Shown: one piece after another, positions 1 through 64,000 of the stretch | Numbering within the stretch: the stretch's first letter is position 1 | How the letters are laid out: each line of letters opens with the position of its first letter | Source: Halomonas qaidamensis | GTDB taxonomy: Bacteria; Pseudomonadota; Gammaproteobacteria; Pseudomonadales; Halomonadaceae | DNA: 64,000 bases | Reading direction: 5' to 3' | Assembly (NCBI RefSeq): GCF_025917315.1 | Contig: NZ_CP080627.1 | Span: 2,666,001-2,730,000 of the forward strand | The notes under the pieces: generated by a model | The model's database searches: none | Told to the model about the DNA's origin: nothing | What the model saw: only the letters and a program-made list of their open reading frames with translations | Translations under genes and position numbers: made by a program

Positions 1-1
1 G

Positions 2-100
2 CCACACACCTTCGCCACCCTGACAGACGCCCTCTACGCCCCGCTATTCAAGGCCGTCAAAAAGCCAGAGGGTAAAAAGCCGGAGGGTAAAAAGCAATGA
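2..100 (+). CDS. recC: RecC C-terminus (exodeoxyribonuclease V gamma subunit), partial
   Basis: The frame is open from the window edge to the stop at 98-100 and encodes about 32 residues. It begins with a LYAPLF-type segment that fits the end of RecC. The final residues are a lysine-rich tail in which KPEGKK occurs twice in tandem, so the extreme C-terminus looks variable. RecC is the chi-recognising subunit of the RecBCD helicase-nuclease. The assignment rests mainly on position, because recB and recD follow on the same strand in the order C-B-D. Too little sequence is present for a domain-level call. Confidence 0.62.
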   Translation, partial: PHTFATLTDALYAPLFKAVKKPEGKKPEGKKQ

Positions 101-163
101 AACGCCAGAAGGCCATCAGCGATACACCTTGCTTAACCGACCATCTCTACATAGAATTGTATG

Positions 164-200
164 TATAATAAAACATATTTTAATACGTGTAGTTTAATAC
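164..200 (+). promoter_or_regulatory. Putative promoter and operator of the toxin-antitoxin pair
   Basis: A TATAAT -10-like box lies at 164-169. It is followed by two direct copies of TTTAATAC at 179-186 and 193-200, spaced 14 bases apart. No convincing -35 box was found. The direct repeats, just before the antitoxin ribosome site (AGAGG near 204-208), are where an autoregulating antitoxin would be expected to bind. The stretch is clearly more AT-rich than recC and recB. The operator role is inferred. Confidence 0.35.
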
Positions 201-215
201 ATCCAGAGGTTAACC

Positions 216-506
216 ATGGCCACCTTACTTGAACGTCCAGAAGACGCGGTCTCAGCGACTGCCATGGCGCGCACCTTCAGCGCTCGACTCAAAGAAATAT
301 CATCACGTTCGACGGATAGACTCGTGGTGTTCAAGGATAACCAGCCTGCCGCGGTACTGATGAACGTTCAGGCCTATCAGGATCTCGTTGATGAGCTTGA
401 AGACCTGCGTATTGAGGCTATCGCCCGAGACCGCCTAGCGAGCTACCAGGCAGATCAGGCCGTCTCGCACGATGACATGCGCGCTCTATTTAGTCAGAAC
501 GATTGA
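216..506 (+). CDS. Type II antitoxin, Phd/YefM-like
   Basis: This 96-residue protein is the expected size for a Phd/YefM or RelB-type antitoxin. An N-terminal DNA-binding segment (about residues 17-60) contains FSARLKEIS and a VVFKDNQPAAVLMNVQAYQDL-type strand-helix typical of the Phd fold. It is followed by an acidic helical tail (ELEDLRIEAIARDRL) that would wrap the toxin. The gene ends 3 bases before the toxin start, the usual coupled arrangement. Such antitoxins neutralise the partner and repress their own promoter. The pair interrupts the recC-recB spacing, which suggests an insertion. Confidence 0.86.
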   Translation: MATLLERPEDAVSATAMARTFSARLKEISSRSTDRLVVFKDNQPAAVLMNVQAYQDLVDELEDLRIEAIARDRLASYQADQAVSHDDMRALFSQND

Positions 507-509
507 GCC

Positions 510-797
510 ATGGCCTGGCATCTGCGCTATCACCCTGATGTTCAAAATGATCTCACCCGCTTGGGCTCCGCTGCAGCGAATCGCCTCCTTGATGTTATTG
601 AAGAGAGGATCCGCGACGGCGAGCCTGACAAACTCGGCAAACCCCTTCGAGGCGCTCTAGCAGGCTGTAGGCGGATGCGTACGGGTAATACGAGAATCAT
701 CTATAAAGTGGATGGATCCGCTATCCAAGTGCTCATCATAGCGGTAGGAGCCCGGCGGGATGACGAAGTGTACGAACTTGCCAACCGGCGTATATAG
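510..797 (+). CDS. Type II toxin, RelE/ParE superfamily
   Basis: This 95-residue protein has the RelE/StbE-family layout: an N-terminal RYHPDVQNDL helix start, a central LGKPLRGALAGCRRMR segment, then the NTRIIYKV and VLIIAVGARRDDEVYELA strands. Basic residues in the middle and the R-x-I-x-Y strand match the family's RNA-binding or catalytic face. RelE-type members cut mRNA on the ribosome and ParE-type members poison gyrase; the sequence alone does not decide between them. It is 3 bases downstream of its antitoxin, and 96 bases separate its stop from the recB start. The frame looks intact. Confidence 0.86.
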   Translation: MAWHLRYHPDVQNDLTRLGSAAANRLLDVIEERIRDGEPDKLGKPLRGALAGCRRMRTGNTRIIYKVDGSAIQVLIIAVGARRDDEVYELANRRI

Positions 798-893
798 CCA
801 ATCGGGCTTGTGTCTTGCTGGAACTCGGCTCTGACACTCGACCCAGGCTATTGCGCTGGCCCAGTCACAGCCCATTGACACAGAGAAAGCCGC

Positions 894-3800
894 ATGAGCC
901 AGGCTGACACACCCACCCCACTCAACCCGCTCACGCTACCGCTTCACGGCAGCCGCTTGATTGAAGCCAGTGCGGGCACGGGCAAAACCTTCACCATCGC
1001 GTTGCTCTACGTGCGCCTAGTACTGGGCGGCCAGCACAGCAAAGACGACAGCGCGTTTGTGCGCCCGCTCACCCCGCCGGAAATTCTGGTAGTCACCTTT
1101 ACCAATGCCGCCACCCAGGAACTGCGTGAACGTATCCGCCACCGGCTGGTAGAAGCCGCCGCGGTGTTTAGAAAAGCACCGGGCGAGCCACCTGCTGACG
1201 ATCCTTTACTCATTCAACTCCGCAGCCAATACACAGAGGCCACCTGGCCCGCCTGCGCCCGCCGCCTGGAACTAGCCGCCGAATGGATGGACGAAGCCGC
1301 CGTTTCCACCATCCACAGCTGGTGCTACCGCATGCTGCGCGAACACGCCTTCGATAGCGGCAGCCTGTTCTCGCTCAACCTGGAAAACGACCAGCGCGAA
1401 CTGGAACAAGAAGTGGTGCGCGACTACTGGCGCACCTTCTATTACCCGCTGGATGCCGACTCTCTGGGCAGCATTACCCGCTACTGGAAATCGCCGGATA
1501 ATCTCCACGAAGAGGTGCGCAAGCTGCTCCACGAAAGCGAGGCACTCGGCAGCCAACGCCACGCGCCAGCAGAAACGTTAAGCACTGCCGACGCCGAACG
1601 CAGCGCACGCCTTGAAGAACTAAAAGCTCCTTGGCGAGCGTGGGTAAATGAACTACGGCAGCTTTTTGACGATGGCCAAACAGCCAAGCACTTTGCCCCT
1701 GGCAAAATGCGCAAAGATCATCGAGGAAAATGGCTGGATAAAATTCAGCAATGGGCGGAAAGCGACCTTGTCAGTCCTGATATGGATAAGAAGGCCACTG
1801 CATGGAAGCGACTGACACCGGCGGGCATTGCTGAAATCTGGAACGGAGAGCCACCGAACCACCCAGCGTTTGAGGCGTTTGAGGCACTGCCCGCCGCCCT
1901 CAACGCCTTGCCGGAACCGCGTAACGACCTGCTGATTCACGCCGTGCAGTGGTGCAAAGTACGTATGGAGCGCGAGCAAGAACGCCGTGCAGAAATGGGC
2001 CCAAACGACCTGCTCACCCATTTAGACCGCGCCCTGCAAGGCCCCAACAAAGACGCCCTGGCAGCGCAGATTTTGCGCCAGTTCCCCGTCGCGCTAATTG
2101 ACGAATTCCAGGACACCGACCCGATTCAGTACCGCATCTTTAACGCGGTCTATGACGTCGCCAACCCACGCCGCGACGCCGCCATGCTGCTGATCGGCGA
2201 CCCCAAACAGGCCATCTACGCCTTTCGCGGTGCGGATATCTTCACCTACCTGCAGGCTCGCCAAGACACCGCAGGCCGCCACGTCACGCTGGGCACCAAC
2301 TTCCGTTCCAGCCGCGCCATGGTGGAAGCCGTCAATCACTGCTTCCACTACGCCGATCAGCACCCCGCTGGGGCGTTTTTGTTTCGCGAAGACGGCGGCG
2401 ACAACCCGCTACAGTTTTTGCCGGTAGCCGCCAAAGGCCGCGACGAACAGCTGGTCCTCCAAGGCCATCCGCTGCCCGCCATGACGCTCTGGCCGTTAAC
2501 CAGCGAAGAACCACTTTCCAAAACCGCCTACCAAACCGAGATGGCCGAGTGCTGCGCCTCTTATATGGTGGAACTGCTCGCGGCAGGCCAAGGTGGCAAT
2601 AAAGAAAGCAAAAGCGGTTTTCAGAAAGGCGATGACTTCACCCCGCTAAAGCCTTCCGATATGGCGGTGCTGGTCAACGGACTGCAGGAAGCCCGCGCCA
2701 TTCGCTTAGCGCTGGCCAGCCGTGGAGTAAAGAGTGTTTACCTTTCCGACCACGACAAGGTGTTTAGCTCGCCCATGGCGAAGCAGGTAGAACGTTGGCT
2801 ACGCGCCTGTGCCGAGCCGCTCGCTAGCTCCCGCCAGGCCGAAGCCCACCTGCGCGCTGCCTTGGCCACGCCTGTATTGGGGCTAAGCCTAGCCGACCTT
2901 GATCATCTGCAACAAAACGAACTGGCTTGGGAAGCACGGGTGGAGCAATTCAGCCACTACCACCGCCTATGGCAGCGCCAAGGTGTGCTGCCGCTTGTAC
3001 GCCGCATGATGGTGGATTTCGATATTCCCGCCCGCCTGCTGGGGGAATTCGAAGAGGGTGAGCGCTTGCTCACCGACCTGCTGCACTTAGGCGAACTGCT
3101 GCAGCAAGCCAGCGCAGAATTGGACGGCGAACACGCGCTGATTCGCTTTCTGTACGAGGCCATTGCCGACCCAGAAAGCCACGGCGACAGCCACAAGCTG
3201 CGCCTGGAAAGCGACGCGGAGTTGGTCAAAGTGGTCACCATCCACAAATCCAAAGGCCTTGAGTACCCGCTGGTATTTCTGCCATTTATCGCCAACCACC
3301 GCCCGGTGAGCGATAAAGACATACCGCTGCGCTGGCACGACGCCCAAGGCAACCTTCAGCTCAGCCTAAGCGCCGATAAAGAAACACAGGCCACCGCCGA
3401 CCGAGAACGCCTGGGGGAAGACCTGCGCAAGCTTTATGTAGCGCTGACCCGCGCCCGCCACGCGACTTGGCTGGGGCTAGCCCCGCTGCAGGGGTTGGAA
3501 AATAGCGCCCTCGGCTACCTAATTAGCGGCGGAAAAACCATTGCACCGGCAGAGCTAACCACCGCGCTGGAAGCGCTGGCTCAAGGCAGCGAGATTGTTG
3601 TCAGCGAGCCACCGGCACCCACGGCCCAGCGCCTTGCCCTCTCTGAACAAAGCGCCGAACAAAACGCCACGCTTGGGCACGCCCGCACGCCCACGCGCCC
3701 GGCCAAAGAGCACTGGTGGATTGCCAGCTACTCGGCGCTACGCCTTTCCGGCACGCTCAGCGCCCCCACGGCAACGCCCCTGGAGCCCACCACCGCCCAG

Positions 3801-4631
3801 GAAGCTACCGCGTTTGAAGTATTGGATGAGCCGCAGGAACTATCCCAGTTGGCCCAGCCAGATACTTTCCACCTGCATAAATTTCCAAGGGGGCCAGGGC
3901 CGGGCACATTTTTGCATGGGCTTTTGGAATGGGCAGGCAGGCAGGGGTTTGAAGCCGCTGCCAACGATCACGATTCACTCAACGATATGCTATGGCGGCG
4001 CGTGCAGCTGCGTGGCTGGCAAGCATGGCAGGAACCGCTGGCTGGCTGGCTTTCAGCGCTACTCACCACACCGTTGCCGCTGGCCGCGCCGAACCAACAA
4101 AGCGTCGCACTGACCGAACTCACCAGCTACCAAGTAGAGCTAGAGTTCTGGCTGGCCGCCCAACGGGTCAACACCCAAGCGATTGATGCGCTGGTCAGCA
4201 AGCACTTACTGCCAGGGGTTGAGCGCCCAGCGCTGGATGCCGATACCCTAAACGGCATGCTGAAAGGCTTTATTGATTTAGCCTTTGAGCACCAAGGGCG
4301 CTTTTACGTGCTGGACTGGAAATCGAACTATTTAGGGCCGAATGACAGCGATTACGAACCGGACGCCTTGCGCCATGCGTTGCTGGCCAAACGCTACGAC
4401 CTCCAGGCCGCGCTTTACCTGCTAGCTATGCATCGGCTGCTCAAAGCGCGCCTGCCCAATTACGACCCGCACCAGCATCTAGGCGGTTCGATGACGGTAT
4501 TTCTACGCGGCAGCCGCAGCCCAGGGCGCGGGGTATTTTCCGAACCCGCCCCGGTTGAACTGATCGAAGCACTGGATAGCCTGTTTGCAGGCGCATCGTT
4601 TTCAAGCCCCGCACAGGAAGCGACGGTATGA
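894..4631 (+). CDS. recB: RecB, exodeoxyribonuclease V beta subunit (UvrD-type helicase plus nuclease)
   Basis: At 1245 residues this matches full-length RecB. The Walker A motif EASAGTGKT is at residues 24-32. Motif II, LIDEFQDTDPIQY, is near residue 400, followed by LIGDPKQAIYAFRGAD. Motif V/VI elements VTIHKSKGLEYP and LYVALTRARH follow later. The C-terminal RecB nuclease domain is recognisable from GFIDLAFEHQGRFYVLDWKSN-like text near residues 1125-1145, with its metal-binding Asp and catalytic Lys. RecB is the 3'-5' motor and sole nuclease of RecBCD, acting in double-strand break repair and degradation of phage DNA. It overlaps recD by 4 bases (ATGA), so the two are translationally coupled. 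Confidence 0.97.
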   Translation: MSQADTPTPLNPLTLPLHGSRLIEASAGTGKTFTIALLYVRLVLGGQHSKDDSAFVRPLTPPEILVVTFTNAATQELRERIRHRLVEAAAVFRKAPGEPPADDPLLIQLRSQYTEATWPACARRLELAAEWMDEAAVSTIHSWCYRMLREHAFDSGSLFSLNLENDQRELEQEVVRDYWRTFYYPLDADSLGSITRYWKSPDNLHEEVRKLLHESEALGSQRHAPAETLSTADAERSARLEELKAPWRAWVNELRQLFDDGQTAKHFAPGKMRKDHRGKWLDKIQQWAESDLVSPDMDKKATAWKRLTPAGIAEIWNGEPPNHPAFEAFEALPAALNALPEPRNDLLIHAVQWCKVRMEREQERRAEMGPNDLLTHLDRALQGPNKDALAAQILRQFPVALIDEFQDTDPIQYRIFNAVYDVANPRRDAAMLLIGDPKQAIYAFRGADIFTYLQARQDTAGRHVTLGTNFRSSRAMVEAVNHCFHYADQHPAGAFLFREDGGDNPLQFLPVAAKGRDEQLVLQGHPLPAMTLWPLTSEEPLSKTAYQTEMAECCASYMVELLAAGQGGNKESKSGFQKGDDFTPLKPSDMAVLVNGLQEARAIRLALASRGVKSVYLSDHDKVFSSPMAKQVERWLRACAEPLASSRQAEAHLRAALATPVLGLSLADLDHLQQNELAWEARVEQFSHYHRLWQRQGVLPLVRRMMVDFDIPARLLGEFEEGERLLTDLLHLGELLQQASAELDGEHALIRFLYEAIADPESHGDSHKLRLESDAELVKVVTIHKSKGLEYPLVFLPFIANHRPVSDKDIPLRWHDAQGNLQLSLSADKETQATADRERLGEDLRKLYVALTRARHATWLGLAPLQGLENSALGYLISGGKTIAPAELTTALEALAQGSEIVVSEPPAPTAQRLALSEQSAEQNATLGHARTPTRPAKEHWWIASYSALRLSGTLSAPTATPLEPTTAQEATAFEVLDEPQELSQLAQPDTFHLHKFPRGPGPGTFLHGLLEWAGRQGFEAAANDHDSLNDMLWRRVQLRGWQAWQEPLAGWLSALLTTPLPLAAPNQQSVALTELTSYQVELEFWLAAQRVNTQAIDALVSKHLLPGVERPALDADTLNGMLKGFIDLAFEHQGRFYVLDWKSNYLGPNDSDYEPDALRHALLAKRYDLQAALYLLAMHRLLKARLPNYDPHQHLGGSMTVFLRGSRSPGRGVFSEPAPVELIEALDSLFAGASFSSPAQEATV

Positions 4632-6964
4632 GTAAGCCAAAAGACACCCACACCTTCGACTTGTTTGGCGATGCCGTCGAGACACAGGATGCCCAGCCTT
4701 CAATAGCCCCCGCGCCAGTGAGCGCTCACCCTGCGTTAAGCGATACCACCGAATTGCTAACCCTATGCGAGCGCTGGGTAGCCAGGGGCTGGCTGCGTGA
4801 TTTAGACCGCGCCCTGGTGCGCTTTCTAGCGGCAGAAGCACCGGATGCCCCAGCGCTGCTGCTGTTAGCCGCCGCCCTGGCCAGCCACCAGCTAGGCCGA
4901 GGCCATGTGTGTCTGGATTTAACCGCCACGCTTAACGCACCGGATTTCGCCCTTTCGCTACCGCCAGAAGGGGATGATTTAACCGACCCGCCACCGCTGC
5001 CTAGCGACGTGCTGGCAACGCTCACGCTAAGCGAATGGCAAGCCGCGCTGCATCACCCACTGCTCACCAGCGAAGGCCCCGGCAACACGCCGCTGGTGGT
5101 AGTGACCGCTCACTCAGCTTCAGAAACGCGACTCTACTTGCGTCGCTACTGGCAGTATGAACAAACCCTGCACCAGCAAATCGCCAGCCGCTTAGAAGAT
5201 GAAAACACCCCCCACACACAGGCGATGAATGATAACGCCACGACGGCAACTGATAACCGTTGTAGGAGGCCAATTTATTGGGCGATGGGTGACGATAGTC
5301 ACCCTGGCCTTCTCCCCCAGGCCCTGCATATTCTGTTCAAGCCAAGCGACGACCTCGACTGGCAAAAAACCGCCTGCGCCCTGGCCGCCCGCAGCCGCTT
5401 CGGCATTATTACCGGCGGCCCCGGCACCGGCAAGACCACCACCGTGGTGCGCCTGCTCGCCCTGCTGCAAACGCTGCAACTGGCTCACTCACCCAACCAG
5501 CCGCTGCGCATTCGCCTAGCCGCCCCCACCGGCAAAGCCGCCGCCCGCCTGAATGAATCCATCGCCGGGCAAGTCAGCCAACTCCCCTTCAAAGAATTAG
5601 CCACTTTGCTGGAAGGAGCTTTGTGGGAGGGAGCTTCAGCTCGCGAAAATGAGGCCACAGAACAGCTAAAAGCCGCGATCCCAACTGAAGTGACAACACT
5701 GCACCGCCTTCTAGGTGCCCGCCCCGATACTCGCCACTTCCGCCACAGCGCCGCCAATCCGCTAGCGCTGGATGTGCTGGTCATCGACGAAGCCTCCATG
5801 GTGGATATCGAAATGATGGCCGCCGTACTGAGCGCCCTGCCCGCCAATGCCCAGTGCGTGCTGCTGGGGGATAAAGACCAGTTGGCCTCGGTAGAGGCTG
5901 GCTCGGTACTTGGCGATTTATGCCGCCGCGCCGAGGCCGCCCACTACACGCACGAAACCGCCCAATGGCTGGAAAGCGCCACCGGCCAGCCGCTACCGCC
6001 AAAGTACCTGGATGCTGAAGGCCAGCCACTCGACCAAGCCATTACCATGCTGCGGGTAAGCCACCGCTTTAACGAACACAGCGGCATCGGCCAGTTGGCC
6101 CAGGCGATTAACCAGCCCAGCCATACCCAAACTGATCGGGAAAAACAGCAGGCCGTTAACGCCGTGCTGCGCCATGGCTACCCAGACCTGCACCACCTAA
6201 CGCTTTCAGAGGACACCGCGCTGGATAAGCTGGTCATTCACGGCAGCGCGGATAAGTTTCTGAATAGTGGTGAAGGCCGCACCAACCACAAAAATGAACC
6301 CATCGCCCCGCCCACCGGCTATCGCCATTACCTAAAGGTGCTGAACGCGCAGCGCCCGCGTGGGGAATCGTTTGAGGACAACCCAGCGGCCTATAATGCC
6401 TGGGCTGCTGAGGTTCTCAGCGCCTACAGCCACTTTCAATTGCTATGCGCGCTGCGCAAAGGCCCCTGGGGGGTAGAAGGCCTAAACCTGCATATCGCCA
6501 AAACCCTGCGCAGCGAAAAGCTGCTGTTTGGCAGTGATTACACGTTAGAGAAAGGCTGGTATGAAGGCCGCCCGGTACTGGTCACCCAAAACGACTACGG
6601 CCTAAAACTGATGAACGGCGATATCGGCATCACCCTCGCCGTGCCAGACCCGCGCACGCCGGGTAAATCGCTATTACGCGTTGCCTTTCCGACAAGCGAC
6701 CCGGAAAAAACCATCCGCTGGGTACTGCCCTCCCGCCTGCACGCGGTAGAAACCGTATTTGCGATGACGGTACACAAATCCCAAGGCTCGGAGTTCCTGC
6801 ACACCGCCCTGCTGCTACCGCCCACTATCAACCCGATTCTCACCCGCGAGCTGGTCTACACCGGCATCACCCGCGCCCGCGACTGGCTCACGCTGGTGGA
6901 AGCCAAAGGCGGGGTGTTGAATGAGGCGGTGACTAGGGAGGTTATGAGGGTGAGTGGGATGTAG
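4628..6964 (+). CDS. recD: RecD, exodeoxyribonuclease V alpha subunit (5'-3' helicase)
   Basis: The helicase motifs are intact: Walker A GGPGTGKTTT near residue 264, LVIDEASMVD, LLGDKDQLASVEAGSVLGD, and the C-terminal TVHKSQGSEF and YTGITRARDWL. It is the 5'-3' motor of RecBCD. At 778 residues it is long for the family (E. coli RecD is about 608). Part of the excess comes from linkers around residues 190-225 and 325-350, both of which contain REP-like palindromes translated in frame (see 5260-5288 and 5621-5646). The insertions lie between conserved motifs, so function is probably retained. No strong intrinsic terminator follows. The start ATGA overlaps the recB stop. Confidence 0.96.
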   Translation: MSKPKDTHTFDLFGDAVETQDAQPSIAPAPVSAHPALSDTTELLTLCERWVARGWLRDLDRALVRFLAAEAPDAPALLLLAAALASHQLGRGHVCLDLTATLNAPDFALSLPPEGDDLTDPPPLPSDVLATLTLSEWQAALHHPLLTSEGPGNTPLVVVTAHSASETRLYLRRYWQYEQTLHQQIASRLEDENTPHTQAMNDNATTATDNRCRRPIYWAMGDDSHPGLLPQALHILFKPSDDLDWQKTACALAARSRFGIITGGPGTGKTTTVVRLLALLQTLQLAHSPNQPLRIRLAAPTGKAAARLNESIAGQVSQLPFKELATLLEGALWEGASARENEATEQLKAAIPTEVTTLHRLLGARPDTRHFRHSAANPLALDVLVIDEASMVDIEMMAAVLSALPANAQCVLLGDKDQLASVEAGSVLGDLCRRAEAAHYTHETAQWLESATGQPLPPKYLDAEGQPLDQAITMLRVSHRFNEHSGIGQLAQAINQPSHTQTDREKQQAVNAVLRHGYPDLHHLTLSEDTALDKLVIHGSADKFLNSGEGRTNHKNEPIAPPTGYRHYLKVLNAQRPRGESFEDNPAAYNAWAAEVLSAYSHFQLLCALRKGPWGVEGLNLHIAKTLRSEKLLFGSDYTLEKGWYEGRPVLVTQNDYGLKLMNGDIGITLAVPDPRTPGKSLLRVAFPTSDPEKTIRWVLPSRLHAVETVFAMTVHKSQGSEFLHTALLLPPTINPILTRELVYTGITRARDWLTLVEAKGGVLNEAVTREVMRVSGM
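5260..5288 (+). repeat. REP-like palindrome inside recD (type B)
   Basis: This 29-base element starts TTGTAGGAGGCC and ends GGGCGATGG. The same ends occur in an intergenic element at 12451-12480. Between them each copy has its own small stem: CCAAT/ATTGG here, CCACT/AGTGG there. The hairpin is kept although the bases differ. In recD it is read in frame as part of a linker near residues 211-221. Confidence 0.65.
5621..5646 (+). repeat. REP-like palindrome inside recD (type A)
   Basis: This 26-base element contains GGAGCTTCAGCTC. It matches the reverse complement of the intergenic element at 12405-12430 in 25 of 26 positions. It is translated in frame as LWEGASARE, near residues 332-340 of RecD, between the Walker A and Walker B motifs. 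Elements of this kind are normally confined to intergenic DNA. Confidence 0.7.
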
Positions 6965-7002
6965 GAAATCAAAACCGATATTAGTGGTGATAATGTCGGT
7001 CT

Positions 7003-7020
7003 TCGGCCAAGAGCGGATGT
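7003..7020 (+). repeat. 18-bp degenerate repeat, copy 1
   Basis: TCGGCCAAGAGCGGATGT lies just after recD. Two relatives in the same direction follow at 7531-7548 and 8309-8326. All three fit TCGGCCA-MR-AGCGGA-YR-T. The copies fall in the gaps between the small minus-strand genes. Function unknown. Confidence 0.6.
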
Positions 7021-7104
7021 TAAAGAGTTTTCAGATTAATGATGTTCACAACATCTATTCCACGCCCCCTGCCCTAAAACGCGGAGCGTGGCGGGCTGGG
7101 AATG

Positions 7105-7329
7105 TCAGTTTCCGTCCTTGAATTTTGCTTTACAATTGCCGCTCATGCACATGGTACAGTAGTGCTCTCTATCCTCATGCTGGGTACCCTCAGCGATGAT
7201 AATGCCGCAGCCGTTGCAGAACAGGGTGCCAATCCCGTCTTCGAATTTCACAATTGCATGTTCGTAGTCCATAAAGTTCTCCGCGAAGACCCCATCCTGC
7301 AAGAACGGGTAGTAATAGCTTGTCAGCAA
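7105..7329 (-). CDS. Small zinc-ribbon-like conserved protein
   Basis: The protein has up to 74 residues, with CNGCG in the middle and CTMC near the C-terminus, plus histidines and a further cysteine. It looks like a small zinc ribbon. The longest frame begins at a TTG. An ATG at 7272 (MDYEHAIVKF) would give about 55 residues and keep both CxxC pairs. The frame stays open upstream of the TTG. A separate short frame (7340-7426) ending just before it may be part of the original N-terminus lost by frameshift. No family was recognised. A plus-strand frame covers the same bases but lacks protein-like patterning. No partner or operon is evident. Confidence 0.5.
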   Translation of the reverse strand: MLTSYYYPFLQDGVFAENFMDYEHAIVKFEDGIGTLFCNGCGIIIAEGTQHEDREHYCTMCMSGNCKAKFKDGN

Positions 7330-7691
7330 AAGCCGACCTTTATCTGATATTTCCTTCGATGGCGCTATCAGGCGTCAGTTCAATTTCCTCTCGACCATCA
7401 GGTTGATACAGATAATAACAACGCACCTAAACAGCACAGGCTAAGCAATTCTCTCCCTGGCAACAGATGCATTCAGTGCCATAATTCTCGGATATGCAAC
7501 TCTGCATCACCAAAGTTGGCTTGGCCGCTATCGGCCAAAAGCGGACATGCACCGCAACTGACATAACAGGTAATACAGCCACAGCGAAACCGTTAGCTGC
7601 AATTTTAAGCTAGGTCTAAATCTCAGTCATCACTAGTCTGCTCGCCCGCTATCAACGGCCTTGACCTTCGAAGCAATGCTACCAAACTGAA
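7330..7691. other. Intergenic stretch within the accessory region
   Basis: About 360 bases without a convincing gene. It holds the second copy of the 18-bp repeat, which partly forms an inverted repeat TTGGCCG...CGGCCAA at 7521-7538, and the short 29-codon frame at 7340-7426 on the minus strand. No promoter or terminator could be assigned with confidence. Confidence 0.4.
7531..7548 (+). repeat. 18-bp degenerate repeat, copy 2
   Basis: TCGGCCAAAAGCGGACAT; see the copy at 7003-7020. Its first half also pairs with TTGGCCG immediately upstream, so this copy could form a hairpin. Confidence 0.6.
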
Positions 7692-8276
7692 TTAATACCT
7701 ATACACCAAGTGATCATAATTACCATCGATAAATTCAGCTTCAACACCAAACAGGCCCCCAATTTCTTTTAACGCACAGAGAACGTCTTGTTGAATCCTC
7801 TGCATGCTTCTTTCTGAAAAATCGTGCTGGAACTTTGCTGCAAAACTGAACCCTATATAAACTACCGGATCCTTATAATGAACAAGATAGTTACGCATAT
7901 CAAAAAGATCCTGAATGCCAGCTCTCCAACTTGAATCCCCATAAGGCAATCGAGAGATTTTGTACAATTTTTTAAGCTTGTCTATTGTGTTTCCAGAGCT
8001 TCTTTCATCCTCTTCTTTAGCAATTGGGTGAGCATGCCAGACCAAATTTACAAATGCCTCAAATGCAATGGCCCAGCCAAGAATAGCTTCAATACAGAGC
8101 GCTATAGTTTCATCATCTTCAAACCCTGGACCTTTAAAGAAATAAGGCTTTCCAGACTCTGGCACGGAATCAGGAACCTTAACCATCTTCTTCTTAGCTT
8201 CATCAAAACAATTGTTTGCTCTCTTTAGCATGAGTTGTTCAACATTGAGCCTGTATCCATATGTCATATATTTCAC
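7692..8276 (-). CDS. Hypothetical protein with a HEPN-like RxxxxH motif
   Basis: This 194-residue, largely helical protein was not matched to a named family. The most informative feature is RNYLVH at residues 128-133. It fits the R-x(4-6)-H catalytic signature of HEPN ribonucleases, including the common Asn after the Arg, and is embedded in a helix (DLFDMRNYLVHYKDP). An upstream helix with EAILGWAIAFEAFVNLVW is like the hydrophobic helix of HEPN folds. HEPN proteins are frequent RNA-cutting effectors in toxin-antitoxin and anti-phage systems. The gene is AT-rich compared with recBCD and lies in the same direction as the ATPase and RT-protease genes upstream. The HEPN assignment is a motif-level inference. 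Confidence 0.72.
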   Translation of the reverse strand: MKYMTYGYRLNVEQLMLKRANNCFDEAKKKMVKVPDSVPESGKPYFFKGPGFEDDETIALCIEAILGWAIAFEAFVNLVWHAHPIAKEEDERSSGNTIDKLKKLYKISRLPYGDSSWRAGIQDLFDMRNYLVHYKDPVVYIGFSFAAKFQHDFSERSMQRIQQDVLCALKEIGGLFGVEAEFIDGNYDHLVYRY

Positions 8277-8308
8277 TACGCTTCAAAGGTTCATTAAGCT
8301 GCCTTTTT

Positions 8309-8326
8309 TCGGCCACGAGCGGATAT
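8309..8326 (+). repeat. 18-bp degenerate repeat, copy 3
   Basis: TCGGCCACGAGCGGATAT, between the HEPN-like gene and the ATP-binding gene; see the copy at 7003-7020. Confidence 0.55.
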
Positions 8327-8440
8327 TTAGGCGACACTGATTAATGCCTAGCATAAAGGCAGTTTGTGGAGCAGAGGGAACCGCAATTTACTAAACATAT
8401 AGGCAATTGATTTCTTATGTAAATCCATTCTCATTCCTTG

Positions 8441-8520
8441 CAGCTAACATCACACCTAAATAACCAGCGCAGCTTTGCTGCGTCCAGCGCCGAAGGCGCG
8501 AAACCGATTAATTTGTTAGC
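8441..8520 (-). other. attC-like palindromic site
   Basis: The 80-base element is bounded by GCTAACA and its exact inverse TGTTAGC. Inside, an imperfect outer stem (AATTAATCGG against CTGGTTATTT) encloses two perfect hairpins, GCGCC-TTC-GGCGC and GCAGC-AAA-GCTGC. On the minus strand it starts 4 bases after the stop codon of the ATP-binding gene. That is how integron cassette recombination sites (attC) follow their genes. The outer boxes do not strictly fit the RYYYAAC/GTTRRRY core, and no integrase gene is in the window. The cassette origin is therefore an inference. Confidence 0.45.
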
Positions 8521-8524
8521 TCAC

Positions 8525-9508
8525 TCAAACCGTTTTAGATATTTCAGAGGCTGCGCTATGCCGACCTTCTCTTCCAGCTTCTTCTTCACCAACACTAATA
8601 ATATCTTGTAAAACACCAGCAAAGCTGCGAGGATTTTTGTTTAAGTGAATGCCAACAAATGTTCCCTTAAAAGGCAACTCCGCATCAACTTTATTGCCAT
8701 TTTCACATGTTAACTTTCTTACCCCGCTTCCTACACAAAACCAACCAAAGCTATTTCCTAACTCAGACAGAACATATAAGCCAAATCCCGAATTTTTATA
8801 TATATTTTCTTTTTCAGACATATTCTGAGTACGCGTAATACCTGGTTTTATAGCCTCTCTCAGCGCATTTTCTTCCTTTAATTCATATGCGGTGCGAAGG
8901 GTTTTGTGAACCCCACAACCTTCATCAATTAATGCTATTTCAGAATGACCATTTACCCATCGTTGTCCACATATGAAACATGAGTCTGAACCAGAGTGTT
9001 CCAAAGCATTTCTAATCACTTCGCGAATTGAATAACTAAAACCTTTTTTGGCTTCTCCATTGTCTTCACCGGCTAAAACATTAGCTAACCCATCAGATAG
9101 AAAAACGATTGCATCGATCAACTCCTCGCCCGTCTCAGCAATAGATTCATCTAACTCTGCACGTCTTATTTCTCGAATAGGCAAATATCTAGTATTTCCT
9201 TTTGCAACACCTACGTTCTTTCCAACATCTTTCATACCAGCGTAATCAAAAAAACCGAGATGCATTAAATAAGAGTGAGCATTATTTTTTTCTGTAATAC
9301 CTGATTTAGTAGTTCTTAAACCTAATTCACGGCGCCTACTTATCCACCTGCGGAAATAACTTCCCGCAACAAGCATTGCCATTGGTTTGGAGAATTCTAA
9401 AGGAGAGAAGTCAACGTTCACATTGTCTACAGTTTGACTTTGCGAAAGATCTTCCTGCAGTTTACCTAGAGAAGAAGGTTGAAATTGACGTGGCAATCTA
9501 ATTTCCAT
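8525..9508 (-). CDS. GHKL-type ATP-binding protein with STAS-like N-terminus
   Basis: This 327-residue protein has a histidine-kinase-like ATPase fold in its second half: N-box EVIRNALEHSG (Asn167), G1 box LIDEGCG (194-199) and G2 box NSGFGLYVLSEL (239-250). There is no phospho-accepting His domain or transmembrane segment, so it is not a typical sensor kinase. The first 50 residues (DFSPLEFSKPMAMLVAG) resemble a STAS-like strand-helix unit. Similar stand-alone GHKL proteins occur in accessory islands, often with unknown or defence-related roles. It lies upstream of the HEPN-like gene and downstream of the RT-protease, all on the minus strand, and is AT-rich. Specific function not known. Confidence 0.8.
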   Translation of the reverse strand: MEIRLPRQFQPSSLGKLQEDLSQSQTVDNVNVDFSPLEFSKPMAMLVAGSYFRRWISRRRELGLRTTKSGITEKNNAHSYLMHLGFFDYAGMKDVGKNVGVAKGNTRYLPIREIRRAELDESIAETGEELIDAIVFLSDGLANVLAGEDNGEAKKGFSYSIREVIRNALEHSGSDSCFICGQRWVNGHSEIALIDEGCGVHKTLRTAYELKEENALREAIKPGITRTQNMSEKENIYKNSGFGLYVLSELGNSFGWFCVGSGVRKLTCENGNKVDAELPFKGTFVGIHLNKNPRSFAGVLQDIISVGEEEAGREGRHSAASEISKTV

Positions 9509-9779
9509 ATTTTAAATCTCACCCTATGCTTAACTAATACCTAAATCCGTGAAGCCGACACAGACCGGCTAGTGCCGTTTCTTGTGGCGTTGGTCGACGT
9601 TGACAGCCTGTTTTGCCCTGCATTTCAACCGATCGAGCACGCTGACTCAGGCTAACAGCACCCGTTAGCCCAGGAATGCGCTGCCTTGCCCAATAAACGG
9701 TCAGCATGGCGACCTTTTGGGATAACGCAGTCGGGTGCGCAGGGTGTTGAGCACCGTCATCCGCCCAACAGTTTACTTT
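9509..9779. other. GC-rich spacer between ATPase and RT-protease genes
   Basis: No gene is seen here. Near 9545-9772 the stretch is visibly richer in G+C than the genes on either side. It contains the short inverted repeat GGCTAAC-AGCACCC-GTTAGCC at 9650-9670, whose arms resemble those of the palindromes at 8441-8520 and 11518-11598. It may be a remnant recombination site. Confidence 0.4.
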
Positions 9780-11420
9780 TTAAAGTTGCAAAAAATGATG
9801 AGCACTAATAAAAGCATTTCTACCAGTTAGGGCAGATTCCTGCGTATTAAAATCAACTGTTGTCGTTCGACCTTTCACGATCATTCCTATTACCTGATGA
9901 AAATCATTTATTACAGGCCCGCCACTATAACCTGCTCCTATTTCAGCATCTACCTCATAATTATCAACTGTCGAAATATTTACATGTGATGTTATAGATG
10001 TTTTGAGAACACTTACAGTAGTGTGTCCAGCCATATTATCAGGAAAGCCCACCAGTGAAACCTGGTAACCAGGAAACATTTCTTCTTTATGATATATATC
10101 TAAGCTTTGAAATATTTTATTAGGATTATCAACAAATTCTAGCTCAACTATATCTCGATGCTTACATTGCTTCGCTACTTTCATTAAATATTTAACACTG
10201 CGTTCATTTATCCTCGAAATGTAACAATACTCGGCGTCATCAGCTTTACTAAAAACGTGTGAACAGGTTAAAACTTTTTGATCTTTAACCATAAAAGCTG
10301 TGCCTTGGATAGACTCAGCTTCTTCAGTAACGTTTTGAACTCCTTCGAAATCCAGAATCCAAACACATTCTTGGAGCTCTCTCTGCTTTGCAATGTCTCT
10401 GTATTTTTGATCGGTATTAACAAGCTTAGAAGTTCGCGTAGGAAGCTTTTTCTTCAAAGGAAGTCTATTGAATTTTTTTGCAAGCATTTGATATACGGTA
10501 GAGTCTACTCCCTTAATCATACCTATAAAATTAATTCTACCGGCCACTACTTTTTCAAGCCTTTTTGGTTCTTTTTCAGGAAATTTTTCCCAAAAAACTA
10601 CATTGGCAGCGTCAATATCACCAGACAACGCATGAATCATAGCCTTAGTTGTTCTTATATACCGTCGATCAACATTAACTTTTTTATTGACTTTCAGTCC
10701 TGTAACAATTTGACGGGACCGAGAAAATTCACCACGCGTTTTTTGTTTATTTAAATAAAATCCACTTTTTTCTACAATGTTAATGAATTCATTAGATGGT
10801 TGAAAAGCACCTTCTGTGGAAGAGCACACACCTTTAAAGTTATTGTTTCTAAAAGAGAAAGTTATATCGTCAGCATAGCGTGTATAGAAAGCGTGATTCT
10901 TTTTAGCAAGCAACGACAATCGACGATCAAGCTGCCGACTTATCATATTTGATATTACGGGTGATGTAGGAGCACCTTGAGGAATAGATCCATTCAAGCA
11001 ACAGATTGTAGCAATAATTTGAGAGGTGTCTGAACGTAGGTTATATGGGGGAGCAGAAAGCAACCCCCTTACTCGACCGAAATTTATATGGCCATAAAAA
11101 TCAGTAAGGTCAACATTAAACACTAACGCTTTATTCACATGGGGACTAGCATTATAAAAGATCCCCCGATTCTTAATAAATGCTGTAGCGGCCGGGTGAG
11201 GAGTATATAAATCTTCGAGCAATGGCTTCAGGTTATTTTGAAGGTATTTTAATCTCTTATCTGGGGCAGCAATAGCGCGCACACCGCCAGATTTCTTTGC
11301 AATCTTAAAGGTAGTATAAAGATTATTCGGTCTAACTTTATAAACTGTAAAGCATAGATTTGGGTAAGTAGTTCCTAGTAGTGTAGATAGCTGCCTAGGT
11401 GTCGTATTAGTGTCTAGCAT
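9780..11420 (-). CDS. Retron-type reverse transcriptase fused to a trypsin-like serine protease
   Basis: The protein has 546 residues in two domains. Residues about 1-310 are a reverse transcriptase. They show the retron-specific NAxxH motif (NASPH, 90-94), the domain A Asp (DLTDFYGHI, 104-112), PQGAPTSP (147-154), YADD (182-185) and the retron VTG motif (239-241). Residues about 350-546 are a trypsin-like protease with a full triad: His388 in TCSHVF, Asp423 in HRDIVE and Ser499 in GYSGGP. Retron RTs make msDNA from an adjacent RNA and act with an effector in anti-phage defence; here the protease would be the effector. ATG at 11420 is preferred over the TTG one codon earlier. An AAGGCGG Shine-Dalgarno-like run precedes it. 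The gene is AT-rich (one sampled 60-base line, 10381-10440, is 38% G+C). No msr-msd RNA could be defined with confidence. Confidence 0.92.
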   Translation of the reverse strand: MLDTNTTPRQLSTLLGTTYPNLCFTVYKVRPNNLYTTFKIAKKSGGVRAIAAPDKRLKYLQNNLKPLLEDLYTPHPAATAFIKNRGIFYNASPHVNKALVFNVDLTDFYGHINFGRVRGLLSAPPYNLRSDTSQIIATICCLNGSIPQGAPTSPVISNMISRQLDRRLSLLAKKNHAFYTRYADDITFSFRNNNFKGVCSSTEGAFQPSNEFINIVEKSGFYLNKQKTRGEFSRSRQIVTGLKVNKKVNVDRRYIRTTKAMIHALSGDIDAANVVFWEKFPEKEPKRLEKVVAGRINFIGMIKGVDSTVYQMLAKKFNRLPLKKKLPTRTSKLVNTDQKYRDIAKQRELQECVWILDFEGVQNVTEEAESIQGTAFMVKDQKVLTCSHVFSKADDAEYCYISRINERSVKYLMKVAKQCKHRDIVELEFVDNPNKIFQSLDIYHKEEMFPGYQVSLVGFPDNMAGHTTVSVLKTSITSHVNISTVDNYEVDAEIGAGYSGGPVINDFHQVIGMIVKGRTTTVDFNTQESALTGRNAFISAHHFLQL

Positions 11421-11517
11421 CAAGGCCGCCTTCGAGGTTTCACTTTACGCTATTCGAGATGCAACCGTAGACACTGAGGATACCATTTTAAGCTCACAGT
11501 GGCAGAGCTGCGATTAA

Positions 11518-11598
11518 GGTGCTAACTTCGTTGTCAATCAGCGGCATTTGTCTCCGCCAAGATTAACCCCCGTTAGGCGGCATCAACAAGTTAGCACC
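11518..11598. repeat. Palindromic element upstream of the RT-protease gene
   Basis: GGTGCTAACTT-C-GTTG on the left pairs with CAAC-AAGTTAGCACC on the right, 15 base pairs with a single bulged C. The interior has a second stem, CCGCC...GGCGG, enclosing TAAC/GTTA. The element ends 98 bases before the RT start. A bulged base in an outer stem is characteristic of attC sites, and flanking complementary arms are also characteristic of retron RNAs. It is too short for a standard msr-msd. It could be a recombination site, a structured leader RNA or both. Confidence 0.5.
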
Positions 11599-11913
11599 AC
11601 CAAATATAAGATTCAATATATTTTCGAAAAAATAAGCGCTTACAATTAATCTGGTTAAATATTTTGCACTTCTTTTTCTTCCTATCCTTTCCTATAAGAT
11701 GGGTTTTGAAAATCCATCGAGCGTGATATGTGATACAAGTATTAAGCTACTCACCTTATAGCTGGATATAACGCTTTAGCATGTTTATCCACAAACTCCA
11801 GTCTAAAACACTCTATGTTATTGATGTAAATAACATAATTTAAGCTGGATTACATATCCAAAATTCTAACGCCTGCTGCATTTCCAACAATGTCTGCTAA
11901 GGGTCGAAAGGCG
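11599..11913. other. AT-rich intergenic stretch
   Basis: No gene is evident. It contains the palindrome TAAGCGCTTA at 11632-11641 and a short-loop hairpin, GATGGGTTTT-G-AAAATCCATC, near 11699-11719. That hairpin is enclosed by CTATAAG (11692-11698) and CTTATAG (11756-11762). These structures lie upstream of the RT-protease gene on its strand, so they are candidates for part of a retron RNA or its promoter region. Confidence 0.35.
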
Positions 11914-12237
11914 TCATTCGCTCACTTCCTTATAAAAAGCTACCCTACCCGCAATAGCTTCCATGCCTTCCATCGGCTCCTCATAACTCCAAGCAACATC
12001 CCAATGCTCACCCAGCGAGAAAGTCACCGTATGCCCTTTGAATGGGCAATACGTGGTGGTTTCTGAAACGGTGAGTAAGTCCATCCGCACATCTTCGCGT
12101 GGGAAGTAGTGGCGTGGCGGGTAGCCGCGTTCGCGGAGTTCAATCGTATTGGTGGCGTCGGCGATTAAGGTGCCATCAACCTGCGCCTGCACGCGTTGGC
12201 TAATAGGGTGAAGCTCAATGCGTGAGGCATTTGGCAT
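11914..12237 (-). CDS. DUF427 family protein
   Basis: This 107-residue single-domain protein has the family's small beta-barrel text: RVQAQVDGTLIADATN, then YPPRHYFPREDV, then TTYCPFKGHTVTFSL and WSYEEP. DUF427 proteins are widespread and uncharacterised; some annotations call the fold nucleotidyltransferase-like without evidence of activity. The length is normal for the family and the frame is intact. It stands alone, flanked by the palindrome region on one side and repeats on the other. Confidence 0.9.
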   Translation of the reverse strand: MPNASRIELHPISQRVQAQVDGTLIADATNTIELRERGYPPRHYFPREDVRMDLLTVSETTTYCPFKGHTVTFSLGEHWDVAWSYEEPMEGMEAIAGRVAFYKEVSE

Positions 12238-12404
12238 TAGGTTGTTCCCTGCGGCGCTTTTTTCGCTCTAGTAAAATTAGCCTAGCAGCTAAATTTGTTT
12301 AAGCCCACCGCAAAGGAGTAACACTTTAGGCTACGGGGTTGACCTGGATCAGGGTTGTGGAATTACTGGCTTACTGCCTGCTCTATATGTTGGTGCCTAC
12401 TTCA

Positions 12405-12480
12405 TCGCGAGCTGAAGCTCCCTCCTACAAAATATCGTGCCACTGCTCTATTGTAGGAGGCCACTTCTAGTGGGCGATGG
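12405..12480. repeat. Pair of intergenic REP-like palindromes
   Basis: Element A (12405-12430) contains GAGCTGAAGCTCC, and element B (12451-12480) starts TTGTAGGAGGCCA. They face each other across about 20 bases. Both have near-identical relatives inside recD (5621-5646 and 5260-5288). They are probably members of a dispersed REP/BIME-type family. Confidence 0.6.
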
Positions 12481-12584
12481 CGGCGTAGCCGCCCTTAGCC
12501 AGCTCTATCATCATCGAAGTGTAGAACCAAAGCTGAAGCCCCCTTATACAACCAGGGTCAGTTTGGGTGGATAAACATGTTTCA

Positions 12585-12932
12585 CGGGTGCCTCATTCGC
12601 TCGTTCCTCACGAGATTCGTTACCACGCGCTACTTAACTCATTGAATAGGAAAGTTTTGTAGCGTGGTGTAAGCGTTAGCGCACCCGCGGAGGTCGGGAG
12701 TAGCGGCGATGGGCGTCGTTCCGCCGCCTGCCGCGGGTGCCTCATTCGCTCGTTCCTCACGAGATTCGTTACCACGCGCTACTTAACGCATTGAATAGGA
12801 AGGTTTTGTAGCGCGGTGTAAGCGTTAGCGCACCCGCGGAGGTCGGGAGTAGCGGCGATGGGCCTCGTTCCGCCGCCTGCCGCGGGTGCCTCATTCGCTC
12901 GTTCCTCGCGAGATTCGTTACCACGCGCTACA
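12585..12932. repeat. 149-bp tandem repeat, two full copies plus a third partial copy
   Basis: Units run 12585-12733 and 12734-12882, differing at 4 positions by direct comparison. A partial third unit covers 12883-12932. Within each full unit CGGGTGC at one end is inverted as GCACCCG about 100 bases later, and CGCGCTAC is followed by an inverted GTAGCG. Each unit therefore contains a long imperfect palindrome. A diverged single copy lies at 20654-20761. The region is non-coding between the DUF427 gene and the truncated regulator. Confidence 0.9.
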
Positions 12933-12943
12933 CGTTGTTTTAC

Positions 12944-13117
12944 TTAGTGAAGCTGTTCAAAGACGTCGGGGTGTTGCTCAGTAATTCGCAACAGAGCAAC
13001 TGCCGGGCCTTGAGGCTCTCTGCGGCCTTGTTCCCAGTCCTGAAGTGTACGTATGCTGACCCCAAGAAGACCTGCAAAGGCTGATTGCGATAGATTCAGT
13101 TTATGCCGAATTAATTG
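12944..13117 (-). pseudogene. Truncated XRE-family regulator (NadS/HigA-like antitoxin remnant)
   Basis: The frame encodes about 57 residues of a helix-turn-helix protein, including LNLSQSAFAGLLGVS, RTLQDWEQGRREPQGP and ALLRITEQHPDVF, and ends at TAA. These match the C-terminal two-thirds of NadS-type XRE antitoxins. An in-frame TGA (13118-13120) lies directly before the first codon, and no start codon or ribosome site is present. The N-terminus and the expected toxin partner are missing. It directly abuts phnA/yjdM on the same strand, so the 5' part was probably deleted when the neighbouring DNA was joined. Confidence 0.78.
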
Positions 13118-13125
13118 TCATCTAT

Positions 13126-13461
13126 TCAGGCTTTCTTCACAAACTGGGCGGTGACCATCATGTCGCCAGCGCCATCGACCTTGCAATCGAGCTGGTGGTC
13201 TTTGCCTTCCTTAAGCCGCTTGATAACGGCCTTGGTGCCAATCTTAAGCACGATTGAGCTGCCTTTGACCTTGAGGTCTTTGATTAGCGTTACCTTATCG
13301 CCTTCAGCAAGCAGGGTGCCATTGGCATCTTTCACCGTGACGGTGTCTTCCGCTTCAACCTCGGAAGGGTTCCATTCGTGGGCACATTCTGGGCAGATGA
13401 ACAGGCTTTGATCCTGGTAGACGAAGTCAGAGTGGCAATTGGGGCAAGGTGGGCATGACAT
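13126..13461 (-). CDS. yjdM: PhnA/YjdM family zinc-ribbon protein
   Basis: This 111-residue protein is the usual length for the family. An N-terminal zinc ribbon (CPPCPNC ... CPEC, residues 3-27) is followed by an acidic linker and the conserved PhnA domain: [26 protein letters not shown] and [18 protein letters not shown]. Despite the old name, a role in phosphonate use is not established for YjdM. It lies 8 bases upstream of the truncated XRE gene on the same strand. The start ATG follows a modest purine-rich stretch. Confidence 0.93.
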
Positions 13462-13601
13462 GGAAGGTGGCTTCTGTGGTTGGGTTGGCTACTTATGATA
13501 CTGAGCCTTTGCAGCCTTGGCGAATGCCTACCCCCTTGTGCGGAAGCCATGGCTAGTTAACACCACTCCCAATGGTGCGTATTGTTACCTGAGTGAAAAC
13601 G

Positions 13602-14016
13602 CTAGGCCATTTTTTGCCAATGCGTTACCTCTTGAATACTGGATAAGTCGTCGTGTTCTAGCTGCTCTGCTTTGTAAAGATCCCAGCGCATTTGTAAATT
13701 CATCCAAAAATCGGCTGAAACGCCAAAGAAACGCGCCAGTCTCAACGCCGTACTGGGTGTTACACCGCGCTTTTTATTCACTAGCTCATTGAAGCGGATG
13801 CTGTGCTGTCCGAGCCTGTCGCCTGATAGCGCTTCGAGTCGGTTGCCTGGCGGCACCTTTAGTTCCTCAAGCCTCTGCCTCTGCACTGAGTCCAGCAAGT
13901 CGAGTTTCCGTGATGCGATCTTCCTATAGAGACGATGGGCAAAGCTTACGAGCCGCCTTGGTGTGCTCTCCATTGAATAAGTCTTCTACCACTTTGTCTT
14001 TGAAATTTACGATCAT
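13602..14016 (-). pseudogene. Collapsed higBA module: frameshifted HigB fused to the C-terminal part of HigA
   Basis: Reading from ATG at 14016, the HigB N-terminus (MIVNFKDKVVEDLFNGE ... KLCPSSL) runs into TAG at 13924-13926. One extra base there (TAGG where TGG would encode the usual SLWKI) shifts the frame. The second frame continues HigB (KIASRKLDLLDSV ... VPPGNRLEALSGDR ... QHSIR) and then, near 13785, runs straight into the HigA text ELVNKKRGVTPSTALRLARFFG ending at 13602. The last 20 or so residues of HigB and the N-terminal part of HigA are therefore absent. The 123-residue continuous frame from 13973 is a chimera of toxin and antitoxin pieces and probably not functional. Confidence 0.82.
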
Positions 14017-14332
14017 TAATACGCAATAGCACGGAACCCATGCTATTCAAGCCGATTAAGATTGATGCGCTTTTCTAAAACTTGCTAGCTCACCGCTGAG
14101 CTGATTGAGCAGCTCACACGCTTAGCCAGCCAGTGAGCATTCGATGAATACTTTTACATCAGCCCTAACGCGGCGGCTTTACACGGGCAGTTGGGCGAGC
14201 GCGATAGCGGGCAGTGTGCACACCAGCACTTTATTGACCTAGTAGCGGTGGCTACGTGTTCATATTGGCATGGTGCTGCAATCGCTATTCGCTTATCCGC
14301 GCCTTGCCTCCTAGACTGAAAGCTCATTTCTT
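14017..14332. other. Intergenic stretch upstream of the zinc metallopeptidase
   Basis: About 315 bases with no supported gene. On the plus strand a frame from about 14093 to 14320 is interrupted by one TGA (14141-14143) and otherwise reads like protein, with EQLTRLASQ before the stop and DEYFYISPNAAALHGQLG after it. It may be a decayed gene fragment, but no family was recognised. Confidence 0.3.
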
Positions 14333-14347
14333 TTGAGTTACCGACCT

Positions 14348-15316
14348 ATGCGTGTGTTTTCTAATCCGGTCGGTGCCGGTTCACTGTGGTTTGATAATTT
14401 GGTGACCGCCGACGGCGTTCCTGTGGCTTACGACCCGCAGGCGCGCGCCTTTCTACCGATGCCGCCCTTCTGCGCTAACCGAGAAGTGATTGGCTGCAAC
14501 TGGATTGCCCCTAAGCAGGGTGAATTCTGTCGTGCCTGCGCGATGACCGCCCTTGCCCCCGACCCTTCTATTTCAGACGCCATGCCTAACTGGGCGCAAA
14601 CCGAAGCCGCAAAGCGCTGGGTAATTGATAACCTGGGCCGCTGGAACTGGTTTCGCCCGGAAGACCCTGGTGCGCCACCGGTGTTTCATATGTTGGCGGA
14701 AGGCGGAACGCCGGTACCCATGGGGCATGTGGGTGGCGTGGTAACCATCAGCGTGGCGGAAGCAGATGCGGTGCTGCGGACAACGCGCAAAGAGGCGTTG
14801 GATGAGCCATACCGCACGATGATTGGCCACATGCGCCATGAAATTGCCCATATGCTGTGGTGGCGGCTAAGTTTGCGGGATGACTTTCTTGATGCGTTTC
14901 GTGAAATGTTTGGCGATGAGCGGGAGGATTATCCCGCCGCGTTGCAGCACTATTACCACAATGGCCCGCCTGCGGATTGGCGGCAGCGGTTTCTATCTAC
15001 CTATGCGTCCTCCCACCCTCACGAAGATTGGGCGGAAACCACCTCTCACCTGCTGCACTTAACCGATATCACCGATAGCTTTGTGACGGCGGGCATGACC
15101 TCTCCGGCGTTGCCCAACACCTATGGCTGGGATGCGTATGCCGAACCCGATGCTGAGCGCTTGATTCACATTGCGGCATCCTTAGTTGCCGGTGTTAACC
15201 ATGTGAACCGTTCGATGGGGCTTTCGGATCTGTATCCGTTTGTGCTTTCCGACGCGGCGATGCGCAAGCTAGCGTTTGTCCACGATTGGCTACGGCGCGG
15301 TGCTCAGGGGCTTTAA
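14348..15316 (+). CDS. Putative zinc-binding metallopeptidase (paralogue 1)
   Basis: The protein has 322 residues from the ATG chosen here. The start is supported by alignment of MRVFSNPVGAGSLWFDN with the N-terminus of the paralogue at 43812 (MQTFSCRCGNPLFFEN). A longer TTG start at 14333 is possible. The catalytic zinc motif HEIAH lies in GHMRHEIAHMLWW, with a downstream Glu-containing HEDWAETTSHLLH segment. The N-terminal zinc ribbon seen in the family is degenerate: only CNW ... CRAC is left and the first CxC is lost. The substrate is unknown. No operon partner is evident. Confidence 0.9.
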   Translation: MRVFSNPVGAGSLWFDNLVTADGVPVAYDPQARAFLPMPPFCANREVIGCNWIAPKQGEFCRACAMTALAPDPSISDAMPNWAQTEAAKRWVIDNLGRWNWFRPEDPGAPPVFHMLAEGGTPVPMGHVGGVVTISVAEADAVLRTTRKEALDEPYRTMIGHMRHEIAHMLWWRLSLRDDFLDAFREMFGDEREDYPAALQHYYHNGPPADWRQRFLSTYASSHPHEDWAETTSHLLHLTDITDSFVTAGMTSPALPNTYGWDAYAEPDAERLIHIAASLVAGVNHVNRSMGLSDLYPFVLSDAAMRKLAFVHDWLRRGAQGL

Positions 15317-15382
15317 TTCGCATTGACAACAAGCCCTAGGAACAAGCAGCGCTTTACCCAGGGCCTGCGATCCATCAACGCG

Positions 15383-16276
15383 TTAGCTTAGCTGCAACGC
15401 TTCAACCACCGCCGCTACCCTTTTCCGCGCATCGCCTTGCAGCGTTTGAAGCGGCAGGGGCAAACAAGGCTGGCTTACTTTGCCGGTAAGTTCTGCAATG
15501 GTAGCGGCCACCCGCAGGCTGCCGCCGTAGTCACGATAAAGTGCCCATAACGGTTCAAGTGCCACGGACAGTGCGCAGGCCTGTTTTACGTCTTTCGCTT
15601 GGGCGGCACGGGTTAGCGCCAGCGCAGTCTCTGGGTATAGCCCACCAATCACCGAGTACCAGGCATCGCAGCCAGCCAGCATTCCCGTGGCGGCGGCTGG
15701 GTCGCCGCTAATGCCGATGGTTACGTCGCTGGGAATTAACCCACGCAGCCGTGCCACGCGCGCCTGTGCGGCGGCTATGTCATTCTGTACAGGGGGTATT
15801 TTAATCGAGTGAACCTGGGGTAGCTGGGCGATGCGCCCATGCAGTTCATCGCTAAATTCAAAGTGCGTAGTGCCTGGGTTGTCATAGACACATAGCGGCA
15901 CGCTCAGCGAACGACAAACCGTCTCGAAAAGGCTAAACACCTCATCATCGGTGAGCTTTTGATAGGAAACCGGTGCCAGAAGCACGCCGCTAGCGCCTGC
16001 TTGCTGGGCGTTTTCTGCATGGGTTAGTACATCACGGGTGCGTAATGCGCCTATACCCACCACCACTGGTACGTCAGCAGCATGCTCAACGCAAAGCTTG
16101 GCAACGCGGGCACGCTCTTCACCACTTAAATAAGCGTAGTTGCCCGTCGAGCCCAGCACGCCGATTGAGTCCACCCTAGCCTCCACCAAGCGCTCCACCA
16201 AACGAGTGAACTCATACTCATGAATACCTTGCTCGTTCATGGGGGTTAGCGGAAACGCGCTCAGGCCAGTGAACAT
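15383..16276 (-). CDS. Dihydrodipicolinate synthase family (DapA-like) aldolase
   Basis: This 297-residue TIM-barrel protein has the family's GVLGSTGNYAYLS phosphate/pyruvate loop (GxTGE-like, here GSTGN), a VYDNPGTTHFEF segment with the conserved Tyr, and a Schiff-base Lys in HSIKIPPVQ. The usual KEAS/TGD context is replaced by KIPP. That suggests a lyase or aldolase for another 2-keto acid rather than true lysine-pathway DapA. It is a single gene with no clear operon. The start ATG at 16276 has an AAGGATT-like purine stretch upstream. Confidence 0.9.
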   Translation of the reverse strand: MFTGLSAFPLTPMNEQGIHEYEFTRLVERLVEARVDSIGVLGSTGNYAYLSGEERARVAKLCVEHAADVPVVVGIGALRTRDVLTHAENAQQAGASGVLLAPVSYQKLTDDEVFSLFETVCRSLSVPLCVYDNPGTTHFEFSDELHGRIAQLPQVHSIKIPPVQNDIAAAQARVARLRGLIPSDVTIGISGDPAAATGMLAGCDAWYSVIGGLYPETALALTRAAQAKDVKQACALSVALEPLWALYRDYGGSLRVAATIAELTGKVSQPCLPLPLQTLQGDARKRVAAVVEALQLS

Positions 16277-16391
16277 GATGGAGAATCCTTGTGAAATGTC
16301 TGCCCTATTAAAAAGCTTTATACGCCCCTGGATACTAGCAGCTGACTTCGGATTGTGTGTTCGTGTGGGTCTCAGCTAGCAACAGCGTAAC

Positions 16392-16856
16392 CTAACGAGA
16401 CTGCTTGATAACCAGTTCAATCGTTTGCTTTACGTACGCGTACATTACCGGACAAGTGCTGGCTCTGGGGCCTGCCACGTTAAGCACGTTAATGTGGCGA
16501 TCATGCACAAAGTCGGCTATCAGCATTGCTGCGTGAAGCGGATCGATCAACTCTATATCAATCAGTTTATAAGGCTTTGATTGCTGAATGCAAAAGAGTG
16601 CTGTGGCCTCTGTTCCCCCTTGAAGATAAGACGCATAGAAGATGGCAGTACCATCCGCATCTTGTACATTTTTCTTAGTACGTTGGCGGTATCCACCGCC
16701 AGTTTCTTCAAGTAAGTAGACGCTACTGATCGGTCCATCTTCGGCCATTCTGCCAACGGGGCAGGTTCCACCAATGGGGAAGTCTAATGTTAATGCAGCG
16801 TCTAGTGCCGCCCTATCAGCGCCTGTTTGGCCGCCGCTTATAATTTTAGTCAACAT
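16392..16856 (-). CDS. Putative molybdenum carrier / SLOG-fold protein
   Basis: The protein has 154 residues from ATG 16856 (MLTKIISGGQTGADRAAL); an upstream extension to 16901 looks non-conserved. The N-terminal ISGGQTGAD is the signature of the putative molybdenum-carrier family (PF12694) and of SLOG-type nucleotide-binding folds. GGTEATALFC in the middle matches the family's second conserved loop. Some SLOG proteins bind nucleotide derivatives and act in stress or defence, while the name comes from the Mo-storage relative. The role here is undetermined and it stands alone. Confidence 0.85.
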   Translation of the reverse strand: MLTKIISGGQTGADRAALDAALTLDFPIGGTCPVGRMAEDGPISSVYLLEETGGGYRQRTKKNVQDADGTAIFYASYLQGGTEATALFCIQQSKPYKLIDIELIDPLHAAMLIADFVHDRHINVLNVAGPRASTCPVMYAYVKQTIELVIKQSR

Positions 16857-16936
16857 AAAAGTGGCTATATATCTCTGATCGCGTGGCAAACACATCGCCA
16901 CACGGTATTAGGAAGTAAAAGTGAAAGGGCTAAAAC

Positions 16937-17257
16937 CTACTGACCAAAGCCAATGCTTAAGCGCAGCGCTTGAAGGCCATCGAACTCGACGTTGACGTCG
17001 TCAGAAAATACCGGGTGGCCGTAAACCACCATGTCCACTGCTGCCTGCGAGCCACGGTAGCTAACAGTTACGCTGAGGTCTGCAGAGGTGGTAATCGGTG
17101 CAAGCAGGCCATACTCAACCTTATCAACGCTCAACGACGATAGGCCGCGGGCATCTAACTGATGCTGCACTTCTTGTTTTACAACGACGCCGTAATAGAA
17201 ATAGATACCCGCATAGCCAAGAGCCAGCAGTAAGATCAGTGAAAAGAGCTTTCCCAT
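16937..17257 (-). CDS. Small single-pass membrane protein, unknown function
   Basis: From ATG 17257 the protein is 106 residues. A GAGGG Shine-Dalgarno sequence lies shortly upstream, so this start is preferred over the longer frame. It has one N-terminal hydrophobic segment (KLFSLILLLALGYAGIYFYYG) and a periplasmic-type tail of alternating beta strands (LLAPITTSADLSVTVSY, VVYGHPVFSDDVNVEFDG). No family recognised. It lies between the molybdenum-carrier-like gene and the trp operon. Confidence 0.72.
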   Translation of the reverse strand: MGKLFSLILLLALGYAGIYFYYGVVVKQEVQHQLDARGLSSLSVDKVEYGLLAPITTSADLSVTVSYRGSQAAVDMVVYGHPVFSDDVNVEFDGLQALRLSIGFGQ

Positions 17258-17436
17258 TCGTTTCCCTCGGGGTGATGAAATCCTTGTAGTTGCCGCTTTT
17301 AGCAGACAGCCGCGAGCGCTGATAATGCCTGCGGTAGTAAGTAGCCACAAGCATTGAAAAATGAACATTATTTACAAACAAAAGAGAAAAGTTCTAATGG
17401 TGAGGTGTCGGTAGTTGGTGAAGAGTAGTTGATGAA

Positions 17437-17459
17437 GAGCAGGCGCTGCTGGCCTGCTC
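17437..17459 (-). terminator. Hairpin downstream of trpA
   Basis: GAGCAGG and CCTGCTC pair around GCGCTGCTGG-type loop bases. On the minus strand this follows the trpA stop by about 50 bases. The trailing T tract is short (TTC-ATC), so it is a weak or factor-assisted terminator. Confidence 0.5.
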
Positions 17460-17506
17460 TCTTAACGTATCGTTCTTTTTACTCTGCCTGTATCAATCTG
17501 CTTGTA

Positions 17507-18346
17507 TCAACAGACTTGTGGCTCACTCGCTGTGCGGCATGCCCTGATACTCTCAGCCAACTCTTTGACTAAACCATGCACGCGCTCAACGGCGTCGTCA
17601 GGCGTGTTGGCATGCTCAATACAGTCAACCAGCGCGGAGCCGACCACCACTGCATCGCTAAAGCGGCCAATGGTGGCTGCTTGCTCGGCGGTACGAATGC
17701 CAAAACCAACGGCAATGGGTAGCTCGGTGTGCTCGCGCAATTGGCCAACTGCGCTTTCCAACCGCGCAGGCGTGGGGGCATTGCCACCGGTAACCCCCGC
17801 AACGGAGACGTAATAAATAAATCCAGAGGCGTTACTCAACACTTTGGGCAGCCGTTTAGCATCCGTGGTCGGGGTTGCTAAGCGAATAAAATCAATGCCG
17901 TGTTGCGCCGCTGGCTGGCAGAGTTCTTCATCATGCTCGGGGGGTAAATCCACCACAATCAGGCCATCTACCCCTGCACGGGCGGCATCCGCTAGAAAGC
18001 GCTCAACGCCATAACAGTAAATCGGATTGTAGTAGCCCATCAACACGATCGGCGTGGTGCTATTTTGTTCGCGGAAACGGCGCACCATGTCTAGCGTCTT
18101 GGCTTGCGTTTGGCCGCCTTCAAGTGCACGCAGCGCGGCTTTTTGAATGGCGGGGCCATCGGCCATGGGGTCACTGAACGGCATACCAAGCTCGATGATA
18201 TCTACCCCGGCTTCTGGCAACCCATGTAGCAAGCGGCGCGAAGTCTCAGCATTTGGGTCACCTGCCGTCAGGTAGCTGACCAACGCTGGGCGATGTTGCT
18301 GTTTGAGCGCCGCAAAGCAGTGTTCAAGGCGAGAAGAGTGGTTCAT
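17507..18346 (-). CDS. trpA: Tryptophan synthase alpha subunit
   Basis: The protein has 279 residues from ATG 18346, chosen because AAGGAGC sits 6-12 bases upstream; an in-frame start at 18370 would overlap the ribosome site. It has the TIM-barrel hallmarks [11 protein letters not shown], the catalytic Glu in [17 protein letters not shown], the catalytic Asp in [11 protein letters not shown], and the phosphate loop VGFGIRT with VVGSALVD. It cleaves indole-3-glycerol phosphate and passes indole to TrpB. It follows trpB by 20 bases in the same operon. Confidence 0.97.
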
Positions 18347-18366
18347 AGCTGGCTCCTTGTGCGCGC

Positions 18367-19584
18367 TCATAGGTGTTTAACGCCGAATTTGTCGCCCAGG
18401 TGATGGGCCACGCTCATCATGTCCTTATCGCCACGACCGCTTAGGTTAATCACCATTAGGTGCTCGCGTGGCAACGTTGGCGCACGCTTGGCGACTTCGG
18501 CCAGGGCGTGTGCGGTTTCAAGGGCAGGAATAATGCCTTCTTGGCGGCAGCAGATCTGAAAGGCTTCCAGCGCTTCGTCGTCGGTGGCGGAGACGTACTC
18601 TACCCGCCCCTGCTCATGAAGCCATGCGTGCTCTGGGCCAATGCCGGGATAATCCAACCCCGCTGAAATTGAGTGGGCATCAATAATCTGGCCATCTTCA
18701 TTCTGCAGCAGGTAGGTGCGGTTGCCGTGCAGCACCCCTGGCGTGCCGCCATTCAGGCTGGCTGCATGCAGGCCGCTTTTAACCCCTTTTCCGCCGGCCT
18801 CTACGCCAATCATCTTCACATCTGGATCGTTGATGAAGGGATAGAACAGCCCCATGGCGTTAGAACCACCGCCGACACAAGCGACCAGTGAATCCGGCAA
18901 GCGGCCCTGCTTTTCAAGCATTTGACTGCGGGTTTCATGACCAATCACCGCTTGGAAGTCGCGCACCATGGCGGGGTACGGGTGCGGCCCAGCCACGGTA
19001 CCAATAATGTAGAAGGTGTCGTCGACATTGGTTACCCAGTCGCGCAGCGCTTCGTTCATGGCGTCTTTTAGGGTGCCGGTGCCTGATGTGACCGGCACGA
19101 TTTCTGCCCCCAACAGTTTCATACGAAAAACATTGGGCTGCTGACGTTCGATGTCGGTTGCGCCCATATAGATAACGCAAGGCAAGCCAAAGCGCGCGGC
19201 TACCGTGGCGGTGGCCACCCCGTGCATACCAGCGCCGGTTTCGGCAATAATGCGTTTTTTGCCCATCTGCTTGGCTAAGAGCACTTGGCCGATGCAGTTG
19301 TTAATCTTATGTGCGCCGGTGTGGTTTAACTCTTCACGCTTAAGGTAAATACTCGCCCCGCCGAAATGCTCGGTCAGACGTTCAGCAAAATAAAGCGGGC
19401 TTGGCCGCCCCACATAGTCCCCTTGAAAATAGGCGAGCTGGCGCTGGAACTCGGGGTCTTTTTTCGCGGCGGCGTATTCGTCTTGCAGCTCTAGAATGAG
19501 CGGCATGAGTGTTTCAGCGACAAAGCGGCCGCCGAAGCTGCCAAATAGCCCGTTGGCATCGGGCAGATTCACGAATTGGTTCAT
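18367..19584 (-). CDS. trpB: Tryptophan synthase beta subunit
   Basis: The protein has 405 residues from ATG 19584, with GAGGTCG upstream; the longer frame to 19689 adds non-conserved residues. PLP-dependent family features include the PLP-binding Lys in [11 protein letters not shown], the catalytic Glu of the AETGAG loop, the phosphate-binding GGGSNA loop and GRGDKDM near the end. It condenses indole with serine. It is co-transcribed with trpA and divergent from the TrpI-like regulator, as in pseudomonads, rather than part of a full trp operon. Confidence 0.98.
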
Positions 19585-19723
19585 CACGACCTCTAAGTGC
19601 AATATGAGAATTGGTAATGCATCGAAGGTAGCGCAGGCAGGCGGGGATAAAAATCGATAAGATGTCATTAATAGGTGAGTTTTAGTCAACTGTTAAGTCA
19701 TTTTCAACATTACTGGATACGCC
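19585..19723. promoter_or_regulatory. trpB-trpI divergent control region
   Basis: The 139-base gap between the divergent trpBA operon and the LysR gene must hold both promoters. In pseudomonads TrpI, with indoleglycerol phosphate, binds here to activate trpBA. The central part (19640-19710) is AT-rich, and TTTAGTCAACTGTTAAG looks like an imperfect LysR-type box. The exact operator is not proven from sequence. Confidence 0.45.
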
Positions 19724-20617
19724 ATGCAGAACAGCATGCCGCCGCTTAGCGCCCTGCGCGCTTTTGAAGCCACCGCCCGTTTGGGCAGCGTGACCGCCGC
19801 CGCTGATGAGCTAAACGTTACTCATGGCGCGGTTAGTCGCCAGTTAAAAAGCCTGGATGAACATTTTGGTGTGGCGCTCTTTGCTAAAGCTGGCCGCGGG
19901 TTGGTACTGACGCATCACGGTGAGCAGTTGCAGAGCGGCGTGGGCGAAGCATTCAGCCGCCTACGTGACAGTTGCGCAGCGCTCAAGCATGAGGTGGAAG
20001 AAGCATCCTTTACCCTGGCCTGCCCAGGCAGCCTGTTAGCACGCTGGCTAATACCTCGGCTAGATCGCCTTCACCGTGACCTACCTGAGCTAAAACTACA
20101 GGTGGTGGTGAGTGATACTGAGCAACCCGGTAAGCCTACTGATGCCAGCGCTACCTTGGCGTTTACGGAGCCGCCCTGGCCTGCCGATATAGAGGTTATA
20201 CCACTGATGTCCGAACAGATTTGTGCAGTGGCAAGCCCGGCGCTGGCAGCACACATCGACCCTACTAGACCGGAATCGCTGTTTGCCAACACGCTGTTGG
20301 TAACCGCTTCACGGCCCCAGGCGTGGCCGCAGTGGGCCAGTGCTAAAGGGTTGGAGCAAGGTGCATTGAAGGACGCTCTTCAGCAGGGCCAAAGCTTTGC
20401 TCATCTTTATTATTTGATTGAAGCAGCCGTGGCCGGTTTGGGGATCGCCATCGCGCCAACACTGTTAGTAGAGGATGAGTTGAGCAGCGGGCGGCTGATT
20501 GCCCCATGGGGCAGTATCGAAACGTCCGCGCGGCTCTGCCTGCTGCTACCTAAACACGCCAACCTTCGCCGCAGCGAGCCACTGGCAGAGTGGTTTAAGC
20601 AGGCGCTTAAAGGGTGA
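19724..20617 (+). CDS. trpI: TrpI-like LysR family activator of trpBA
   Basis: This 297-residue LysR protein has an N-terminal winged helix-turn-helix (PLSALRAFEATARLGSVTAAADELNV, then HGAVSRQLKSLDEHFG) and a co-inducer domain ending in EWFKQAL. The N-terminus belongs to the GcvA/TrpI branch. Its divergent position next to trpBA supports TrpI, which activates trpBA in response to indoleglycerol phosphate. A second ATG 12 bases in (MPPLSALRAF) is an alternative start. Followed at 20654 by a dispersed palindromic repeat. Confidence 0.86.
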   Translation: MQNSMPPLSALRAFEATARLGSVTAAADELNVTHGAVSRQLKSLDEHFGVALFAKAGRGLVLTHHGEQLQSGVGEAFSRLRDSCAALKHEVEEASFTLACPGSLLARWLIPRLDRLHRDLPELKLQVVVSDTEQPGKPTDASATLAFTEPPWPADIEVIPLMSEQICAVASPALAAHIDPTRPESLFANTLLVTASRPQAWPQWASAKGLEQGALKDALQQGQSFAHLYYLIEAAVAGLGIAIAPTLLVEDELSSGRLIAPWGSIETSARLCLLLPKHANLRRSEPLAEWFKQALKG

Positions 20618-20653
20618 GACCGGCGCCTTGCTGGGAGGCTGCGCCTCCATTCG

Positions 20654-20761
20654 CGGGTGCCTCATTTGCTCGTCCCTCACAAGATTCGTTACGCCGCGCT
20701 ACAGAACCCAAGCCATTGAATTTTAATATGTCGTAGCGCGGCGTAAGCGTCAGCGCACCCG
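20654..20761. repeat. Dispersed palindromic repeat, relative of the 149-bp unit
   Basis: It opens with CGGGTGCCTCATTTGCTCG and closes with CAGCGCACCCG, mirroring the ends of the palindrome at 12585-12687. The inner GCCGCGCTAC/GTAGCGCGGC arms pair perfectly. It sits between the trpI stop and the GST gene, which are convergent, so it could also serve as a transcription barrier. Confidence 0.78.
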
Positions 20762-20770
20762 CGGGGGCGG

Positions 20771-21373
20771 CTACATAAATGCTGTCTGTTGAAAACTATC
20801 CCTAGCAATTACTGCGGCATGCCATGCTTTGAGCTGTGGGTACGCTTCCTGCCAGTGCACTTCTGGCAGCCTGAAGGCCAAATAATCTAGCGCTACAGCG
20901 ATAGCGATTTCCCCAAGAGTCATCGACGGCGTCAGTTGACTTTCGTTTAGCTCGCTGCCGAGTTGCTGAATGATGCGTTGCATCGCCCGTTGGCGTCTGC
21001 GCCCAAGCTCACTTTGATCAATCTCAGGGCCATGGTGTTTTCTAGCAATCACCGTAGTGAAAGCGGCGTCCATAAGGTTTTGGCCAAGCCCCGCCAGGTG
21101 CATTACATCAGCCAAGCGTGATGGGGGCATCATCGGCACGCTGGGGCTGATGCTATCAAGATAAACAGCGATCAGCATCGATTCGCTCAGCGTTGTACCA
21201 TCGTTCGTCACTAGCGCAGGAATTCGCCCGGCGGGATTAACGTCCAGCAACGCTTGGTCATCTGCCCAAGGGTCGCACCAGCGCAAGGTAACGTCACCTG
21301 CCAGACCTTTTTCCAGCAATATAATCCGCGCGAGGCGCGCATAGGGTGACGTGGCGTTCAGGAAGAGTTGCAT
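20771..21373 (-). CDS. Glutathione S-transferase family protein
   Basis: The 200-residue protein has a thioredoxin-fold N-domain (LFLNATSPYARLARI) in which Ser/Tyr of SPYAR is the likely thiol-activating residue. The cis-Pro loop GRIPAL and the glutathione-binding TLSESMLIAVYLD (Glu-Ser) follow, then a helical C-domain. Its start overlaps the stop of the upstream MFS gene (TAATG), so the two are coupled. The pair may modify and export an electrophilic compound; the substrate is unknown. The likely regulator is the divergent LysR gene at 22726. Confidence 0.9.
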   Translation of the reverse strand: MQLFLNATSPYARLARIILLEKGLAGDVTLRWCDPWADDQALLDVNPAGRIPALVTNDGTTLSESMLIAVYLDSISPSVPMMPPSRLADVMHLAGLGQNLMDAAFTTVIARKHHGPEIDQSELGRRRQRAMQRIIQQLGSELNESQLTPSMTLGEIAIAVALDYLAFRLPEVHWQEAYPQLKAWHAAVIARDSFQQTAFM

Positions 21374-22578
21374 TACTGTCTCCGTTTTTGACCTAAAAAA
21401 GGAACGTGGCGCTGCTCCACACCACGACTAAGCAGCACCAGTACAAAGCCACCTATCAACACTACACTGCTAATCAAAAATAGCGGCAAGTACGTACCCC
21501 ACGCCACATATAGCCCAGACATCACGTAACCAGAAAACGCCTGAGCCGCAGCGAAAGCAGCCGTCGCTTGCCCCCAGAGTTTTTTGTGGGCTCCTGGGCC
21601 AACTAACTCAGCAAGTCGACCAGACGTTAGCGCCACAATGCCAGGGATCATCGCGCCCACCACGAACGATGAAACTGACTGGCTAAGCAGCGCGAGCGAA
21701 AAGACAGGCAGAGATACAGCGGCCGCCTTGGCTAAAAACGCGAGGGTTAAACCACGATGCCAGCCCACTTTTCGCGCTAACGCTCCTACTACCAGTGGCC
21801 CGCACACAGCGCCCAAGCCGAAAATCCCCCACTGAAGAGACGCTGCTTGATGCCCTAAGGCATTTTCTCGGGCGAGATAGTCCACCCAAAATACGGTATG
21901 GGGAACAAACCCGATGGCGTCCAGGGCATACGCACCGATCACCAATAGCACGGCGACGTTTACCGCTGCATACCCGTTCTGGCTCGCCGCCCCTTCGTTA
22001 CCTGTCACCGGCGGTAAGGACACCCGAGTAACACCGCGGTCACCTACCAACCCCGCCACGATGCATAGCAGGCCAAGCGCGCCCCAAGTAGCGGTTAGGC
22101 TGAACTCCAGCAGCATAGGTACTACCGATGCTGAAAGCAGCGCACCGAGCCCAATGCCAGTGAAAACCAGGGCACCGACACCGGCTCGTCTTTCCGGGGG
22201 CGTTGCCGATAGAGCCATCGATGGGCCAACCACCATCAGAATAGCGCCAGCCATACCTGAGACTAATCGCCAAAAGAAGAACCAACTAAAAATGCCAGCC
22301 CCCGCACATAGAAAAAAGCTTAGCGCGATCGCCACGAAACATGCTCCCATCACCGCGCGAACAGGAAAGCGTTCACTCAAGGAGTGAGCAATCAATGCAC
22401 CGATAAAGTAACCAAGAAGATTGGCAGCCCCCAGGTAAGCCCCTTGGCTGGCGGTAAACCACCCCTCTTGAATCAGCGCCGGTAATAGCGGTGTGTAGGC
22501 AAAGCGGGCAATGCCGATGCCTGCCAAGGTAGCCATTACGCCGGTCACCAGAGCAGGCAAATCTTTGCTGTTGATCAT
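21373..22578 (-). CDS. YbfB/YjiJ family MFS transporter
   Basis: This 401-residue protein has about 12 hydrophobic segments. The first, TGVMATLAGIGIARFAYTPLLP, is the hallmark of the YbfB/YjiJ branch of the major facilitator superfamily. GYFIGALIAHSLSERFPVR carries the family's cytoplasmic loop between helices 2 and 3. It is probably an efflux permease with unknown substrate. It is the first gene of a two-gene operon with the GST and is divergent from a LysR regulator, with 147 bases between the starts. Confidence 0.91.
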   Translation of the reverse strand: MINSKDLPALVTGVMATLAGIGIARFAYTPLLPALIQEGWFTASQGAYLGAANLLGYFIGALIAHSLSERFPVRAVMGACFVAIALSFFLCAGAGIFSWFFFWRLVSGMAGAILMVVGPSMALSATPPERRAGVGALVFTGIGLGALLSASVVPMLLEFSLTATWGALGLLCIVAGLVGDRGVTRVSLPPVTGNEGAASQNGYAAVNVAVLLVIGAYALDAIGFVPHTVFWVDYLARENALGHQAASLQWGIFGLGAVCGPLVVGALARKVGWHRGLTLAFLAKAAAVSLPVFSLALLSQSVSSFVVGAMIPGIVALTSGRLAELVGPGAHKKLWGQATAAFAAAQAFSGYVMSGLYVAWGTYLPLFLISSVVLIGGFVLVLLSRGVEQRHVPFLGQKRRQ

Positions 22579-22725
22579 ATCGTGTCCTTACTGAATCGCT
22601 GTGTGGAAAGTGTGGCGTCGGGCGTATTTGCTAGTAGCCTACTCACACCAACAATTCTTTAGAAACGATTTATAATGATAATAGCTATCTTATTTAGAGA
22701 TAGCAGAAGCTTGGGGGAGATGGGA

Positions 22726-23595
22726 ATGCAATTGAAATCGTTGCGGCTGTTTAAGGCGGTGGCAGAGACAGGCAGTTTTATGGCCGCTGCGAAGCAATTA
22801 CACACGGTGCAATCTAACGTGACCACGCATATCAAAAAGCTGGAGGAAGAGTTAGGCGCGCAGCTGGTTCATCGCGCTGGTGGCGTGCGCCTTACCTCTG
22901 CCGGGCGGGCATTACTGGGTTACGCCGAACGGTTGTTAGCGGTACATGACGAAGCGTTAGCGCTATTTCAAAATGCAGAGAACGCTGCTGGCCAGCTGCG
23001 CTTAGGATCGATGGAAACTACCATGGCGCTGCGTCTTCCCCCAATACTGGCGGCCTATCATGCCAACTTTCCAGAAGTGGATATAACGCTGGCGACAGGC
23101 CCCACCGCCAGCTTGATCGAGAAACTTATGGTCGGTCAGGCGGATGGCATTTTTGTGGCAGGCGCTGTCGACCATCATCGCTACCATTCGCTCAAGGTGT
23201 TTAGCGAACAACTTGTACTGGTAAGCTCAACCCCTATGACCAGTGTACCCAGCGCTGAAGAGCTGCTGACAGCTACGTTTTTAGCATTTCGCCAGGGATG
23301 TAGCTATCGCCAACGTATTGAATTGCTGCTGGCATCTCAGGGAATTAATGCGGTGCGTGTTTTTGAATTTGGCACGCTAGATGCCATGCTTGGCTGCGTC
23401 GCGGCTGGGATGGGTTACACCGTGTTGCCACGTATTACTATTGAAGCCCACCGGCACCGCTTCGGCATTCACACGATGGAACTGCCCTCCGCCATTGCCA
23501 ATATCGATACCTATTTTGTGACACCAGAACCCGCCTCTTGGTCACCCGCATTAGCGCGCTTTGTTGATACGCTACATCAGGAAGCTGGGCTATAG
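22726..23595 (+). CDS. LysR family transcriptional regulator
   Basis: The protein has 289 residues from ATG 22726 (MQLKSLRLFKAVAETGSF), which has a GGGGGAGA ribosome site just upstream; the frame to 22675 is not needed. The HTH spans about residues 17-40 (AAAKQLHTVQSNVTTHIKKLEE). The C-terminal half is a periplasmic-binding-like co-inducer domain. Divergent placement suggests it controls the MFS-GST operon. The inducer is unknown. Confidence 0.93.
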   Translation: MQLKSLRLFKAVAETGSFMAAAKQLHTVQSNVTTHIKKLEEELGAQLVHRAGGVRLTSAGRALLGYAERLLAVHDEALALFQNAENAAGQLRLGSMETTMALRLPPILAAYHANFPEVDITLATGPTASLIEKLMVGQADGIFVAGAVDHHRYHSLKVFSEQLVLVSSTPMTSVPSAEELLTATFLAFRQGCSYRQRIELLLASQGINAVRVFEFGTLDAMLGCVAAGMGYTVLPRITIEAHRHRFGIHTMELPSAIANIDTYFVTPEPASWSPALARFVDTLHQEAGL

Positions 23596-23700
23596 ACTCG
23601 CCCTCACTCTTCATCTCATGTCTTTTGAGCAATCAAGTACGCGCCCCGTGCAACCATAGCCAATATCGGCGGGAGTCATCGGGGCCTTTTCAAGACGAGG

Positions 23701-24330
23701 TTACTGAACGATTTCCTCAATTGAGCGTTTGCCATCCAGCAATGTGTATTCCTGATTAATAATGCTCGCCGTTTGCACCACATGCAGCAGCGCATGCGCG
23801 ACGTTAGCCCGTGAGATTTGGTTATCGCCCGCTTCATCCACTGAGCTAGCAAACTGGCGGCTGGCTGTTTCGTCGGTCAAGCGTCCTGGTTTAAGGATCA
23901 CATGAGGGAGATCGCTGTTGCGTAAATGCGCATCGGCAGCGAATTTAGCAGCCATATAAGGACGCAGCTTTTCCGGTGCTTCCAACGGGTTTTCTGCTCT
24001 CATGGCACTAACCATAATATAGCGAGAGAGACCTTTTTGACTGGCCACATCCGCAGCGCGAATGGCACCAAAAAGATCAATCATCAACGTTTTATCTGGC
24101 CCGGTGTGAGGTCCAGACCCCGCAGTAAAGACAACTTGGTCGCAACCTTCAAAGGCATGTTCAAATTCACCTTCCAAATCGGCGACAACACTGTCAATGC
24201 CACGCTCGTTAAACCATGATGCTTGCTCTTCGCTTCGGATCATCGCTTTGACAGGCGTGCCTGCCTGCTGCGCCAGCTCGCAAAACTGTTTACCTATCTG
24301 GCCGTTTGCACCAATGACTAGCGTCGTCAT
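23701..24330 (-). CDS. NAD(P)-binding atypical SDR / NmrA-like oxidoreductase
   Basis: The 209-residue protein has an N-terminal Rossmann motif TLVIGANGQIGKQF (GxxGxxG) and an acidic strand end, VVADLEGEFEHAF. YMAAKFAADAHLRNS holds the YxxxK of atypical SDRs, and a substrate loop HVILKPGRLTDE follows. It resembles the YwnB/NAD(P)H-binding group, whose substrates are mostly unknown. The LysR gene upstream on the other strand is convergent with it. No operon is evident. Confidence 0.9.
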   Translation of the reverse strand: MTTLVIGANGQIGKQFCELAQQAGTPVKAMIRSEEQASWFNERGIDSVVADLEGEFEHAFEGCDQVVFTAGSGPHTGPDKTLMIDLFGAIRAADVASQKGLSRYIMVSAMRAENPLEAPEKLRPYMAAKFAADAHLRNSDLPHVILKPGRLTDETASRQFASSVDEAGDNQISRANVAHALLHVVQTASIINQEYTLLDGKRSIEEIVQ

Positions 24331-24436
24331 GCCTATTTCTCCTTTTGAGTGTCCTCTATCCTTTAGTTGCAGGCATTTTTGTTGAATTCAACCTTTACTA
24401 AGGCGTTGTTTGTTGATGTTGCATTGACTTTAGCGC

Positions 24437-24826
24437 CTACCGATGAGGATAGACGACAAACGCTAGCTTGTTGCCGTCTGGGTCTCGCACGTAAGCTGAA
24501 TAAAATCCTGCGCCATATTGCGGTCGATAACCAGGTGCACCTTCGTCGCTGCCGCCATTGTGAATGGCTAACTGATAGAGCGTATCGACCTCTTTAGGGT
24601 CAGCAAATTGAAACGCTGTCATGCTGCCATTGCCAGCGCTAGCTGGATAACCATTAAAGGGTAAACCCACAAAGAACCTCGGCACATCGACATCATCCGG
24701 GTCTCCAAACGACACACAGGCATCGTCTTGCCAGCACACATCTAGCTCCATCGTGCTGAACAACGGCGCATAAAAATGAAGTGCACGCTCGAGGTTATGC
24801 GTTCCCACCATTGTGTAAGCAATCAT
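24437..24826 (-). CDS. VOC (glyoxalase/bleomycin-resistance fold) protein
   Basis: This 129-residue protein has two beta-alpha-beta-beta-beta units: HNLERALHFYAPLFSTM at the start and AYVRDPDGNKLAFVVYP at the end, the classic DPDGN turn of the fold. The metal ligands are not obvious. It could be a lyase, dioxygenase-like or drug-binding member. It lies 106 bases from the SDR gene on the same strand and may share its transcript. Confidence 0.87.
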   Translation of the reverse strand: MIAYTMVGTHNLERALHFYAPLFSTMELDVCWQDDACVSFGDPDDVDVPRFFVGLPFNGYPASAGNGSMTAFQFADPKEVDTLYQLAIHNGGSDEGAPGYRPQYGAGFYSAYVRDPDGNKLAFVVYPHR

Positions 24827-25119
24827 TGTGGCTACCTCTTATCGTCAATCTCCCTGTTTATCTGCTTATTTTATCTACGTCCTTTATTTACTTAAGTCAG
24901 ATAAGCTCCGATCACGGGGTGACCAGTGAGAAAATAAATAGCCCTCCGGTCCCTACTCTCACATCGCAAAGCCACGCTTCTAGCTCGCCTAGAGTCAGGG
25001 CTATTGCCGAGTAGGTGACGAAAGCGTTTATTTAAGAATAGCGGATGTTGCACGGCGATAAGCGTTAAATGACATAGCCACTTATCAAAGCGTGCTGTTT
25101 TGTAATAAGGGCTACCCAT

Positions 25120-25149
25120 TTGATATTTGCGTGGCGAGAGCTGTAGGAT
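25120..25149 (+). promoter_or_regulatory. Putative sigma-70 promoter of the glycerophosphodiesterase gene
   Basis: TTGATA (25120-25125) and TAGGAT (25144-25149) are separated by 18 bases, 32 bases before the ATG. Just downstream TTGAA-CAATCA-TTCAA forms a small inverted repeat that could be an operator. The rest of the 354-base gap (24827-25180) shows no gene. Confidence 0.4.
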
Positions 25150-25180
25150 AATTGAACAATCATTCAATTAAGGAATTTCT

Positions 25181-26113
25181 ATGCAACGTCATCCACTGAT
25201 TGCTGCCGTGTCATTGGGTCTTTTTGCTGGTGCTGCTGCGTCCACTGCTACCGCAGAGACAACACCGCTAGAGCAACAGCTAAAGGATCTGGAATCGTTT
25301 CAGGTGATTGCCCATCGCGGTGCCAGCGGCCATGCGCCGGAAAGCACCATGGCAGCCTATGAGCTAGCCCATGAGTGGGGTGTGGATTACTTAGAGCTGG
25401 ATGTTCAGCTCACCTCCGATGGCGAGTTAGTGATCTTTCACGATGATGCTATCGATCGCACAAGTGACGGCGAAGGCAAAATTAATGATTACACGCTAGA
25501 AGAACTCATGGCACTGGACACCGGTACGTGGTTCAACGAAGCCAATGCTGAAAAAGCTGATGCGGCCTTTGAAGGTGCACAAATACTTACCCTCGAAGCG
25601 CTATTTGAGCGCTTTGGTCACGATGCGCGTTACTACATTGAGACTAAATCTCCCCAGTTAAACCCAGGATTAGAAGAAGCCCTGGTTGAGACGCTTGAAA
25701 AGCACGAAATGATTGAAAATGGCCGTGTGCTAGTGCAATCGTTTGAACAAGATAGTCTGCTAAAAGTACGTGAGCTAAATAAACGTGTCCCGCTCATTCA
25801 GTTAGTGTGGTACTCGCCTAGCGAAGAAGATAATGATCGTTTAGTGGAGTGGACAGGCGTTACCCCAGGGCCAGCAGAGATTACTGATGAAGACTTTCAA
25901 GCTATTGCAGAGTACGCGGTGGGTATTGGCACTAACGTGACGTATAACGGCGAAGACGTTATTAATGCGAGCTTTATTCGCCAAGCTCAAGAAAACGGCC
26001 TTCCCGTGCACGTTTACACCATCAATGAAACTGATGAGATGAAGCGTTTGCAAGACTGGGGCGTCAACGGTTTGTTTACCGATTACGCTGACCGTCTTCT
26101 TGATATTTTATAA
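25181..26113 (+). CDS. Secreted glycerophosphodiester phosphodiesterase
   Basis: This 310-residue protein has a signal peptide (hydrophobic LIAAVSLGLFAGAAASTATA, with AXA-type cleavage before ETTPLEQ). The GDPD active-site text is complete: IAHRGASGHAPESTMAAYE with catalytic His and Arg, then YLELDVQLTSDGELVIFHDD with the Glu/Asp metal ligands and second His. A later DWGVNGLFTDY is the typical C-terminal motif. It hydrolyses glycerophosphodiesters to glycerol 3-phosphate and an alcohol in the periplasm, a GlpQ-like role. The ATG follows a TAAGGAAT ribosome site. Convergent with the membrane protein at 26131. Confidence 0.94.
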   Translation: MQRHPLIAAVSLGLFAGAAASTATAETTPLEQQLKDLESFQVIAHRGASGHAPESTMAAYELAHEWGVDYLELDVQLTSDGELVIFHDDAIDRTSDGEGKINDYTLEELMALDTGTWFNEANAEKADAAFEGAQILTLEALFERFGHDARYYIETKSPQLNPGLEEALVETLEKHEMIENGRVLVQSFEQDSLLKVRELNKRVPLIQLVWYSPSEEDNDRLVEWTGVTPGPAEITDEDFQAIAEYAVGIGTNVTYNGEDVINASFIRQAQENGLPVHVYTINETDEMKRLQDWGVNGLFTDYADRLLDIL

Positions 26114-26130
26114 CCCACGTATGGGCTCAT

Positions 26131-26760
26131 TTACGACGTAGCCGGTTGTCTAAAATCCTGAACTGAAACGCTGGCGAATTTTTCTAAAAAAAACACCAGC
26201 GTTTCAGGATGCTGAAAGCGGCGTTCAAATGTCTCTTGACCATTTCTGCCTCGGCGTATCACCTTGGCATGATAGTGATCGCCTATTTTAGTGACATTAA
26301 CACTATTTTCTTGCTCTCCTTCGCAATGAACAGCAGACAGAGGCGAAGCGCTATCGAGCAAGACTGTAAGCTGCTGCGCTGCATCCGCTTCTTGAGGTGT
26401 TGCCCATAGGGGCTGATCACGCTTGCCGTAATGGAATAGCACAATGACCAGCATGACTGAGAAGATACTGCTTGTTAACATCCAGGTTAAAGCGACATTA
26501 GACACCGGCATGGTAAAAATTACCAACAGCTGCCCTACGACCATAGCAGCCAGTACTAACGCTAATGGTTGCCACATGCGAGGGTTCATAAACCCACGTT
26601 TTAATATGTAACCCCACAGCCCTATTACAGCCAGTGCCCCCACTATAAGGTGGGCTGCAGCAAACGGTGTGCCCCCTCCTGAAAAAATGGCGATTAGCCC
26701 GATAAGTGGAAGTAAGCTGTAAAAAGCCGCTAGCAGGTAATAAGCGCGCTGAAGGTTCAT
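26131..26760 (-). CDS. Membrane protein with a cytoplasmic C-terminal domain, unknown function
   Basis: The 209-residue protein has four hydrophobic segments in the first 110 residues (YYLLAAFYSLLPLIGLIAIF, then AHLIVGALAVIGLWGYIL, ALVLAAMVVGQLLVIF and WMLTSSIFSVMLVIVLF). A soluble tail of about 95 residues follows, predicted mixed alpha/beta. No family recognised. The last codons overlap a perfect 12-bp inverted repeat (26163-26207). The gene ends 17 bases from the convergent glycerophosphodiesterase gene. Confidence 0.78.
   Translation of the reverse strand: MNLQRAYYLLAAFYSLLPLIGLIAIFSGGGTPFAAAHLIVGALAVIGLWGYILKRGFMNPRMWQPLALVLAAMVVGQLLVIFTMPVSNVALTWMLTSSIFSVMLVIVLFHYGKRDQPLWATPQEADAAQQLTVLLDSASPLSAVHCEGEQENSVNVTKIGDHYHAKVIRRGRNGQETFERRFQHPETLVFFLEKFASVSVQDFRQPATS
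26163..26207. repeat. Perfect 12-bp inverted repeat within coding sequence
   Basis: CTGAAACGCTGG and CCAGCGTTTCAG flank a 21-base loop with a T5 run and an A8 run. It lies in the 3' end of the membrane protein gene, just beyond the convergent glycerophosphodiesterase gene. It could slow or end transcription from either side, although the A/T runs are in the loop rather than after the stem. Confidence 0.65.
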
Positions 26761-26903
26761 CCATAGCTCCTTTTATTGTTATCGGCACTCATCTTGATAT
26801 CCCACCAGTATAGATGAAGGCTGCAAACGTGCAGCGCAAGAAGGCTTGCCTTTTAAACGCCTTGCAGCAGGAGATGGTAGCCTCCTCGCGCTTGACCCGC
26901 TGG

Positions 26904-27635
26904 TTACTTCATTTCAAAGCCGCGCTTAACTAGAAAATCACGCATGTGGGGGCGCAATTTTGAATCGAAAAGCGGCGTTAGGTTATGTGACCAATCTGAC
27001 ACTTTATTGCCAGTACTGCGTGATTGGTAGTATGCCTTCATGGTGCTGTCAAAAGCGTCGACGTGATCGGTATCTTCACAATAAGTATCTTCTTTGAGGA
27101 TGGCCTCTACCGGCAAACGCGGTTTGACCTCAGGCTCATGGGCTGGATAGCCAAGGCACATACCAAACACCGGATAGACATGGTCAGGCAGCTGCAATAG
27201 CTCACTAATCGCTTGAGGGTTGTTGCGGATACCACCGATATAACAAATACCCAGCCCTTCTGATTCCGCCGCTATCGCCACGTTTTGAGCCATCAAAGCC
27301 GTATCAACGGTGGCGACCAACAGCTGTTCGGTCATGCCTCGTTCTACGTTGGCGCCGGTACGTTTAGAGGCCTCTGTTGGGCGCTTCATATCAGCACAGA
27401 ACACTAAAAACACCGCACTCCTTGCCACGTAACCTTGCCCACCAGCAAGCTCAGCAATTTTTTCACGATTAGCCGCATTCTTTACGTTAATCACTGTGTA
27501 GGCCTGTACATGACTCGATGTCGCCGCAGCCTGACCTGCCTTAATGAGTTCTAACAATAATCCGTGGGGTACTTCCTGATCAGTAAACTTGCGTATCGAA
27601 CGGTGAGATTGAAGCAGTTTAATAACATCGTTCAT
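26904..27635 (-). CDS. nfsA: NfsA-type oxygen-insensitive NADPH nitroreductase
   Basis: This 243-residue FMN protein has the N-terminal HRSIRKFTDQEVPHGL, a TSSHVQAYTVINV segment for FMN binding, GLGICYIGGIRNNP, and the conserved VFGMCLGYP near the C-terminal third. These are the signature blocks of the NfsA/FRP family, which reduces nitroaromatics, quinones and chromate with NADPH. The length matches E. coli NfsA (240). It stands alone; no SoxRS/MarA box was identified. Confidence 0.91.
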   Translation of the reverse strand: MNDVIKLLQSHRSIRKFTDQEVPHGLLLELIKAGQAAATSSHVQAYTVINVKNAANREKIAELAGGQGYVARSAVFLVFCADMKRPTEASKRTGANVERGMTEQLLVATVDTALMAQNVAIAAESEGLGICYIGGIRNNPQAISELLQLPDHVYPVFGMCLGYPAHEPEVKPRLPVEAILKEDTYCEDTDHVDAFDSTMKAYYQSRSTGNKVSDWSHNLTPLFDSKLRPHMRDFLVKRGFEMK

Positions 27636-27847
27636 TTCGTCTCGCCTCTTTATGCTTGATATAATGAATGTAAGTGCTAAAAATGCCCTCGCCTATTTCA
27701 TTAGCGATGCACGTTAGCGGTTCGCTGCTTGTGCTCTTGAAATGCTTGTGCTGCTAAATTCAGGTTTAGCGCATGCTATTGATAGCAAGCTATACTAAAT
27801 CAAGTCATTGGGTCACCCCCAACAAATACCGACGCTAGGAAGCCGAT

Positions 27848-28615
27848 ATGTCTAATGCCCCTCACATGCCGTCAGGGCAGGAATGGAATGCCAGCCACTA
27901 TGCGCAACATGCGGGTTTTGTCCCAACGTTAGGTGACGATGTCATGAAGCTGCTAGCACCCCAGCCTGGACAGCGCATATTGGACCTTGGCTGTGGGGAT
28001 GGCGCGCTCACCGAACGCATTATGCAAACAGGTGCTGATGTGCTCGGCGTCGATGCCTCAGAAAACATGGTGGCCGCTGCCCAGCAGCGCGGCGTCAACG
28101 CTCGGGTTGTCGATGGGCATCAGCTGCCTTTTGACCATGAGTTCGATGCAGTATTTAGCAATGCGGCGCTGCATTGGATGCTAGATCCTCAGACGGTGTT
28201 AGCAGGCATCAAGCGCGCGCTAAAGCCTGGCGGACGTTTTGTGGCAGAGTTTGGCGGGCACGGAAATGTTGCAGCTATTTGCACAGCGCTGATTGCCTCG
28301 CTTCAATTTCGCGGCATTAGCTCGCATGGACGCCACCCGTGGTATTTTCCAACCACTGAAGAGTATGCACACCTGCTTCAAACTGTTGGTTTTCAAGTTG
28401 ATACAATCGAGCTGATACCCCGCCCTACCCCGCTACCTACCGGCGTAGCGGGCTGGCTCGAAACCTTTGCAAGCCCCTTTTTGCACGGGCTAGATGAAGA
28501 TCTGCGCAACGCCATTATCGATAACACGATACAGCTGCTCGCTCACAGCTTAAGCGATGGTCAAGGTAACTGGACCGCTGACTATGTCAGGCTGCGTGTC
28601 TCGGCCCACGTGTAG
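27848..28615 (+). CDS. Class I SAM-dependent methyltransferase
   Basis: The 255-residue protein has motif I ILDLGCGDGALTERI, motif II VLGVDASENMVAAAQ, motif III FDAVFSNAALHWMLDP and post-I ALKPGGRFVAEFGG. The arrangement resembles trans-aconitate methyltransferase-like and BioC-like enzymes, but no decisive substrate residue is visible. It is monocistronic and ends at a strong bidirectional terminator. Confidence 0.91.
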   Translation: MSNAPHMPSGQEWNASHYAQHAGFVPTLGDDVMKLLAPQPGQRILDLGCGDGALTERIMQTGADVLGVDASENMVAAAQQRGVNARVVDGHQLPFDHEFDAVFSNAALHWMLDPQTVLAGIKRALKPGGRFVAEFGGHGNVAAICTALIASLQFRGISSHGRHPWYFPTTEEYAHLLQTVGFQVDTIELIPRPTPLPTGVAGWLETFASPFLHGLDEDLRNAIIDNTIQLLAHSLSDGQGNWTADYVRLRVSAHV

Positions 28616-28641
28616 TAGAACCTTCATCCGCCCTAAACAGG

Positions 28642-28672
28642 AAAAACCCACTGTTACGAACGGTGGGTTTTT
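28642..28672. terminator. Bidirectional rho-independent terminator
   Basis: AAAAACCCAC and GTGGGTTTTT pair around TGTTACGAACG. The A-run and T-run at the ends make it work on both strands. It separates the methyltransferase gene from the convergent aldehyde reductase gene. Confidence 0.87.
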
Positions 28673-28756
28673 CGTTATTAGAGCATTAATGTCGGTGCAA
28701 GCTGCTAGGCGGTATAGATATTAATACGAGTGTTGATATGGATGTTGATAACCACA

Positions 28757-29818
28757 CTACGCCGTGGTGTTTTTCAACGTCGCCATATCAATAACAAAAC
28801 GATAGCGCACGTCGCCTTTCTCCATACGCTCAAAGCCTTCATTGATATTATTGATATCCAACATCTCGATATCGCAGGTGATATTGTGCTCAGCACATAG
28901 CGCGAGCAGCTCTTCAGTCTCAGCGATACCACCAATCAGCGAACCGGCAACGACCCGGCGCTTGAACACTAAGTTAAACGCTTCGATAGCAGGCTCAATT
29001 GGCTCCAGCAGGCCAACAATAATATGTGTACCGTTGTACTTCAGCGATGCTAAGTAAGGGTTAAGATCATGCTGAACCGGAACGGTATCCAACATGAAGT
29101 CGAATGTTTCAGCGACGGCGTCCATCTGCGCTTGATCACTCGATACCACAACATGATCGGCTCCGTTACGCTTGGCTTCTTCCACTTTAGCGTCAGAACG
29201 AGTAAACACGGTCACTTCCGCACCCAGCGCTTTAGCTAGCTTAACGCCCATATGACCCAGGCCACCCATACCAATTACACCGATTTTGTGCCCCTTGCCA
29301 ACGCCAAAGTGTTTAAGCGGCGAATAGGTGGTAATACCGGCACAAAGAATGGGCGCAGCGGATGCTAGGTCAATGCCATCGGGCATTTGCAACACAAAGT
29401 GCTCACTCACCACGATAGAGTCGGAGTAGCCGCCCTGGGTTAACGTACCGTCTTGGCGGTCTGGGCTACCGTAGGTCATGGTGAAGCCTTCTAGGCAGTA
29501 CTGCTCCACGCCGTCTTTACAGGCAGAGCAAGTGCGGCACGAGTCTACCATGCAACCAACGCCCACTAAGTCGCCCGTTTTAAAGCGTGTCACATCCTCC
29601 CCTACGGCGGTCACACGGCCAACAATCTCATGCCCTGGCACCACAGGGTATTGGCTCATGCCCCAATCATTGCGTGCAAAGTGCAAATCACTATGGCAAA
29701 CGCCACAGTAAAGAATATCGATGGCAACATCGTCTGAACGTGGTTCACGACGATCAAAGGCATACGGTGCGAGTGGTTTATCAGCGGAGAAGGCAGCGTA
29801 AGATTTTGCTTGGCTCAT
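28757..29818 (-). CDS. Zinc-dependent NAD(P) alcohol dehydrogenase / aldehyde reductase (YahK/AdhC-like)
   Basis: This 353-residue medium-chain dehydrogenase carries the catalytic zinc ligands CGVCHSD and GHE. It also has the full structural zinc set CRTCSACKDGVEQYC and a GVIGMGGLGHMGVKLA Rossmann loop. The text matches the cinnamyl-alcohol-dehydrogenase/YahK branch, which reduces a broad range of aldehydes with NADPH. The divergent AraC-type regulator next to it mirrors the YqhC-YqhD arrangement. It is probably an aldehyde-detoxifying enzyme, induced through that regulator. Confidence 0.93.
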   Translation of the reverse strand: MSQAKSYAAFSADKPLAPYAFDRREPRSDDVAIDILYCGVCHSDLHFARNDWGMSQYPVVPGHEIVGRVTAVGEDVTRFKTGDLVGVGCMVDSCRTCSACKDGVEQYCLEGFTMTYGSPDRQDGTLTQGGYSDSIVVSEHFVLQMPDGIDLASAAPILCAGITTYSPLKHFGVGKGHKIGVIGMGGLGHMGVKLAKALGAEVTVFTRSDAKVEEAKRNGADHVVVSSDQAQMDAVAETFDFMLDTVPVQHDLNPYLASLKYNGTHIIVGLLEPIEPAIEAFNLVFKRRVVAGSLIGGIAETEELLALCAEHNITCDIEMLDINNINEGFERMEKGDVRYRFVIDMATLKNTTA

Positions 29819-30016
29819 GGAGACTCCTTAATAGGTTTTCCGCGTAAGTGGGAAAGTGCCTTTATTATTCGCTGCTAAACGTTAGATAGCGATGAGCGAA
29901 GCTATGTTTTTTTTGCTTATTTCTCTATTTAACTGCAATAAAATAACAAAAAATCCCAAAAAAATATCATAATCGTCGTGTAATCCTGATTTCCAACCCA
30001 GTTAGGAGGCTTCATA

Positions 30017-30910
30017 GTGGCCAGTACTGCTCTCGCAGGCAATGCGCTCGCTGACTTGATCGCACCGCTAGTAAAACGTGATGGAATAAGCGTTTCTCGA
30101 TTGTCCAGAGTGGGGGTGCTTTGCTTGGCACGACGTCAGGAACGTACTCCTTTGATGTACGAACCTAGCCTAATCATCATCGCCCAAGGCCGAAAAGTCG
30201 GCTACTTAGGTGATCGAGAGATTCACTACAACCCTGGCCACTATCTTGTGCAAACCCTGCCACTACCCTTTGAGTGTGAAACTCACGGCTCACCAGAAGC
30301 CCCCCTGCTAGGTATATCAGTGACATTGGACCCAGCATTACTGAGCGAAATGGTTACCGCCATGGGCAACATGAGCCTACCGTTCACTTCACCTAAACCG
30401 ATGGCATCAGTTGCTATGAATGAGGGCATGCAGGCCGCTATGCTACGGCTAGCAAGCACGCTACATGATGATATTGAGTGTTCAACGATGGGGGAAGCGC
30501 GTATTCGAGATGTGGTGTTTGAGGCACTAAAAGGGGAACAAGGCCCAGCACTGCGGGCATTGGTTAAAGGGCACGGGCACTATTCGCGCATTGTTCAGGT
30601 GCTATCGCAGCTGCACAGACACTTTGCCGAGGACTTTACCGTTGATCAGTTAGCCCAGCAGGCCAATATGAGCATATCGACGTTTCATCAGCACTTTAAG
30701 CAAATTACGCGCTCGTCTCCCGCGCAGTACTTAAAGCGACTGCGCCTACTTAAAGCGCAGCAGCTTTTATTGCAAGATAGCCACAATGTGAACCAAGCTG
30801 CGCAGGCAGTCGGTTATCGCAGCGTTCCCCAATTCAGCAGGGATTATAAGCGCTACTTTGGCGCATCGCCGCTACAGCATAAACGCCAGGAGCAGGCGTT
30901 ACGCGCCTAG
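30017..30910 (+). CDS. AraC family regulator (YqhC-like, AraC_N plus HTH)
   Basis: The 297-residue protein starts at a GTG directly after an AGGAGG ribosome site, 8 bases upstream. The N-terminal half is the AraC_N cupin-like domain (ERTPLMYEPSLIIIAQGRK). The C-terminal two HTHs include FTVDQLAQQANMSISTFHQHF and HNVNQAAQAVGYRSVPQFSRDYKRYFG. This layout matches YqhC, which activates aldehyde reductase genes in response to aldehydes. It lies divergent from such a gene with a 198-base AT-rich spacer, so control of that gene is the likely role. Confidence 0.93.
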   Translation: MASTALAGNALADLIAPLVKRDGISVSRLSRVGVLCLARRQERTPLMYEPSLIIIAQGRKVGYLGDREIHYNPGHYLVQTLPLPFECETHGSPEAPLLGISVTLDPALLSEMVTAMGNMSLPFTSPKPMASVAMNEGMQAAMLRLASTLHDDIECSTMGEARIRDVVFEALKGEQGPALRALVKGHGHYSRIVQVLSQLHRHFAEDFTVDQLAQQANMSISTFHQHFKQITRSSPAQYLKRLRLLKAQQLLLQDSHNVNQAAQAVGYRSVPQFSRDYKRYFGASPLQHKRQEQALRA

Positions 30911-30946
30911 ACGCCCAACATATTGGAAAACACTTGTTGATCGTGT

Positions 30947-31372
30947 TTATTTAGCAAAAATCTGGCTCTGATCTTTAAACGCTTTGAATTCCAAGGCATT
31001 ACCGCAGGGGTCGAGTAAGAACATAGTCGCCTGTTCACCGACTTCGCCTTTAAAACGTATGTAAGGCTCAATTACGAAATCTGTCTTCCGCGCTTTTAAG
31101 CGCTCGGCTAAAGCTTCCCATTCACCCCACTCTAAAATGACACCAAAGTGCGGCACTGGCACATTATGGCCATCGACAGGGTTAGTGTGGGCGCTCTCTT
31201 GGCCTGGGGTTTTAGGATGTTCATGAATAACTAACTGGTGGCCAAAGAAGTTAAAATCGACCCAGTGATCGCTAGAGCGCCCCTCCTCTAGACCAAACAC
31301 ATCGTTATAAAACACTCGCGCCAAAGCGACATCGTAAACAGGAATGGCTAAGTGGAAAGGGGAAAGGCTCAT
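30947..31372 (-). CDS. VOC (glyoxalase fold) protein
   Basis: This 141-residue protein starts [19 protein letters not shown] with the first His of the metal site. [13 protein letters not shown] and [12 protein letters not shown] lie in the middle and [15 protein letters not shown] near the end carries the conserved Glu. It is probably a metal-dependent member close to dioxygenase-like or uncharacterised VOC proteins in proteobacteria. It is convergent with the AraC gene, 36 bases apart, and stands alone. Confidence 0.89.
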
Positions 31373-31557
31373 GAATGTCTCCCATTGATTTGCAGTGGTT
31401 GGTTAATAGCAGGGGAATGGCGTTACTTTCGATGACTAGCGCGTTGCGCTGTCACTGTGCAAACATCCTAAAACGCGCCGTAAAAAAATAAAATCAATCA
31501 TTAACTGAACTCAACTGAAAAACGCCTTAATACACTAAATTGAACAGAGCTGACCCT

Positions 31558-31803
31558 ATGAACCCTGAAGATCTCGAGAAGCTAGTAACGCGCACCATGC
31601 CATTTGGTAAATACGAAGGCTGGTTGATTGCCGACTTGCCTGGTCCTTATTTGAACTGGTTCGCACGAGAAGGGTTTCCAAACGGAGAAATTGGCCAACT
31701 TCTACACTTGATGCATGAAATTGACCACAATGGTTTGAGTGATTTACTGAGTCCCCTACGTAAAGAAACGCCCAAAGAAGCGGGTAATCAACATTCAAAC
31801 TAA
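31558..31803 (+). CDS. DUF3820 family protein
   Basis: The 81-residue protein from ATG 31558 has the family core MPFGKYEGWLIADLP, then YLNWFAREGFPNGEIGQLL and a helical end. A TTG 18 bases earlier gives only a short extension. The fold is common in small gammaproteobacterial proteins and in the C-terminal part of some nucleases, but the cellular role is not known. It lies 45 bases ahead of the DUF1499 gene and may be transcribed with it. Confidence 0.86.
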   Translation: MNPEDLEKLVTRTMPFGKYEGWLIADLPGPYLNWFAREGFPNGEIGQLLHLMHEIDHNGLSDLLSPLRKETPKEAGNQHSN

Positions 31804-31848
31804 CGTATAGGCTGCCATTATTAACTGCGTCATTATCAGGAGGCCGAC

Positions 31849-32616
31849 ATGGCAAAAGGCGCGAACCACCAACAACGAAGAGCCAGCAAAGCCACCGTGC
31901 TACTTGCCTGGCTGAGCATGTTAGCGCTGATCGTCGCAGCTTCCTTATTAGCAGGCGCAGGGCCAGCCTATCGCTGGGAGTTGATTGGCCTGGGCAACGC
32001 CTTTAATTTTATGCGCAATGGTGTCTATGCCGCCACCGCCGCTGTAGGGTTAAGCGTTCTGCTACTCCTGATAAGCATCTTTACTCGCCGTATTGGCGCC
32101 AGCGTCGTGGCTATCTTCGTTATTGTTGCAACCGCTGCCCTGTTGTATATGCCGTGGCAGCAGTGGCAGCGTGCACAGCAGGCACCCGTCATTCATGACA
32201 TTACCACCGACACCCAAAACCCACCCGCCTTTGTCGCATTAAGAGCTGCTCGTGAGGCGGCGCCCAATGCGGTTGATTACCCTGGGGAAGCCACCGCACA
32301 CCAACAGCAAAATGCTTATCCTAATGTGCAGCCTATAAACGTAACGGCACCTAAAGCGACTGTGCTTGCGGCCGCTCAGGCAGAAGTAGAAGCGTCTGGC
32401 TGGCAGATTGCTGCGATAACAGAGAGTACTATTGAGGCGACTGCGACAACCCATTGGTTTGGCTTTGAGGATGACGTCATTATTCGCCTGACCGAACAAC
32501 AAAATGGCGTGCAGGTAGACATGCGCTCCGCGTCCCGACTGGGGGCCAGCGATGTCGGCACCAACGCACTACGTATAGAGACCTTCCTGGATAATCTGGG
32601 CAAGCGGTTAGAATAA
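31849..32616 (+). CDS. DUF1499 membrane protein
   Basis: This 255-residue protein has three N-terminal transmembrane segments (VLLAWLSMLALIVAASLLAG, GVYAATAAVGLSVLLLLISI, SVVAIFVIVATAALLYM). A soluble DUF1499 domain follows: PPAFVALR near its start, ASGWQIAA and MRSASRLGASDVGTNALRIE near the end. The last motif (R-S-x-SR-xG-xSD-xG-xN) is the family signature. Function unknown; the domain probably sits in the periplasm. An AGGAGGCC ribosome site precedes the ATG. Confidence 0.88.
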   Translation: MAKGANHQQRRASKATVLLAWLSMLALIVAASLLAGAGPAYRWELIGLGNAFNFMRNGVYAATAAVGLSVLLLLISIFTRRIGASVVAIFVIVATAALLYMPWQQWQRAQQAPVIHDITTDTQNPPAFVALRAAREAAPNAVDYPGEATAHQQQNAYPNVQPINVTAPKATVLAAAQAEVEASGWQIAAITESTIEATATTHWFGFEDDVIIRLTEQQNGVQVDMRSASRLGASDVGTNALRIETFLDNLGKRLE

Positions 32617-32687
32617 CGGTCCTATCTGATGCGGCTTTCACCTGTGGACTGAGTTAACGATAGCAAACCAATTTCAGTGCATTTCTT

Positions 32688-33050
32688 TCAGTGCATTTGG
32701 TTAGTACGCGTGGCGGCTTCTCTGCTCAGAATTTGCTGCGCGTCTAACGAGCCAATGGCTACCTCTACGTTTCTTGGAATATCACCGCTTAATTGAAGCG
32801 CTTGGTAACGCAGCGCACAAACCCTCAAGAACGAGGTAAAGTTGCCAAGATCATGCCCTGCATCTATCGACTCGTGATAAAGCCGTGTGATGAGTTGGGC
32901 GGTATTCATTCCATCCCGTTGCGCCATCTCTTCCAGAAGGTGCCAGAAGTAGTTCTCCATGCGGACGCTAGTTACCATGCCATCAATACGCAGCGAGTGT
33001 GTGGCGCTTCGCCATAGCTCAGGGTCTGCATCAATAAACAGTTTGCACAT
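32688..33050 (-). CDS. Ribbon-helix-helix domain protein
   Basis: The 120-residue protein has a central RHH_4-type segment: VTSVRMENYFWHLLEEMAQ (strand and first helix), then GMNTAQLITRLYHE (second helix). The C-terminal helix (LGNFTSFLRVCALRYQ) is typical of this family, which is aryl-sulfate-sulfotransferase-associated in name but unproven in function. It may bind DNA. The gene is isolated. The start could also be MVTSVRMEN 72 bases further in, but the longer form keeps the usual MCKLFIDADPELW opening seen in relatives. Confidence 0.8.
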   Translation of the reverse strand: MCKLFIDADPELWRSATHSLRIDGMVTSVRMENYFWHLLEEMAQRDGMNTAQLITRLYHESIDAGHDLGNFTSFLRVCALRYQALQLSGDIPRNVEVAIGSLDAQQILSREAATRTNQMH

Positions 33051-33145
33051 CGCTAGCCTCTTCTCTTTTTACCGGTCTCTTTTCTATCGGGCTCACTATA
33101 AAGCTGTGCTATCGAGCAAATCGCTTGCTTTTCAGCATAGCGGCT

Positions 33146-33188
33146 GACAAAAAATACGCCCAGCCGTATGACGCGATATAACTGGGCG
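33146..33188 (-). terminator. Rho-independent terminator after the DJ-1 gene
   Basis: On the minus strand CGCCCAG (33188-33182) pairs with CTGGGCG (33163-33157), followed by TATTTTTTG. It begins 18 bases after the DJ-1/PfpI stop codon. Confidence 0.75.
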
Positions 33189-33206
33189 CAGATGGGTAGC
33201 CTGCTA

Positions 33207-33776
33207 CTACTTATCTAATAACGCCATAAACTGGGCAAGCCATGCGGGATGTGCGGGCCAAGCAGGTGCGGTTACCAAGTTGCCATCTGTCACTGCATCG
33301 GTGACCTCCAAGTTAGCGAAGTGTCCGCCAGCGAGCTCCACTTCTGGTTGGCAAGCCGGATAAGCCGAACACTGCTTGCCTTCTAGCACCTTCGCCGCGG
33401 CCAACAACTGCGCGCCATGACAGATTGCTGCGACCGGTTTCTGGGTTTCAAAGAAGTGTCTCACCATCGCCAGTACTTCTTGGTTTAAACGCAAATACTC
33501 CGGCGCACGGCCGCCAGGAACTACCAAAGCATCGTAGTCAGCGGGATTAACCTTGGCAAAATCGGCGTTCAGAGCGAAACGGTGACCAGGCTTTTCAGTG
33601 TAGGTTTGGTCACCTTCAAAATCATGAATTGCCGTTGCCACGGTATCACCGGCTACTTTGTCGGGACACACCGCGTCGACGTGATGTCCAACCGCCATCA
33701 GCGCCTGGAAAGGCACCATCGTTTCGTAATCTTCAGTGAAATCTCCGGTAATCATTAAAATTCGCTTGTTGCTCAT
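33207..33776 (-). CDS. DJ-1/PfpI family protein
   Basis: The protein has 189 residues from ATG 33776 ([13 protein letters not shown]), with AAGGAGAAG upstream; the frame to 33845 is not needed. DJ-1 features: the conserved Glu in [10 protein letters not shown], the [16 protein letters not shown] turn and the nucleophile elbow AICHGAQ with the reactive Cys. Members act as glyoxalase III, deglycase-like or protease-like enzymes. This sub-type (with [14 protein letters not shown]) is common in proteobacteria and its exact activity is unknown. Confidence 0.91.
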
Positions 33777-34040
33777 CTCACTTCTCCTTGTCGTTATTGG
33801 TCGAGGCCCAGAGCACACGCGTGGCGTGTTAGATGAGAGTAGCAAGCGCTTTTACTCAGTGGGTAGTAAACCGCTACTACATCTAACATTGGTAACCATG
33901 GCGCTCCGCTAGTGCTTGCAGCAGGCCAGCGCTCGGCTATTCCTGACACACGCCATGACTGATGGGCCATCCACCTCTGATCGGCTCCTTGGTGCTAAGT
34001 GTGCTAGCCTTATGAGCCATATTCGACATAAAGGAACTGA

Positions 34041-34457
34041 ATGCTCACTATTTCTAATAGCGTGACGATAGCGGATTGGGAGATTGATATCAGCCAGATC
34101 AGAGCTCAAGGCTCGGGAGGCCAAAACGTCAATAAAGTCGCTTCTGCGGTGCATTTACGTTTCGATATTCAAAGCTCTACACTACCGCCGATCTATAAAG
34201 AGCGTTTAATGGCGCTGTCTGATCAGCGCATTAGTAAAGAGGGTGTAGTGATTATTAAAGCCCAGAGCTATCGCACCCTGGAGTTGAACAAAGAGGATGC
34301 TCTTGCTCGCTTAAAAGTATTGATTCAAAGCGCAGGAAAGCAACAGAAAATGCGTCGGCCAACGAAGCCCACCAAAGGTTCGCAGCGCCGCCGTGTGGAT
34401 CACAAAACTCGTAAAGGCAAAACAAAGTTACTGCGTGGTAAAGTATCGATCTCGTAA
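34041..34457 (+). CDS. arfB: ArfB, alternative ribosome-rescue peptidyl-tRNA hydrolase
   Basis: This 138-residue protein has the release-factor catalytic loop AQGSGGQNVNKV (GGQ at about residues 28-30), followed by AVHLRFDI. The C-terminal tail is long and basic (RRPTKPTKGSQRRRVDHKTR), as needed to occupy the empty mRNA channel of stalled ribosomes. There is no codon-recognition domain. The length matches E. coli YaeJ/ArfB (140). Monocistronic; an AAAGGAACTGA ribosome site precedes the ATG. Confidence 0.96.
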   Translation: MLTISNSVTIADWEIDISQIRAQGSGGQNVNKVASAVHLRFDIQSSTLPPIYKERLMALSDQRISKEGVVIIKAQSYRTLELNKEDALARLKVLIQSAGKQQKMRRPTKPTKGSQRRRVDHKTRKGKTKLLRGKVSIS

Positions 34458-34584
34458 AATACGCACTGACTATAAGCTATAAGCGGTTCAAACTGGTTAT
34501 AAAATATTCACCGATCATAAACTGTGAGCTGAGTATGTAATGCTCGCTTAGTCGTTTTTTCATCACTCATTGAGTCTTTTCATC

Positions 34585-34803
34585 ATGTCCAACGCCTCAT
34601 CACACTCTACCCTTCGCGTTGCCCGCCCACTGTCGCCCTGCATTCAGGTATGTACCATTGAGCCCTCCTCTTCGCTATGCAAAGGCTGTGGTCGGACGCT
34701 AGATGAGATTGCCTGTTGGGGCAGTATGACCGAGGCCGAGAAGACCCCGGTGTGGGATCGGCTTATACAAGAAGGCTATATCGACGCACAGTACGCCAAG
34801 TAA
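34585..34803 (+). CDS. DUF1289 family protein
   Basis: The 72-residue protein from ATG 34585 has the four-Cys DUF1289 pattern SPCIQVCTIEP and LCKGCGRTLDEIACWG. The length is normal for the family. It may bind a metal and is often placed near Fe-S or oxidoreductase genes, though the role is unknown. The stop codon lies inside a perfect 16-bp tandem duplication (34788-34803 and 34804-34819). Confidence 0.89.
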   Translation: MSNASSHSTLRVARPLSPCIQVCTIEPSSSLCKGCGRTLDEIACWGSMTEAEKTPVWDRLIQEGYIDAQYAK

Positions 34804-34820
34804 ACAGTACGCCAAGTAAG

Positions 34821-35870
34821 CTAGATCTCGTCTGTATGCCGGTCGCTTAAGATATGGTGCAGTTCGCCACATGACACCATCGGATCATCGCAGTTAATCA
34901 CGATTTTTGACTCTGCCAGTACATAACTACGGCCTGTTGTGGTGTTTTCCACCACTTGGTAATCACCTTCTTGATGGGTGCCAGTGAAGGTGCCAATAAA
35001 TCCGGTTTCACGCAGTGACACGGTCTCTAACTTATCGCCAACCGTCAGCCGACCTTCATAATTCATCAGTGCTAAGCGCGCTGAAGTACCGGTGCCGGTA
35101 GTGCTACGGCAAATAACACCGGGATGCACATAGGTGGTTGAACGCGTGCGAATATAGCCTTCTGCTATTTTCTCTTCTGGCCCCATAAAGTGTAAAAACG
35201 GCAATGGCCCGACGTCACCTAAGGTGTAATGCGAAAAACCGCGCTGCGCCTGGATCGCCTCAACTATTTTATAAGCGCAAGCGGCAAGTGCCTGCTCCTC
35301 ATTGCGCACTAATTTAAAGCCCAGCTCTTCGGCATCGACCAACGCATAAAACCCACCGCTGTATGCGACCGAGTAAGTAACAGTGCCTATTTCGGGTACT
35401 TGAATGGTGTCGCGATAGGTATCGATATAGCTTGGCAGACCTTCACAGGTAACTGATTCCACGACCCCATTACGCACCTTTGCTTCAATTTGCACCAAGC
35501 CTGCGGGTGCTTCTAGTTTAAAGCGTTGAATCCCTTCCTGCTTAGGAACAAGGCCGCTCTCCAAGACCGCCGTGGCAGTGCACAGTGTGTTAGAGCCAGA
35601 ATAAATCGGATACCCCATCACTTCCATAATAATGTAGCCCGCCACTGCCTCTGGATGCGAGGCTGGAACAAGCAAGTCCACCGACATTTCTGGAATGCCG
35701 TACGGCTCTTCCAGTAGCAGTCGCCTTAAACCATCAGCGTCATCACGCAGGAACTCCATTTGTTGGCGTACCGTGGCACCCGGAAGTAGATCAATGCCCC
35801 CTGTCACAATGCGGCTAACATCGCCACCAGCATGGGTATCCATCAATTGAATCGTATGCAGCTTCTTCAT
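34821..35870 (-). CDS. Proline racemase superfamily protein with Ser/Thr in place of the catalytic Cys pair
   Basis: This 349-residue protein has the superfamily pattern, including DTHAGGDVSRIV near the N-terminus. The usual MCGH block is YSGSNTLC: Ser91 replaces the first catalytic Cys and the following His is absent. The second block, normally PCGTGTSA, reads TTGTGTSA, with Thr258 in place of the second Cys. Cys/Thr members are trans-3-hydroxyproline dehydratases and Cys/Cys members are racemases or epimerases. Ser/Thr is neither, so a dehydratase-like or altered chemistry is more likely than racemisation. It overlaps the upstream quinone oxidoreductase gene by 4 bases (ATGA). Confidence 0.86.
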   Translation of the reverse strand: MKKLHTIQLMDTHAGGDVSRIVTGGIDLLPGATVRQQMEFLRDDADGLRRLLLEEPYGIPEMSVDLLVPASHPEAVAGYIIMEVMGYPIYSGSNTLCTATAVLESGLVPKQEGIQRFKLEAPAGLVQIEAKVRNGVVESVTCEGLPSYIDTYRDTIQVPEIGTVTYSVAYSGGFYALVDAEELGFKLVRNEEQALAACAYKIVEAIQAQRGFSHYTLGDVGPLPFLHFMGPEEKIAEGYIRTRSTTYVHPGVICRSTTGTGTSARLALMNYEGRLTVGDKLETVSLRETGFIGTFTGTHQEGDYQVVENTTTGRSYVLAESKIVINCDDPMVSCGELHHILSDRHTDEI

Positions 35871-37048
35871 AAACCTTGCTCCTCAGCAGTAGCGAGGGCA
35901 AACGGTGCGCCGTGGGTTTCCCACTGTGCATCAGGAACAATCACAATCTTGCCCAAATAGTTACTATCACGGTTCACAAAGTAGCGCTCAGCGTTATGCA
36001 GGTCTGAGAGTTTAAAGGCGCCGTGCAGCACGGGTTTTAGTGCTCCGCTACGAATCCATTCAATCAGTTGCTCGGCCTCTTCCCGGGTGCCATGAGAAAC
36101 ACCAAAAATTTGCACCTGATACAGATAGATCCGAGTCCACATCATCTCGCTAATATTGCCGCCACTCGCGCCAGCAATGGATAACCGCGGATAGCGGCTA
36201 CGCCCCTGCATGTCGACAATCATGGTGTCGATAAACAGATCGGTCATTTGCCCCCCGACCAAGTCCATCACTGCATCAATCGGCTTGCCACTGGTTTCGG
36301 CCAACACACGCTCAACAAAAGTGGCTAAATCACCACGGTCGATCACTGCCTCAGCACCCAGTGCCAAAAGTGCATCGGCCTTATCCAACTGGCTGACCGC
36401 GTAAGGAATAGCCCCCACGATTCTGCACAGCTGAATTAATGCCGTTCCAACCCCACCACTGGCACCTGTCACTAACACGCGTTCGCCTGCACTTATGTTG
36501 GCAGAGGTCATCATGTGATAGGCCGTCTGATATGAACACATACCCATTGAGGCAAGCTCTGCATCTTGCAATTCGGGGTTAGGCACATGGTGGAACTGAT
36601 CAGCGGGTACTACGACATACTCGGCGTATCCGCCATCTGCGCCATGCCCGTAATAATCAGGCGTCAGGTTAATATCGCGGCGTTCATCAGCGTAAATATT
36701 AAAGTCGAGCAGGCCTCGCTCTCCAATACGGGAAACGTCTACACCCTCGCCTACTGCCACCACACGGCCGGCAATATCGGCGCCTTGAATACGAGGAAAG
36801 GTCAGCGTGGGTGAGCCTCCCATCGCAAACGATGTGACTTCCTCTTTGCCCTTCGTTGGGTAAAGTCCTTCACGCGCTTTTCGGTCGGTATTATTTTTAG
36901 CCGTTGCCGTTACTTGAACCAGTACTTGCCCCGGCCCAGGTCGGGGGGTAACGACATCCTGCCGATACTGCAGCTTATCTACATCACCGTGGCCAGTTAA
37001 TAGCATGGCAGACATCGTCTTGGGGAGTTGAGGTGCAGCTTCGGCCAT
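35867..37048 (-). CDS. Zinc-independent quinone oxidoreductase-like MDR enzyme
   Basis: The protein has 393 residues from ATG 37048, with an AGGAGC ribosome site 7 bases upstream; the frame to 37171 lacks conservation. Medium-chain reductase features: FPRIQGADIAGRVVAVGEG, a nucleotide loop VLVTGASGGVGTALIQL, and no structural-zinc cysteines. It is probably an NADPH:quinone or alkenal reductase. It is the first gene of a two-gene operon with the proline-racemase-like gene. The pairing hints at a shared amino- or hydroxy-acid pathway, but the substrate is unknown. Confidence 0.9.
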   Translation of the reverse strand: MAEAAPQLPKTMSAMLLTGHGDVDKLQYRQDVVTPRPGPGQVLVQVTATAKNNTDRKAREGLYPTKGKEEVTSFAMGGSPTLTFPRIQGADIAGRVVAVGEGVDVSRIGERGLLDFNIYADERRDINLTPDYYGHGADGGYAEYVVVPADQFHHVPNPELQDAELASMGMCSYQTAYHMMTSANISAGERVLVTGASGGVGTALIQLCRIVGAIPYAVSQLDKADALLALGAEAVIDRGDLATFVERVLAETSGKPIDAVMDLVGGQMTDLFIDTMIVDMQGRSRYPRLSIAGASGGNISEMMWTRIYLYQVQIFGVSHGTREEAEQLIEWIRSGALKPVLHGAFKLSDLHNAERYFVNRDSNYLGKIVIVPDAQWETHGAPFALATAEEQGL

Positions 37049-37163
37049 AAATTTGCTCCTGTTTAAAAGCGTGGACGAACCGAACTGACAATAGCAAATG
37101 TTGCCAGTAACAAACGACGACAATAACAAACTTTGATAATTACTAAAGAGATAAAAACAAAAC

Positions 37164-37192
37164 GGCGTCAACGGAGTGCCACCGTTGACGCC
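37164..37192 (-). terminator. Rho-independent terminator after the NnrU gene
   Basis: Perfect 11-bp stem GGCGTCAACGG/CCGTTGACGCC with a 7-base loop. On the minus strand it is followed by GTTTTGTTTTTATC. It begins about 20 bases after the NnrU stop codon. Confidence 0.84.
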
Positions 37193-37212
37193 GCTAATAT
37201 TTATTAATAATT

Positions 37213-37791
37213 TCAGCTAAATACAGGCACACCGATAAGCAGCATGTGTAGATAAAGTGCAAAAACAATATACGCAACCAGCCCCACAACCACAGTGGCT
37301 ATTGTTGCCGGGATAGAGATAACGGTCGCTGGTGGCGAGGCGGCACGATCACGTTTTTTGGCTGCTTTAAACGCCAGGATAGCCCACACCAAAAACGCTG
37401 CAAAAAAGATAATATCGCCAAGCCTGCCATTGGCCAACAGATGAGAAAATGCCCAAATTTTAACGGCCAACATCATTGGGTGGCCAAGCTTCGCTTTAAT
37501 CGCATTGCGCGGCACATAGGCTGCCACCAGCATAATAAAGGCGGGAATCATCAGCAGCGCTACCGCATGGCGTAAGCCCATAGGTGGGAACCAAACGTAA
37601 ATAGGGTCTAAGCGCATTTGGCCAAATCCGTAGATAGCGATTGCCAGTCCAATCACTGATACTACGGAATACGCTAGCTTCCAGGAGGTTTCGCCATGTT
37701 TAGTAATCTGCTGCTGACGCCAGTCTTCAGCAAAGATACGCACGGAGTGGCTGCCAAGAAATATCAGCAGGCCAATAATCATGATGGTCAT
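37213..37791 (-). CDS. NnrU family membrane protein
   Basis: The 192-residue protein from ATG 37791 starts MTIMIIGLLIFLGSHSVRIF; the frame to 37863 adds a non-hydrophobic stretch. It has about six hydrophobic segments. The HSVRI and GLRHAVALLMIPAFIML, then NAIKAKLGHPMMLAVKIWAFSHLLANG blocks are typical of NnrU, a family linked to denitrification and haem-related membrane functions. No denitrification genes are in this window, so the role here is open. Confidence 0.91.
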   Translation of the reverse strand: MTIMIIGLLIFLGSHSVRIFAEDWRQQQITKHGETSWKLAYSVVSVIGLAIAIYGFGQMRLDPIYVWFPPMGLRHAVALLMIPAFIMLVAAYVPRNAIKAKLGHPMMLAVKIWAFSHLLANGRLGDIIFFAAFLVWAILAFKAAKKRDRAASPPATVISIPATIATVVVGLVAYIVFALYLHMLLIGVPVFS

Positions 37792-37905
37792 AAAGGTGGC
37801 TCTCAGGTTGTTTGCAGGTCGTTGGTCGACTGCGAGCATGCCACACTCACGCCCAAACCACATGGCGAACTATCAACTTTTCGCTAACAGCGAAACTATC
37901 TCGAT

Positions 37906-38877
37906 TTAAAACCAGCTTTTGCGTTTAAATAGCCAAATCAAGCTACCACCGATACCCAGCATAGCCCCCCAAACAAAAAAATAACCATATTGATAGCGCA
38001 GCTCTGGCATGTATTCAAAGTTCATACCGTAAATACCAGCAATGAACGTTAATGGTACAAAGATCGCCGTAATCACCGTTAATACACGCATGGTGATATT
38101 TAGCTGATGAGAAGAGATCGAAATATAGCCATCGATAAGGTCACCGCAAATGTCATAATACATTTGCGTCAAAGTATAAAGACGTTCAAAGCGCTCCTCT
38201 ACATCCGTAATGGCATGCATCGTTTCACTTTCACCACGAGGCAGATGAGCGTAATCGTAGGCCGTAAGCTCTTGGGTAATGCCCTTATGATAGCTAAAAA
38301 TACGGCGCATCTTCACCAAACGTGAACGGTAGGTGGTGATTTTTCGCATCAGCACATCGTTACCATTCTCTAACAGCTCGTCCTCTATGTCGCTTAGCTC
38401 GGTTTCGAATTCCAATAAGCTATCAATATAGAAACCTGCTGAGGTATACATGATTTTCAGCGCGACACGCTCGGGAGATAATGCCAGCAGCGTTTTGCCA
38501 TGCTCATTAAAAAGCCGTTCAATGCTGAGCGCTTCACCGGCATGCAAGGTGATCAGAAAGTGCTCACCAATGAAAAAACACACCTGTTGAGGCACGAACT
38601 TGAGCTGGGCATCAAACGAAGAAATACCTCGGTAGATAATCAATGTATGATGCTCAAACTCTTCAATTTTAGGCGGATGACGCTCCTTGTGGGCATCCTG
38701 GATGGCCATTGGATGACAATTAAAACGTTCCAGTAGCTGGCGCTCACGCGTTTCTGGCTCGCCTTTCATATCTATCCATAAGTGGCTGCCAGGCGTTGCC
38801 TGCCAAACATCAATAAGGCATTCATCACCTTCATGCACATCGCCATCCGGCATCGTTAGTAGGCTGCGAATCATCAT
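37906..38877 (-). CDS. corA: CorA family divalent metal transporter
   Basis: This 323-residue protein has a large cytoplasmic funnel domain, then two C-terminal transmembrane helices. The selectivity motif GMN is in AGIYGMNFEYMPEL and the second helix is YFFVWGAMLGIGGSLIWLF, followed by a basic end (KRKSW). It carries Mg2+ and possibly Ni2+/Co2+. ZntB-type members share the fold, but the MPEL loop is typical of CorA. It lies 31 bases downstream of the TPP-regulated symporter on the same strand and may be co-transcribed. Confidence 0.9.
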   Translation of the reverse strand: MMIRSLLTMPDGDVHEGDECLIDVWQATPGSHLWIDMKGEPETRERQLLERFNCHPMAIQDAHKERHPPKIEEFEHHTLIIYRGISSFDAQLKFVPQQVCFFIGEHFLITLHAGEALSIERLFNEHGKTLLALSPERVALKIMYTSAGFYIDSLLEFETELSDIEDELLENGNDVLMRKITTYRSRLVKMRRIFSYHKGITQELTAYDYAHLPRGESETMHAITDVEERFERLYTLTQMYYDICGDLIDGYISISSHQLNITMRVLTVITAIFVPLTFIAGIYGMNFEYMPELRYQYGYFFVWGAMLGIGGSLIWLFKRKSWF

Positions 38878-38908
38878 CGTCCCTGTTAATTTGGTTCACG
38901 GCTTAACG

Positions 38909-40300
38909 TTACTGCCTAACGCTTTGACGACGATTAGGCAGATAGGCCAGCGTCACACTGACAACAATAGACGCCAGAAGCGCCCCTAAAAATGGCCCAA
39001 GCGTGGGAATACTGCCGGGGAACGTTGCTGCCATAATACCCGCGCTGACACTTCCCTGACTTATCCAGCCTGGCAGTATTGCTCCTACCAACCCTGCCAT
39101 ACCACCCCCTATCGCCGCCAGAGGCGTCATACGTTGCCACAGGCCAAGCAGCACCGGTACCACGATGGCAGCGCACAGTAAGTCAGCGATTAAGAATAGT
39201 CGCAGTACCGATAACCCCTGCAACGCAATCAGCACTACTGGCACCATCATGGCGACCGTTATCCAACGAGCAGTCGTTAAAGAGGCTGTATGCCGTTCAC
39301 CGCCACGTCCAACAATCAGCGACGCGATGCCATTTTGAAGCGTATCGACACTTGAGGTTACCAACGTGACAGCCAGCACTAAGGCGGGCAGTGCTACCCA
39401 CACCGGCGCATCGGTTAACAGTGCAAAGAAGGGAATAGGCGGCTCTCCAAGTGGCACTCCACTCATCGCGGCCATCATGCCGACACCGCCAATGACCATC
39501 ACCACCAACACAGTCATACCGCCGCCTAGCCAAGCACCTCGGCCTAAGCTCTGGTCATCCTGGGCAGCCCATACACGCTGCCAATAGCCTTGATGGAAAA
39601 GATTGGCGGCGGTCACCGCAATGACAAGTGTAAGAGCAACGCTGAGCGCACTTGTGATAGGAATAGAAGGCATCACTGCGTCATTCGGCATGGTTGGCAG
39701 CCGCCATATGGCAACGCTGCCAACAGCTGCTAACAGGGCCAACAAAAGCCACGCTTGCCAGCGATCCGTGGCGAGGCTTGCCCGTAGCCCACCAACCACC
39801 GTGTACACCAAGGTTGTGAGCGCAACACCAATAATCACCAGCGCCGGAGGTACCTCTGACAGCAGCGCGGTAATCGCGCCGATGGCCGTTAGTTCCGCCG
39901 CTAAAAAACAGCCCATATAAGCAACAGAGGCCAGCGATACCCAGCGACGCACGCCTTTGCCATAACAGGCATCAGCAAATTCAGCAATGCTTCTGCCCTC
40001 TGGCAAAGCACGGCGAATTTTTGGCCCGTAAAGACCTAAGACAATAAACGGCAGCGCAGAGCCTATTGCATAGCCTGCGAGCGCTAATGGCCCAACAAAC
40101 GCACCTATTTCAGGCGGTGCAAACAAAATCCAAGCGCCCATTCCCGAGGCTAAAAATGAGAACCCCAGCGTGGACGCCGTTTGCGAATTGCGTGCTGTCA
40201 CGTAGTCATCGAGCGACCCCTGCACATGGCGTGCCCGAAGGCCCAAAAAGGCAAAGCAAAGTAGTGCCGCACCCAGTACGGCTGATGTTAGGTAAGGCAT
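38909..40300 (-). CDS. Sodium:solute symporter under TPP riboswitch, predicted thiamine or precursor transporter
   Basis: This 463-residue protein has about 13 hydrophobic segments. SSS-family text includes FLASGMGAWILFAPPEIGAF and VYTVVGGLRASLATDRWQAW (the conserved GG-R/K-A--TD motif). A complete TPP riboswitch ends at its ribosome site (40305-40397). Regulation by thiamine pyrophosphate is the main evidence that the substrate is thiamine or a pyrimidine/thiazole precursor, as predicted for ThiV-type SSS transporters. The start ATG at 40300 has GGAGGA 8 bases upstream inside the riboswitch. Confidence 0.92.
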   Translation of the reverse strand: MPYLTSAVLGAALLCFAFLGLRARHVQGSLDDYVTARNSQTASTLGFSFLASGMGAWILFAPPEIGAFVGPLALAGYAIGSALPFIVLGLYGPKIRRALPEGRSIAEFADACYGKGVRRWVSLASVAYMGCFLAAELTAIGAITALLSEVPPALVIIGVALTTLVYTVVGGLRASLATDRWQAWLLLALLAAVGSVAIWRLPTMPNDAVMPSIPITSALSVALTLVIAVTAANLFHQGYWQRVWAAQDDQSLGRGAWLGGGMTVLVVMVIGGVGMMAAMSGVPLGEPPIPFFALLTDAPVWVALPALVLAVTLVTSSVDTLQNGIASLIVGRGGERHTASLTTARWITVAMMVPVVLIALQGLSVLRLFLIADLLCAAIVVPVLLGLWQRMTPLAAIGGGMAGLVGAILPGWISQGSVSAGIMAATFPGSIPTLGPFLGALLASIVVSVTLAYLPNRRQSVRQ

Positions 40301-40304
40301 GTCG

Positions 40305-40397
40305 CACTTCCTCCGCCGGTATTAACCGGATCAGGTTCCAGGGTCTGCGCAGTGCGCATTCTCAGCCCATCAGTGTGGAGCTCCCCTGGCGACAGTG
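40305..40397 (-). promoter_or_regulatory. TPP riboswitch (THI element)
   Basis: On the minus strand the core reads CCAGGGGAGC, GGCTGAGAATGCGC, GCGCAGACCC, GAACCTGATCCGG, TTAATACCGGCGGAGG, which is the conserved thi-box order. The closing stem is CACT (40397-40394) with AGTG (40308-40305). The Shine-Dalgarno GGAGGA (40314-40309) lies within the 3' end of the aptamer. Ligand binding would therefore hide it, giving translational control. Confidence 0.96.
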
Positions 40398-40508
40398 AAT
40401 GGAGACGCTATCCTCGGTGAAAGTGGTTCGTTAGTAAAGGTTGGGCGTTAGTAAAATCTGTCAGTGAGTAACGCCTAGGTGGGTAACTTTTTTCCTACTA
40501 TTTTCCCT

Positions 40509-41093
40509 TTATGATCGCGGTAGGCGTCCCATTAAGTAGAACTCTTCATTAGGTGGGGTGCCTGCCATGGTAACCAATCGGTTCGACATTCCAAAAAAAG
40601 CGACAATGGCACCAATGTCCCAACAATCTTCCAGCGTGAAACCCACTTGCTCTAATCTGGCCTGCCATTCGGAAGAGAACTCACCCACTTCAATACCGCA
40701 ATGCATTGCAAAATCCAACATCATGCGATGACGTTCGCTCAGTCCTGCGGTCAGGTGGTTAATTGCAACGTTGTCTGCTACTAACGGGTCCTTGCTATAA
40801 ATTCTCAATAAGGCCCCATGCGCAACGACACAATAAAGACAACGATTGCGTGCACTTGTGGCTACCACAATCATCTCTTTTTCAGCCTTGGTGAGCGTGT
40901 CGGACTCACGCTCCATTAGCGCATCGTGGTACGCAAAAAACGCGCGAAACTCATCGGGGCGGTGGGCCAACATTAAAAATACGTTGGGTACAAAGCCCGC
41001 CTTGCTTTGAACATTTACTATTGCTTCACGAATATCATCAGGCAGTTCGTCAAGGGTTTCTGGCACATGGAAACGGCTAAGTGGGTTTATCAT
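40509..41093 (-). CDS. AhpD-like / carboxymuconolactone decarboxylase family peroxidase-related protein
   Basis: The protein has 194 residues from ATG 41093, with AGAGGAACC upstream. The family's redox pair is in RNRCLYCVVAHGALLR (CxxC followed by xxxHG), near residues 84-91. GFVPNVFLMLAHRPDEFRAFFAYHDALM is the typical N-terminal helix pair of peroxidase-related (PRE) proteins. It is probably a hydroperoxide or chlorinated-substrate reductase with an unknown electron donor. No AhpC neighbour. Confidence 0.89.
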   Translation of the reverse strand: MINPLSRFHVPETLDELPDDIREAIVNVQSKAGFVPNVFLMLAHRPDEFRAFFAYHDALMERESDTLTKAEKEMIVVATSARNRCLYCVVAHGALLRIYSKDPLVADNVAINHLTAGLSERHRMMLDFAMHCGIEVGEFSSEWQARLEQVGFTLEDCWDIGAIVAFFGMSNRLVTMAGTPPNEEFYLMGRLPRS

Positions 41094-41295
41094 CGCGGTT
41101 CCTCTTTTCCTAAAAGCAGGTTTTAAATTTTTGTTTTGGTTAAACATTTATACTGCTGACTGAACGCTATTCAGTAACAAAATACTAAACAAAGTGACTT
41201 TCAATCGCGGCTCACGCTGTCCATACTCTTAACAACTCAATAACCTATAAGCCGCGCAATGAACGCGTAAAATGGCACCTTACAGGGACACTCAC

Positions 41296-41982
41296 ATGCA
41301 GCATTTCGAAGCGAAAGAGCATACGCCAGGGCGCTTACACACACTTTTTGCTGACCCTTACCGCGCGTTCGACAACGATACCGATGAGCGGCAGCTACAC
41401 ATTCGAGTCATGCTGCACATCCTCTTTGCACAGCCCCTGCAACAGTCGCCGATGACCCTTCGGGTCATTCATGGTTGGGAAAACGGCAGTTTCGAGCCAA
41501 GCGAATTGAAGCACATTGATTATCCGCTTACTTCGCTAGAAGACTTACACCGAGTGACAAACGAATTTTCCCAGGCCTCTCAGCAGCGTCAACCACTACC
41601 AGCCGAAGATACCTCGCTTCTTACTGCGCCATTAGCCAAACTCTTTGCCCAGGCAGAAGGACGTATCATTACGGAAGCGACGCGCAATATACCCGCACGC
41701 TGGCCTGCCTTACCGGGTGGTTTAGCAATTTACACGCTATTCAAAATGTATCATCGCCTTGTATATGGTGAAGACGACAATTACCGCTGTTCTCAATGCG
41801 AAACGCCTGAGGGTCTCCAAGAACTCCATGAATTTCATATTGAAGAAGGCGAGTTCGCGCTGTTAACGCCCCCAGCCCACTACAAAAAAATAGTGCCCAC
41901 CATGCTGATACTGCATGCTGGCCAGCTTGGCCCTATTGAGCAACTTATCCGCGAAAGTCTGCCTTTGTTTCCAGATAGATAA
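41296..41982 (+). CDS. Conserved hypothetical protein with a CxxC motif
   Basis: The 228-residue protein from ATG 41296 (MQHFEAKEHTPGRLH) has an AGGGACA ribosome-like site; the frame to 41272 is an alternative. It has no signal peptide or membrane segment. The C-terminal third has YRCSQCETPEGLQELHEFHIEEGE, which may bind a metal through two Cys and nearby His residues. No family recognised. It ends at a strong terminator shared with the convergent mmsA gene. Confidence 0.72.
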   Translation: MQHFEAKEHTPGRLHTLFADPYRAFDNDTDERQLHIRVMLHILFAQPLQQSPMTLRVIHGWENGSFEPSELKHIDYPLTSLEDLHRVTNEFSQASQQRQPLPAEDTSLLTAPLAKLFAQAEGRIITEATRNIPARWPALPGGLAIYTLFKMYHRLVYGEDDNYRCSQCETPEGLQELHEFHIEEGEFALLTPPAHYKKIVPTMLILHAGQLGPIEQLIRESLPLFPDR

Positions 41983-42046
41983 CCCGTTATTTATCAAGCT
42001 AAAGTTATTTACTCTGAAGCCATGCCATCCGAGGCCGTACACCAAG

Positions 42047-42070
42047 AAGCCCCGTTTTCACGGGGCTTTA
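42047..42070. terminator. Bidirectional rho-independent terminator
   Basis: AAGCCCCG and CGGGGCTT pair around TTTTCA, with TTATTG after on the plus strand and a purine-rich lead on the minus strand. It lies between the convergent hypothetical gene and mmsA. Confidence 0.85.
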
Positions 42071-42080
42071 TTGATCACGG

Positions 42081-43580
42081 TTAGCTTAAGGAAATAGTAC
42101 TGTTGATGCCGCTAGAGACATTTTCTGGCTCAAACCAACGGGCGGTAACCGTTTTGGTTTGCGTCCAGAACGTAATTGCCTGTTTGCCGTTTGGCCCCAG
42201 ATCACCAAGCTTGGAAGCACGCGACCCAGTAAAGCTAAAGTAAGCCACAGGGACAGGAATCGGCACATTGATACCTATTTGGCCAACGTCAATGTCTGTT
42301 TCAAAACGTCGTGCCACCCAACCTGAATTGGTAAATATCGACGTACCATTTCCATTCGGGTTCGCGTTGATAAACTCGATCGCGTCATCCAGTGTTTCTA
42401 CATTGACCACACACAGTACGGGGCCGAAAATTTCTTCTCGGTACACCGTCATATCAGCGGTCACATCGGCAAACAGGGTTGGGCCAACAAAATTACCGTT
42501 TGGATAGCCATCTACCGTGCAACCACGGCCATCCACCAGAAGTTTAGCGCCCTCTTTTTCACCCGCCGAAATCAAGCGCTCAACGCGATCCTTCGCTTGG
42601 GGAGAAACAAGCGGGCCTAGGTCTGCATCGCGCTGAGTGCCCGGCCCTACTTTCATACGGCGCGCGCCTTCCTCAATATCGTTCAGCCACTCACGGGCTT
42701 CACCCACTAGCACGACAACCGAGTTAGCCATGCAGCGCTGGCCAGCGGCGCCAAATGCCGAACCCAGCAGGCTATCAATAGCTTGGCTGCGGTTAGCATC
42801 CGGCATCACCACACAGTGGTTTTTAGCCCCCATCATCGACTGCATACGCTTGCCTGCAGCTGCAGCACGGTTGTAAAGCAGCGAGCCGACATGGGTCGAA
42901 CCAATAAACGAGAGTGCTTTAATATCCTGGTGGTCGGCGATCTGATTGGCGACATCCGGACCACCATGCACCACGTTCAAAACACCGGCGGGTATGCCAG
43001 CTTCATGGGCAAGCTCCACGAGACGCATTGTGGAGCTAGGATCTTGCTCCGAAGGCTTCAGTACAAAGGTGTTGCCCGTAGCAATGGCCATCGGGAACAT
43101 AAAACAGGGCAGCATAATCGGAAAGTTAAAAGCGGTAATGCCCGCGCCAACGCCCAGTGGCTGGTGCATGGTGTAAACATCGACTTCATTAGCGGCGTTT
43201 TCCGCCAGCTCACCCAGCTGCAGCGAGGTAATCGAACAAGCGTGTTCAACTACCTCTAAACCGCGCCCTACCTCGCCTTCGGCATCTGGTAAGGTTTTAC
43301 CATGCTCTTGCGTAATCAATGCGGCTAACTCAGCGGTATTTTCCCGTATCAGAGCCTGAAGCTTGAGCATAATGCGCATGCGCTTGCCAAGCGGCACTTT
43401 ACGCCACTCTTTGAATGCTGTTTTAGCACTCGCAACCGCACGCTCCACTTCTTCGGCGGTACAAAAGGGCACACGGGCAACAACTTCTTGGGTCGCTGGG
43501 TTCACCACATCACGCCAATCCTGGCTTTGTGACATGACTGGCTGACCATCGATATACATAGGGATTTCACGAACAGACAT
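42081..43580 (-). CDS. mmsA: Methylmalonate-semialdehyde dehydrogenase (CoA-acylating)
   Basis: The protein has 499 residues from ATG 43580, with GAGGAAGG upstream. Aldehyde dehydrogenase features: [24 protein letters not shown], the catalytic Cys in [15 protein letters not shown], and the Glu-containing [11 protein letters not shown]. The CoA-acylating MmsA/IolA group lacks the usual general-base Glu and has SFIGSTHVG in the nucleotide loop, as here. It oxidises malonate or methylmalonate semialdehyde to acetyl- or propionyl-CoA in valine or inositol breakdown. No mmsB neighbour is present. Confidence 0.94.
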
Positions 43581-43811
43581 GACTACCTTCCTCATCGTTA
43601 TGTTTATTATCAGACGTAAATATGAATCCTAGGGTATAGCAGCAAGTTGACGTAAACGTCAATTAGCCACTTGATAAAGATAAAACTCACCTAGCACTAC
43701 TATTTACGCTTTCCCTCCTAGCACTGCCCTCGCTATGCTGGCTAACAGCAGGCCAATGACGTGAGCCCAGCTGTTTAGACGCGTACGTGTTCACCACCCC
43801 AGGAGGCATCC

Positions 43812-44870
43812 ATGCAGACCTTTAGCTGTCGCTGTGGCAACCCGCTTTTTTTTGAAAACACGTATTGCTTGGCCTGCGAATCCGAGGTGGGCTGGTGCCC
43901 AACCTGCTCAGCTATTGTAGCTCTTGAACCGCTACCAAATGGAGGATACCGCTGCACTCACCCAGACTGTGGATCCACCTTAATGAAGTGCCATAACTAT
44001 GCGGTTGAGAATGTATGCAACCGGATGGTAGTGATGGTCGAGGGGCATGCCGATACGCTTTGCGACTGCTGCCGCTTTAATGAAGTGATTCCCGACTTAA
44101 CTATCAATGGCAACCGGGAGCGCTGGGCTGCGCTTGAAGCTGCCAAGCGACGGCTATTTCACACATTAGACTTACTCACGCTTCCCTACGGCGTCAGCGG
44201 TGAAAACATTCGTGTTCCGCTTAGCTTTTCGTTTATGGCAGATGCTTTGCCCGATCAAGGCCTTTGGCGCTCTACCGCTAGCCAGGAAAAGATATACACC
44301 GGTCATGCCAATGGTCATATCACGATCAACGTGAAAGAAGCCGACGACGTTGAACGCGAGCGCCTGCGGGTTGATATGAATGAGTCCCACCGCACTCTCA
44401 TCGGCCACTTCCGCCATGAAATTGGTCACTACTATTGGGATTTATTGGTAAAAGGACGCGATGAAGACACCTGCCGCCACGTGTTCGGAGATCACAACAA
44501 CCCTACCTACGGTGATGCCTTAGAACGGTATTACCAACAGGGAACGCCTGCTGATTGGTCAACACAGTTTATTTCTGCCTACGCCTCGATGCACCCCTGG
44601 GAAGACTTTGCAGAAACCTTTGCGTACTACTTAGATATGGTCGCTGTGCTCGATACAGCGCGTCATATGGGGCTTTCCCGCACCGAACACAACGGCACAT
44701 TAGACAGCATGTTACGAGCATTTCATCAGGTAGGCATGGCCGTAAACGAACTCAATCGTGATATGGGACTGCTGGATTTAGCACCGAGCGTCATTGCCCC
44801 GGCGGTGAGACAGAAGCTGACGTATCTGCATCAACTGATTCTTAATGCGAACGCCAGCCCCCGTCCTTAA
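43812..44870 (+). CDS. Putative zinc-binding metallopeptidase (paralogue 2, complete zinc ribbon)
   Basis: This 352-residue protein has an N-terminal zinc-ribbon region (CRCGNPLFF, CLAC, CPTC, then a second set CTHPDCGS). A metallopeptidase core carries HEIGH in RHFRHEIGHYYWD-like text near residue 200, plus the downstream HPWEDFAETFAYYLD. It aligns over most of its length with the gene at 14348 but keeps the zinc ribbon the other has lost. An AGGAGGC ribosome site precedes it. It is convergent with the alpha-E/ATP-grasp arm, 6 bases apart. A link to that system is possible but not shown. Confidence 0.91.
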   Translation: MQTFSCRCGNPLFFENTYCLACESEVGWCPTCSAIVALEPLPNGGYRCTHPDCGSTLMKCHNYAVENVCNRMVVMVEGHADTLCDCCRFNEVIPDLTINGNRERWAALEAAKRRLFHTLDLLTLPYGVSGENIRVPLSFSFMADALPDQGLWRSTASQEKIYTGHANGHITINVKEADDVERERLRVDMNESHRTLIGHFRHEIGHYYWDLLVKGRDEDTCRHVFGDHNNPTYGDALERYYQQGTPADWSTQFISAYASMHPWEDFAETFAYYLDMVAVLDTARHMGLSRTEHNGTLDSMLRAFHQVGMAVNELNRDMGLLDLAPSVIAPAVRQKLTYLHQLILNANASPRP

Positions 44871-44876
44871 CAACCG

Positions 44877-45875
44877 TTAATCGTTGTCGTGCTCTCCTGC
44901 ATGGCTTTGCGACTGGCGCTGGGTCACACGGGGAACGCCATCACTGTTGACAAAATAGGTTGCGCTTAGCGTGTCGTGAATCGCCGCGAAACCAATCTGC
45001 AGCTCATCCACAAACGCATGTAGTTTGCTGGGGGAGTGAGCCAACGCCTGAATGTCGGCGTCGACCACATCGGCTCGTACAAGCGACACCGTTGCCGCCG
45101 CTCGGTCTTGCCTGGGTAACAGCTGTAGCTCGTGCCCCACCGTTTCCAGGCTGCAGGCAATAGAGCGTGGTAGGTGGGGGTCCTGCAGCAAAAAGCGCAG
45201 CACGTCAGGCCCACGCACCCGCAAACGGACTTGCTGCCGGTACATTTGGTAAGCAGTGAGCGACTTCAGCACGCTCATCCACTGCAAATTTTCAAACGGC
45301 AGCAGTTCCTCTGGATTTTGCGGCAGCAAACTGGCGGACCGAACATCGACAATTCGGGTCGTCATATCTGCCCGCTCTAAATGGCGACCTAACTTGATGA
45401 AGGTGCGAGCAGGCCCATGGCTTAGCGTACCTTCTATTAAGCCTGTCAATGTCTGGCAGCCGCGAATTACACTTTTCAAAAAGGTGTCGCGGCGCCGCGG
45501 ACTAACGCCATTTTCGGCATGATCTGCAACACTCAAATAGAGTTGATTGACCTCTTCCCAGATCTCTCTTGGCACGACATCACGAGTGGTACGCAGGTTT
45601 TCCCTAGCGCTCGCTAAGGCGGCAAGAATAGAGCTGCCATTTTGCGCGTCTGCACACAGAAAGTGCACCACGCTACGCTCGTCAAAACTTGAATGTCGCT
45701 CATTAAACGCTTCCAACGTGCCGGTCATTTCAATTAACGGCGCCCAGCCCAGGGGCAAGTGACGCGGCAGATCCAGCATTAGGTGGCTATTAACACTCAG
45801 CAACCGAGCAGTATCTTCGGCCCGTTCGATGTAACGCGCCATCCAGTAGAGGTTTTCAGCAACGCGTGACAGCAT
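44877..45875 (-). CDS. Alpha-E domain protein (COG2307 type)
   Basis: The 332-residue, almost entirely helical protein from ATG 45875 starts MLSRVAENLYWMARYIERAEDTARLL, the signature of the alpha-E family. The frame to 45932 runs back into the upstream gene. The length is normal. Alpha-E proteins always accompany circularly permuted ATP-grasp enzymes in predicted peptide-ligase systems; their biochemical job is unknown. It starts 4 bases after the ATP-grasp stop, so the two are coupled. A second alpha-E is fused in the gene at 51310. Confidence 0.94.
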   Translation of the reverse strand: MLSRVAENLYWMARYIERAEDTARLLSVNSHLMLDLPRHLPLGWAPLIEMTGTLEAFNERHSSFDERSVVHFLCADAQNGSSILAALASARENLRTTRDVVPREIWEEVNQLYLSVADHAENGVSPRRRDTFLKSVIRGCQTLTGLIEGTLSHGPARTFIKLGRHLERADMTTRIVDVRSASLLPQNPEELLPFENLQWMSVLKSLTAYQMYRQQVRLRVRGPDVLRFLLQDPHLPRSIACSLETVGHELQLLPRQDRAAATVSLVRADVVDADIQALAHSPSKLHAFVDELQIGFAAIHDTLSATYFVNSDGVPRVTQRQSQSHAGEHDND

Positions 45876-45879
45876 GGCG

Positions 45880-47364
45880 CTAGACTCCTTCCTGCTCAGC
45901 GGCAACTGCCGCGTTCTCATCGGTTTCAACAATCCAAGTATCTTTACTGCCGCCCCCTTGAGAAGAGTTAACCACCAGTGAGCCCTCCACCAGGGCGACC
46001 CGGGTCAAGCCACCAGTGGTGACGTGGGTTTCCGGCCCAGAAAGAATAAACGGGCGAAGGTCTACGTGGCGCGGCTGGGGCAAGCCGTTAGCCAGCGTCG
46101 GCGTCGTCGAAAGTGCCAGCGTTGGCTGTGCCATATAGTTACGGGGATTGGCTTTAATTAAGCGTGCAAACTCATCGCGAGTTTCTTTAGTAGAACGAGG
46201 GCCTATCAACATGCCATAGCCGCCGGATTCATTTGCTGGCTTCACCACCAGCTCATCCAAATGCTCCAACACATACTTGCGATCATCTTCAAACATACAT
46301 AAATAACTTGGTACGTTTGGCAGCAGCGGTTCTTGGTCTAGATAGTAACGAATGATTTCAGGGACAAAGGCGTACACGACTTTATCGTCGGCGACTCCCG
46401 CCCCAGGGGCATTAGCAAGCGCTACTTTCCCCGCCCGCCAAGCGCGCATTAGGCCGGCCACCCCAAGCATTGAATCTGGATTAAACGCTTCAGGATCGAG
46501 AAACTCGTCGTCGACACGACGATAAATCACATCGACACGGCGCAACCCTTCAACAGTCCGCATATAAACCACGTCGTCGTCATCGACCAGCAAGTCGCTA
46601 CCTTGCACTAACTCAACTCCCATTTGCTGAGCAAGATACGCATGTTCAAAGTAGGCGGAGTTATAGATACCAGGCGTTAGCACTACCACTTGAGGGTCGT
46701 CACCTGGGCGAGGCGACATCGACGCTAACATGTCATATAGCTGGGCAACGTAGTCGTCTACGGGAAGAATTTTGCCAGATGCAAAAAGCTCAGGCAGCAC
46801 ACGCTTGGTTACATTACGATTTTCCAGCATGTACGAAACCCCAGAGGGAATACGCAAATTGTCTTCTAGTACATAAAGCGTGCCATCACCGCCACGCACT
46901 AAGTCTGACCCGCAAATATGCGCCCAAATGCCATGAGGAGGGTTGATACCAACACACTGGGGGCGGAAGTTAACCGATTGCGCCAACACTTCAGCAGGTA
47001 ACACTTTGTCTTTAATTACTTTTTGATCGTGATAAAGATCATCAATAAATAGATTAAGCGCTTGCACGCGTTGTTTTAAACCCGCTTCAGTTTTACGCCA
47101 CTCACTGGCAGGAATAATTCGCGGCACAATATCAAAAGGCCAAGCACGATCAATCATCGCGCCTTCTGAATAAACGGTAAAGGTAATCCCCATGGTGCGA
47201 ATGGCAATTTCTGCTGCGGTTTTACGCTCTGCCAACTCCTCTGCACTAAACCTTGCCAACATATTACACAGCTCATCAGCCGAGGCTCGTGGCTTGCCTG
47301 GCGCCGCTAGTAACTCATCGTAATAGTCACGGCACGCATAGTTATTCCAATTCACTTGGCTCAT
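45880..47364 (-). CDS. Circularly permuted type 2 ATP-grasp protein
   Basis: The protein has 494 residues from ATG 47364, with GGAGAGC upstream. The family blocks are PFDIVPRIIPASEW, QALNLFIDDLYHD, the central VLTPGIYNSAYFEHAYLA, and nucleotide-binding VVKPANESGGYGMLIGP with the Lys and Gly-rich loop of ATP-grasp. It ends with the typical VVNSSQGGGSKDTWIV. ATP-grasp amide ligases join a carboxylate to an amine through an acyl-phosphate. Iyer and co-workers linked this subfamily with alpha-E and transglutaminase proteins in a predicted peptide-modifying system. Operon with the downstream alpha-E. Confidence 0.95.
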   Translation of the reverse strand: MSQVNWNNYACRDYYDELLAAPGKPRASADELCNMLARFSAEELAERKTAAEIAIRTMGITFTVYSEGAMIDRAWPFDIVPRIIPASEWRKTEAGLKQRVQALNLFIDDLYHDQKVIKDKVLPAEVLAQSVNFRPQCVGINPPHGIWAHICGSDLVRGGDGTLYVLEDNLRIPSGVSYMLENRNVTKRVLPELFASGKILPVDDYVAQLYDMLASMSPRPGDDPQVVVLTPGIYNSAYFEHAYLAQQMGVELVQGSDLLVDDDDVVYMRTVEGLRRVDVIYRRVDDEFLDPEAFNPDSMLGVAGLMRAWRAGKVALANAPGAGVADDKVVYAFVPEIIRYYLDQEPLLPNVPSYLCMFEDDRKYVLEHLDELVVKPANESGGYGMLIGPRSTKETRDEFARLIKANPRNYMAQPTLALSTTPTLANGLPQPRHVDLRPFILSGPETHVTTGGLTRVALVEGSLVVNSSQGGGSKDTWIVETDENAAVAAEQEGV

Positions 47365-47894
47365 GGGCGCTCTCCTGGCGCAATGGTGGAAGCGGCAACT
47401 TCCTCTTACGTAGTGCAGGCCTAGCCCCGCGCGATCTACGCAGTTCTCTTCACATATAAGCACGCAAAATGCATACCATCTTTTTCGCTATTTCAACGTT
47501 AAAAGGATGCTTTCAATACGCACCCTCGCCCACCGTCTACTAGCGACGCTACTAGTACTGGCAGCGCTACTAATAACTACGCTACTAATAACAATGCTGC
47601 TTATAACAACACTGCTAATAACACGCTGCTAATCTCTCTAATGCCCCTCTACTGAACCGTTACTTTTAGTGAATAGCTGAACGCTCACTTAAAGCCACAA
47701 ACAAAAGCACCAAAATAGTGCGCACCACTAACTCTAATGGTGCATTTTATGTTTTTCACACTTCTTAAACGGCTTAGTTAATTTTGCAGCTGCAAAAAAA
47801 CCTAACTACAACGATACTGCCGTAACTTAGCTCTTTTTATCGAGGCGTCTTAATGACGAATCGGTTGATATAGACTTAACCCAGAGGGTGGCTT
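47365..47894. other. Divergent intergenic region between the two peptide-ligase arms
   Basis: The 530-base gap must contain promoters for both arms. It holds a 15-bp tandem repeat (47566-47639) and an AT-rich part near 47700-47880. AGAGGGTGG lies just before the plus-strand ATG. No gene was supported. Confidence 0.5.
47566..47639 (+). repeat. Degenerate 15-bp tandem repeat
   Basis: About five units based on GCTACTAATAACTAC, drifting to GCTGCTTATAACAAC and GCTGCTAATCTCTCT; one unit is 14 bases. An earlier GCTACTAGTACTGGC may be an older copy. It lies between divergent genes. Confidence 0.8.
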
Positions 47895-50800
47895 ATGACC
47901 ATTCGTGTTGCCTTGTATCACCGAACTACTTATCACTTTGACCGTCCGGTGAAGTTGTCACCCCATGTTGTTCGTTTGCGCCCAGCACCTCATTGCCGAA
48001 CCCATATCGATGCCTATTCGCTGAATATTTCTGGTAATGATCACTATCTAAACTGGCAGCAAGACCCCTTTGGCAACTTTAATGCCCGCATTGTGTTTCC
48101 AGAGCCTCGCAAAGAACTAACCATTGCGGTCGAACTTATCGCCCCAATGACCGTTATCAACCCGTTTGATTTTTTCCTCGACGACATCGCACAAAAAATC
48201 CCGTTTGCCTATCCAGAAGAACTCAGCAAAGAACTGGGGCCTTATCTTGAAGTTACTGAGGCAGGCCCAAAGCTGATGGCGTGGCTTGAAGAAGTTCCCA
48301 GGGAGCCCACTGTCAGCGTTGATTTTTTAGTGGCCCTTAATCAGCGCCTTCAGAACGACATCAGCTATCTGGTGCGTATGGAGCCGGGCGTTCAGAGCTG
48401 CGAAGAGACATTGACCCTGGCCAGCGGCTCCTGTCGCGACAGTGCCTGGCTTCTGGTTCAGATTCTGCGGCACTTGGGGCTTGCCGCCCGCTTTGTATCG
48501 GGTTATTTGATTCAGCTAGCGCCTGATGTCAAAGCACTTGATGGCCCAAGCGGCACAGAGGTCGACTTCACCGACCTGCACGCCTGGACAGAAGTTTTTC
48601 TACCCGGCGCGGGCTGGGTTGGCTTAGACCCAACGTCTGGCCTCTTTGCTGGAGAAGGCCATATTCCCCTTGCAGCCACGCCGACAACCGGTAGTGCCGC
48701 CGCGATTACCGGTTTTTCTGATAAATGCGAGGTAGAGTTTAGTGTGGAAATGCGCATCGAGCGTATCCACGAAGACCCACGCGTCACTAAGCCCTACAGT
48801 GAGCAGCAGTGGCAGGAAATTTTGCAGCTGGGCGACCAGGTTGATAAGGAGCTTAATAAGCAAGACGTCCGCCTGACCATGGGCGGCGAACCTACGTTTG
48901 TTTCCGTTGATGACATGGAAAGCCCACAGTGGAACATTGAGGCGCTTGGTGACCATAAACGTGAACGCGCCGAAGTGCTGCTGAGCCGTTTGCAGGAAGC
49001 TTATGCTCCTGGCAGCGTCATTCAGCAGCAGCAGGGTAAATGGTACCCCGGCGAGCCGCTGCCCCGCTGGGCGCTAGCATGTTACTGGCGTAAAGATGGC
49101 GTACCGCTTTGGCGTGACGCCAAATGGCTTGCCTGCATGGAGGGCGCCCCAAAAGTAGCGGTTGATGATGCCATGGCACAGCGGTTTACCCAGGCGCTTA
49201 GCGAACGTCTAGGCATAGCCCCACATTACTGGATACCCGCTTTCGAAGACGCCTACTACTATCTTTGGAAAGAGCAAACGCTCCCGGTCAGTATCGATCC
49301 GCGCAAAGCCGATTTAAAAGATGATGCCGAACGCCGCCGTCTGGCACGGCTACTTGAGCAAGATTTAGCGGCAGTCGTTGGTTATGCCTTGCCACTGCGT
49401 CATTCAGTTTCCCAATCCCATCGCTGGGAAAGTGGGCGCTGGCCACTCAAACGCGATCATTTATTTTTGGTGCCTGGCGACTCACCTATGGGCCTGCGTC
49501 TACCGCTTTCTGCGCTGCCCTGGGCCGATCCTGAAGAGCAGCCCCAGCCTGAGTCACTGTTCGCGCCACGACCGGAAATTGGTGATATTCACGGCGAAGT
49601 CGCTAGACGTCATGCTGAGCAACATCGTTTAAGTAGCACCGAGCGCCACGGTCAAAGCCTTCACCCCAGCCTGAGCCACCCAGAAGGAGAAGCCGTTCAG
49701 CAGCAGCCCCTTCCCGAGAATGACCGCGATCATAAAGTGATTCATACCAGTCTGTGCATAGAGCCCCGTGACGGTCGTCTGCATATCTTTTTGCCGCCGC
49801 TCACCCGGCTAGAACACTATTTAGACCTGCTCAGCAGTATTGAAGAGTGCGCACGAACGCTTAGCTGTCCAGTGATGATCGAGGGCTACTCGCCGCCCCG
49901 TGATCCGCGTCTTGAAAACTTTATGATCACCCCCGACCCCGGTGTTATCGAAGTTAACATCATGCCAGCGGCTAGCTGGAAAACCCTGGTCGCTCAAACC
50001 GAGCGACTCTATGAGGAAGCCCGGCTAGCACGCTTGTGCACCGAAAAGTTTATGCTCGATGGCCGTCATACGGGCACCGGTGGCGGCAACCATGTCACTC
50101 TTGGCGGTATTACGCCCGATGATTCCCCCTTCCTGCGCCGTCCTGATTTATTAGCAAGCCTGGTCACTTATTGGCAGCATCACCCAAGCCTTTCGTACCT
50201 CTTTTCAGGCCTGTTTATTGGCCCCACTAGCCAGGCTCCACGTGTCGATGAGGCTCGCCATGAGGCGCTTTACGAGCTGGAAATTGCATTACAACAAATG
50301 CCTGAAGGAGACGTTGTTCAGCCTTGGCTAGTGGATCGCTTGCTGCGCCACCTGCTCACCGACTTAACCGGCAACACTCATCGTGCTGAATTCTGCATTG
50401 ATAAACTTTACTCGCCAGATAGTGACAGCGGTCGTTTAGGGCTTTTAGAACTGCGCGGTTTTGAGATGCCACCCCACGCTCGCATGAGCTTAATGCAGAT
50501 GCTGCTGATTCGCGCGCTTGTCGCCCGCTGCTGGAAAGCGCCCTACCGTGCGAAGCCCGTTCGATGGGGAAGCGCTCTACAAGATCGTTGGATGCTACCC
50601 CACTATTTGTGGGAAGACTTAGGCGATGTACTGAGTGACCTGGGTCATCATGGCTTTGATTTTAAGCGTGAATGGTTTGCACCTTTTCTTGAATTCCGCT
50701 TCCCTGTTCACGGACGACTGCATACCCCAATGCTGGATATTGAGCTGCGCCAAGCTATCGAGCCCTGGCATGTGCTCGGTGAAGAGACCTCTGCTGGCGG

Positions 50801-51245
50801 CTCCTCCCGCTACGTCGACTCCTCTGTGGAGCGTTTGGAAATTAAAGTCAGCGGTATGAGCGGCAGCCGCTATAAGGTGACCTGCAATGGCCGTCTGGTA
50901 CCACTATCTCCCACTGGCCGTAACGGTGAAGCGGTTGCCGGTGTCCGCTACCGCGCCTGGCAGCCACCCTCGGCGCTACATCCGCAAATCCCTATTCATG
51001 CCCCACTGGTATTTGATGTATTAGATACCTGGAATCAACGTTCCGTTGCAGGCTGCACCTACCATGTGACACACCCCACCGGCCGCAGCTTTGAAACATT
51101 CCCCGTGAATGCATTTGAAGCGGAAGCCCGTCGTCTAGGTCGGTTCAGTGATGATGGCCACCGCCATGGTTACCAGTCGCCTAGCGCTGAAACACCTAGC
51201 CAAGAATTGCCCAACACGCTAGATCTTCGCTGGAGACCAAGCTAA
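47895..51245 (+). CDS. Transglutaminase-like plus DUF2126 fusion protein
   Basis: The 1116-residue protein is the normal size for this fusion. Residues 1-290 carry the bacterial transglutaminase N-domain (YHRTTYHFDRPVKLSPHVV) and the catalytic domain: Cys in LASGSCRDSAWLL (about residue 178), His in DLHAWTEVFLPGAGW and Asp in LDPTSG. Residues 330-1116 are DUF2126, with LTMGGEPTFVSVDD, DGRHTGTGGGNHVTLGG and RGFEMPPHARMS. The transglutaminase fold could crosslink or cut peptides. It is the first gene of the plus-strand arm, 64 bases before the ATP-grasp/alpha-E fusion. Confidence 0.95.
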   Translation: MTIRVALYHRTTYHFDRPVKLSPHVVRLRPAPHCRTHIDAYSLNISGNDHYLNWQQDPFGNFNARIVFPEPRKELTIAVELIAPMTVINPFDFFLDDIAQKIPFAYPEELSKELGPYLEVTEAGPKLMAWLEEVPREPTVSVDFLVALNQRLQNDISYLVRMEPGVQSCEETLTLASGSCRDSAWLLVQILRHLGLAARFVSGYLIQLAPDVKALDGPSGTEVDFTDLHAWTEVFLPGAGWVGLDPTSGLFAGEGHIPLAATPTTGSAAAITGFSDKCEVEFSVEMRIERIHEDPRVTKPYSEQQWQEILQLGDQVDKELNKQDVRLTMGGEPTFVSVDDMESPQWNIEALGDHKRERAEVLLSRLQEAYAPGSVIQQQQGKWYPGEPLPRWALACYWRKDGVPLWRDAKWLACMEGAPKVAVDDAMAQRFTQALSERLGIAPHYWIPAFEDAYYYLWKEQTLPVSIDPRKADLKDDAERRRLARLLEQDLAAVVGYALPLRHSVSQSHRWESGRWPLKRDHLFLVPGDSPMGLRLPLSALPWADPEEQPQPESLFAPRPEIGDIHGEVARRHAEQHRLSSTERHGQSLHPSLSHPEGEAVQQQPLPENDRDHKVIHTSLCIEPRDGRLHIFLPPLTRLEHYLDLLSSIEECARTLSCPVMIEGYSPPRDPRLENFMITPDPGVIEVNIMPAASWKTLVAQTERLYEEARLARLCTEKFMLDGRHTGTGGGNHVTLGGITPDDSPFLRRPDLLASLVTYWQHHPSLSYLFSGLFIGPTSQAPRVDEARHEALYELEIALQQMPEGDVVQPWLVDRLLRHLLTDLTGNTHRAEFCIDKLYSPDSDSGRLGLLELRGFEMPPHARMSLMQMLLIRALVARCWKAPYRAKPVRWGSALQDRWMLPHYLWEDLGDVLSDLGHHGFDFKREWFAPFLEFRFPVHGRLHTPMLDIELRQAIEPWHVLGEETSAGGSSRYVDSSVERLEIKVSGMSGSRYKVTCNGRLVPLSPTGRNGEAVAGVRYRAWQPPSALHPQIPIHAPLVFDVLDTWNQRSVAGCTYHVTHPTGRSFETFPVNAFEAEARRLGRFSDDGHRHGYQSPSAETPSQELPNTLDLRWRPS

Positions 51246-51309
51246 TGCTTTCCTATTGACACAAGCTGCAGGATAATTCGCAGCCTATTCGCTTAGGACG
51301 ACAAGGAAC

Positions 51310-53715
51310 ATGACGGCCCCAGTCTCTCCCACTCTTCTCGAGCCCGGCACAGCCGGGCTTGTGGAGGACTACTTCAACCAACTTTGCGAGGGACAGCCAG
51401 GCGTCTTTGATGCCATGGTTGACCGTTATGGTCAGCTGCGGCCAGGTTGGGAAACCCTTCTTAGGGCGCTTGAAGCACTCGGGACCGATGGCCGCCTTCA
51501 GCAGCGTGAAGAAATCCAGCGACTGTTGGCTGAAAATGGCGTTATCTTCAACATGCATGATGAGGCCAAGCGCTCCTGGCGGCTGGACCCGCTGCCCTGG
51601 GTGATTAACCACACCGACTGGCAAGCGCTTGAAGTAGGCTTGCATCAACGCACTCGCTTACTCAATGCTCTCTTTGACGATATCTACGGAGCACGCCGCC
51701 TGTTTGATACCGGCCTACTCCCTACCCAGGCGCTGCTCGCTTCGCCGCATTTGCTACTACCGTGTCACGGCTCGCAGCCAAGTGACCGTCCAGCCATCAA
51801 CTTTCACGGCGTTGATGTGATTCAGGATGCCGAAGGTCAGTGGCGCGTGATTGGCGACCGCTTACAGGCTCCTTCCGGTACCGGTTTCACCCTTGAAAAC
51901 CGCATATTGATGGCGCGGGCACTGCCTGACATGTACCGCAATGCGCCACTTAAACGACTAGCGGGCTTTCTCGATAATTACCACCGCACGCTTATTGCCC
52001 TTGCCTACCAGCACCGTGACAACCCAAACGTTGTACTACTGACACCTGGTCCGGGCAGCCCACGCTATTTTGAGCACGCCTACCTGGCTAACTATCTCAA
52101 TATTGACCTTGCCGAGGGGCAGGACTTAATCGTTAGAGATTCACAGCTATGGCTTCGCACCCTAGGCGGTTTACAGCCGGTGGATGTGGTGCTGCGCCAT
52201 TGTGATGACGCCTACTGCGACCCGCTTGAGCTGCGCGGCGATTCTCAGTTAGGCGTGCCCGGTTTACTTCAAGCTGCTCGTGCCGGAGGGGTAGCGATGT
52301 CCAATGCGTTAGGCGTGGGCATTTTAGAATCTCCCGAACTTGCCGATTATCTGCCCGCCCTTTGTGAGCATTTGCTAGGCGAAAAACTGCTGCTGCCGAA
52401 CGCCAATGCCGCCACGCGACCGGCCACGGCACCCATATTTGACCATCAGATGCAGCGTTTATCGCCTACCACCATGAACCTGCGCTGTTTTATTACTCGC
52501 TCGCCGGGAAGTATCGCCAGTTCAGGCCAGCAGCCAAGCGACTACCACGTTATGCCGGGTGGTTTAGCCTGGGTAGGTACGCCGGGTTCGCCGTCGTTGA
52601 ATAGTCCTGTTGTGAAAGATGTGTGGGTAACGGCCAGCACGCCCCAGCCTCATGTCAGCCAACTTCGCCAGGCCCGCGGCCCAGTAGTCGCCACCCGGGA
52701 TGGCACAGACTTACCCAGTCGCGTGGCCGAAAGTCTGTTCTGGTTAGGACGCTATGGCGAACGCCTGGATGCACGGGCACGCTTGCTACGTGAAGCGCTG
52801 ATGCGCTTGCTGGAAGTTGATCAAGATGAAATCGCCGACCAGTTACTTGATGAACTGTTGATCGCCCTGGAAATCACTACGCTTAACGAAGATAGCGAAA
52901 ACAGCAAACCGCCACTGGTCGGCTTTGTGCAGAAACGCGCAGCCCTGCTAGCCCAATTTGACACCACAGACACCCAGGCCTTACATGCCCTGTTTGATCA
53001 GCTACTGCGTAACGCCCGTAGCGTACGTGACCACCTAGGCGATGACTCTTGGCGGGTGATTAACCAGCTTCGCCAACGCGTCAGCAGTTTTAACTCAAGC
53101 CTGGGTGCCAGTGCCGCACGACGTGCCTGTGAAGGGCTTTCTGCTCAAATAGCCGCTTTTTTTGGCTTATGCAACGAAACCATGCCCCACCACTACGGCT
53201 GGCGGTTTATGGATATTGGGCGCTTTTTAGACCGCGTCTTAGGCCTGCTGTCGCTGCTAAAGCTGACCCTTAATGCTCCTCACTCTCCCGGCCTTGCGCT
53301 CTGGGAAGTAGTGCTGGCCACCACCGACAACTTTACTGCGTATCGCAGGCGCTATCGCAGTGAGCTACATCCGGAAGCGATTTTAGACCTACTGCTCTTT
53401 GATGAAACTAACCCGCGCTCCGTGGGCTACATGCTCAAACGCCTTGAGCGGCAAATGAACCGCCTGCCTGGTAACTCTTCACCCTATCGTAACGCGGAGC
53501 GGCGCCTGTTAATTCAGGCCAACGCCGCTCTGCATTTGGCCGATATTGATCGCCTTAGCCACCTTACCGAAACCCCCGAAGCGCAAGAAGCGCTAGAGCA
53601 GTTGCTTGATGAACTGATTGAACCGCTAACAGCACTTTCCGATGCTATCAGCCACAGCCATTTCAGCCATGTCGAGCGGCCGCGCCAATTAGTTAGCATG
53701 GAGCCTGATGCATGA
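51310..53715 (+). CDS. Circularly permuted ATP-grasp fused to an alpha-E domain
   Basis: This 801-residue protein combines in one chain what the minus-strand arm encodes as two genes. Residues about 1-470 are the ATP-grasp part (WRLDPLPWVI, LNALFDDIYGARRL, VVLLTPGPGSPRYFEHAYLA). Residues about 475-800 are alpha-E, opening with SRVAESLFWLGRYGERLDARA. The ATP-grasp half lacks a clear glycine-rich KPANESGGYG-type loop at the matching place, where MNLRCFITRSPGS is found instead. Its ATP use may therefore be altered. It overlaps the next gene by 4 bases. Confidence 0.95.
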   Translation: MTAPVSPTLLEPGTAGLVEDYFNQLCEGQPGVFDAMVDRYGQLRPGWETLLRALEALGTDGRLQQREEIQRLLAENGVIFNMHDEAKRSWRLDPLPWVINHTDWQALEVGLHQRTRLLNALFDDIYGARRLFDTGLLPTQALLASPHLLLPCHGSQPSDRPAINFHGVDVIQDAEGQWRVIGDRLQAPSGTGFTLENRILMARALPDMYRNAPLKRLAGFLDNYHRTLIALAYQHRDNPNVVLLTPGPGSPRYFEHAYLANYLNIDLAEGQDLIVRDSQLWLRTLGGLQPVDVVLRHCDDAYCDPLELRGDSQLGVPGLLQAARAGGVAMSNALGVGILESPELADYLPALCEHLLGEKLLLPNANAATRPATAPIFDHQMQRLSPTTMNLRCFITRSPGSIASSGQQPSDYHVMPGGLAWVGTPGSPSLNSPVVKDVWVTASTPQPHVSQLRQARGPVVATRDGTDLPSRVAESLFWLGRYGERLDARARLLREALMRLLEVDQDEIADQLLDELLIALEITTLNEDSENSKPPLVGFVQKRAALLAQFDTTDTQALHALFDQLLRNARSVRDHLGDDSWRVINQLRQRVSSFNSSLGASAARRACEGLSAQIAAFFGLCNETMPHHYGWRFMDIGRFLDRVLGLLSLLKLTLNAPHSPGLALWEVVLATTDNFTAYRRRYRSELHPEAILDLLLFDETNPRSVGYMLKRLERQMNRLPGNSSPYRNAERRLLIQANAALHLADIDRLSHLTETPEAQEALEQLLDELIEPLTALSDAISHSHFSHVERPRQLVSMEPDA

Positions 53716-54581
53716 AGTACACCCTGCGGCACACCACGCGCTATCATTACAGCGCACCCGTCACACTATGTCATAGTGAGGCACGGGTGTTGCCGCGCAA
53801 AACGCTGCACCAAGAGTGCGGCGCATCCGAGCTAACCATTAGCCCACTGCCGCAGGTTCAAGCAGAACGACGCGACGTATTCGGTAATCGCGTACTTTAT
53901 TTTGCCATGGAGGATATTCACCAGACGTTAGACGTCACAGTGGTCACCCAGCTGAATACCCAGCCGCTGCCCCCACTGCCCACGACGTCTCCTGGCTGGG
54001 AGAGTGTCGCCGAACAGCTCAACAGCGATTGCCGCTTTGATATGCAGCTGTATCGCCTGGACTCGCCGTTTATTCGCCGTAACGAGGACTTAGCCGCTTT
54101 TGCTCGCAGCTGCTTTACGCCCGGGCGTCCGCTGGTAGAGAGCGCCTTGGCGCTCAATCAACTGATCTACGATACCTTCGAGTATGACCCCAGCTTCACC
54201 ACGCTTGCTACTCCGCTTAGTGATGTGCTGGCTAACCGTCGTGGGGTATGCCAAGACTTTGCTCACCTAGCGATTGGAGCGCTGCGCTCGATAGGCTTGG
54301 CCGCACGCTATGTGAGCGGCTATCTAGAAACCCAGCCGCCGCCCGGACAGCCAAGGCTGGTGGGGGCAGACGCATCTCACGCATGGCTTGCGACCTGGAT
54401 TCCCGATTGGGGCTGGCTAGCACTCGACCCCACCAACGGTACCCTTGCTGGCGAACAGCACCCAGTGCTGGCCTGGGGACGTGACTACGCGGATGTTGCA
54501 CCATTAAAAGGGGTAATGAATGGCGGCGGCGACCATAAGCTAGAGGTGGAAGTGGATGTGATGCCAATTAGCGCTGAATAA
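53712..54581 (+). CDS. Transglutaminase-like family protein
   Basis: This 289-residue protein has the same transglutaminase N-domain opening as the DUF2126 fusion (RHTTRYHYSAPVTLCHSEARVLPR) and a full catalytic set: Cys in RRGVCQDFAHLA (about residue 180), His in ADASHAWLATW and Asp in LALDPTNGT. It starts within the upstream stop (ATGA) and ends 14 bases inside the convergent TRAP large-permease gene. With the upstream gene and the 1116-residue fusion it forms a three-gene arm. Confidence 0.95.
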   Translation: MKYTLRHTTRYHYSAPVTLCHSEARVLPRKTLHQECGASELTISPLPQVQAERRDVFGNRVLYFAMEDIHQTLDVTVVTQLNTQPLPPLPTTSPGWESVAEQLNSDCRFDMQLYRLDSPFIRRNEDLAAFARSCFTPGRPLVESALALNQLIYDTFEYDPSFTTLATPLSDVLANRRGVCQDFAHLAIGALRSIGLAARYVSGYLETQPPPGQPRLVGADASHAWLATWIPDWGWLALDPTNGTLAGEQHPVLAWGRDYADVAPLKGVMNGGGDHKLEVEVDVMPISAE

Positions 54582-55833
54582 GCCCATTGGTTAACCAAGG
54601 CACCCAGGCAAGAAGCACTAGAGTCACTAAGGTTGCCAACAAAAATGGCAGCAGTGCGCGAAATATTTTGAGCGGCGGTGCGCCGGTCATCGACGATGCA
54701 ATAAACAGTCCCGCCCCCACCGGAGGCGTTAATAAGCCCATTACCAAGGTTAAACACACCACCACACCAAATTGATAGGGGCTAATCGCGAACTGGCTTT
54801 GAGCAATGGGCATTAAAATCGGCACGACCAAGATCAGTGCCGCAATACCGTCAATTACCATTCCCACCAACAGCAGCGCGCCAATCACCAACAGTAAAAA
54901 TACAAAGGGGTCGCTGGTAAACGCCGCAATCCACGCTGCGGCCATTTGCGGCAATCGCTCATAAATCACCACCCAACCAAACACACCCGCGGCAGCAATT
55001 AGCATTATCACCAAGCCCGCGTTGATCGCTGTGCGAGTCAGTACCTGAGGTAGCTGACTTAAACGCAGGTCACCGTATACAAAGCGTCCCATTAATAGCG
55101 CCGCCAGCGAAGCTAACGCCGCTGACTCAGTGGGCGTGGCAATCCCCCATAAAATACCGCCAATAATGATCACGGGTATGAGCAGTGCAGGCAGCCCCCA
55201 AAGCAAGTCATGAAGCGCCTGACGACGGCTAGGCCATTGGCCTTTAGGGTATTGCTCTACCAAGCCTATCAACGCAATCACGATAAAAAAACTTGCCCCT
55301 AAGAGTAGCCCTGGCAGTAATCCAGCAATAAACATCTCTGCAATGGGGACTTGGGCCATAACACCAAACAACACAAACAGCATGGAAGGTGGAATAATCG
55401 GCGACAGTAAACCACCGGCTGCGGTAATCGCTGCGCTATAAGATTTGTCGTAACCTTCCTGCTCCATTGCCGGCACCATCGCACGGGACATAATGGCAAT
55501 TTGCGACGCCGCCGAACCAATAATCGCGGCCATCATCATATTGGCCACTAAATTAATGTAGGCAAGACCGCCACGAAAACCGCCCACTAAAATACGCGCC
55601 AGCGCGATTAAACGACGGGTTAAACCACCTTCATTCATTAACTCGCCCGCCAGCATAAATAGCGGGATCGCCAGCAATCCATAGCTTTCAATGGCACTAA
55701 ACAGCTGCTGCGGATAGGAATCAAATAGCACCGTATTACCTGATGCTTGGATATACCACATCGCGGTCAGTGCCAATACCAGCGCAATCGGCACGGCACC
55801 GAGCAACAGCAGCAAAAACACAGCAATCGTCAT
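54568..55833 (-). CDS. TRAP transporter large permease (DctM type)
   Basis: The 421-residue protein has about 12 transmembrane segments and the DctM signature ALVLALTAMWYIQASGNTVL, then AIPLFMLAGELMNEGG and SAAITAAGGLLSPIIPPSM. It is the sodium-coupled core of a tripartite uptake system, served by the small permease and binding protein encoded upstream on the same strand. Its 3' end overlaps the transglutaminase gene by 14 bases in convergent orientation. Confidence 0.96.
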   Translation of the reverse strand: MTIAVFLLLLLGAVPIALVLALTAMWYIQASGNTVLFDSYPQQLFSAIESYGLLAIPLFMLAGELMNEGGLTRRLIALARILVGGFRGGLAYINLVANMMMAAIIGSAASQIAIMSRAMVPAMEQEGYDKSYSAAITAAGGLLSPIIPPSMLFVLFGVMAQVPIAEMFIAGLLPGLLLGASFFIVIALIGLVEQYPKGQWPSRRQALHDLLWGLPALLIPVIIIGGILWGIATPTESAALASLAALLMGRFVYGDLRLSQLPQVLTRTAINAGLVIMLIAAAGVFGWVVIYERLPQMAAAWIAAFTSDPFVFLLLVIGALLLVGMVIDGIAALILVVPILMPIAQSQFAISPYQFGVVVCLTLVMGLLTPPVGAGLFIASSMTGAPPLKIFRALLPFLLATLVTLVLLAWVPWLTNGLIQR

Positions 55834-55866
55834 AAACGTACCGTCACATGATAAGCAGGATTAGCG

Positions 55867-56424
55867 TCACGTTTTGGCAGTAGGTTCTTGAGTCGGGGTG
55901 CGCCACTGGTTGAGTGACTGGATAAGATTTGCCCAGCCATGCAGACTAAGAGACAGTGCAAACCACGGCACAATCAACCACGCCCAGAACTTTTTAACGC
56001 CAAGAGTGGAAGTGTTTTCAGCGTAAATAAAATTAAAAGTGTGCCCCTGGAACGCACGGGTGTCGAACCCTGCTTGCGCAAGTTCAAGAGGCTGATACCA
56101 ACGCCAGCACAGCCACACGAGCAGCAGTGCAAATAGCAGCACAATGGCATCTACCCAAAGACCAATTAGTTTTCGCCCCGTTTGCGGCAGTAGATCGCTC
56201 AACAGTGTTACCGCTATCCCTTGGCGGCGTTTAAATACCGCGCCGGCAATTAAAAAAGTCATCCAAATCATGGAATAAATTGCCAACTCACTAATCCAAT
56301 AAAGCGGACTACCCAGCGCACGAAATGCAATATTGGTGAGAATGAAGCAGGTAACTGCCGCTGCTAAAGCAGCGGCGGCTATCTCTTCGCAACGGGCAAG
56401 CCTTGAAGAAAAACGTTGCAGCAT
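55867..56424 (-). CDS. TRAP transporter small permease (DctQ type)
   Basis: The 185-residue protein from ATG 56424 directly follows the binding-protein stop; the frame to 56457 overlaps that gene. It has four transmembrane segments with the typical YWISELAIYSMIWMTFLIAGAVFKRRQGIAV middle section and a second half ending VPWFALSLSLHGW. It bridges the large permease in the inner membrane. It is the second of three TRAP genes. Confidence 0.92.
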   Translation of the reverse strand: MLQRFSSRLARCEEIAAAALAAAVTCFILTNIAFRALGSPLYWISELAIYSMIWMTFLIAGAVFKRRQGIAVTLLSDLLPQTGRKLIGLWVDAIVLLFALLLVWLCWRWYQPLELAQAGFDTRAFQGHTFNFIYAENTSTLGVKKFWAWLIVPWFALSLSLHGWANLIQSLNQWRTPTQEPTAKT

Positions 56425-56425
56425 C

Positions 56426-57412
56426 TTACTCGTCGCGCAGCCGTTCAGCTTCAGCACGTAACGTTTCTAACATAGGCGCTTTCGGCGCCCAGATGCTTTC
56501 CCACTGTGCAATGGCGTCAGAGAAGAACTCAGCATCCGCTTCAACAATGTTGATATCTAAAGCACGGATTTCCTCTTCCTGAGCGGCATCCATCTCTTCA
56601 AAGCCTACCAACACGTTTTCAAGATGCTCCGCCATTGCGGTATCAATCAGCTCACGATCATCTTCCGACAGCTCGCGCCACACTCGACCAGACACCACGC
56701 CCACCATAGGGAACATCATATGATTAGAAATCAGCAGATTTTCCGCCTGCTCGTAGAATTTCAAAATCAAAATAGAGTCGAAATCCATATCAATAGCATC
56801 GACCTGGCCGTTAGCCAGCGCATCATATACTTCTAATAGCGGCATGGGCGCAGGGGCAGCACCAGTGGCCGTATAGAAATCACGGATTGGCTCAAATGGG
56901 GTAATACGTAAACGCTGCCCCTGCAGATCGTCGGCGCTTTCAATAGGATCACGGCTGAGCACTTGGCGCATACCCACCATGCCGTAACCAACGCCAATTA
57001 AGCCGACTTCTTGCGGCATTAATTCGAGTAGTTCTCCAGCCGCGTCAGAACGTAACAGCTGTGCCGCATGGTTAACGTCATCCACTAGATAAGGCGCATA
57101 AAGTGCACCAAAATCAGGAATACGATTAGAAATTTCGGCAATTGTTAAAAAAGCCATATCTAATGCGCCAGTTTGAAGCTGCTGAACCATCTGCGCTTCA
57201 TTGCCAAGCTGCTGGGCTGGAAAAACGCTAACGCTATGCTCACCATCAGAGCGCTCGTTAAGCGTTTGGGCAAAGGCTTCCGCCTCGGTGGACCATAGAT
57301 GCTGTGCAGGCGTGATAAGACCGAGACGAAAATCCCGCGCTTGAGCACTCATGGCTGAAACGGCGAGCGTGGCTGTTGCGCAGGCAAGCGTAAGCGTTTT
57401 GATGCGATTCAT
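56426..57412 (-). CDS. TRAP transporter periplasmic solute-binding protein (DctP type)
   Basis: The 328-residue protein from ATG 57412 has a signal peptide (LTLACATATLAVSAMSAQA) and mature start RDFRLGL. DctP features: GNEAQMVQQLQTGALDMAF, the substrate-binding Arg in LQGQRLRITPF, and YDALANGQVDAIDMDFDSI. The substrate is probably a carboxylate, unspecified. The family's usual NP before the Asp is replaced by MDFDS. First gene of the TRAP operon. Confidence 0.95.
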   Translation of the reverse strand: MNRIKTLTLACATATLAVSAMSAQARDFRLGLITPAQHLWSTEAEAFAQTLNERSDGEHSVSVFPAQQLGNEAQMVQQLQTGALDMAFLTIAEISNRIPDFGALYAPYLVDDVNHAAQLLRSDAAGELLELMPQEVGLIGVGYGMVGMRQVLSRDPIESADDLQGQRLRITPFEPIRDFYTATGAAPAPMPLLEVYDALANGQVDAIDMDFDSILILKFYEQAENLLISNHMMFPMVGVVSGRVWRELSEDDRELIDTAMAEHLENVLVGFEEMDAAQEEEIRALDINIVEADAEFFSDAIAQWESIWAPKAPMLETLRAEAERLRDE

Positions 57413-57491
57413 GCAAAGCCTCTTGTATCCAGCGGAAGCGCCCATAGCGCTTCGCGTGTTTTTTTAATTGATAGACTTTGAGAATACATTA

Positions 57492-57528
57492 GCGTTAGCG
57501 TTAATGGCACCCGCCATTACGCTAACGC
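57492..57528 (-). terminator. Strong hairpin between DUF3581 and the TRAP operon
   Basis: GCGTTAGCG-T-TAATGG pairs with CCATTA-CGCTAACGC, 15 base pairs with one bulge. It follows the DUF3581 stop on the minus strand by 12 bases and precedes the TRAP genes. The T tract after it is poor, so it may be a partial terminator or leader structure. Confidence 0.55.
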
Positions 57529-57539
57529 AACGACGCTAC

Positions 57540-58247
57540 TTACGCTGCTTCGTAAGCCGCTTTTAAGCGGTAAAACTCATCAACAATTGCTGCCATTTCA
57601 GTCGCGTCGTAATCACACAAGCCACTAACCACTAATTTCTTAGAGCCCACCCCAACCGCTTCTCCAGCAGACTCAATCGAAAACTCAAGCAAGGCATCGG
57701 CGCGCTTACCCTGCACTTCTAGCGAGGAGCTTGTTAGCGCTAAGTTCGGCGAAAAACCGTCTAAACGCTCTAGGGAAAAGCCCATGCTGTCGTAAATAAC
57801 CAAGGGGCGCTTAGGATTAAACATTACCCCATGCTGCTCCATCAAAGGTTTTAAATAGTGGGGAAAGTTTTTACCCGAAAATGCCACATAGCAGCGAGCA
57901 AAGGCCTCAATAGCCGCTTCATCGTGAGTCACTTCTCCACCACGAGTTACCTGAAGGTAGCATTTACCACCATCATCGCAGACATGTAGATGACCGTTCT
58001 CGTCTTCACTAAATTTGAGCGGTGTGTCGGCTCCCACCATATTGGTGAAGCGAAATTCCATTTGTCGCGACAACCCAAATTTCACCAATACCAGCGTAAA
58101 TAGCAGGTCACCAGGTACGCAAAAACGGCGCGCATCTGGATTATGAATCGGGTTGTAATCGCCGGCCACGCCCTTGGCGAAACGGCTGGCCTGCTCAGCA
58201 GAGATCACAACATACTCTCCGCGCTGCGCGTAAAAATCCTTGAACAT
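57540..58247 (-). CDS. DUF3581 family protein
   Basis: This 235-residue protein starts MFKDFYAQRGEYVVISAEQASRFAKGVAGDYNPIHN. The segment with DYNPIHN and a later VPGDLLFTLVLVKFG resembles hot-dog (MaoC-like) proteins, in which D-x-N-P-x-H binds the thioester. DUF3581 is widespread in marine Gammaproteobacteria and not characterised. Together these hint at a thioester hydratase or dehydratase. Divergent from the AsmA-like gene. Confidence 0.91.
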   Translation of the reverse strand: MFKDFYAQRGEYVVISAEQASRFAKGVAGDYNPIHNPDARRFCVPGDLLFTLVLVKFGLSRQMEFRFTNMVGADTPLKFSEDENGHLHVCDDGGKCYLQVTRGGEVTHDEAAIEAFARCYVAFSGKNFPHYLKPLMEQHGVMFNPKRPLVIYDSMGFSLERLDGFSPNLALTSSSLEVQGKRADALLEFSIESAGEAVGVGSKKLVVSGLCDYDATEMAAIVDEFYRLKAAYEAA

Positions 58248-58354
58248 GGCTTTGCTGCCTGCCTAGCGTTGAAATCGAAAACCCATTACGGTCCCACGAC
58301 GCGCATAATGCCATAAAACACGCGCCGACAGGAGTCATCTGCAAGGAAGCCCGT

Positions 58355-61318
58355 ATGCCGAACGAGAACCCAAGATCAAAACGTCTACCCCGTGTCCTGA
58401 TCATCCTACTATTAAGCGCATTAGTGGCGACGTTGGTGTGGGTAGGTGGCAGCACCTGGCTGCTCAATAGCCAATGGCTACCAGAACGACTTTCTCAGAT
58501 CGAAGGGGTCGACGTGCGCTGGACGAATGCAAACAGCCTTCACCCAGGACGCTGGGAAGTAGAAAATCTTTACTTGGCACGAGAAGACGACAGTTTGCCA
58601 ATATCCGTTGAAGCCCAGCAGGCAACACTTTCGCTATCATTACTGGCACTCCTGCGCGGTGAGCTGCACATACAGGCATTGGATGCCAACGGCATTCGCC
58701 GCTTAACCGTCGGCGATATTGCCTTAGAGGCACAAGGCCAACTACAGGTGAAGGATACCCAGTTAAGCCGCGCTGCGTTAGCCGTCCCTAGCGTATCGTT
58801 GGATATCAGCCAAGGTCGCCTAATACGCCTTAGCGACCAAGCCTCGCTGGTGCAAGATATTCAGTTACGCGCAGATGCCTCCTTAGAGAGCGTCACTACC
58901 GCGCAAATCCCCCGCGAAGAACTCACCGCGGAGTTACTCAGCGCCCTGTCTGCTCAACTGACCATAGAGGCCCAAGCAGATGCCTGGGACGTCTTTATGC
59001 CCTACTTAGAAGCGCTACCCTGGTTGACACTTGATGGTCATGGCAACTTAACAGGTGAGCTTAACCTGAGCGACGGCGAGCTACAGCATGGCAGCGTGCT
59101 AACCTTAAATGCGCCTGAATTGCGCTTATCGGTGAACGAACAGCGCCTGCGACCCCGCGAAACAGACAACCTGCGCTGGTTGATTGCAGAAGCACCGCCT
59201 CCGCTCCACACCGCCGTTGGTGAAGGCGCTGTGCGCTTGGCGGTAGAAAACGATGAGCTTAACTTTTCAACCCAGCTCATCGATGTCGTATTGGCGGATA
59301 CCCACCCCTACGCCACCAATACGCAACTTCGCCTAGCGACCAGTATGCCCAATCAGCGCCTAGACCAACTAGACCTTCCCACTGGCGCCTCACTTGAACT
59401 AAAGGGCGACGTCACTCGCCTGGATATGCTTGACCGCTACCTGGCACATACATTTGACGGCCAAGGAGTTCGGCTTGCCGGTAACGGTCAAATTGAGGCT
59501 AGCGTGACACTACGTGACGCCAAGCCTTATCACGCATCGTTAGCGATTCAAGCGCCAACACTTGCGGCTAATTTACTTGATTTCACGGCTCAAGGAAGCG
59601 GCTCATTGGCCGCACAACTGTCAAACGAAGAGGCGATAGACGCGACACTCACCTTCACTGACGCCACCCTCAGCCACCATCAGCGAACGTTGATGGCCGA
59701 TGCTGCCATTACGCTGAATGCAAGTAGCCCACTAGACCCAACGTTGGCGCAAGGAAACGCTACTGCTCGCCTAACCTGGCAATCCGCGCGCTTACCCGAC
59801 ATTAGCGTGTTACAAACCTATCTTAAAGCCGCCTTGCCCGACCCAGCCCCCTTACAGCTGCTCAGTGGCCAAGCGACTAGCAGTGGGCGGCTCGACTTCA
59901 CCACCGAGCAAACGCAGGGTGAGATCCTTTTAGAAGGAGAGCAATTAGCCACCCGCTGGCAACACACGGAACAGAACGGTGTACTGGAAAGCAACGCGCA
60001 GCTTAGATTAGCCATTCGACAAGCGGCTCTGGACGGCACAAGGCTTGATATCAGCGGTTCACGTCTGCGCTGGCAAGTAGCGGATAGGCACGCTACCAGC
60101 GAGCAATTGGAGAGTATTCTAGTACTCAATGATGGCCGCTTTCAGCGCAATGGAAGTAACAGTGATGGGGATAAACCGCTCAGCGGCGAGTTTTCACTCG
60201 AAGGTAGCGTTCAGCGACTGGGGTTCTTAAATATCTTTTTACCCGACGCCCACGGGCTGGCACTTTCCGGTAACGGCCAACTATTCGCTCAGGGAGCTTT
60301 TCGTGATGATCGCTTATTAGCGCCCACTCGCCTACGGGTGAATGCCAACCAGCTTGAGGTGGCATTTTTAGATTACATCGCTACTGGGCGCGGCGAACTG
60401 ACGGCCCAACTCGACACGTCTGAGCAGGCCCGGCTTTCGTTAGGCATTCCACACTTTGCGCTGATGCGCCAAGACGATGACCGCCCCCATTTGGAGGGCC
60501 GCCACTTTGCCCTCACAACTGAAACAGCCCGCTTTAGTGACGTGCTGGAGTCGCCAGAGCCCGATTTATTCACTACTCGCATCGCGCTGCCTATTACGGA
60601 GGTGCCTGACTTCACCCGTTATAACCGTTACCTACCTGAAGATGCAGGAGTTACCTTGCTGGGCGGCCAAGCTAGCCTAACCAGCGAATGGCTACTGGAT
60701 GGACTTACCGCTCAGGGAGATATTACCTTACGTGCATTTGGTGCCGAACTAGCACTACTTGATCAGCAGTTAAAGGGCGATGTTGAATTACATCTGCGGC
60801 TTACCGAAGGTGATTTAGAAACACGGCGCTTCAACGCCAATGACTCTTTCCTGCGGCTAGAAAATGTTTTTCGGCAAAGCTTGGAAGGCGCACAAGATGC
60901 TGGCTGGTGGGTGCAACTTAGCATGGACGAAGCACAGCTTGAGTGGGGTGACCCTATTCGCTTAACTAGCCAACTGCGCCTTGGCATGCGTGATACCGGG
61001 CTATTGGCCCGGCTCTTCCTAGCCCGCGCCAGGCAAAGTGACTGGCTGGGGCGGCTATTAAACGTCCATGGCATTAACGGTAACGCGCAGCTTCAGATCA
61101 ACGGCGAACGCATACGCCTACATAACCTCACGCTTACCGGTGGTCCGCTGTTACTGCTTTCAGATGTCACATTATCTGACAAAAGCGCCAACGGTGCGCT
61201 CTATGCACACCTTGGCGCATTAGGAATAGGCGTAGAGCTGATCGATAGCGAACCCACATTGAAGGTAGTGCAACCAAGGCGCTGGTTTGATCGCTGGCGA
61301 GAAGCACGTGCATTTTGA
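58355..61318 (+). CDS. Large AsmA/YdbH-like envelope protein
   Basis: The 987-residue protein has an N-terminal transmembrane anchor (VLIILLLSALVATLVWVGG) and then a long periplasmic chain of beta strands with repeats such as LDGHGNLTGELNL and ALSGNGQLFAQG. This is the layout of AsmA-like bridge proteins (YdbH, TamB, YhdP), which form grooves that move phospholipids between inner and outer membranes. The C-terminal part (LLLLSDVTLSDKSANGALYAHL) resembles YdbH more than TamB. No YnbE/YdbL partner genes follow. ATG at 58355 with AAGGAAGCC upstream. Confidence 0.86.
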   Translation: MPNENPRSKRLPRVLIILLLSALVATLVWVGGSTWLLNSQWLPERLSQIEGVDVRWTNANSLHPGRWEVENLYLAREDDSLPISVEAQQATLSLSLLALLRGELHIQALDANGIRRLTVGDIALEAQGQLQVKDTQLSRAALAVPSVSLDISQGRLIRLSDQASLVQDIQLRADASLESVTTAQIPREELTAELLSALSAQLTIEAQADAWDVFMPYLEALPWLTLDGHGNLTGELNLSDGELQHGSVLTLNAPELRLSVNEQRLRPRETDNLRWLIAEAPPPLHTAVGEGAVRLAVENDELNFSTQLIDVVLADTHPYATNTQLRLATSMPNQRLDQLDLPTGASLELKGDVTRLDMLDRYLAHTFDGQGVRLAGNGQIEASVTLRDAKPYHASLAIQAPTLAANLLDFTAQGSGSLAAQLSNEEAIDATLTFTDATLSHHQRTLMADAAITLNASSPLDPTLAQGNATARLTWQSARLPDISVLQTYLKAALPDPAPLQLLSGQATSSGRLDFTTEQTQGEILLEGEQLATRWQHTEQNGVLESNAQLRLAIRQAALDGTRLDISGSRLRWQVADRHATSEQLESILVLNDGRFQRNGSNSDGDKPLSGEFSLEGSVQRLGFLNIFLPDAHGLALSGNGQLFAQGAFRDDRLLAPTRLRVNANQLEVAFLDYIATGRGELTAQLDTSEQARLSLGIPHFALMRQDDDRPHLEGRHFALTTETARFSDVLESPEPDLFTTRIALPITEVPDFTRYNRYLPEDAGVTLLGGQASLTSEWLLDGLTAQGDITLRAFGAELALLDQQLKGDVELHLRLTEGDLETRRFNANDSFLRLENVFRQSLEGAQDAGWWVQLSMDEAQLEWGDPIRLTSQLRLGMRDTGLLARLFLARARQSDWLGRLLNVHGINGNAQLQINGERIRLHNLTLTGGPLLLLSDVTLSDKSANGALYAHLGALGIGVELIDSEPTLKVVQPRRWFDRWREARAF

Positions 61319-61380
61319 AAGTAAATGAGAGAGAAGATAGCGACGAACACAAGAAAAAATGAAGGAAAAGAATAGGCGCG

Positions 61381-61410
61381 CCTACTTTTAGCGACATCGC
61401 AAAAAGTAGG
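61381..61410. terminator. Terminator-like hairpin between convergent genes
   Basis: CCTACTTTT-A-GCG and CGC-A-AAAAGTAGG pair around ACAT. It lies between the AsmA-like gene and the convergent TRIC gene, about 60 bases after the former. The T run is inside the stem, so efficiency is uncertain. Confidence 0.55.
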
Positions 61411-61418
61411 CGGTCAGG

Positions 61419-62135
61419 CTAACGCTTTGTGCGTTCCCGGCGAATCATCCGCACCCGCTCTTTGGCTTTCTGAGGGGTTGATAACGGTACGGCAGACTCA
61501 TCATGGGTTTTCGGTGGTAGGGTTACCCAGGCAAACACCGGTAACGCCAGGTGCCAGTAAATCGCCGCTAGGCGCAACCCAAGTGTCACTGTTAAAGCAG
61601 CTGCAATTGCAACGGTTAGCGGCGCCTCTAACGCATCGAACGCCACGTAAACAATGCCCCCCGCCAAGGCTGCGGTCGCGTAGATCTCTTCACGGAGCAC
61701 CATGGGCACCCGCTGGGCTAGCACATCACGAATCATGCCACCTGCCACACCGGTCATCATACCCATTAACACCGCCACAACGCCTGATGTACCCAGCAGC
61801 AATGCTTTATGAGTGCCAATGACGGTAAATAGCGCCAGCCCAAATGCATCAGCAACGGGTAGAAAACCCCGAGAAAGGCGATGAATATAGTGAAACCCCA
61901 CCAAGGATACGCCCACTGTGGCTAATATCACCCACAAATAGGTCGGATCTGTCACCCAGAATACCGGGCGAACGCCTAGCACCAAGTCCCTGAGCGTGCC
62001 GCCACCGATGCCCGTCACCGCCGCGAGCACCAGCATACCGAAGGGGTCCATCCGCGAGCGGCATGCCAAAATCACACCTGACAAAGCAAATACGATGACC
62101 CCCGCCATATCCAACCAGTAAATCACACCCGACAC
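61419..62135 (-). CDS. Trimeric intracellular cation (TRIC) channel family protein, YadS/YicG-like
   Basis: This 238-residue protein has two copies of a three-helix unit: VIVFALSGVILACRSRMDPFGMLVLAAVTGIGGGTLRDLVLG, then LALFTVIGTHKALLLG...MMTGVAGGMIRDVLAQ. The GGGxxRD/GGxxRD repeats are the hallmark of the UPF0126/TRIC fold. It forms a trimeric cation channel; some relatives are linked to glycine uptake. The C-terminal tail is basic (KAKERVRMIRRERTKR). Convergent with the AsmA-like gene. Confidence 0.93.
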   Translation of the reverse strand: MSGVIYWLDMAGVIVFALSGVILACRSRMDPFGMLVLAAVTGIGGGTLRDLVLGVRPVFWVTDPTYLWVILATVGVSLVGFHYIHRLSRGFLPVADAFGLALFTVIGTHKALLLGTSGVVAVLMGMMTGVAGGMIRDVLAQRVPMVLREEIYATAALAGGIVYVAFDALEAPLTVAIAAALTVTLGLRLAAIYWHLALPVFAWVTLPPKTHDESAVPLSTPQKAKERVRMIRRERTKR

Positions 62136-62225
62136 GCGACGCTCCTTAGAGACATGCTTAATAAGGCGAGCAGAATAGCACTCCTGTGAATGGGAGGGTC
62201 ATCCCAAAAGCGATGAAAATATTAA

Positions 62226-62723
62226 CTAGTGACCATGGCGCTCTAACCATTCGCGAAGGAAAGCAATTTCACTCTCTTGAGCAGCAACAATATCTTCTGC
62301 CAGTTGGCGAATCTCAGAATCTTCGCCGTACTCCAACACAATTTCTGCCATAGCAATAGCGCCTTCATGATGAGGAATCATACCTTTAGCGAAGTCTATA
62401 TCCGGGTTGCCTGTAAATGACATTGCCATATCTTCATGCATACGATCACTGGCAGTTTGATACGCTGTAACGGCTGGATTTTCTTCCTGTGCCTGCGCCG
62501 AGGCTCCATGGTGGCCATCGCTACCATGCTGTGTACGGCTACCATGCTGTGTACGGCTATCTTGTTGTGTATGGCTATCATGATGGTCATAGCTGCCATG
62601 ATGATCAGCAAACAGTAAAGGAGCCGCCATCAAACTCGCCATGGCGACAACACTCACTGCCACGTTTAATGGATTTAATAAACGTGCACTGGCTAATTTA
62701 CATGTTAAAAAAACGAGCGACAT
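62226..62723 (-). CDS. DUF305 protein with a histidine-rich hexapeptide repeat
   Basis: The 165-residue protein from ATG 62723 has an N-terminal signal or anchor segment (NVAVSVVAMASLMAAPLLFA). A His-rich linker of about 35 residues follows, made of six-residue units ending in S (such as RTQHGS twice) and built by an 18-bp DNA repeat. The C-terminal DUF305 domain has FAKGMIPHHEGAIAMAE with the paired His. CopM-type DUF305 proteins bind copper in the periplasm. The His-rich linker would add metal-binding capacity. Confidence 0.91.
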   Translation of the reverse strand: MSLVFLTCKLASARLLNPLNVAVSVVAMASLMAAPLLFADHHGSYDHHDSHTQQDSRTQHGSRTQHGSDGHHGASAQAQEENPAVTAYQTASDRMHEDMAMSFTGNPDIDFAKGMIPHHEGAIAMAEIVLEYGEDSEIRQLAEDIVAAQESEIAFLREWLERHGH

Positions 62724-62879
62724 AGCAACTCTCCCAGAGAGTGATAAAAGCATGAAATAAGAGGAAATAGAGTTTAAAACCTATAGGCAGCACACAGGTC
62801 AACAGACGTCGAGTAGGTTACTCTAGTGGACAGCTTATTCTAGTGAACAGCTTCACCCATAGACTGCATAGGAGCACAC

Positions 62880-63383
62880 ATGGACTGGAACCTTGCTTAT
62901 ACGTGGTTGGTGATTGCCCTGTTGCTAAGCTTGGCAGAACTAACCTCCGGCGCAATGCTACTGCTTGCGCTGGGGATCGCTGCGGCGCTGACCGCCGCGG
63001 TAACGGCGCTGGGGTTATCGCTACCTTGGCAGTTGCTCAGCATGGGGGTTTTCGCAGGCATTCTAGTACCCTTAGGCGTTATGGTAATTCGCCCGCGCTT
63101 TTCGCCAAAAGGCGTTGCCTATGGCACAACGGGTACCGGCGTTGAAAAAGACAACCAGTACAGAACGCTGATACGTGACTTTGACAGTGCAACCGGTATT
63201 AAGGTGAACGGTGACTTCTACCGTTTACGGGTGATCGAAAGCGGTGATACTGAGCTGCCGCCAGGAACCCAAGTGGTCTTTAAACGCTTTGAAGGTACAA
63301 CGGCCTTAGTGACGCTGACACCTTCAACAGACGCTACTTCCCAGGATGCAATTTCCAACGCAAGGAGCCATAAACATGAATAG
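62880..63383 (+). CDS. NfeD family membrane protein
   Basis: The 167-residue protein has two or three N-terminal hydrophobic segments (YTWLVIALLLSLAELTSGAMLLLALGIAAAL, LPWQLLSMGVFAGILVPLGVMV) and a small OB-fold C-domain (GIKVNGDFYRLRVIESGD, TQVVFKRFEGTTALV). This is the short NfeD type that partners stomatin-like proteins. Its stop overlaps the next start by 8 bases, so the two are translated together. Confidence 0.93.
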   Translation: MDWNLAYTWLVIALLLSLAELTSGAMLLLALGIAAALTAAVTALGLSLPWQLLSMGVFAGILVPLGVMVIRPRFSPKGVAYGTTGTGVEKDNQYRTLIRDFDSATGIKVNGDFYRLRVIESGDTELPPGTQVVFKRFEGTTALVTLTPSTDATSQDAISNARSHKHE

Positions 63384-64000
63384 CCTCATGGATTTCTCGA
63401 TTAGCCCAGGCCTGCTCATCAGCCTGATTATCGTCGTTATTGGCGTGCTCATCATCTCGAAAGGATTGGTCATTGTTCGCCAGTCAGAAGTGATGGTGAT
63501 CGAGCGTCTCGGTTCGTTTCATCGCGTACTTGAAAGCGGCATCAACATTATTATTCCGTTTATTGAGCAGCCGCGTGCGATCACAATGCTGCGCTATCGC
63601 AAGATGGGCGAAGACTACACAGCCATTACCAGCGATGAAATCCGTATTGACCGCCGTGAAACGGTCATGGACTTTCCTGGCCAGCCAGTTGTCACCACAG
63701 ATAACGTCACCGTGAGAATCAATGGTGCGCTCTACTACCAAATTATTGACCCTAAACGTGCCGTCTATGAAGTAGAAAATATGAGTCAAGCCGTCGAGGT
63801 GCTGGCAAAAACCACGCTTCGCTCAGTAGTCGGTAAGATGGAGCTAGATAAACTGTTTGAGTCCCGTGCTGAGGTGAACAATGAAATCCAGGCAGCAATG
63901 GAGGAGCCCGCGTCCAAATGGGGAGTCAAGATCTCCCGCGTAGAGGTGCAAGATATTGCCATGCCGGACGAGGTAGAAACCGCAATGCGCCTGCAAATGG
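63376..64000 (+). CDS. SPFH/stomatin-prohibitin family protein (QmcA-like), partial
   Basis: ATG 63376 follows AAGGAGCC. The gene is cut by the window end after about 208 residues. It has one N-terminal transmembrane segment (LLISLIIVVIGVLIISKGLVIV) and then the SPFH domain: QSEVMVIERLGSFHRVLESGIN, VTTDNVTVRINGALYYQIIDP, LAKTTLRSVVGKMELDKLFESR. Such proteins form large ring assemblies in membranes and affect membrane protein turnover. It is paired with the overlapping NfeD gene. Confidence 0.96.
   Translation, partial: MNSLMDFSISPGLLISLIIVVIGVLIISKGLVIVRQSEVMVIERLGSFHRVLESGINIIIPFIEQPRAITMLRYRKMGEDYTAITSDEIRIDRRETVMDFPGQPVVTTDNVTVRINGALYYQIIDPKRAVYEVENMSQAVEVLAKTTLRSVVGKMELDKLFESRAEVNNEIQAAMEEPASKWGVKISRVEVQDIAMPDEVETAMRLQM

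Follow-up and report, generated by a model that had tools for sequence, protein, structure and literature searches.

A probable type XI retron with a predicted msr-msd RNA, carried between recD and a DUF427 gene of Halomonas qaidamensis

Results

The window analysed here is a stretch of 64,000 nucleotides from Halomonas qaidamensis (contig NZ_CP080627.1, positions 2,666,001 to 2,730,000), whose minus strand carries a gene fusing a reverse transcriptase (RT) to a trypsin-like protease (9780..11420, (-); 546 residues counted from the ATG at 11420). The minus-strand frame 9780-11423 is a single uninterrupted open reading frame (ORF), in which an alternative TTG start at 11423 precedes the ATG. 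To the left lie recB (894..4631, (+); TIGR00609, 1025.5 bits) and recD (4628..6964, (+); TIGR01447, 2.2e-169), and to the right a DUF427 gene (11914..12237, (-); PF04248, 1.2e-28). An earlier note on this DNA had placed the fusion gene immediately downstream of recBCD; it is indeed near recD, but it is convergent with recD, 2.8 kb from the recD end and separated from it by two minus-strand ORFs, and recC, which ends at about position 97, is almost entirely outside the window, so that the window contains recB and recD. The two intervening ORFs, one of 194 residues without a family match (7692..8276, (-)) and one of 327 residues that is weakly HATPase-like (8525..9508, (-); PF02518 at 0.0057, under its cut-off), appear to be separate cargo. 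Between the end of recC and recB, at 216-797, sits a pair of genes resembling a Phd/YefM antitoxin (below cut-off) and a ParE toxin.

The RT occupies residues ~1-320 of the fusion protein and is followed, after a linker around residues 331-336, by a protease of the HtrA fold (residues ~336-546). Pfam recognises both parts (RVT_1, 3.4e-15; Trypsin_2, 3.4e-13) and matches no PDZ domain in the protein. In ATG numbering, the RT motifs NASPH, YADD and VTG start at residues 90, 182 and 239, and the protease triad on the same chain is formed by His388, Asp423 and Ser499, the three residues that the earlier note had given for it. Alignment A1, which comprises the query and 51 sequences hand-picked out of the best 120 of 6194 homologues (52 in total), shows the His/Asp/Ser triad, VTG, N91, H95 and the second Asp of YADD to be invariant and Y183 and D185 to be kept in at least 90% of sequences (P0001 numbering, which equals ATG numbering plus one). 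RVT_1 and Trypsin_2 occur together in 117 of these best 120 homologues, the window's own included, and the nearest named homologues among the 120 come from Halomonas. An AlphaFold2 model of the protein reached a pLDDT of 91.8 and a pTM of 0.61, the latter value leaving the placement of the protease relative to the RT unfixed, and the nearest solved structures are those of retron RTs, with Eco2/Ec67 ranked first. The whole protein was matched in one of 275 same-family genomes, the window's own, and its RT residues alone in nine others; a first scan of the genome contigs with a single protein query gave no match. In one same-family genome the locus encodes an RT identical to that of Salinicola acroporae (Halomonadaceae). 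The window's own genome also holds a second, distant RT (C1:3611888-3612049; 54% over 54 residues).

By its sequence, the product of the fusion gene belongs with the type XI retron proteins, which are already catalogued. The PADLOC profile RT-Protease_XI, labelled 'single gene', matches it at 9e-156 over residues 5-526 (profile positions 7-490 of 510), and the runner-up profiles, RT-TIR_XII (1.1e-112) and RT-Toprim_I-C (4e-100), cover the RT part only. The type XI class reportedly goes back to Mestre et al. 2020. For the RT, the retron models of NCBIfam score 1e-94 to 1e-95, the group II intron model 5e-9. A tree of 99 RT domains (loci L056, L058, L098, L003 and L081 being left out) places the window's RT among retron RTs and groups it with that of an IMG/VR contig (L093) and that of L120 inside a set of ten RT-proteases supported at 100/99. 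Profile, family models, structure matches and tree thus all bear out the retron-type RT joined to a protease that had been proposed from the letters of the DNA. NAxxH and VTG are retron-specific RT motifs, and the protein has both together with YADD; an a1/a2-bearing msr-msd is predicted directly upstream of the gene (see below), and the C-terminal trypsin-like protease fused to the RT, the near full-length profile match and the single-gene layout are those of type XI. The RT-protease fusions do not form a single clade in the tree. Placing the protease label on it costs nine changes, at least four of which are forced by well-supported branches, and the protease fusion may therefore have been gained or lost repeatedly.

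A common element in the upstream DNA of relatives led us to a predicted msr-msd RNA of 157 nucleotides in the window (11425..11581, (-)). Read 5' to 3', it consists of the a1 arm (11568..11581, (-); GCCGCCT at 11581-11575 and CGGGG at 11572-11568), a candidate branching G (11567, (-)), TTAA, a stem-loop, a variable stretch, GTGAAA and the a2 arm (11425..11437, (-); CCTCG at 11437-11433 and AGGCGGC at 11431-11425), with four bases left before the ATG. The branching G is presumed from its place just before TTAA and, in the aligned RNAs, after a1. The stem-loop of the msr (GGCGG-AGACAAATG-CCGCT; 11540..11558, (-)) has five pairs that are kept in eight distinct sequences, and GTGAAA (11438..11443, (-)), invariant in alignments A3 and A5, adjoins a2 where reverse transcription presumably starts. 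The covariance model R2, built from ten relatives with the window's sequence left out, finds the RNA at E=3.3e-7 in the 64 kb, the next match being at 1.1, and in a search of the own genome it gives a single match at E<=10 (2.0e-5; 150 of 693 first-look candidates scored). R2 took its structure from an alignment of which the window had been part, its calibration was short, and the E-values of these models are rough. The earlier note had named 11420-11770 as the stretch for a covariance search, and the prediction at 11581-11425(-) falls there.

Support for the a1/a2 helix comes from an alignment of 12 sequences, 11 of them distinct. For each of its nine pairs at least one sequence has both sides changed, 84.0% of cells are paired as against 41-51% in slid controls, and the covariation score was reached by none of 500 shuffles; the alignment was fitted to the first model, R1, and is thereby biased to the structure, and kinship alone can beat such shuffles. 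A small stem (columns 63-65/71-73) is weakly supported, with 73% of cells paired. The msr stem-loop is 100% paired in the eight distinct sequences, whose pieces were excised by a pattern that itself favours pairing, and two of its pairs are changed on both sides; as 184 of 500 shuffles give as many both-side-changed pairs, its support lies in conserved pairing more than in covariation. R1 also found, at 7.8e-10, the RNA of a locus outside that model (L127), where it lies immediately before the first part of a split RT-protease gene. A plasmid-borne retron of the Ec67 family (L131) shares the layout of the window. In the genus of the Pseudomonas relative, the RNA was found in six of 398 genomes, precisely those with the RT-protease; since the model had been trained on these six or, for G787, on the identical copy L094, the informative part of this search, in which eight candidates per genome were scored under strict filters, is the 392 remaining genomes without a match. 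R1 was also run on more distant type XI loci and gave nothing at E<=1 there.

The prediction of msr-msd rests on homology and covariation and not on the window's own fold energy. The a1/a2 helix is better than all 20 of its shuffles in 22 of 41 loci, and the window is among the 41 and not among the 22: its own helix is matched by 5 of 20 shuffles and is not significant alone. In fold energy the window RNA does not stand out (z -1.53; equalled or bettered by 17 of 200 shuffles). The presumed msd DNA, which has no strong hairpin, folds less stably than most of its shuffles (z +1.49; 191 of 200 are at least as good). Rfam 15 gave five matches at E<=10 over 6900-13000, all of unrelated kinds and far under their gathering scores, none of them plausible. 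A promoter scan of 9500-11950 returned five sites, against a shuffle mean of 6.9, with none before the RNA. A transcript starting at 11600 would favour a hairpin that excludes a1/a2, formed by a leader inverted repeat (11518..11598, (-)) with the arms GGTGCTAACTT (11598-11588) and AAGTTAGCACC (11528-11518). The 3' arm of this repeat falls inside the presumed msd; the repeat is present in the window and was not seen by eye in L093. The a2 arm overlaps the likely ribosome-binding site, AAGG at 11432-11429; among the Pseudomonas relatives, several have an a2 that covers a probable start codon. This overlap suggests that msDNA formation and translation of the RT might be mutually exclusive.

We compared the surroundings of the RT-protease gene in its relatives. 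For 39 loci of relatives (one of them, L081, without a protease match), tblastn at E<=1e-3 on the flanks fetched (up to 8 kb, some shorter, e.g., 1.5 kb in L120) found no homologue of RecB, RecD, the DUF427 protein or the products of 8525-9508 and 7692-8276, diverged AddAB being outside the search. We also compared the 270 ORFs that lie up to 4 kb from the gene in 36 loci (L077 dropped from this count). Their largest shared family occurs in three loci, and with no neighbour family in more than three we take the system to consist of the RNA and one gene. Individual surroundings differ: L093, the nearest relative with fetched DNA, has a terminase and a replication gene within ~5 kb, a Haematobacter relative (L134) adjoins genes annotated as ATP-dependent endonuclease and UvrD helicase, and L132 is surrounded by ordinary metabolic genes. 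A 93% identical copy of the 8525-9508 gene lies elsewhere in genome G232, beside a copy of the short repeat found at the right edge of the interval described below, and G232 has no retron match at 1e-30; the gene therefore looks like an independent passenger. Both it and 7692-8276, absent from the 39 flanks, were set aside as retron partners.

The position of the retron becomes clearer from other genomes of the genus. The same-species genome G229 aligns with the window at 99% as far as 7544 and at 90% from 11851 on; in between it has other DNA, and the retron is absent. This delimits a variable cargo interval (7545..11850) that holds the retron and the two ORFs, one weakly HATPase-like and one without a family match, between recD as left and DUF427 as right anchor. 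The GC fraction of the cargo genes is 0.37-0.39 versus 0.60 for recB/recD. Of 82 genomes of the genus, 60 carry DNA resembling 11424-12300; the window's own is among the 60, and some match via the short repeat alone. We sampled 29 same-genus relatives, namely the ten best-matching genomes less G224, plus 20 hand-picked ones. In 23 of them recD and DUF427 are convergent, with 2.1-7.7 kb between them; the other six (L112, L113, L117, L138, L150 and L153) have no recD within the piece, and in L112, L113, L117 and L150 the contig stops within ~7.3 kb on the recD side. When the intervals were compared by blastn, one pair alone had more than 600 aligned bases in common.

PADLOC defence profiles, from Gabija, Hachiman, Thoeris, DRT and other systems, match cargo in 14 of the 23 intervals (E<=1e-5 in the first scan, 1e-10 in the others; mostly the one or two largest ORFs scanned per interval). 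The matches comprise HamA with HamB (L114), a HamB-like helicase alone (L118), SIR2 with HerA (L116), Old (L119), GajA with GajB (L137 and L151), GajA (L145), Drt8 (L141), AbiU (L142), PDC-S53 (L143), ThsA (L146), a phospholipase 'Effector' profile that we interpret as CBASS (L147), a PDC-S60 protein with a ThsB match at its start (L148) and Drt3a with Drt3b (L152). The scanned cargo of L111, L135, L139, L140, L144, L149 and L154 gave no PADLOC match, that of L111 being DUF2806 by Pfam; L115, scanned with Pfam only, carries a KAP NTPase and Mrr, and L136 was outside the scans. By gene content, then, the recD-DUF427 interval is a hotspot for defence cargo, a parking site for unrelated defence genes. 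At its right edge lies a sequence of 54 bases (window 11851-11907) that is dispersed in many same-genus genomes and occurs twice, ~3 kb apart, in L161.

Discussion

The most probable reading of the locus is a type XI retron made up of an msr-msd RNA and the RT-protease gene, carried as hotspot cargo, whose protease is inhibited by msDNA and freed by phage. The support for an anti-phage role of the locus is its context, a defence hotspot. In such a mechanism, the RT would copy the msd part of the RNA into msDNA joined to the G just after a1, and the msDNA would remain on the fusion protein and keep the C-terminal HtrA-fold protease inactive, just as the Toprim domain fused to the Eco2 RT is held by its msDNA assembly. 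Allosteric control is common among HtrA proteases and would be in keeping with gating by msDNA. Once a phage product cut or removed the msDNA, the protease would be free to cleave a host or phage protein and stop the infection. Given the lack of a conserved neighbour, the action of the protease probably does not depend on a partner gene. For Eco2, the sections of PMC12405507 at hand describe a self-inhibited trimer of msDNA and protein and implicate phage DenB as the trigger.

In its protein, the system is like the type XI retrons of the PADLOC profile, one gene with an RT followed by a trypsin-like protease, and no difference was seen; what is defined here is an msr-msd RNA for the window's subclade. 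Eco2/Ec67 (type I-C, RT-Toprim), 33-34% identical to the window protein over the RT, has a Toprim nuclease as effector where the window protein has an HtrA-fold protease. Retron-TIR (type XII), the second-best PADLOC family over the RT part, likewise differs in its effector, a TIR domain. Unlike DegS, DegP and HtrA, the window protease has no PDZ match and is fused to an RT.

Other readings of the locus have to be weighed against this one. The Ec48 retron was the model for the proposal in the earlier note that the RT-protease guards RecBCD, with phage inhibition of RecBCD freeing the protease. Besides the 2.8 kb to recD, the presence of Gabija profiles at the same place (three intervals) speaks for it, Gabija being tied in the part of a preprint consulted (PMC12407980) to phages that antagonise RecBCD. 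Against it stand the 39 flanks without RecB or RecD homologues (some short, and diverged AddAB outside the search), the unrelated systems that same-genus relatives carry at this place and the same-species genome without the retron. Conserved linkage to recBCD, our own yardstick for an Ec48-like arrangement, was found in none of these 39 loci within the fetched flanks. Ec48 itself is not defined by such linkage. With the position explained by the cargo hotspot, guarding of RecBCD was dropped as the leading idea, and we now consider it improbable; since relatives hold unrelated cargo there, the proximity to RecBCD is best read as a property of the insertion site. We would give equally little credence to a broader notion, in which the systems between recD and DUF427 (Gabija, retron XI, DRT3, Thoeris and others) gain from adjoining recBCD through co-regulation or a common trigger in attack on DNA ends, the retron protease being a proteolytic branch and the leader hairpin switching between RT-protease translation and msDNA.

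A slightly better, though still unlikely, case can be made for a protease whose role is to activate a pro-nuclease partner, on the model of the nuclease-protease pairs in Hachiman and AVAST. According to the portion of PMC12799240 covered, trypsin-like proteases fused to defence enzymes activate neighbouring metallo-beta-lactamase (MBL) nucleases in several systems (Hachiman, AVAST, Lamassu and DRT), a fusion that the window protein resembles. In those pairs, however, as far as the same portion goes, the protease is N-terminal and the MBL nuclease gene lies upstream, whereas the window protein has its protease at the C-terminus, and the search for an MBL nuclease gene next to it came up empty: none of nine window ORFs has an MBL Pfam match, and the H.H.DH motif, whose search is a weak test, occurs in one of the 270 neighbouring ORFs of 36 relatives' loci, itself a doubtful ORF. 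An MBL partner was therefore rejected, no neighbour being conserved in relatives either, and a substrate other than such a nuclease is to be expected. We regard as less probable than any of these that the RNA and RT are functional in an element that has decayed or does not serve defence. The rarity of the protein, matched in full in one of 275 same-family genomes, and the presumed msd DNA without a strong hairpin would fit; the catalytic residues, all intact here and invariant in A1, the place in a defence hotspot, and the terminase, replication, endonuclease and helicase genes near L093 and the Haematobacter relative argue against it.

Retrons of the RT-protease kind are already known and little studied, and what is added here is the msr-msd RNA prediction and the hotspot. 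In the part of the literature covered, no test of a type XI retron was found, and no naming of the recD-DUF427 hotspot. The words type XI, protease and trypsin are absent from a study of environmental retrons (PMC12548924), and the available part of PMC12405507 has a single mention of protease domains, among the RT fusions that it surveyed. Type XI retrons would be ones with a protease as their effector. With the predicted RNA the unit would be complete and ready for cloning, and the window's subclade would have a covariance model. The recD-DUF427 interval offers a compact place for a defence-gene search in the genus, and the nine other intervals (the seven PADLOC-negative ones, L115 and L136) may hold undescribed defence systems. 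On three contigs (G208:C26, G267:C8 and G265:C7), two to three DUF427-like copies lie 5-10 kb apart, as if cargo had been stacked in tandem.
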